Of a stretch of 21,557 nucleotides of DNA, positions 1 to 21,557 are shown piece after piece; the first letter of the stretch is position 1, and each line of letters opens with the position of its first letter. The DNA is taken from positions 1 through 21,557 of the IMG/VR virus record IMGVR_UViG_3300025892_000190. The stretch is one strand, 5' to 3'. Below the pieces are notes generated by a model, which did no database searches, was not told the origin of the DNA, and was given only the letters and a program-made list of their open reading frames with translations. The translations under genes were made by a program, and so were the position numbers. The DNA is from a virus.

Positions 1-359
1 ATAATACTCAGTCATCAAATTATCCACCACATAATTTGATCAAATATAGTGATGAATCATTCGCTATTGAAGTCGCTGTAGCTGGCTTTAATCAAGATGA
101 TCTAACAGTTGAGCAAGATCAAAACACATTAACTATCTCTTCGGTTGATGTCGAAGCAGAAGAATGTGTCCAATATGCTCATAAAGGTATTGCTACTCGT
201 AAGTTCGAAAAGAAATTCACTCTTGGTGAATTCATTGAAGTTACAGAGGTTAGCCTTATTAATGGTATTCTCTCAATCTTACTTGAGAAGAACATTCCAG
301 AAGAGAAACGACCTAAAACGTTTGCGATTAACTCTGAAGCTAAATTACTACAGGGGTAA
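1..359 (+). CDS. hsp20: Hsp20/IbpA-type small heat-shock protein, 5' end outside window
   Basis: This is the 3' part of an alpha-crystallin-domain chaperone. The reading frame is open from base 3 with no stop, and the residues before the first possible internal start (TTG at 36) already match the family (NYPPHN, as in IbpA NYPPYN), so the true start lies upstream of the window. Further matches are VAVAGF, the GIATRKFEKKF strand and the end LLEKNIPEEKRPKTFAIN, which aligns with the IbpA end ...IPEAKKPRRIEIN. Small heat-shock proteins hold unfolding proteins soluble as ATP-independent oligomers. Hsp20 is a common accessory gene in aquatic T4-like phages, where a role in capsid folding or host stress is suspected but not proven. 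The gene is followed by a possible structured RNA and a terminator. The family call is firm; the phage role is inference. Confidence 0.92.
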   Translation, partial: NTQSSNYPPHNLIKYSDESFAIEVAVAGFNQDDLTVEQDQNTLTISSVDVEAEECVQYAHKGIATRKFEKKFTLGEFIEVTEVSLINGILSILLEKNIPEEKRPKTFAINSEAKLLQG

Positions 360-365
360 TAATAG

Positions 366-503
366 TATACCTCTCGTGCCTCTGATATAAGCATACTTCG
401 GGAGGTGTTTAATTCTCAGAAACATCCTATCCTATTTTATGTAGTGACGGTGCTGAGATTTCTTGGTCTTTCACCCCTTTCGCCTTAGTAAAGGGGTTTT
501 TTT
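366..503 (+). ncRNA. Possible structured noncoding RNA or 3' UTR
   Basis: No gene fits between hsp20 and the next CDS, but the + strand folds well on paper. A 10-pair stem joins 367-376 to 399-408, with G-U pairs and an inner TGC/GCA stem. A second stem pairs TCTCAG (414-419) with CTGAGA (453-458) and has an inner ACAT/ATGT stem. The third element is the terminator at 474-503. Three helices ending in a U-tract could be a small RNA or a long 3' UTR of hsp20. No known RNA family was recognised and no promoter was found directly upstream, so processing from the hsp20 transcript is equally possible. Confidence 0.3.
474..503 (+). terminator. Rho-independent terminator after hsp20
   Basis: CCCCTTT (474-480) pairs with AAAGGGG (490-496) around a 9-base loop and is followed by a run of seven T. 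It separates the hsp20 transcript from the late promoter at 523. Confidence 0.85.
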
Positions 504-522
504 ATTTATTTTGAATTTAAAT

Positions 523-530
523 TATAAATA
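523..530 (+). promoter_or_regulatory. T4-type late promoter box (TATAAATA)
   Basis: Exact match to the T4 late promoter consensus read by gp55-bound RNA polymerase. It lies just after a terminator and 22 bases before the start codon at 553, continuing as ATTAAAA like most other late boxes here. Confidence 0.75.
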
Positions 531-552
531 ATTAAAACTATTTTAATTTATT

Positions 553-1146
553 ATGAATAAACAACCAAACAATAACGATTTCCAAGACTTATTTCAAATT
601 TATACCGAATCTTGTGGGTATAATAAAGATGAAGATGAAGAGAAAGAAGACGAGGAATTAGCTACTGAAGAAGCTGACGAAGAAACTGAAGAAGAAACTG
701 AAGAAGAAACTGGAGAAGAATCTGAAGAAGAATTTAAGGGACTTGAAGAGGGTTTATTTGATAGACTAAAAGCTAAGGGTTCGGGTGCTGTAGCTGGTGC
801 TAAAACTATGGCTGGTAATGTCAAAAACGTTGGTAGAGGTGTGGGATCACAAGTTAAACATAACCTTATGGGTACTGAAGCTCCGAAAACGAAAACAAAA
901 CCAGCAAAAAGACAAAATGTCGAAACATCTGTTAATGATAAGAAAGTACACAGTATTTTATCTTCACATATTGTTAAACTTGATAAAGCATTATCGAATT
1001 TAGCTACAGATGTAACTAAACTGGGTGTTATGGAAGCTAGTGAGGCTGAACAATTAGCTCAACAAATTTCTACACAAATTAACAAAGCGTTTGTAAAGAA
1101 AACTAAAGGTCGAGCACTCACTTCTAAAGGTAGAAAAAACTTTTAA
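553..1146 (+). CDS. Acidic/basic hypothetical protein, possible head-core or internal virion protein
   Basis: This 197-residue protein is not recognised by family. Residues 26-67 are a nearly pure Glu/Asp tract with repeated EEETEE units, coded by imperfect tandem GAA-rich repeats. Residues 68-105 (LFDRLKAKGSGAVAGAKTMA...) are Gly/Ala/Lys rich and look like an amphipathic helix of the sort seen in phage internal and scaffold proteins. Residues 128-197 form a helical, basic C-terminal part ending in a Lys/Arg tail. The late promoter upstream places it with virion genes. It contains sites of the (I/L)xE type cut by gp21, for instance GLEE|G near residue 66, so processing as a core protein is possible but is inference. 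No Shine-Dalgarno sequence precedes the start. A terminator follows immediately. Confidence 0.7.
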   Translation: MNKQPNNNDFQDLFQIYTESCGYNKDEDEEKEDEELATEEADEETEEETEEETGEESEEEFKGLEEGLFDRLKAKGSGAVAGAKTMAGNVKNVGRGVGSQVKHNLMGTEAPKTKTKPAKRQNVETSVNDKKVHSILSSHIVKLDKALSNLATDVTKLGVMEASEAEQLAQQISTQINKAFVKKTKGRALTSKGRKNF

Positions 1147-1171
1147 TAAATAATTAATAACAATTAACTCT

Positions 1172-1202
1172 AAACCCTATCAATTATTGATAGGGTTTTT
1201 TT
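1172..1202 (+). terminator. Rho-independent terminator after the 197-residue protein
   Basis: AAACCCTATCAA (1172-1183) pairs perfectly with TTGATAGGGTTT (1187-1198) around a 3-base loop, and the T-run continues to 1202. The next promoter begins 2 bases downstream. Confidence 0.9.
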
Positions 1203-1203
1203 A

Positions 1204-1231
1204 TTGACTTATGAAGAACTTATGTTATAGT
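1204..1231 (+). promoter_or_regulatory. Sigma70-like promoter with extended -10
   Basis: TTGACT (1204-1209), a 16-base spacer and TATAGT (1226-1231), with TG one base before the -10 (extended -10). It directly follows a terminator and leads a three-gene cluster. The predicted transcription start falls at about 1237-1239, on the ATG at 1238, so the message may be leaderless. The box style suggests early or middle transcription by host sigma factor. Confidence 0.7.
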
Positions 1232-1237
1232 ATTAAT

Positions 1238-1450
1238 ATGATTAATATTAAAAGTTGCGTAGGTAAAAAAGTCGTATACCAACAATCTAATTGTTCAATT
1301 CTAGGTGAAGGGGTTGTAAAAAAGGTTGTTGGTGATACTGTAATGATTGATAACACTTGGTTTGAATCAAGTATTATTGTAGTTAAACATATTCTATCTG
1401 ATAATATCAATGAATCTGGTAATAATGGAGAAACCTTGATCTATGGATAA
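1238..1450 (+). CDS. Small hypothetical protein (70 residues)
   Basis: Not recognised. The ATG at 1238 is preferred over the in-frame ATG at 1211 because the upstream one sits inside the promoter spacer. The protein begins MINIKSCVGKKVVYQ and is rich in Val and Ile in its first 50 residues, alternating like a small beta-barrel (SH3-like or KOW-like, a guess only), with a polar tail SDNINESGNNGE. It is first in a promoter-led cluster and overlaps the next gene by 8 bases (ATGGATAA), which suggests translational coupling. An early or middle accessory role is inferred from the promoter type only. Confidence 0.6.
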   Translation: MINIKSCVGKKVVYQQSNCSILGEGVVKKVVGDTVMIDNTWFESSIIVVKHILSDNINESGNNGETLIYG

Positions 1451-1658
1451 CGAAGATAAAACTGAAACATTAACTAAGCAACAGGAAGCTATGTATGATG
1501 AATTAATTAAACGTGGGGTTACGTTTAAAGGCTATACTGATTGCGATAACGCCGTACCTAAATTTCATATAAAACCAGTTGAAAGAACAAAATATCGACC
1601 ACATAAGGGTTTAAAAGAACTTAAAAAAATGGAGAAAAGAAAAAATGCCACTACTTAG
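1443..1658 (+). CDS. Small charged hypothetical protein (71 residues)
   Basis: Not recognised. It begins MDNEDKTETLTKQQEAMYDELIKRG, an acidic helical segment, followed by a middle part with Tyr, Asp and Cys (GYTDCDNAVPKFHIKP) and a very basic C-terminus (LKELKKMEKRKN). It overlaps the previous gene by 8 bases and the next by 14 bases, so the three are read as one operon. A GGAG lies 12 bases before the start, a poor Shine-Dalgarno distance. Nothing in the sequence shows a function. Confidence 0.6.
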   Translation: MDNEDKTETLTKQQEAMYDELIKRGVTFKGYTDCDNAVPKFHIKPVERTKYRPHKGLKELKKMEKRKNATT

Positions 1659-2394
1659 TGTTTCAGGTACTCAAGGTATCGGTAAAAGTACATTTATCGA
1701 AGATTTTATTGCAAATTGGCCTATGTATAGGACAATGGATAAAACATATAGGGATATTATTAAAGATAATAACCTAAATATTAATCAAAATACAACAAAA
1801 GAATCTCAACGAATTATTTTAGAATCGATTGTTGAAGACTTGCGTTCCGTTAGTAAAGATGATTATGTTATTTTTGATAGATCACCTCTAGATAATATTG
1901 TGTACTCTATTTGGGCGTATGATAAAAATGAGGGTGATATAGATGATGCTTTTGTAGCTGACTGTATCAATATTTCTCGCCATGCGACTCAAAAACTAGA
2001 TTTAATGTTCATGATTCCTATGACAACACAGAATCCTGAACTAATTGATAGTGATCTTCGAGATATTGACCCGACTTATCAAAGTGAAATTGATGAGTTA
2101 TTTAAAGGGTTAAAGAAAAAGCGTGAAGAAAATGACGATGTGTTTTTTGTTAAGAATGATTCACCGATGTTTATTGAAGTATTCGGTAGTCGTGAAGCTC
2201 GTATTGAGATTTGTAAGCTTTATCTTAATGAAGAAGGTGATTTCTACGGTGAAGAAGATTCGTTAATTTTAGATAGTAATGGTGATGCTATTAATAGTCT
2301 TAATGAAATTGATACTGGTGAAGCTCAACAATTGAGGGAAGTGCTAGGATTACAAAAAGATAATATTTATCGTGGAGATAAATATCAAATTTAA
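1645..2394 (+). CDS. P-loop nucleotide/nucleoside kinase-like protein (AAA_28/NadR type)
   Basis: The 249-residue protein carries a Walker A motif GTQGIGKST at residues 8-16. The block DYVIFDRSPLDN at 73-84 resembles the DRS lid or substrate motif of thymidylate and deoxynucleoside kinases and of NadR-like ATPases. This suggests phosphoryl transfer to a small molecule, possibly a nucleoside, but the substrate cannot be read. Residues 195-249 are an acidic extra tail. GGAG lies 10 bases before the ATG, one of few purine-rich start signals here. The start overlaps the preceding gene by 14 bases and a strong terminator follows, so it ends the small operon started at 1238. A nucleotide-salvage role would fit the phage's other metabolism genes; that part is inference. 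Confidence 0.7.
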   Translation: MPLLSVSGTQGIGKSTFIEDFIANWPMYRTMDKTYRDIIKDNNLNINQNTTKESQRIILESIVEDLRSVSKDDYVIFDRSPLDNIVYSIWAYDKNEGDIDDAFVADCINISRHATQKLDLMFMIPMTTQNPELIDSDLRDIDPTYQSEIDELFKGLKKKREENDDVFFVKNDSPMFIEVFGSREARIEICKLYLNEEGDFYGEEDSLILDSNGDAINSLNEIDTGEAQQLREVLGLQKDNIYRGDKYQI

Positions 2395-2414
2395 ATAATA
2401 ATAATAATAATATC

Positions 2415-2447
2415 AAATCCCTATTAATATTAATAGGGATTTTTTTT
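2415..2447 (+). terminator. Rho-independent terminator after the kinase-like gene
   Basis: AAATCCCTATTA (2415-2426) pairs with TAATAGGGATTT (2431-2442) around ATAT and is followed by T residues to 2447. The late-like box of the next gene starts at its very end. Confidence 0.9.
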
Positions 2448-2454
2448 GTAAATA
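2447..2454 (+). promoter_or_regulatory. Late-promoter-like box (TGTAAATA)
   Basis: Seven of eight bases match TATAAATA, and it is followed by ATTAAA and then the ATG at 2461. The position right behind a terminator and the shared ATTAAA context support it. Spacing predicts a transcript starting at or next to AUG. Confidence 0.5.
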
Positions 2455-2460
2455 ATTAAA

Positions 2461-3534
2461 ATGAAAGATAAAAACGGTGTCCATTATTTTGAGGTAAAAG
2501 ACCTTATTACGCAATTTGTATCAGCTTTTGATAGTGTTATCATAGGTAGATTCAATGGTAAAACTAAAGAATCTGAATATGAGGTTAGATATGTTCATGC
2601 CCCTAAGCAAAAAGTATTACATGATTTAGTAAATAAGGCTCAACATATAACTGTTCCTGTTATATCATCTTATGTTACATCTATTTCTAGGGATGAAGCT
2701 AGAGTAGAATCTAAAAACCTTGGTCATTATATAAATTCTGGGCAAAAATATAGTTACGAAGTACCTCAACCAGTTCCAATTAATATAAGTGTAAGTATGA
2801 GTATAATAACTCGGTATCAGGATGATATGGACCAAATACTCGCTAATTTTATACCTTACGCTAACCCATATATTATAATTTCTTGGAAATTACCTGATGA
2901 ATTTGCACCGACTATTGGTACTGAGTTGAGAAGTGAAGTATTATGGGATGGTAATATATCTATAACTCAACCAATTGATATGGGTGAAGGTGGTAAATAT
3001 AGAAATATAGCTGAGACAACATTTACAATTAAGGGGTGGTTATTCAAAAAACATCCAGAAAATCCTATAGGTAATATATATGAGATTGATACTAAATATT
3101 ACCCAATATCTTCTATGGGTCAATATATGAATACTGATCTTGAAGTTTACGACTCTCACTCATTATCATCTTACCCAGTAATTACTGAAACAATAGATGA
3201 TACTGTAGTAATTAATGATGATTACCCATTAATTGGTAATAATGTAGATAGTATAGTTATTAATGGTCAAACACCTACTTTAAAGTTTGAAGGTGATAAT
3301 TTCCAATACACTGATGCTGTATATTTATCTGCTGATAGTGACACTATACTAAGTGATCCAATGTTATCATATGGTGAATTTAGTGGTTTTGAATTATCAT
3401 CATATATAGCAATTTCTGATAATGTATTATATGTTACAACCCCTCAATTAAATGATGTTGGAAATATTAGTGTAATTGTTCAGAACCCTAGTGGTTATGT
3501 TATTAGTGAACCAATTAAAATTATTGAAATTTAA
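2461..3534 (+). CDS. 15: gp15-like tail terminator / sheath stabiliser with added C-terminal Ig-like domain
   Basis: Residues about 1-230 align with T4 gp15, the protein that caps the finished tail and sheath and joins tail to head. The clearest blocks are EVRYVHAPKQ (41-50; T4 VPITYASKEH), a YEVPQPVPI-type strand, and ITRYQDDMDQILANFIPY (116-133), matching T4 FTRYEDDMFQIVEQILPY. T4 gp15 is 272 residues; this one is 357. The extra C-terminus (about 255-357: TLKFEGDNF..., LYVTTPQLNDVGNISVIVQN) has the look of an IPT/TIG immunoglobulin-like domain, which may decorate the neck. The gene lies directly before the portal gene, without the terminase, sheath and tube genes found between 15 and 20 in T4. 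Expression is predicted from the late-like box six bases before the ATG. There is no Shine-Dalgarno sequence. Confidence 0.78.
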   Translation: MKDKNGVHYFEVKDLITQFVSAFDSVIIGRFNGKTKESEYEVRYVHAPKQKVLHDLVNKAQHITVPVISSYVTSISRDEARVESKNLGHYINSGQKYSYEVPQPVPINISVSMSIITRYQDDMDQILANFIPYANPYIIISWKLPDEFAPTIGTELRSEVLWDGNISITQPIDMGEGGKYRNIAETTFTIKGWLFKKHPENPIGNIYEIDTKYYPISSMGQYMNTDLEVYDSHSLSSYPVITETIDDTVVINDDYPLIGNNVDSIVINGQTPTLKFEGDNFQYTDAVYLSADSDTILSDPMLSYGEFSGFELSSYIAISDNVLYVTTPQLNDVGNISVIVQNPSGYVISEPIKIIEI

Positions 3535-3586
3535 TTCTAGACTAATTGTGTGAAATATTATATAATTGATATATAAACCACTTATT

Positions 3587-3594
3587 TATAAATA
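3587..3594 (+). promoter_or_regulatory. T4-type late promoter box for gp20
   Basis: Exact TATAAATA, six bases (ATTCAA) before the portal ATG. In T4, transcription begins about this far downstream of the box, so the mRNA is predicted to begin at or next to the AUG. Confidence 0.8.
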
Positions 3595-3600
3595 ATTCAA

Positions 3601-5376
3601 ATGGCAAGTTTTCAAGATACATCAAGAGGTAGTTTTCGCAACGAACTAATATCTTCATTGCGTTCACTCGCACCATACTCAAGTAAAAGTATGGTAGAAA
3701 TGATTTCACAAGATAACCCTAAATATAAAGATTTTTATACTCAAGGTACTAAAAGAGATGAGATTCTATCTAAACATAGTATCACCCAAGGTACGCCATA
3801 TGACTCTCACCCTATGGGTGAGTTTAGTTTAAATGGTGATTACCATACATTCATGTATGCTAATGTTGAACCTGATAAAATTAAACGATTACAAGAATAT
3901 CGTTTAATGTCTGGTTATGACTTTATAACAGCAGCTCTTGATGAAATCTGTGATGAATTTGTTGTTATTAATGATAACGATGAAATTTTTGAATTTGATA
4001 TTAAAGATGATAGTGTAGATAATCAAGCTAAAGAAACTCTTAAAGAAGAATTTTATAAAATAATTAGCCATTTTGATTTACAAAATAAGGGTTGGGAATA
4101 TTGTAGAAATCTTCTTGTTGATGGTGAATTATACTTTGAAAATATTATTCACCAAGAACATACTGAGAAAGGTATCTTAGGTGTTGTTTCTATCCCCACA
4201 GAGAGTATTGATCCAGTATTTAATAATGTTCAAAACTTATTGGTTCGTGGGTATCTCTTAAGAAAAGAGATTTTTGATGAGCAAACGAAGCAAACTAAAG
4301 AGGTAATCCCTATCATATTTGATAAAAATCAAATCACTTATTTTCATTCTAATGAATGGAATGATGGTAAAACATTTAGATTACCTCATTTAGAACATGC
4401 ACGTAGAGCTTATAAGCAGATTAATATGATTGAGGATAGTATTGTTATCCATCGTCTTGTTAATGCTCCAGAAAAACTCGTGTTTAAAATTGATGTTGGT
4501 AATATGCCACAAGCTCAGAGTGAGAGATATGTCAACCAATTATCTCAAAAATATTGGAGTAAAAAAACCTATGATTCTAAACAAGGTGGTGTCAATATGT
4601 TTAACCCCCAATCAATGCTTGATGCATTTTGGTTTCCAAAACGTGCTGGTAGTGAGGGAACTAGTGTAGAAAAATTACCTGCTGGTCAAACACTCGGTGA
4701 ATTACCTGATTTAGAATTTTTTACTAAGAAATTATTTCAATCACTTAATGTCCCATCTAGTCGATTATCAGCGGAGAGTAGTTACGGTGATGGTACAGAA
4801 ATGTTGCGTGAAGAACTTAAATTTGCTAAGTTTGTTATTCGTATTCAACGTCAATTTTCAGAAACAATTAAAAAAGTTTTTATAACTCATTTAAAACTAC
4901 GTGGTTGGTGGGATGAATATAAATTAAGTGAGCGCAAATTCAAAATAAAAATGAACGAACCTACACATTTTAATGTGCTTAGGGATCAACAACTTTTTGA
5001 AATTCAAAGTAATAATTATAGTGGTATGGCTCAATCTGAATTAGTGTCAGAAACTTATGCTCAAAAACTATATCTAGGGTGGGGTGATAAACAAATTATG
5101 GCTAATAAAGAACATTTGCGTAAAGAAATGGCGTTTAAATGGGAATTGGAAGCTATTGCTCAATTTGGACCAGACTGGAGAAGACAACAAGAAAACGCTG
5201 AGAATGATGCCGCTGATGCTTTTGAAGGTGGTGGAGACTTAGGTGGAGGTGGTGCTGGTGGTGTCGGTGAAACTGATTTTGGTGGTGGTTCTGGTGTTGA
5301 TGACATGGGTGGTGATTCGGAATTACCTGATGAAACACCTGAAACACCTGAAACACCTGAAGCTGATAGTGAATAA
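3601..5376 (+). CDS. 20: Portal vertex protein gp20
   Basis: The portal is a dodecameric ring at one head vertex that nucleates head assembly and lets DNA in and out. The family signature is strong: YKQINMIEDSIVIHRL at 271-286, APEKLVFKIDVGNMP at 289-303, FWFPKRAGSEGT at 343-354, and LFQSLNVPSSRLS at 378-390, all as in T4 gp20. Length (591) is somewhat over the T4 protein (524). The difference is mostly a disordered C-terminal tail from about 535: a Gly-rich stretch (GGGDLGGGGAGG) followed by an ETPETPETPE repeat coded by three tandem 9-base units. The start is fixed by the exact late box six bases upstream; no Shine-Dalgarno is present. The next gene follows after 24 bases. Confidence 0.96.
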   Translation: MASFQDTSRGSFRNELISSLRSLAPYSSKSMVEMISQDNPKYKDFYTQGTKRDEILSKHSITQGTPYDSHPMGEFSLNGDYHTFMYANVEPDKIKRLQEYRLMSGYDFITAALDEICDEFVVINDNDEIFEFDIKDDSVDNQAKETLKEEFYKIISHFDLQNKGWEYCRNLLVDGELYFENIIHQEHTEKGILGVVSIPTESIDPVFNNVQNLLVRGYLLRKEIFDEQTKQTKEVIPIIFDKNQITYFHSNEWNDGKTFRLPHLEHARRAYKQINMIEDSIVIHRLVNAPEKLVFKIDVGNMPQAQSERYVNQLSQKYWSKKTYDSKQGGVNMFNPQSMLDAFWFPKRAGSEGTSVEKLPAGQTLGELPDLEFFTKKLFQSLNVPSSRLSAESSYGDGTEMLREELKFAKFVIRIQRQFSETIKKVFITHLKLRGWWDEYKLSERKFKIKMNEPTHFNVLRDQQLFEIQSNNYSGMAQSELVSETYAQKLYLGWGDKQIMANKEHLRKEMAFKWELEAIAQFGPDWRRQQENAENDAADAFEGGGDLGGGGAGGVGETDFGGGSGVDDMGGDSELPDETPETPETPEADSE

Positions 5377-5400
5377 TAAATAATTAAAATAACATAAAAT

Positions 5401-6306
5401 ATGCATAAACCACTATCAGCGTTCTTTTCAACTCACCTCAATCCTAAAGTTGACTCTATTGAGTCTTTAGCTTGTAGAAATGTTACATTATTAGGTGGAG
5501 ATTTAGCAAAATTAGAATTAACACAAGATACAGCTTATGAATGTATATCTAAAGCTGTTGAGTTGTATACTCAATATACTGAACCTGATACAGAGTTTTT
5601 ATTATTTGATTCTGAGTTATATGTACCAGGTGTTGGTATTAAAGTTGATAATTTAATGTCATATACTCCAGAATTATCTTCTCAATACGATCCAACTGAT
5701 CCAGATACTGTTGTTGGTAGAGATTATGATTTACAAGATTGGAGAAAGGTTATAGATGTCAGAAATATAGAGGTTGGTGAAAATAGTGGATCTAATATAT
5801 TATTCACGGTTCAACATGCTATGGTTCAACAAATGGGAGCATTAATGCACTCAGGTGGTCTAAATAAAGGTTTCGATCTTATTACTTGGTATAACATGAA
5901 TGAGTTTCTTGAACTTAGAAATAAGTTATTATCCTTAAAACAATATACTAGGTTTGATCCAAATACTCAAATTTTGAGAATATTCCCAGAACCAACTGGT
6001 GCTGATCAATCAATGAATCAAGGTTTTGGGAAATATTGGGCATTAATAGAATGTTATGTTGAACCTAGATTTAGGGATTGTTTAAAAAACCATTGGGTTC
6101 AAGAATATTCTTTAGCGTTAATGAAGATCGCTATCGCAAATGTTCGTGGTAAATATAGCGGAACTCAATTATTCGGTTCTGGTTCCCTTAATTGGGATAC
6201 ATTTATGAATCAAGGATGGGAGTCTAAAGCTCAATTAGAAGAACAATTACTGAATGGCACAGGTGGTTTTGCTAACGGCGCACCACCATCATTTATAGTT
6301 TTTTAA
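5401..6306 (+). CDS. gp13-like neck / head-completion protein
   Basis: The N-terminus LELTQDTAYECISKAVELY resembles the ELTxDxIYDxIxRALELY block of T4-type gp13 neck proteins. The C-terminal part (ECYVEPRFRDCLKNHW, EYSLALMKIAIANVRGKYSG, WESKAQLEEQLLNG) matches the helical end of the same group, in which an LxLPGGVTLNG-like loop is followed by a Glu/Lys helix. Length (301) equals that of T4 gp13 (309) within a few residues. gp13 joins the packaged head to the tail via the neck. A box AATAAATA at 5375-5382 (7 of 8 late consensus bases) lies 18 bases before the start. The gene opens a run of three closely spaced genes ending with the gp4-like one. Family assignment is by motif memory and is less certain than gp20. 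Confidence 0.62.
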   Translation: MHKPLSAFFSTHLNPKVDSIESLACRNVTLLGGDLAKLELTQDTAYECISKAVELYTQYTEPDTEFLLFDSELYVPGVGIKVDNLMSYTPELSSQYDPTDPDTVVGRDYDLQDWRKVIDVRNIEVGENSGSNILFTVQHAMVQQMGALMHSGGLNKGFDLITWYNMNEFLELRNKLLSLKQYTRFDPNTQILRIFPEPTGADQSMNQGFGKYWALIECYVEPRFRDCLKNHWVQEYSLALMKIAIANVRGKYSGTQLFGSGSLNWDTFMNQGWESKAQLEEQLLNGTGGFANGAPPSFIVF

Positions 6307-6312
6307 AAATAT

Positions 6313-7332
6313 ATGAAAAGTTTAGTCATAGTCGATATTCAACCTTTATATCATCAACATCATCGTGATATTACTCCAAAATTATTGGAGTATATTGAAG
6401 ATAATAGTAATTCTTATGAAAACATAATATGGTTTTATAATTCTAAAGAATATGGAGGTTTAGAAGAAACTATCGATGATATGAATGATTATATCGGTGA
6501 TTTTGGAATTATATCAGAAGAACAGTTTGAATCTATTATTTTTATAGATAAAAATCATGGATTTTTTAGAAGCTGGATGGACACTGGTGTTGATGAAGAC
6601 TATATTAAAACTGTTATTGAACATATGATTGATAATGGTAATACTGACAGTGGAAAAATCGATGAGAAAAACTTTAAAATGTTATTCAAAACGTTTTTTA
6701 AGGTATCTGATGATGATATAGTGGATGAATGGTCTGATGAATATGAGTTTTTTCAAGACAACCCTATAAATATCCCACAATTTAACTGGGGTGCGATTAA
6801 AGGTTTGAAAAATGTTGATCTATGTGGTGGTAGTAAAGGTTGGTGTTTAGCTGAAATCAGAATTCTTTTAGAATTGGTCGATGTTGAAGTGAATCAATTA
6901 ACAAATTTTATATATATAACGAAAGAGGATAATGTGAAAAATACTAAATTTAATAAATTGTACGAAAAATTATCTACTCAAATTTTCGAAAAAGACTCAC
7001 CTTGTTGGGATGGTTATGAAAGAACACCTAACACCAAAGAAGGTGAAAAGGGGTCTTGTCGTAAAAAGAAGAGGAAGACACCCATCTCAGAAAAATCTAG
7101 TAAATGTACGAAGGTTACTAAAAAAGCATCATCTGATCGCAAAGGTAAAAAATGGACCAAGTGTGCTAAACAAGCTGATGGGTCTATTAAACGCATTCAT
7201 TGGGGTCAAAAAGGTGTTAAAGTTACTGGTAAAAGTGGTAACACTAAGCGTAAAAAATCATTCAGAGCCAGACATAATTGCAAAAATGCTAAAAAGGGTT
7301 CACCTCAAGAGGCAGCATGTAAAGATTGGTAA
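6313..7332 (+). CDS. Isochorismatase-like N-domain fused to basic Cys-containing C-domain
   Basis: The first 200 residues look like a cysteine-hydrolase (isochorismatase/nicotinamidase-like) fold: strand LVIVDIQPLY with Asp8 in the catalytic Asp position, HGFFRSWMD at 82-90, and LCGGSKGWCLAEI at 170-182 where these enzymes carry the nucleophilic Cys (Cys171 or Cys178). Residues 228-252 hold DSPCWDGYE, a short motif seen in many tailed-phage proteins. From 262 the protein is strongly basic, with regularly placed Cys and a final block KSFRARHNCKN...ACKDW, also a recurrent phage C-terminal motif. Activity is unproven and the substrate unknown. It sits between neck and head-completion genes, 6 bases after the first and 16 before the second, which suggests a virion-linked protein. 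There is no separate promoter. Confidence 0.6.
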   Translation: MKSLVIVDIQPLYHQHHRDITPKLLEYIEDNSNSYENIIWFYNSKEYGGLEETIDDMNDYIGDFGIISEEQFESIIFIDKNHGFFRSWMDTGVDEDYIKTVIEHMIDNGNTDSGKIDEKNFKMLFKTFFKVSDDDIVDEWSDEYEFFQDNPINIPQFNWGAIKGLKNVDLCGGSKGWCLAEIRILLELVDVEVNQLTNFIYITKEDNVKNTKFNKLYEKLSTQIFEKDSPCWDGYERTPNTKEGEKGSCRKKKRKTPISEKSSKCTKVTKKASSDRKGKKWTKCAKQADGSIKRIHWGQKGVKVTGKSGNTKRKKSFRARHNCKNAKKGSPQEAACKDW

Positions 7333-7348
7333 TTTTTAACTATTTAAT

Positions 7349-7840
7349 ATGGTTAAAAAGAAATATAAACAATTTAAATCTGGTGTTTATCGACCAAAGA
7401 ACATCCAAAAATTTGGTGAATCAAAGTGTATATACAGGAGTTCATATGAACTTCAGTTTTTAAAGTGGTGTGATAATCACCCAAAGATAACTGACATCAA
7501 ATATGAAAAAGTCATTATACCATATATGTGTAAAACTGATGGTAGACTTCATAGATATTATGTTGATTGTAAAATTAAAATGCAAGAATCCACAGGTCTT
7601 AAAGATTATTTAATCGAAATTAAACCATTTAGACAAACTCTTCAACCTAAACCTAGTAAAAGGAAAAAACAATCAACAATTATTCAAGAAAATTTATCCT
7701 TCTTGAAAAATACTAGTAAATGGGATAGTGCTAAACAATATTGTAAAAAAATGGGTTGGAGATGGTGTATTCTAACTGAAAAAGGTATTTATATAGATGA
7801 TAGGTTTTATGAAGGGAACCTATTAGGTTTATCTAAATGA
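7349..7840 (+). CDS. 4: gp4-like head completion protein (TnsA-like nuclease fold)
   Basis: The 163-residue protein matches the T4 gp4 (gp50/4) head-completion family throughout: CIYRSSYELQFLKWCDNHP (27-45; family VYRSSWELK..WLD), VIIPYMCKTDGRLHRYYVD (55-73), YLIEIKPFRQT (87-97) and KWDSAKQYCKKMGWRWCILTE (about 124-144). Glu34, Asp73 and the Glu90-Ile-Lys92 triplet are placed like the active site of TnsA-type PD-(D/E)xK nucleases. In T4, gp4 acts after packaging to finish the head so that the tail can join. Here the gene lies between portal and protease genes, away from its T4 position. It has no promoter of its own and is probably read from the gp13-like promoter region. Confidence 0.85.
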   Translation: MVKKKYKQFKSGVYRPKNIQKFGESKCIYRSSYELQFLKWCDNHPKITDIKYEKVIIPYMCKTDGRLHRYYVDCKIKMQESTGLKDYLIEIKPFRQTLQPKPSKRKKQSTIIQENLSFLKNTSKWDSAKQYCKKMGWRWCILTEKGIYIDDRFYEGNLLGLSK

Positions 7841-7858
7841 ATTAATACCTGTATTATT

Positions 7859-7866
7859 TATAAATA
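7859..7866 (+). promoter_or_regulatory. T4-type late promoter box
   Basis: Exact TATAAATA followed by ATTAT, 12 bases before the start at 7879. It leads the two small membrane-protein genes. Confidence 0.72.
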
Positions 7867-7878
7867 ATTATAATTGAT

Positions 7879-8319
7879 ATGGATATTATTCAAAATATAG
7901 CTGAACTAATTTCAATAGGTATGACCTTTCCGACAGTTATTTTGGCTGTGGTCGTTGTATACACATGGATGCCATCGGCTATAAATGCGTTTAAAACATC
8001 ATCACTTGAATCACAAGAGTGGTTTATAATTGGTGTAATAGTTGGTTTTATTGGAGCTATTTTTGATAATATATTTTGGGTTATACCTTGGACATACTCA
8101 TTTATCGGGAATGATTTATATTATAAAGTAATACCTTATGGAATATTGTTTAATATAATTTTTAGACAAGTTTGTATTATTATCGCAGCTTATTGTCACT
8201 TAAAGGCAGCTGAGATGACATTTGAACCTAAAATTAAATATTTAAACAATATATTAGTGTGTGGTAATATAGCGGGTTTAATATACTCAATCTCATTAAT
8301 CTTGGTTAAAATATACTAA
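7879..8319 (+). CDS. Four-helix integral membrane protein, unknown
   Basis: This 146-residue protein has four hydrophobic segments at about residues 12-31, 48-70, 86-106 and 124-145, with few charges between (KTSSLESQEW; EMTFEPKIK). No family was recognised. The N-terminus is short and the first helix contains PTVILAVVVVYTWMP. It is driven by an exact late promoter box and is followed after three bases by a gene for a one-helix membrane protein, so the two probably act together. A late, membrane-located pair would fit holin and partner, or a membrane anchor for head assembly (T4 proheads form on the inner membrane next to gp20). Neither role can be shown from the sequence. Confidence 0.65.
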   Translation: MDIIQNIAELISIGMTFPTVILAVVVVYTWMPSAINAFKTSSLESQEWFIIGVIVGFIGAIFDNIFWVIPWTYSFIGNDLYYKVIPYGILFNIIFRQVCIIIAAYCHLKAAEMTFEPKIKYLNNILVCGNIAGLIYSISLILVKIY

Positions 8320-8322
8320 AAA

Positions 8323-8622
8323 ATGATAAATGAATTTTTAAATATAATTAATAACCCTATTGGGGTAGTTGCATCAGTAGCTGATAAAGGTCTTACAACT
8401 AGAGATATTACCATAGCTATAACCGTAGCTGGTGGAGCTTTAACTACAGCTATCGGTGTTTTATGGAAAACTGTTTTAGATTTAAGTAAAAAACAAATCG
8501 ATATGAGTAAAGAGTTAGGTAAACTAGAGGGTAAACATGAAGGTATACGTGATTTATCTTTTAGGGTGTTAAGTACTGTACATACCGCAGTACATGATAA
8601 CCGTAATGATAGAAAAGAATAA
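8323..8622 (+). CDS. Small one-helix membrane protein with coiled-coil tail
   Basis: The 99-residue protein has one clear membrane segment at about residues 29-47 (DITIAITVAGGALTTAIGVL), then a charged helical part (DLSKKQIDMSKELGKLEGK, 53-71) likely to form a coiled coil, and a polar end DNRNDRKE. The layout resembles small phage holin-class or XhlA-like proteins, although those often have the coil first. It starts three bases after the stop of the four-helix membrane gene, so the two share a late transcript. No Shine-Dalgarno is visible; re-initiation from the upstream gene is likely. Function is inferred only from topology and context. Confidence 0.6.
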   Translation: MINEFLNIINNPIGVVASVADKGLTTRDITIAITVAGGALTTAIGVLWKTVLDLSKKQIDMSKELGKLEGKHEGIRDLSFRVLSTVHTAVHDNRNDRKE

Positions 8623-8629
8623 ATATATT

Positions 8630-8658
8630 TATAAATAATTATATTTAAATGATAAATA
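8630..8658 (+). promoter_or_regulatory. Tandem late promoter boxes before gp21
   Basis: An exact TATAAATA at 8630-8637 and a second near-exact GATAAATA at 8651-8658, 21 bases apart (two helical turns). The second is followed by ATTAAA and then the ATG at 8665, the same six-base spacing as at the portal gene. Confidence 0.68.
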
Positions 8659-8664
8659 ATTAAA

Positions 8665-9342
8665 ATGAGTAGTAAATATAATCTTATTGTAGAAGATGTT
8701 GATGTAGATTCTTTTGAGTATTTGGTAGAACAGACTAACAATTCATCTGAGACTAAAACATATATCAAAGGTCCATTCATCATGATGAATGAGAAGAATC
8801 AGAATGGTCGTATATATGAATCATCTGAAATGGACCCCTGTGTTGAAAATTATATTGAAAAATATGTAAAAACAAATCGAGCTCTTAATGAGATGTCTCA
8901 CCCAAATACCGCTGACGTTGATTTGGAACGAGCGTGTGATAGAACATTATCTTTAACATTAGTTGATAATTGCTGGATTGGTAAAGCTGTTTGCTTATCT
9001 ACCCCTATGGGTAAATTGCAGGAAAGTTTAATTAGAGATGGTGTTAAAATAGGTAAATCTACACGTTGTCTCGGACAACTTACTGAAAATAATGGTATTA
9101 ATTATGTTAAGAGTCCAAGAATGATTGCTACTGATACAGTTTGGGAGCCATCTGGTCAAGGTAAGAATACTAGTTGTTTCGTTAACGGTATTTTAGAAAA
9201 TAAAGAATTCATCATCGATTATAATAATGATAATGAAATAATTTACGATGGGTTTGAAAAATCTATAAACCATTTACCTAAAAAAGATTTAGAATTTTAT
9301 TTAATGGAACAAATTATGGGTTTTATTAAAAAAATTCAATAA
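8665..9342 (+). CDS. 21: Prohead core protease gp21
   Basis: gp21 is the serine protease inside the prohead that cuts the scaffold and trims the capsid protein after assembly. The 225-residue protein (T4: 212) shows GPFIMMNEKNQNGRIY (36-51), the catalytic His in MSHP (His79), and GKSTRCLG (130-137) with Ser132 as the likely nucleophile; the S-(S/T)-R-x-(L/M)-G context is typical of the family. It lies just before gp22 and gp23, the T4 order apart from an inserted small gene. Two late boxes precede it, the nearer one six bases from ATG. The acidic N-terminus (VEDVDVDSFEYLVE) may be an autocleaved propeptide, as in T4; that is inference. Confidence 0.93.
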   Translation: MSSKYNLIVEDVDVDSFEYLVEQTNNSSETKTYIKGPFIMMNEKNQNGRIYESSEMDPCVENYIEKYVKTNRALNEMSHPNTADVDLERACDRTLSLTLVDNCWIGKAVCLSTPMGKLQESLIRDGVKIGKSTRCLGQLTENNGINYVKSPRMIATDTVWEPSGQGKNTSCFVNGILENKEFIIDYNNDNEIIYDGFEKSINHLPKKDLEFYLMEQIMGFIKKIQ

Positions 9343-9345
9343 AAA

Positions 9346-9353
9346 TATAAATA
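9346..9353 (+). promoter_or_regulatory. T4-type late promoter box
   Basis: Exact TATAAATA starting three bases after the gp21 stop and seven bases (ATTAAAA) before the ATG at 9361. Leads the small basic protein, gp22 and probably gp23. Confidence 0.75.
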
Positions 9354-9360
9354 ATTAAAA

Positions 9361-9498
9361 ATGGACAATAAAAAACGTATTTATAACTTATTGCGTAACA
9401 TCTCAACAGGTGATTATGCGAAATGCAAAAATGATGTATCCACAATAATTGAGGGTAAAATCAGTAAAAAAATATCAAAAATTTCAAAATCTAAATAA
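9361..9498 (+). CDS. Small basic protein (45 residues), possible prohead core component
   Basis: A 45-residue reading frame between protease and scaffold, begun by the late box seven bases upstream. It reads MDNKKRIYNLLRNISTGDYAK, then CKNDVSTIIEGKISKKI and ends in repeated Lys-Ile-Ser. The pattern of a short helix, GDY, and a second helix ending in KI..KI resembles small prohead-core proteins of the gp67/gp68 kind encoded beside gp21 in other T4-like phages, but the match is from general form and not firm. It is strongly basic at its end, opposite in charge to the acidic scaffold, which would suit a core partner. The stop is 8 bases before the gp22 start. Confidence 0.6.
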   Translation: MDNKKRIYNLLRNISTGDYAKCKNDVSTIIEGKISKKISKISKSK

Positions 9499-9506
9499 TA
9501 ATACTC

Positions 9507-10397
9507 ATGGATATTAAAGACCTACTTAAAGAATCTACCCAAGATGCTCTTTCTGAAGAAAATCTTCAGAAATTACAAGAAGCTGTTGAAGATAAAGCTA
9601 AAGAGATCGCTAAGGGTGAATATGATCTCAAACTCGAAGCTGCTCTTGCGAAACAAGATGCTGAGTATGCTGAAAAATTAGAAACATTTTTAGAAGATAT
9701 TGATGAAGATCACACATCTAAAATGGAATCTCTTGTTGAGGGTATTAGTCAGAAACATTTTGGTATGTTAAACGACCTTATCAAAAAGTATAAAGCTGAT
9801 TACGTTACCGAGTGTACTTCTTTTAAAGATCAATTAGTTACTAAAATTGATAAATTCTTCGATATTGTTGTAGAAGAACAGATCCCTAAAGCTGAATTGA
9901 AAGAAGCTGTTGAAAATGTTCGCAGTAAAGTTGTTCTTGAAAAGATCGCTGAGATTATTGGTATTGATAAAATTCAACAAAATACTATCGTTAAAGAAGG
10001 TATTATTGAAGCTAAGACTGAAATTGACTCACTTCTAGAAGAAAATGAAAAACTTAAAGTTGAGCGTAAAAAATTAATAAGCGAAAAGGTTCGTGTAGAA
10101 CGTAAAGATCTTCTCTCTGAAAAAACAGTAGGTCTTCCAAAAGTTAAAAGACAATATATCAACAAAGTTCTAGGTAACAAATCTTTAGAGTTCATTAATG
10201 AAAACTTTGAATATACTCTAGCTCTCTTTGATTCAGAAGAAGGTGAAAGTAACGAAGTTCTTAAAGAACAAGCTACTAAACAAACGAAAACAATTTCCGA
10301 GAACATTGATCGTACAGAAAAGGTTGTAGAAGAGAGTGTTGAAGCTCCTCAAGCTAAACCTACTGATATGTACATGAATGAACTCTCAAGAATTTAA
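9507..10397 (+). CDS. 22: Prohead scaffold (core) protein gp22
   Basis: gp22 forms the inner core on which the head shell assembles and is later cut to peptides by gp21. This 296-residue protein (T4: 269) is highly charged and almost wholly helical, with long coiled-coil stretches rich in Glu and Lys (residues 15-100 and 165-205). It has the family's C-terminal helical region VGLPKVKRQYINKVLG followed by a flexible acidic tail ending PTDMYMNELSRI. Position between gp21 and gp23 is decisive. A near-late box TCTAAATA (9490-9497) lies nine bases before ATG, so it may have its own promoter besides that at 9346. An AT-rich 9-pair hairpin with CGGA loop follows the stop at 10398-10419. Confidence 0.93.
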   Translation: MDIKDLLKESTQDALSEENLQKLQEAVEDKAKEIAKGEYDLKLEAALAKQDAEYAEKLETFLEDIDEDHTSKMESLVEGISQKHFGMLNDLIKKYKADYVTECTSFKDQLVTKIDKFFDIVVEEQIPKAELKEAVENVRSKVVLEKIAEIIGIDKIQQNTIVKEGIIEAKTEIDSLLEENEKLKVERKKLISEKVRVERKDLLSEKTVGLPKVKRQYINKVLGNKSLEFINENFEYTLALFDSEEGESNEVLKEQATKQTKTISENIDRTEKVVEESVEAPQAKPTDMYMNELSRI

Positions 10398-10419
10398 TTA
10401 TTAAATCGGAATTTAATAA
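10398..10419 (+). other. Intergenic hairpin between gp22 and gp23
   Basis: TTATTAAAT (10398-10406) pairs with ATTTAATAA (10411-10419) around CGGA. No T-run follows, so it is not a standard terminator. It could stabilise or mark a processing point in the gp22-gp23 message, allowing more gp23 than gp22. The rest of the 127-base gap holds an 11-codon frame at 10433 and a purine-rich start region. Confidence 0.4.
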
Positions 10420-10506
10420 TATAATTTAAAACATGAGGCCACCGCCTGAGTATAGTAAAACAAGATAATAGTGAGAAAACACATAAAAATCGCAAATTAA
10501 CAAAAT

Positions 10507-10512
10507 AAAGGA
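10507..10512 (+). promoter_or_regulatory. Shine-Dalgarno-like purine stretch before gp23
   Basis: AAAGGA within AAAGGAAAAATAAATATTATG, 12 bases before the start codon. It is notable because most other genes in the window lack such a sequence; gp23 should be the most heavily made protein. Confidence 0.5.
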
Positions 10513-10524
10513 AAAATAAATATT

Positions 10525-11970
10525 ATGATTAAACCATCAAACTCTTATATCGATCAAGGACGTGCAGCAGCACTTCTTGAAAAGTGGAGTCCTGTACTTG
10601 ATTATAGTTCAGAAAAGGTAGCCCCTATTTCTGAATCTAATTTGCGTCTTAACACTGCTATCCTACTTGAGAACCAAGAAAATTGGTGTTCTCAAAATGG
10701 TGGACTCATCAACGAATCTTCTTCTGTTGGTGGCGGTGCTCTAGGTGCAAATGCTGGTGCTGGTCTCGGAACCAATTCTGCAACACAATTTAGTTCAGAT
10801 TCTTATGCAACAGGTGACGCACGTCTTCCAAAGGTACTTATTCCTATGATTCGTCGTACATTCCCTGAGCTTATCACTAACGAAATCGTAGGTGTTCAGC
10901 CAATGTCTGGTCCTGTTGGACTTGCATTCGCTCTTCGCTACAAATACGAATCTGATACTCTTGGTAGTGGTGACACTCGTGCATCTAACGTAAATGGTGC
11001 AGGTATCGACGGCGCTGAAGCTGGTTACAATAACCTTGACACTCGTTTCACTGGTACAAGCTCTGATGCTCTTACTGGTGACGCTGACGGTAACTTCCCA
11101 ATGGTTGGTGAAGACCAAGGTGTAGCTGATCTTCTTAAGAACTTCGAGCTTAATGACCAAATCCCACAAATGACTATCGGTTTCGAAAAGACTGCTGTGG
11201 AAGCTGGTACACGTAGACTCGCTGCTAAGTGGTCTGTTGAGCTTGAGCAAGACGTTCGCAACATGAACGGTATCGATATCGATAACGAAATGACAAATGC
11301 GATGTCTTACGAGATCCAAGCTGAAATCGACCGTGAAATGATCATGCGTATGATTCAAGTTACTCTTACTGCTGGTCGTGGTAAAGGTTATTCCATCTGG
11401 GAACCAGCATCTGCTGACGGTCGTTGGATGGGTGAGCGTAATCGCCACTTCTATCAAAAGATCCTTGTAGAAGCTAACCGTGTTGCTATCCGTAATCGTC
11501 GTGGTGCTGCTAACTTCATCGTTGCAACTCCATCAGTTTGTGCAATGCTTGAGTCTCTTCCTGAGTTCCAATTCATGCCTGTAACTGGTAACGTTAATAC
11601 ACAGCCTGTAGGTATCGCTAAACTTGGTACTCTTGCAAGTCGTTTCAACGTCTATCGTGATACTCGTACTGAAGCTCAATATGTCGCTGGTAGCCGTGCT
11701 TCTGGTATCGATTATGCTCTCCTTGGTTACAAGGGTCCAGAGTTCTTCGACACTGGTATCATCTACTGCCCATACATCCCTGTTATGGTACAGCGCACAA
11801 TCGATCCAGTACGTTTCAACCCAATCGTTGGTCTTATGACTCGTTACGGTGTGGTTGATCACCTATTCGGAGCTGATTTGTTCTATCACACAATCATCGT
11901 GAAGAACCTTGACGTAGCGTTCGCACCTGGCGAAACTTCAGTATTCATGACTGAAGACCACTACGTATAA
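10525..11970 (+). CDS. 23: Major capsid protein gp23
   Basis: gp23 forms the hexamers of the head shell. Family blocks are clear: LPKVLIPMIRRTFPELITNEIVGVQPM (about 99-125; T4 MGMVRRAIPNLIAFDICGVQPM), GLAFALRYKY (131-140), GFEKTAVEAGTRRLAAKWSVELEQDVR (218-244; T4 ...SRQLKAAYSIELAQDLR), and DYALLGYKGPEFFDTGIIYCPYIP in the C-terminal third. Length is 481 against 521 in T4, with a shorter insertion domain. A likely gp21 cut site is INE64|S, beside the T4 position (Glu65). The gene uses many C-ending codons (AAC, GAC, ATC, TTC), unlike its AT-rich neighbours, as expected for very high translation. It has a purine-rich start region and a strong terminator behind it. Confidence 0.97.
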   Translation: MIKPSNSYIDQGRAAALLEKWSPVLDYSSEKVAPISESNLRLNTAILLENQENWCSQNGGLINESSSVGGGALGANAGAGLGTNSATQFSSDSYATGDARLPKVLIPMIRRTFPELITNEIVGVQPMSGPVGLAFALRYKYESDTLGSGDTRASNVNGAGIDGAEAGYNNLDTRFTGTSSDALTGDADGNFPMVGEDQGVADLLKNFELNDQIPQMTIGFEKTAVEAGTRRLAAKWSVELEQDVRNMNGIDIDNEMTNAMSYEIQAEIDREMIMRMIQVTLTAGRGKGYSIWEPASADGRWMGERNRHFYQKILVEANRVAIRNRRGAANFIVATPSVCAMLESLPEFQFMPVTGNVNTQPVGIAKLGTLASRFNVYRDTRTEAQYVAGSRASGIDYALLGYKGPEFFDTGIIYCPYIPVMVQRTIDPVRFNPIVGLMTRYGVVDHLFGADLFYHTIIVKNLDVAFAPGETSVFMTEDHYV

Positions 11971-11993
11971 GTCGATTATATAAAATTAAATCT

Positions 11994-12023
11994 AAACCCC
12001 GTCGATTTCGACGGGGTTTTTTT
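11994..12023 (+). terminator. Strong Rho-independent terminator after gp23
   Basis: AAACCCCGTCGA (11994-12005) pairs with TCGACGGGGTTT (12008-12019), followed by seven T in all. It closes the head-gene transcript. Confidence 0.93.
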
Positions 12024-12035
12024 GTGATTTAAATA

Positions 12036-12064
12036 TTGACTATTATGTATAAATTATATAGATA
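12036..12064 (+). promoter_or_regulatory. Possible promoter for the homing endonuclease
   Basis: TTGACT (12036-12041) is followed 15 bases later by TATAGA or 17 bases later by TAGATA, neither a strong -10. A late-like TATAAATT (12048-12055) overlaps the spacer. Position just after a terminator favours some promoter here; which type cannot be settled. Confidence 0.4.
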
Positions 12065-12070
12065 GTTAAT

Positions 12071-13753
12071 ATGAGCCATAAAAAAACATTTGAAGATTAC
12101 ATTAAAGATTTTAATGTAATACATGATTCATATTATATATACCCTAAACATCAAATAATAGATGGGAATAGGAGTAAAATAAAAATAGATTGCCCTAAAC
12201 ATGGTGAATTCGTGCAGCAAATATCAGCGCACAAAAGTGGTCAAGGGTGCCCCAAATGTGCAAAAAATAAGACAGCTCAATCCAAAAAATTAAATACATC
12301 TATCTTTATAAAAGATGCTATAAATATACATGGTAATATATATGATTACACCGATTCAATATATATTGATAATAAAACTAAAGTTAGTATAATTTGCCCT
12401 GATCATGGTGTATTCTATCAAACTAGAAACAATCATATTATACAGAAACAGGGGTGTCCACAATGTGGTTTAAAGAAAAGAAAAAACCCTAAGACATTAA
12501 CAACATTACAATTTATCGAAAAATCTAAAACTATACATGCTGATCTATATGATTATACTAATGTAGACTATGTTAATTCGAAAACCCCTGTCAAATTGAT
12601 CTGTAAACATCACGGTGAGTTTAATATTATACCTTATAATCATTTAAGGGGTTCTGGGTGTAAACAATGTAAAGTTGAACAACAAAGATTTAAATTATCT
12701 AGAAAAACTGAATATGTAGGTCGGGTTAATTTAATACATAATGATAAATATAATTATCCGTTTTTTGATACTGAATATATTAACGTTGGGTCAAAACTCA
12801 CTATTATTTGTCCAAAACATGGTGAGTTTACTCAAATCGCTAAAGATCATTTACGTGGGTGTGGTTGCCCAAAGTGTAGCAACCAGATATCCAAGTATGA
12901 GGAATTTATTAAAGATTATTTAGAAAAAAATAATATAAAATACAAACAGGGTGATCGTGATTTAATAAAGCCGTATGAAATAGATTTTTTATTACCAGAA
13001 CATAATATCGCTATAGAAATTAATGGTGTATATTGGCATGGTGAGCAATCTGGTAAAGATAAATATTATCATAAAAATAAGACGGATATGTGTAAAGATC
13101 TTGGTTACAAACTGATTCATTTTTTTGAAGATGATTTACAAAAAGAAAGAATGGTTTTATCTAAACTCAATACATTACTTAAAATTAACAAAAAACCTAT
13201 ATACGCTAGAAAGTGTCAAGTAAAGGAGCTTGATACTAAAACTAAAGTTAAATTTTTAAATAAATACCACCTTCAAGGTAATTGTAAATCTAATGATGCG
13301 TTAGGTTTATATTATAAAAATAGATTAGTGTCCGTTATGACTTTTGGTAAAAATAGAGCTGGTGAAATCGAACTAAATAGATTTTGCTCTGTTTTTAATT
13401 TTTATATTATCGGTGGTGCGAGTAAAATATTTAAATTTTATTTTAGAAATTATAAACATGATTATATAGTGTCATACGCTGAATTAACTCTTAGTGATGG
13501 AGAAATGTACCATAATCTTGGGTTTAGTTTGGATAATACAAAAAGAAGCTCTGAACCAGATTATAAATATTATAATCGATCAAAATCTTCATATATAAGA
13601 CATCATAAATCGAAATTTACTAAGTCTAGATTAAAAGGTGAACTTGATAACTACAATCCTAATAAAACTGAGTGGGAGAATATGAGAGAAAATGGTTGGG
13701 ATAGGATTTGGGATTGTGGGAAACTTAGGTTCGTTTACAATAATATTGACTAA
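12071..13753 (+). CDS. Freestanding homing endonuclease, Vsr-like, with four zinc-finger repeats
   Basis: The N-terminal half holds four tandem units of about 65-70 residues. Each has a helical part with an IH...YxY motif and a treble-clef-like zinc site CxxH...CxxC: Cys41/His44/Cys60/Cys63, Cys109/His112/Cys129/Cys132, Cys178/His181/Cys197/Cys200, and Cys247/His250/Cys266/Cys269, the DUF723 type. Residues about 275-370 form a Vsr/PD-(D/E)xK-like nuclease: YEIDFLLPE (302-310), IAIEINGVYWHGE (313-325), KTDMC (337-341) and LIHFFEDD (348-355). The C-terminal part (378-560; DALGLYYKNRLVSVMTFGK, IIGGASKIFKFYFRNY, ENGWDRIWDCGKLRFVY) is the common extension of these mobile nucleases. It sits directly behind gp23, a favoured site for such genes. 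Activity and target site are inferred. Confidence 0.85.
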   Translation: MSHKKTFEDYIKDFNVIHDSYYIYPKHQIIDGNRSKIKIDCPKHGEFVQQISAHKSGQGCPKCAKNKTAQSKKLNTSIFIKDAINIHGNIYDYTDSIYIDNKTKVSIICPDHGVFYQTRNNHIIQKQGCPQCGLKKRKNPKTLTTLQFIEKSKTIHADLYDYTNVDYVNSKTPVKLICKHHGEFNIIPYNHLRGSGCKQCKVEQQRFKLSRKTEYVGRVNLIHNDKYNYPFFDTEYINVGSKLTIICPKHGEFTQIAKDHLRGCGCPKCSNQISKYEEFIKDYLEKNNIKYKQGDRDLIKPYEIDFLLPEHNIAIEINGVYWHGEQSGKDKYYHKNKTDMCKDLGYKLIHFFEDDLQKERMVLSKLNTLLKINKKPIYARKCQVKELDTKTKVKFLNKYHLQGNCKSNDALGLYYKNRLVSVMTFGKNRAGEIELNRFCSVFNFYIIGGASKIFKFYFRNYKHDYIVSYAELTLSDGEMYHNLGFSLDNTKRSSEPDYKYYNRSKSSYIRHHKSKFTKSRLKGELDNYNPNKTEWENMRENGWDRIWDCGKLRFVYNNID

Positions 13754-13766
13754 TATTTATAAATTG

Positions 13767-13774
13767 TATAAATA
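13767..13774 (+). promoter_or_regulatory. T4-type late promoter box
   Basis: Exact TATAAATA, five bases before the ATG at 13780. A second box TATAAATT (13758-13765) lies just upstream. Predicted transcript would start at or inside the first codon. Confidence 0.62.
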
Positions 13775-13779
13775 TTTTT

Positions 13780-13923
13780 ATGAATAATAATCAAAAACAA
13801 GTTTGTGGTAAATGTAAACATTTTCAAGATCCTCCTTTTGGGTTTCCGATTTGTAAAAAGTTAAAAACTGATACAACTAAACAATCAGAGCCTAAAGGTA
13901 AAAATTGTTTTGAAGAATCTTAA
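13780..13923 (+). CDS. Small zinc-ribbon protein (47 residues)
   Basis: A 47-residue frame starting MNNNQKQVCGKCKHFQDP. Four Cys (9, 12, 25 and 43) in a CxxC...C...C pattern suggest a single zinc-binding site; the wording CGKCKHF...PICKK...KNCFE resembles short rubredoxin-like or ribbon proteins found in phages and plasmids, often marked only as CxxCxHF proteins. The late box five bases before ATG supports it being real. It lies between the homing endonuclease and an unknown gene. A role in protein or nucleic-acid binding is only a general expectation for such ribbons. Confidence 0.6.
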   Translation: MNNNQKQVCGKCKHFQDPPFGFPICKKLKTDTTKQSEPKGKNCFEES

Positions 13924-13931
13924 TTTTTTAA

Positions 13932-13959
13932 TTGACAAATAAATAACTTTTAACATTGT
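13932..13959 (+). promoter_or_regulatory. Possible sigma70-like promoter
   Basis: A perfect -35 TTGACA (13932-13937) with a 16-base spacer to a weak -10 CATTGT (13954-13959). A late-like AATAAATA (13938-13945) overlaps the spacer. It precedes the gene at 13978. Confidence 0.4.
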
Positions 13960-13977
13960 GTTTTCACATTATTAAAT

Positions 13978-14730
13978 ATGAAAACATTAACATGTGAGCA
14001 AAAATTAGTTTATAAAAAAGCTATAAAACTATCTAGGGGTTTATATAAACATAATTTTACCGAATTATTTCCTGATGGTAAACATAGAATTGAAATACGT
14101 TTAGATAATGTTGATTATACTGTAAGCAATTCTTATAAATTAGTTAATAATTACCTTAATGAAAATGGTTATAATTTAGATGATTATATTGGTGGTTACG
14201 CTTCGAAGACTGGAGTTAAAAACAAATATAAGATTGGTAAAATTATTAAACATAATAAATACCTAACATCTAACTTTAGAGATTGTGTATATCGACAGAA
14301 TATTAAACTAATCATATCTCGCCACCCATATGATATAGCATGTGCGTCATGGGATCAAGATTGGAATAGTTGTTTAAATATTGAGGATGGTCATAATAAG
14401 GAGTGTTTGCATGATATGATCATTGCTAATAGTTGTATGATAGCATACACTGTTTCTGAGACTAATAATACTCCTCTAGGGAGATGTTTTATCATACCTT
14501 ATTATAATTATGATACTGGCGACCTTTGGTTACATCCAGCATCAACGCCGTATGGGTTATTCCCAAAAGAATGTAGATCATCACTACAGGAATGGTTGAA
14601 TATAAATTATAATGAAAAATATGTTGTCCCTAATTTAGATGAAAGTAAGCAGAGTATTAAATTTGTTTTTCCAAATGATTTAGTTTATGATAATGATGAT
14701 GATGATGAAATTGAATATGTGGTGTGTTGA
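13978..14730 (+). CDS. Hypothetical protein with SRHPYDIA...WNSC motif
   Basis: This 250-residue protein has no function I can name. The block IISRHPYDIACASWDQDW then NSCLNI at residues 112-135 resembles a motif (SRHPYDIAxMSTxRxWTSCxNL) that I recall from hypothetical proteins of several tailed phages, so it probably belongs to a widespread uncharacterised phage family. Before it is a Lys/Tyr-rich helical part (1-110); after it a likely beta-rich part (MIAYTVSETNNTPLGRCFIIPYYNYD) and an acidic tail (YDNDDDDEIEYVVC). Cys at 103, 122, 132, 143, 153, 170 and 199 could bind metal or form disulfides. The promoter upstream looks sigma70-like, which favours an early or middle role. No Shine-Dalgarno is present. 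Confidence 0.7.
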   Translation: MKTLTCEQKLVYKKAIKLSRGLYKHNFTELFPDGKHRIEIRLDNVDYTVSNSYKLVNNYLNENGYNLDDYIGGYASKTGVKNKYKIGKIIKHNKYLTSNFRDCVYRQNIKLIISRHPYDIACASWDQDWNSCLNIEDGHNKECLHDMIIANSCMIAYTVSETNNTPLGRCFIIPYYNYDTGDLWLHPASTPYGLFPKECRSSLQEWLNINYNEKYVVPNLDESKQSIKFVFPNDLVYDNDDDDEIEYVVC

Positions 14731-14752
14731 TATTGAAAAAGTATAATATGTA

Positions 14753-14760
14753 TATAAATA
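14753..14760 (+). promoter_or_regulatory. T4-type late promoter box
   Basis: Exact TATAAATA, 22 bases before the ATG at 14783, leading the lysine-rich protein. Confidence 0.72.
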
Positions 14761-14782
14761 TTTAAATAATAGATATAAAACT

Positions 14783-14986
14783 ATGGCTATCAAAAAAACT
14801 ACTAAAAAAACTACTAAAAAAACTACTAAAAAAGCTGTTAAAAAAACTACCAAAAAAGCTGTTAAAAAACCTGTAGAAGTTAAAGCAGAGAAACCTGTAG
14901 AAGTTAAAGCAGAGAAACCTGTAGAAGTTAAAAAAGATATTTCGTCTAATGAAAAACGTAGACGTAGATTACTTGGTTTTCAATAA
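14783..14986 (+). CDS. Lysine-rich histone H1/AlgP-like repeat protein
   Basis: The 67-residue protein is almost all repeats: KKTT units alternating with KKAV (residues 3-28), then three copies of KPVEVKAE-like units (29-51), then a basic end SSNEKRRRRLLGF. The DNA carries matching tandem repeats (ACTACTAAAAAA units and a 24-base unit), so copy number probably varies between relatives. Such Lys/Thr/Ala/Pro repeats are typical of histone-H1-like and AlgP-like DNA-binding tails. A late promoter box lies upstream, so it might compact phage DNA or be packaged with it; that is inference. Unlike most H1-like tails, the second half is balanced by Glu (VEVKAE), giving alternating charge. Confidence 0.72.
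   Translation: MAIKKTTKKTTKKTTKKAVKKTTKKAVKKPVEVKAEKPVEVKAEKPVEVKKDISSNEKRRRRLLGFQ
14797..14930 (+). repeat. Coding tandem repeats in the lysine-rich gene
   Basis: Units of 12 bases (ACTACTAAAAAA and variants) from about 14797 to 14866, then 24-base units (CCTGTAGAAGTTAAAGCAGA...) three times to about 14930. All keep the reading frame, so they are protein-level repeats rather than an independent element. Confidence 0.8.
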
Positions 14987-15005
14987 AATATAAAATAATT
15001 GTAAT

Positions 15006-15090
15006 AAACGCATATATCATAACAATATAATAATCAAGCGGTTACAAACTGATGCGTTTGTAACCGCTTTTTAATGAGTGTGTTATGATA
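15006..15090 (+). terminator. Terminator hairpin nested inside a second inverted repeat
   Basis: The inner stem AAGCGGTTACAAAC (15036-15049) pairs perfectly with GTTTGTAACCGCTT (15056-15069) around TGATGC and is followed by TTTTT, a strong terminator for the lysine-rich gene. Around it, TATCATAACA (15015-15024) pairs with TGTTATGATA (15081-15090). In addition AAACGCAT (15006-15013) is complementary to ATGCGTTT (15052-15059), which would compete with the inner stem. The layered pairing goes beyond a plain terminator. The gene-free stretch 14987-15193 holds this element plus a late box and a sigma70-like promoter. Confidence 0.72.
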
Positions 15091-15103
15091 CTGTCGGTTA
15101 TTG

Positions 15104-15111
15104 TATAAATA
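15104..15111 (+). promoter_or_regulatory. T4-type late promoter box upstream of nrdB
   Basis: Exact TATAAATA continuing as ATTAAA, 82 bases before the nrdB ATG and upstream of a sigma70-like promoter. Unexpected for an early metabolic gene. Confidence 0.5.
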
Positions 15112-15138
15112 ATTAAACCAAAAAGATTGTAAAGAATG

Positions 15139-15167
15139 TTGACTTTTTGAGTTAATTCACATACAAT
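15139..15167 (+). promoter_or_regulatory. Sigma70-like promoter for nrdB
   Basis: TTGACT (15139-15144), a 17-base spacer and TACAAT (15162-15167): near-consensus in both boxes and ideal spacing. Predicted start at about 15174 gives a leader of about 20 bases. Confidence 0.75.
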
Positions 15168-15193
15168 AATCAAATTGAAATATAACCATAATT

Positions 15194-16174
15194 ATGAATA
15201 AAGTAAGAATTTTTGACGAGCAAGTTAGTCGCAAACCTGATCTATATCCTTGGACTGATCAATACATTAGAGCTATGTGGGAGGGACATTGGACTGATAA
15301 AGAGTTCAATTTTTCTTCTGATATCCAAGATTATAATGTTAAGTTGACTGAACAGGAGCGTGAGATTATAATCAGAACATTATCTGCTATTGGGCAAATT
15401 GAGATTGCTGTAAAAACATTTTGGGCTAAATTGGGTGACAATCTCCCCCACCCGTCGATTAGAGATATGGGTTATGTTATGGCTAACATCGAAGTTATCC
15501 ATAATAAAGCTTATGAGCGCCTAATCGATGTGTTAGGTTTAGAACATGTATTTGAAGATAATTTGAAACTCGATTGGATAGATGGTCGAGTTAGCTATCT
15601 TCGTAAATATACCCATCGATATTATAAAGATAGTAAAAAACAGTTTATTTACGCTTTAATCTTATTTACATTATTTGTTGAAAATGTGTCACTGTTTTCA
15701 CAATTTTATATTGTTAATTGGTTCGGTCGTAAGAATTTATTGAAAGACACTAATCAACAAACAGCTTATACTGCAAAAGAAGAAGATATTCATGCAAAAG
15801 TTGGTATCAAGTTAGTTAATGTTATTCGAGAAGAATATCCAGATTTATTTGATGATGATTTAGAGGAAAAGATTTTACATGAAGCAGGGGAAGCTTTTAA
15901 ATCCGAATCTCAAATTATCGATTGGATGATTAATGGTATTGATGATGATAAATTAAATGCGCCGCTGCTTAAAGAATTTGTTAAGAATCGTATCAATGAA
16001 TCTCTTGAGCAGATTGGGTATAAGAAACTATTTGAAGTAGACCAAGAGTTAGTTGAAAAAACTTTATGGTTTGATGAGGAAGTATTGGGTAATAGTGCTA
16101 CCGATTTTTTCCATAGCCGCCCCACTGAATATTCTAAATCTAATAAATCATTTGACGAAGACGATTTATTTTAA
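15194..16174 (+). CDS. nrdB: Class I ribonucleotide reductase small subunit NrdB
   Basis: NrdB makes the radical that NrdA uses to reduce ribonucleotides for DNA synthesis. The metal-site residues can be placed: Glu70 (GQIEIAVK), Glu100 and His103 (NIEVIHNKAY), Glu163 (LFVENVS), Glu197 and His200 (KEEDIH). Tyr107, four residues after His103, fits the radical tyrosine. Notably the first ligand is Glu, where E. coli NrdB has Asp84. The C-terminus TEYSKSNKSFDEDDLF gives a Tyr (313) in the radical-transfer position and an acidic NrdA-docking tail. Length 326 is slightly short for the family. The gene has a good sigma70-like promoter, no Shine-Dalgarno, and comes before nrdA, the reverse of T4 and E. 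coli. Confidence 0.95.
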   Translation: MNKVRIFDEQVSRKPDLYPWTDQYIRAMWEGHWTDKEFNFSSDIQDYNVKLTEQEREIIIRTLSAIGQIEIAVKTFWAKLGDNLPHPSIRDMGYVMANIEVIHNKAYERLIDVLGLEHVFEDNLKLDWIDGRVSYLRKYTHRYYKDSKKQFIYALILFTLFVENVSLFSQFYIVNWFGRKNLLKDTNQQTAYTAKEEDIHAKVGIKLVNVIREEYPDLFDDDLEEKILHEAGEAFKSESQIIDWMINGIDDDKLNAPLLKEFVKNRINESLEQIGYKKLFEVDQELVEKTLWFDEEVLGNSATDFFHSRPTEYSKSNKSFDEDDLF

Positions 16175-16202
16175 TAATCTTAATAAAGTATTGGTTGTTG
16201 GT

Positions 16203-16240
16203 GAACTCGCGACCTTAAAATTATACTTAATACAGAGTTC
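16203..16240 (+). other. Possible hairpin in the nrdB-nrdA gap
   Basis: GAACTC (16203-16208) and GAGTTC (16235-16240) can pair, with weaker flanking complementarity (GTATT near 16189, AATAC near 16229). The 102-base gap otherwise shows no clear promoter. It may be an mRNA structure between the two subunit genes. Weak evidence. Confidence 0.2.
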
Positions 16241-16276
16241 TCATATATAATTAATAGATATAATAAAACAAAAAAT

Positions 16277-17920
16277 ATGAGTTACGAATGGTTAAACGAA
16301 GACTCTCGTGTATTTTTATCACGAGGATACTTAAAAGATGGACAAATTGCTGAAGATAGAATTACAGAAATTGCTAATAATGCTGAAAAAATTCTCGGCA
16401 TTGAAGGTTTTTCAGATAAATTTCAATCTTATGTGAGTAAGGGTTTTTATTCACTATCGACACCAGTTTGGACAAATTTTGGTAATGATCGTGGTTTACC
16501 AGTAAGTTGTTTCAACTCTCATGTCAGCGATACTATGCAATCTATCCTAGGTAAAACCGCTGAAGTTGGTATTATGTCTAAGATGGGTGGTGGAACATCT
16601 GGGTTCTTTGGTGATTTACGACCTAGAGGTTCATCTATAAGCGTTGGTGGGGAATCATCTGGTCCAGTTCATTTTATGGAACTATACGATAAGGTTGCTG
16701 ATGTCGTTTCCCAAGGGTCTGCTCGTCGTGGTAGCTTTGCTGCTTATATGCCAGTAGAGCACTCAGATATTGAAGAGTTTTTACGTATCCGTGAAGAAGG
16801 TCACCCTATTCAAAATATGAGTATTGGTGTGACAATTGGTGATGAATGGATGGAATCTATGGTCGCTGGTGATAAAGATAAACGTAAAATCTGGGGTAAG
16901 ATTATTAAAAAGCGTTTTGAAACTGGTTATCCATATATCATGTATAGTGATACTGTAAATAAAAACTCACCACAGGTTTATAAAGATAAGGGATATAAAA
17001 TCAATTCTTCAAATTTGTGTTCAGAAATTACACTTCAATCTAACGAAAACGAGTCTTTTGTATGTGTCCTTTGTTCACTCAATCTACTTCATTGGGATGA
17101 TATTGAAAATACAGACGCTGTTGAGACTTTGGTTTATTTTTTAGATGCGGTAAATGAGGAATTTGTTGAAAAGACTAAAGGTATTAAATTCATGGAAGCT
17201 CCTCATGAATTTGCAAAAAACCAACGAGCGTTAGGTATGGGGGTATTGGGTTGGCATTCTTATCTTCAATCGAATAATATCCCATTTGAAGGTCTCCATG
17301 CTCAGATGATTAATAACACAATATGGTCAACAATTCGTGATCGAGCTGATGATGCTACAAAAGAATTGGCTGAAAAATTAGGTGAACCAGAGCTCCTAAA
17401 GGGCTATGGGCGTCGCAATGTGACTACTTTGGCAGTTGCTCCAACAACATCTTCATCGTTTATTCTAGGGCAAGTATCCCCGTCTATCGAACCTTTAAAT
17501 AGCAATTACTTTGTAAAGAAGTTAGCTAAAGGTAATTTTACATACAAAAACCCATATTTAGTTAAATTATTAGAAAAGTATGATAAAAATACCAACCCTA
17601 TTTGGAAATCTATTCTAGTTAAAGGTGGTTCTGTACAACATTTAGAATTTTTAACTGATGATGAAAAGGATGTTTTCAAAACATTTGGTGAAATTTCTCA
17701 AAAAGATGTTATCGTACAAGCTGCTAATCGTCAGAAATATATTGATCAATCTCAATCACTTAACGTGATGATTCCACCAGAAACTAAACCAAAACAAGTT
17801 AGTGATTTATTAATTGAAGCTTGGGAAACTGGGGTAAAAACATTATATTACCAAAGAAGCGCTAACCCTGCGCAAGAATTATCTCGAAATATTATGAGTT
17901 GTTCGAGTTGTGAAGGATAA
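16277..17920 (+). CDS. nrdA: Class I ribonucleotide reductase large subunit NrdA, short form
   Basis: The catalytic subunit that reduces ribonucleoside diphosphates. All key residues are present: Cys78 (LPVSCFN) and Cys266 (CVLCSLNL) as the redox pair, Asn246-Cys248-Glu250 (NLCSE) as active site with the thiyl-radical Cys, the Tyr524-Tyr525 pair (TLYYQRSANPAQ) for radical transfer, and the C-terminal CSSC (Cys542, Cys545) that takes electrons from thioredoxin or glutaredoxin. At 547 residues it is far shorter than E. coli NrdA (761). The N-terminus starts directly with YEWLNEDSRVFLSRGYL, so the ATP-cone activity switch is absent; such an enzyme should not be shut off by dATP. It follows nrdB by 102 bases and is followed 11 bases later by the PduO-like gene. 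Confidence 0.96.
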   Translation: MSYEWLNEDSRVFLSRGYLKDGQIAEDRITEIANNAEKILGIEGFSDKFQSYVSKGFYSLSTPVWTNFGNDRGLPVSCFNSHVSDTMQSILGKTAEVGIMSKMGGGTSGFFGDLRPRGSSISVGGESSGPVHFMELYDKVADVVSQGSARRGSFAAYMPVEHSDIEEFLRIREEGHPIQNMSIGVTIGDEWMESMVAGDKDKRKIWGKIIKKRFETGYPYIMYSDTVNKNSPQVYKDKGYKINSSNLCSEITLQSNENESFVCVLCSLNLLHWDDIENTDAVETLVYFLDAVNEEFVEKTKGIKFMEAPHEFAKNQRALGMGVLGWHSYLQSNNIPFEGLHAQMINNTIWSTIRDRADDATKELAEKLGEPELLKGYGRRNVTTLAVAPTTSSSFILGQVSPSIEPLNSNYFVKKLAKGNFTYKNPYLVKLLEKYDKNTNPIWKSILVKGGSVQHLEFLTDDEKDVFKTFGEISQKDVIVQAANRQKYIDQSQSLNVMIPPETKPKQVSDLLIEAWETGVKTLYYQRSANPAQELSRNIMSCSSCEG

Positions 17921-17927
17921 ATAAATA
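17916..17927 (+). promoter_or_regulatory. Late-promoter-like box before the PduO-like gene
   Basis: GATAAATAAATA overlaps the nrdA stop codon and contains two overlapping 7-of-8 matches to TATAAATA, ending four bases before the ATG at 17932. It could give a separate late transcript for the two downstream genes. Confidence 0.35.
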
Positions 17928-17931
17928 TGTT

Positions 17932-18480
17932 ATGAGTGAATTACCTATAATCGATTTAAAAAACGGTCTTTATACTAAAGATATTTCAAATGCAATGGTT
18001 GATTTTGAAAAAAATCACCCTGTTAATAGGTGTGTATCCGAATTAGATTTACTTGATTCGGTTATAGGTATGTCATTTAAATATGTTGATGAATATGAAG
18101 GTATTCAAGATGTATTATTAAAAATTCAAGATAGAATGGTCTATCTTAGAGCTGAAATATTAACTCACCCTCGTAATTGGGGTGAGTTTTGTCAAAAAAA
18201 TAAATGTATCTCTATAGGAGATATTCAATATTTAGATAAATTGTGTGTGGATATTAATAAATCCATTAAAGATGATGGTCAAATTATAGGTAATTATGGT
18301 TCAAATGGTGAATCATCAGCCTATTTTGATTACGCTGAATGTGTATGTAAAAAATTTGAGATAGTTTTACATGATTTAAATGATAATATTCACAGTACTT
18401 CAATATCACCATATATATTTGAATATATAAATAAACTTGGATATTATCTATATCTAATAGCTAGATATTTAAAAGGGTAA
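17932..18480 (+). CDS. Cobalamin adenosyltransferase-like protein (PduO fold), divergent
   Basis: PduO-type enzymes transfer adenosyl from ATP to cob(I)alamin. The 182-residue protein matches the family's five-helix pattern: SELDLLDSVIGMS (36-48; family VDELNSxIGLA), LLKIQDRMVYLRAEIL (62-77; LxxIQxxLFxLGAxLA), IQYLDKLCVDIN (98-109), SSAYFDYAECVCKKFE (128-143; AAAxLHLARTVCRRAER) and YIFEYINKLGYYLYLIARYL (161-180; VLxYLNRLSDYLFVLARYxN). Asp39 matches the Asp that forms the salt bridge with the family Arg, here Lys140 or Lys141. The N-terminal ATP-binding motif TKTGDxGxT is missing; only LYTKDISN is left. It may thus bind cobalamin or nucleotide without catalysis. It follows nrdA by 11 bases and precedes a PQ-loop gene by 1 base. 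Confidence 0.66.
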   Translation: MSELPIIDLKNGLYTKDISNAMVDFEKNHPVNRCVSELDLLDSVIGMSFKYVDEYEGIQDVLLKIQDRMVYLRAEILTHPRNWGEFCQKNKCISIGDIQYLDKLCVDINKSIKDDGQIIGNYGSNGESSAYFDYAECVCKKFEIVLHDLNDNIHSTSISPYIFEYINKLGYYLYLIARYLKG

Positions 18481-18481
18481 T

Positions 18482-18745
18482 ATGGAAATATTTGGAATAA
18501 TATATTCAGTTAGTTTTATTATTTGTTACATACCTCAAATAATAAAACTGCTACAAACTAAAAAATCTGGGGATATATCGATAATATTGTTTGTATTATC
18601 GATATTTGGTTACATATCAGCTCTAATATATGTTCTATCTGTAATTGGTAATGATATTATACTCATAATAAATTATTCCGTATGTCTTATTTTCTGTATA
18701 ATAATAACATTTTTAACATTAAAATATCGAAAATGTTATAAATAA
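18482..18745 (+). CDS. PQ-loop (SemiSWEET-like) three-helix membrane protein
   Basis: The 87-residue protein has three membrane helices at about residues 3-22, 32-53 and 58-80. The first ends in the PQ-loop signature CYIPQIIKLLQTKKSGDIS (15-33), in which Pro18-Gln19 and the Lys/Lys-Ser-x-x-(I/V)-S pattern are typical of SemiSWEET and related PQ-loop proteins. Helix 3 has the often conserved Asn (NYSV, Asn64). Bacterial SemiSWEETs form dimers that carry small solutes, often sugars; the substrate here cannot be read. The ATG lies one base after the stop of the PduO-like gene, whose last codons supply AAGGG as a start signal, so the two proteins are probably made together. The next late box overlaps its stop codon. 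Confidence 0.78.
   Translation: MEIFGIIYSVSFIICYIPQIIKLLQTKKSGDISIILFVLSIFGYISALIYVLSVIGNDIILIINYSVCLIFCIIITFLTLKYRKCYK
18737..18744 (+). promoter_or_regulatory. T4-type late promoter box
   Basis: Exact TATAAATA overlapping the end of the PQ-loop gene and continuing as ATTAAAAA. It lies 29 bases before the start at 18774 and should drive the small virion-like gene and the long adhesin. Confidence 0.75.
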
Positions 18746-18773
18746 TTAAAAATAGAATTAACCAATAATACCT

Positions 18774-19223
18774 ATGCTTTCAGTTAACAGCCAACAAATT
18801 TTCAATATTTCTCAAGCCGAAGATGGTAAATTTATAAAATTAGATACAACTAATATGCCAGAATTATCTGGATTTCCACAAGGTGCTTATGCGTTATTAA
18901 CCGTTCCTGTGAGTGAATTAGATGGTAGTAGTGATAATCGATACCAAGATGTTCCGTTTTCTACACAAATAACAACAACATCGTCATCTAGTTCGCAAAT
19001 AACAACAAGTCAATATAAAGGTTGGTTAACAATAAGTATCGATCCAGATACAACAGATATTGTATATGTTGGTTCAAGTGATGTTACAAGTACCGTAGGT
19101 TATAAATTAAGTGGTTTGTTACCATCTATAACTGTATCTAGTGATGAATTAAGTAAATGGTATGTTATAGGTTTAACTGGTGGTGAAACTGTTTACGTCT
19201 GCGGTGCTTATATAGAACAATAA
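18774..19223 (+). CDS. Putative virion protein upstream of the adhesin
   Basis: The 149-residue protein is not recognised. It is Ser/Thr-rich with few Lys or Arg and looks all-beta: GFPQGAYALLTVPVSELDG (34-52), a low-complexity linker TTTSSSSSQITTS (67-79), then WLTISIDPDTTDIVYVG and a final WYVIGLTGGETVYVCGAYIEQ. This composition is common in phage tail-fibre and head-decoration proteins. It is led by an exact late promoter box and its stop is one base from the start of the long adhesin-like gene, so the two are probably expressed together. It could be a fibre partner, chaperone or decoration protein; the sequence does not decide. Confidence 0.6.
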   Translation: MLSVNSQQIFNISQAEDGKFIKLDTTNMPELSGFPQGAYALLTVPVSELDGSSDNRYQDVPFSTQITTTSSSSSQITTSQYKGWLTISIDPDTTDIVYVGSSDVTSTVGYKLSGLLPSITVSSDELSKWYVIGLTGGETVYVCGAYIEQ

Positions 19224-19224
19224 A

Positions 19225-21557
19225 ATGTTCAATAATTTTCCATATTATAATGTTAAATCAGTTAGGTTAGGTTCCCACTATATTACTAGTGGTATTGACC
19301 CAACATATACATTATCTGGACCTTTAACTGTAAATGAAGGTGAGTCTGTTACCATAGTATTAACAACAACTGATGTTGATAGTGGTGAAGTAATCCCTTA
19401 TGTAATTACTGGTATAACAACTGATGATATAAATGGATCTTCTCTAAATGGAGAGTTTGTTATAGGTTCAGTTGATTCTATAGCTTTAGATATAACTGGG
19501 GACATTGAGTTAGAAGGTGATGAAACTCTTGTTTTAACATTAGCTAATGGTGAAGATTCTATTTCAATAAATATTAGTGATGGTATATTAACACAAATAG
19601 GACAAGATATATTAAGTTTAGATGCTGGTGAAAATGATTTCTACGGTCTTAGTGTAGCAATAAATTATGATGGTAGTGTTGTTGCTACTAGTGGACCTTT
19701 TAGTGATTCAGTTGGTAACAGAAGTGGTCGCACTAGAGTATATGAAATTGATGGTGATATTTGGACTCAGCTAGGTCAAGATATTGATGGTGAAGCCGAA
19801 ATTGAATATAGTGGTAATAAAATTGATATTAGTGATGATGGTACTATCATCGCTGTTAGTAGTCATCTAAGTAATGTAAATGAATTAGAAAAACCAGGTC
19901 GTGTTAGAATTTTTAGGCTTGTTAATAACACATGGGTGCAGATTGGTGCTGATATTGTTGGTGAATCACAAGATGATAGAAGTGGTATTAGTTTAAGTTT
20001 AAATTCTGATGGTAAAATGATTGCTATCTCTGCACCATATAACGATGCTGGTAGCGCAAATATAAATCACAACTATGGGCATGTAAGAGTTTATAGGAAT
20101 ATAGATGATAATTGGGTTCAATTAGGTCAGGATATTGATGGTGAGAATATTGGTGATCTATTAGGTTGGTCTGTATCGATAAATGGTGGTGGCACTATTG
20201 TTGCAATTGGTACACGTACCGATGATACATCGTTTACAAATGCTGGACAAGTTAGAATTTATCAAATTGTTGGTAACACTTGGGTTCAATTAGGACAATA
20301 TATTAGTGGTGAAAATTTTGCTGATAATAGTGGACACAGTGTTAGTTTAAATGGTGATGGTACTATCGTTGCGATTGGTGCTCACCTTAATGATGATGGT
20401 GGTACACATTCTGGTCATGTAAAAGTATACCAACTCGATGGTGAAAATTGGATTCAACTTGGATCTAATATAGTCGGTAAATCTGCTGGTGATTTAAGTG
20501 GAAGTAGTGTTAGCTTAAATGATGTTGGAGATATTATTGTAATTGGATCACCTAAAAATGATGATGGTGGTAATGATTCTGGACACACTAGGGTATTTAC
20601 ATATGATGGTAATGAATGGGATCAAGTTGGATTAGATGTTAGAGGTACATCGGATGGAGACTTTAGTGGTGGTAGTATAGATTTTAGTTCAGATGGAACT
20701 ACATTCGTTGTTGGTGAGTATAAAAATGATGATGTCGCCACAAATGCTGGTCGCACTAGAGTATTTAAAATTAAGCAAGAATCCCCAGTTGTGGTACCAA
20801 CTTATAGTTTAAACTCTACGTTACCAACAGTTGATGAAGGGCAGCAACTTACTGTATCATTAACCACTCAAAATGTAGAACATGGTACAAACATCAATTA
20901 TACTATAATTGGTATATCAAGTGATGATATCGATGGGTCACCGTTAGTCGGTAGTTTTGTTGTGGGTGTTGTAGATTCAGTTACATTAAATGTAGTTGAT
21001 GACTTATTAGTTGAGGGTATTGAAACACTTTCATTCATTCTTGATAATGGTGGAGATTCCATTGATATAGTAATAAACGATACAATATTACCTTATTACG
21101 AATTACTTACTTCATATTCAGTTAATGAGGGTGAAACGATTCTTATATCGTTATTAACAGAAAATGTTAATAATGGTACACTCGTTCCTTATACTATAAC
21201 TGGTGTAACAAGTGATGATATTGATGGAGCGCCATTAACTGGTAACTTTGTTGTAGGAACAGTTGATTTAATTTATATTAATGTAACAGAAGATGTTTTA
21301 ACTGAAGGTGAAGAAACTCTAACTATTACATTAGATAATGGTGAACATAGTGTCGATGTTATAATAAATGACTCATCACAAGATCCAACATACGAATTAC
21401 TTGCTCCAATTGCAGTTAATGAGGGTGAAACAATTCTTATTGAGTTAATAACAACTAATCTCAATGTGGGTGCATCAGTTCCTTATACTATAACTGGTGT
21501 AACAAGTGATGATATCGATGGAGCATCATTAACAGGTAACTTTGTTGTAGGAACAGT
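19225..21557 (+). CDS. Long adhesin/fibre-like protein: Calx-beta repeats and seven-bladed propeller, 3' end outside window
   Basis: An open frame of at least 777 codons runs off the window. Residues 25-120 are a Calx-beta-like unit (PTYTLSGPLTVNEGES ... LEGDETLVLTL). Residues 121-518 hold seven repeats of about 56-60 residues, each starting (W)xQLGxDIxGE and ending GxxRVYxx, with SLSxDGxxIAIGA and DDGGxxSGH in between: an FG-GAP/integrin-alpha-like propeller with one blade per repeat. Three more Calx-beta units follow from about 525, 623 and 721, spaced about 98 residues, each with VNEGE and EGxETLxxxL. Asp/Asn-rich loops suggest calcium binding. Such proteins bind surface glycans or proteins; a receptor-binding fibre is the likely role. 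The start is the ATG one base after the previous stop. No signal peptide is seen. Confidence 0.85.
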   Translation, partial: MFNNFPYYNVKSVRLGSHYITSGIDPTYTLSGPLTVNEGESVTIVLTTTDVDSGEVIPYVITGITTDDINGSSLNGEFVIGSVDSIALDITGDIELEGDETLVLTLANGEDSISINISDGILTQIGQDILSLDAGENDFYGLSVAINYDGSVVATSGPFSDSVGNRSGRTRVYEIDGDIWTQLGQDIDGEAEIEYSGNKIDISDDGTIIAVSSHLSNVNELEKPGRVRIFRLVNNTWVQIGADIVGESQDDRSGISLSLNSDGKMIAISAPYNDAGSANINHNYGHVRVYRNIDDNWVQLGQDIDGENIGDLLGWSVSINGGGTIVAIGTRTDDTSFTNAGQVRIYQIVGNTWVQLGQYISGENFADNSGHSVSLNGDGTIVAIGAHLNDDGGTHSGHVKVYQLDGENWIQLGSNIVGKSAGDLSGSSVSLNDVGDIIVIGSPKNDDGGNDSGHTRVFTYDGNEWDQVGLDVRGTSDGDFSGGSIDFSSDGTTFVVGEYKNDDVATNAGRTRVFKIKQESPVVVPTYSLNSTLPTVDEGQQLTVSLTTQNVEHGTNINYTIIGISSDDIDGSPLVGSFVVGVVDSVTLNVVDDLLVEGIETLSFILDNGGDSIDIVINDTILPYYELLTSYSVNEGETILISLLTENVNNGTLVPYTITGVTSDDIDGAPLTGNFVVGTVDLIYINVTEDVLTEGEETLTITLDNGEHSVDVIINDSSQDPTYELLAPIAVNEGETILIELITTNLNVGASVPYTITGVTSDDIDGASLTGNFVVGT
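21091..21557 (+). repeat. 294-base tandem coding repeats (Calx-beta units)
   Basis: The stretch from 21187 and the one from 21481 are nearly identical at base level (CCTTATACTATAACTGGTGT onwards), exactly 294 bases (98 codons) apart. The earlier unit around 20890 is more diverged. The high identity points to recent duplication or gene conversion; further copies probably lie beyond the window. Confidence 0.85.

Follow-up and report, generated by a model that had tools for sequence, protein, structure and literature searches.

The window, by which we mean the whole stretch of 21,557 nucleotides of viral DNA analysed here, carries a gene for a small membrane protein directly behind a gene resembling those for PduO-type ATP:cob(I)alamin adenosyltransferases (ATRs), and upstream of both lie the genes of a ribonucleotide reductase (RNR). 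The features needed for the discussion are the following:

10525 to 11970, plus strand: major capsid-like protein, used as a vertical marker (81% to the phage contig L201, about 56-64% to phages with nrdAB).
14783 to 14986, plus strand: Lys-rich reading frame ending in EKRRRRLLGFQ, a weak synteny anchor (L201 has a reading frame with a comparable end ahead of its class II RNR).
15194 to 16174, plus strand: nrdB, radical subunit of a class I RNR (PF00268, E 3.9e-49; best PDB matches 6sf4 and 5olk).
16277 to 17920, plus strand: nrdA, catalytic subunit of a class I RNR, NrdE-prime equivalog without ATP cone (TIGR02510, 759 bits with a cut-off of 602; PDB 6dqx).
17932 to 18480, plus strand: decayed PduO-type ATR-like protein of 182 amino acids, ATP-loop motif lost (PF01923, E 1.5e-15; active-site table; tree).
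18471 to 18484, plus strand: junction AAAAGGGTAATATG, with a purine-rich Shine-Dalgarno-like stretch, the stop TAA, a gap of one nucleotide and ATG.
18482 to 18745, plus strand: PQ-loop membrane protein of SemiSWEET fold, 87 amino acids, ATG start (PF04193, E 2.5e-9; AlphaFold2 mean pLDDT 88.8; TM 0.82-0.88; alignment of 42 sequences).
18774 to 19223, plus strand: protein of 149 amino acids downstream of the PQ-loop gene, a synteny anchor (33% identity, E 3.7e-25, to the gene directly after the intact ATR of L201).

The gene at 10525-11970 is presumed from its position to code for the capsid protein. Near it lies 12071-13753, which is conserved in L201, contains zinc-finger repeats (DUF4379, DUF723) and a weak match to DUF559, and possibly codes for a homing endonuclease. 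The reading frame 19225-21557 is cut by the end of the window; its very long, repetitive product contains FG-GAP repeats and also repeated segments that we take to be Calx-beta-like, and is probably a fibre or an adhesin.

The product of 18482-18745 has CYIPQ at residues 15-19 and TKKSGDIS at residues 26-33, motifs which, together with three helices, had led an earlier note on this DNA to see in it a phage-encoded SemiSWEET/PQ-loop protein. This holds. The Pfam PQ-loop family matches with 37.2 bits (gathering cut-off 22), solved SemiSWEET sequences match with E 2.9e-6, and the AlphaFold2 model, for which 42 phage sequences were the input alignment, has helices at residues 2-26, 34-55 and 59-84. 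The best solved structural matches of the model are SemiSWEETs, with TM scores of 0.82-0.88 (to 4rng and 4qnc) and Z scores of 12-13 (12.9 to 4rng). Compared with a sister virus the gene has an omega of 0.08 (95% interval 0.03-0.18), that is purifying selection. It is a genuine PQ-loop gene with a SemiSWEET-like fold and not a chance similarity. A holin identity was considered and rejected because the SemiSWEET match is too strong.

Although SemiSWEET-like in fold, the protein is outside the curated sugar-transporter subfamily, its score with the NF037968 model being 34.8 bits where the cut-off is 80. Trp48 and Asn64 belong to the binding pocket of SemiSWEETs (PMC5972207); in the window protein the equivalent of the sugar-stacking Trp48 is Ala, and that of Asn64 is kept. 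Sugar could still be transported despite the loss of the Trp, because the W50A mutant of the E. coli SemiSWEET still transports sucrose, with raised uptake (PMC4309421). If it behaves as the SemiSWEETs of known structure do, the three-helix protein would form dimers in the inner membrane of the host and mediate passive transport of a small solute.

Relatives of the protein are encoded on 54 viral contigs with varied neighbour genes, and a search of plasmids for relatives gave no match. P18 and Q19 are invariant in the 42 aligned phage sequences, which all have Gly (40 of 42) or Ala at the position of Trp48; the equivalent of Asn64 is present in 42/42 and that of Asp32 in 39/42, and the equivalents of Ser34 and Tyr51 are kept across the phage members. 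Taken alone, the PQ-loop protein is nothing unusual among proteins of this known fold; its gene belongs to a family present in many large phages and probably has an accessory role in nutrient or nucleotide economy. Some further observations on gene context can be mentioned. In 16 phage loci (among them L009, L012, L018, L022, L025, L033, L036 and L042) the PQ-loop gene is followed, directly or after one further gene, by that of a small HAD-like phosphatase; the Pfam matches of these phosphatases are weak, one of them to 5'-nucleotidase. In Geobacillus phage GR1 (L146, 3507-4267) the PQ-loop gene shares bases with the gene of a nucleoside 2-deoxyribosyltransferase, and nrdA is near, hinting at a nucleoside-related substrate. 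A class II RNR is close by in 3 of the 54 PQ-loop loci (L036, L042 and L043), and no ATR was found on these three contigs.

For the preceding gene, 17932-18480, the earlier note had suggested a corrinoid-type, PduO-like protein. The homology stands, but the ATP-loop motif and the key active-site arginines of such an enzyme are gone. Pfam Cob_adeno_trans (PF01923) matches residues 25-180 with 58.1 bits (cut-off 24) and the match covers profile positions 19-171 only; the best Foldseek matches of the structural model, itself of low confidence (pLDDT 55.8), are ATRs, with Z scores up to 13.3. With the TIGR00636 PduO_Nterm equivalog the score is 34.9 bits and the cut-off 108.45, which leaves the protein outside the equivalog. 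Aligned with bacterial ATRs it has YTKDISNAMVD, and a gap of about 6 amino acids, in place of the ATP loop TKTGDxGTT; all other ATRs of the active-site table keep the loop in essence. In human numbering, which for Arg186 and Arg191 is our own assignment, Arg186 is replaced by Glu, and Arg190 (Lys140 here) and Arg191 by Lys. The Pro-Gly-Gly turn is altered, NRLSD has become NKLGY, and the equivalent of Glu193 is retained as E143; Arg190 and Glu193 are active-site residues of the human enzyme (PMC8633584). It should be kept in mind that not every one of these changes is diagnostic, because several phage ATRs associated with class II RNRs also lack the equivalent of Arg186. Scans with the ATR-like protein alone or with its A2 alignment gave no match beyond the sister virus; the sole match in a bacterial genome (L141) is false and contains no ATR reading frame.

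The omega of the ATR-like gene, compared with the sister virus, is 0.37 (95% interval 0.23-0.59), the highest of seven genes compared in the region, the other six being between 0.04 and 0.21. With this value the gene is not a plain pseudogene; it is relaxed yet still constrained, which means either incomplete decay or a remaining non-catalytic role. Alternatively, the protein could be a pseudoenzyme that now serves another purpose, such as the binding of a nucleotide or of the subunits of the class I RNR, and is retained for it. The constraint agrees with this, as do the reading frame intact in two viruses at a synonymous divergence near 0.5-1 and the retained Glu193 equivalent and fold core, but the gene is still the least constrained of the seven, its stem branch in the tree is long, and no feature indicates a particular partner. 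We regard such a repurposing as possible, with the chances somewhat against it.

Class I RNRs do not use B12, and a B12 need of the RNR in the window was therefore rejected. No class II RNR gene was seen in the window, which as a fragment covers 21.6 kb, and one may lie elsewhere in the genome of the virus. NrdA, of 547 amino acids, belongs to the NrdE-prime equivalog by its score, and since it has no ATP cone the enzyme probably has no shut-off by dATP. Its best PDB match, 6dqx, is a class Id NrdA (PMC8350387).

The earlier note had correctly placed the PduO-like gene beside the RNR genes (nrdB-nrdA upstream) and the PQ-loop start one base after the PduO-like stop (TAA-T-ATG), and had gone on to propose that both proteins are made in a fixed ratio and that the transporter and the corrinoid-type protein suggest a metabolic module. 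In the contig of the sister virus there is no gap here, the stop and the start codon having one base in common. A special meaning of the spacing was rejected: the window has 23 gene junctions, of which 5 span 5 nucleotides or less, and the junction 19223/19225 has an identical gap of one nucleotide, which leaves the fixed ratio unsupported. The note had also named conserved adjacency in related phages as the check to make, and lack of co-occurrence in relatives as what would refute the idea; it is this lack that was found. Apart from the window, the pair was seen in a single sister virus, represented by two near-duplicate contigs. An ATR gene was present on none of 48 other phage contigs with a PQ-loop gene and on none of 48 contigs with relatives of nrdA. 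A PQ-loop gene was found in just two of these 48 nrdA relatives, near-identical contigs (L150, 86% in NrdA, the closest relative by this protein other than the sister virus) in which it lies about 6 kb from nrdA, among other neighbours and without an ATR. In the other direction, no PQ-loop gene was found on 9 contigs with ATRs or around the ATRs in the neighbourhoods of further contigs. Many of the surveyed records are fragments, and absence is judged over the whole set and not contig by contig.

A PQ-loop protein that transports a compound on which the PduO-like protein acts, the two being co-translated to serve the RNR, would agree with the tight spacing or overlap in both viruses and with the purifying selection on both reading frames. 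It is nevertheless very improbable, as the two genes do not occur together beyond the lineage of the window, the ATP loop is lost, the RNR is of class I, and in L150 the PQ-loop gene sits elsewhere without an ATR. The best reading is that the adjacency is a lineage-specific juxtaposition and not a B12 transport module. What survives of the proposed module is that the PduO-like gene does have a tie to RNR, a historical one, because the intact phage relatives adjoin B12-dependent class II RNRs.

These relatives were obtained by a scan with a mixed alignment, which gave phage ATRs with an intact ATP loop, several of them adjoining a large RNR gene. The RNRs near phage ATRs match the adenosylcobalamin-dependent RTPR family at 1e-40 to 1e-60, which does not reach the curated cut-off. 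On a 135-kb phage contig (L182, 2950-5567) the stop of the class II RNR gene, which has a clear B12 insertion domain (5.6e-15), overlaps the ATR start by one base (TAATG); this is likely an operon of a B12-dependent RNR and its ATR. The class II RNR in L157 (92-3400) bears an intein-like insertion. INPHARED records named as Listeria, Enterococcus or Salmonella phages (OR847639, OR849169 and others) hold bacterial-like ATRs; they were not counted as phage ATRs because they are mostly short, unannotated and host-fragment-like, and are likely host contamination.

In the tree the ATR-like proteins of the window and L002 are sister to the ATR of L170/L153 (support 100/99), and together these group with ten phage ATRs that have a YG motif and are associated with class II RNRs (support 100/97). 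The stem of the window and L002 is 2.96 changes per column compared with 0.21 for L170, that is 14-fold longer. A class II RNR lies within 5 kb of every one of the 8 clade ATRs whose flanks are long enough to tell (some of these ATRs are nearly identical to each other), compared with 3 of the 54 PQ-loop loci. The link to class II is strong only in this clade, because the ATRs without the YG motif, over half of all, mostly have none within this distance. L153 and L170 are contained in L201, a phage contig of 14.9 kb which is collinear with the window: the scaffold-like protein is 55% identical, the capsid 81%, the product of the 12071 gene 39%, the ATR 34% and the 149-residue protein 33%. L201 has in order the Lys-rich reading frame with the shared end, a class II RNR, an ATR with intact ATP motif and the homologue of 18774-19223, and no PQ-loop gene. 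Its class II RNR, at 9934-12258, stands where the window has nrdB-nrdA; it matches TIGR02505 with 1e-46, which is below the NCBIfam cut-off, and its sole PDB match is the L. leichmannii RTPR (1l1l).

ATR homology, synteny, motif loss and an accelerated branch are observed for 17932-18480, and we consider it probable that the two adjacent genes have separate histories, one being a half-transporter of SemiSWEET fold and the other an ATR orphaned and decaying after an exchange of RNR class, brought together in this lineage only. The gene 17932-18480 would descend from a phage PduO-type ATR next to a class II RNR, where it presumably charged the cofactor of that enzyme, adenosylcobalamin. We infer that the class II RNR came first in the lineage of the window and was then replaced by the class I nrdB-nrdA; catalysis by the ATR would have been lost, and the gene, now orphaned, would be decaying or be kept for a non-catalytic role. 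RNR class has previously been described to differ between sister phage groups in the sioviruses (PMC6775973).

The direction of the exchange has to be considered separately. In NrdB the window is 91% and in NrdA 86% identical to a 113-kb phage contig (G051), which besides these shares only the PQ-loop gene with it. The nrdAB genes and the structural genes differ in their nearest relatives, because NrdB and NrdA are nearest to G051 and the capsid and scaffold proteins to L201. This comparison of sequences favours an arrival of nrdAB in the window lineage, and the PQ-loop gene perhaps came from the same source; the argument is weakened because G051 may be without its structural region. More distant capsid relatives (L118 and L071, about 56-64%) also have nrdAB, separated from the gene for the capsid by a few kb. 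Therefore nrdAB could be ancestral and the class II RNR a newcomer in L201, and in that case some ancestor held both RNRs. In such a reversed history the L201 lineage gained the class II RNR together with the ATR, and the window obtained its ATR through the ancestor with two RNRs or by recombination. We find this order of events unlikely: it fits the nrdAB of the capsid relatives, but it requires either the ancestor with two RNRs or that the ATR was transferred independently to the very same place, and the nrdAB of the window is closest to a contig without detectable structural homology. Replacement of class II by class I is the direction we prefer.

RNR class serves to indicate host and niche in marine phages, and phages with class II enzymes are usually assumed to depend on B12 from the host (e.g., PMC6775973). 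Where phages have an ATR next to a class II RNR, this would imply that some of them produce the active cofactor themselves out of a B12 precursor. A decayed ATR adjoining class I genes would be a legible record of one phage lineage having exchanged its RNR class. Four papers on phage RNRs (PMC10547690, PMC6370689, PMC12918982 and PMC6775973) mention no adenosyltransferase, and a full-text search in an incomplete literature collection gave nothing on phage ATRs, as judged by title and abstract. A wider proposal, which we put forward tentatively and consider rather doubtful, is that some tailed phages bring their own PduO-type ATR along with a B12-dependent RNR, that lineages exchange the RNR in place between B12-dependent and B12-independent classes, and that the stranded ATR fold of the window is kept for a new non-catalytic role beside the class I RNR. 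The parts worth following are the pairing of phage ATR and class II RNR and its apparent break-up.

Compared with the bacterial SemiSWEETs (4qnc, 4rng, 4x5m, 9kax; NF037968), the PQ-loop protein has in common the three helices, the PQ in TM1, the gate residues Asp32 and Ser34 and the equivalents of Tyr51 and Asn64, and differs by having Ala for Trp48, Phe for Thr13 and Val for Gly52. The PQ-loop proteins of phages and giant viruses (phrog_25992; BFVD A0A6J7X7D0 and A0A8S5P1N9), which databases already label as PQ-loop or SemiSWEET, have the same fold and size; the window copy differs in a loop insert of one amino acid, the lack of WWF in TM3 and the ATR-like gene upstream. With the PduO-type ATRs (TIGR00636; human MMAB, L. 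reuteri PduO) the ATR-like protein shares PF01923 and the Glu193 equivalent, and its low-confidence model has ATRs as best Foldseek matches, but the TGDxGTT loop and the key arginines are missing. The nearest known arrangement is that of the phage loci with an ATR and a class II RNR (L153/L201, L154, L157, L182), which have in common with the window the ATR clade (except L182) and the place close to RNR, and in L201 also the gene following the ATR; these loci keep the ATP motif and the B12-dependent RNR, whereas the window has the class I nrdB-nrdA.
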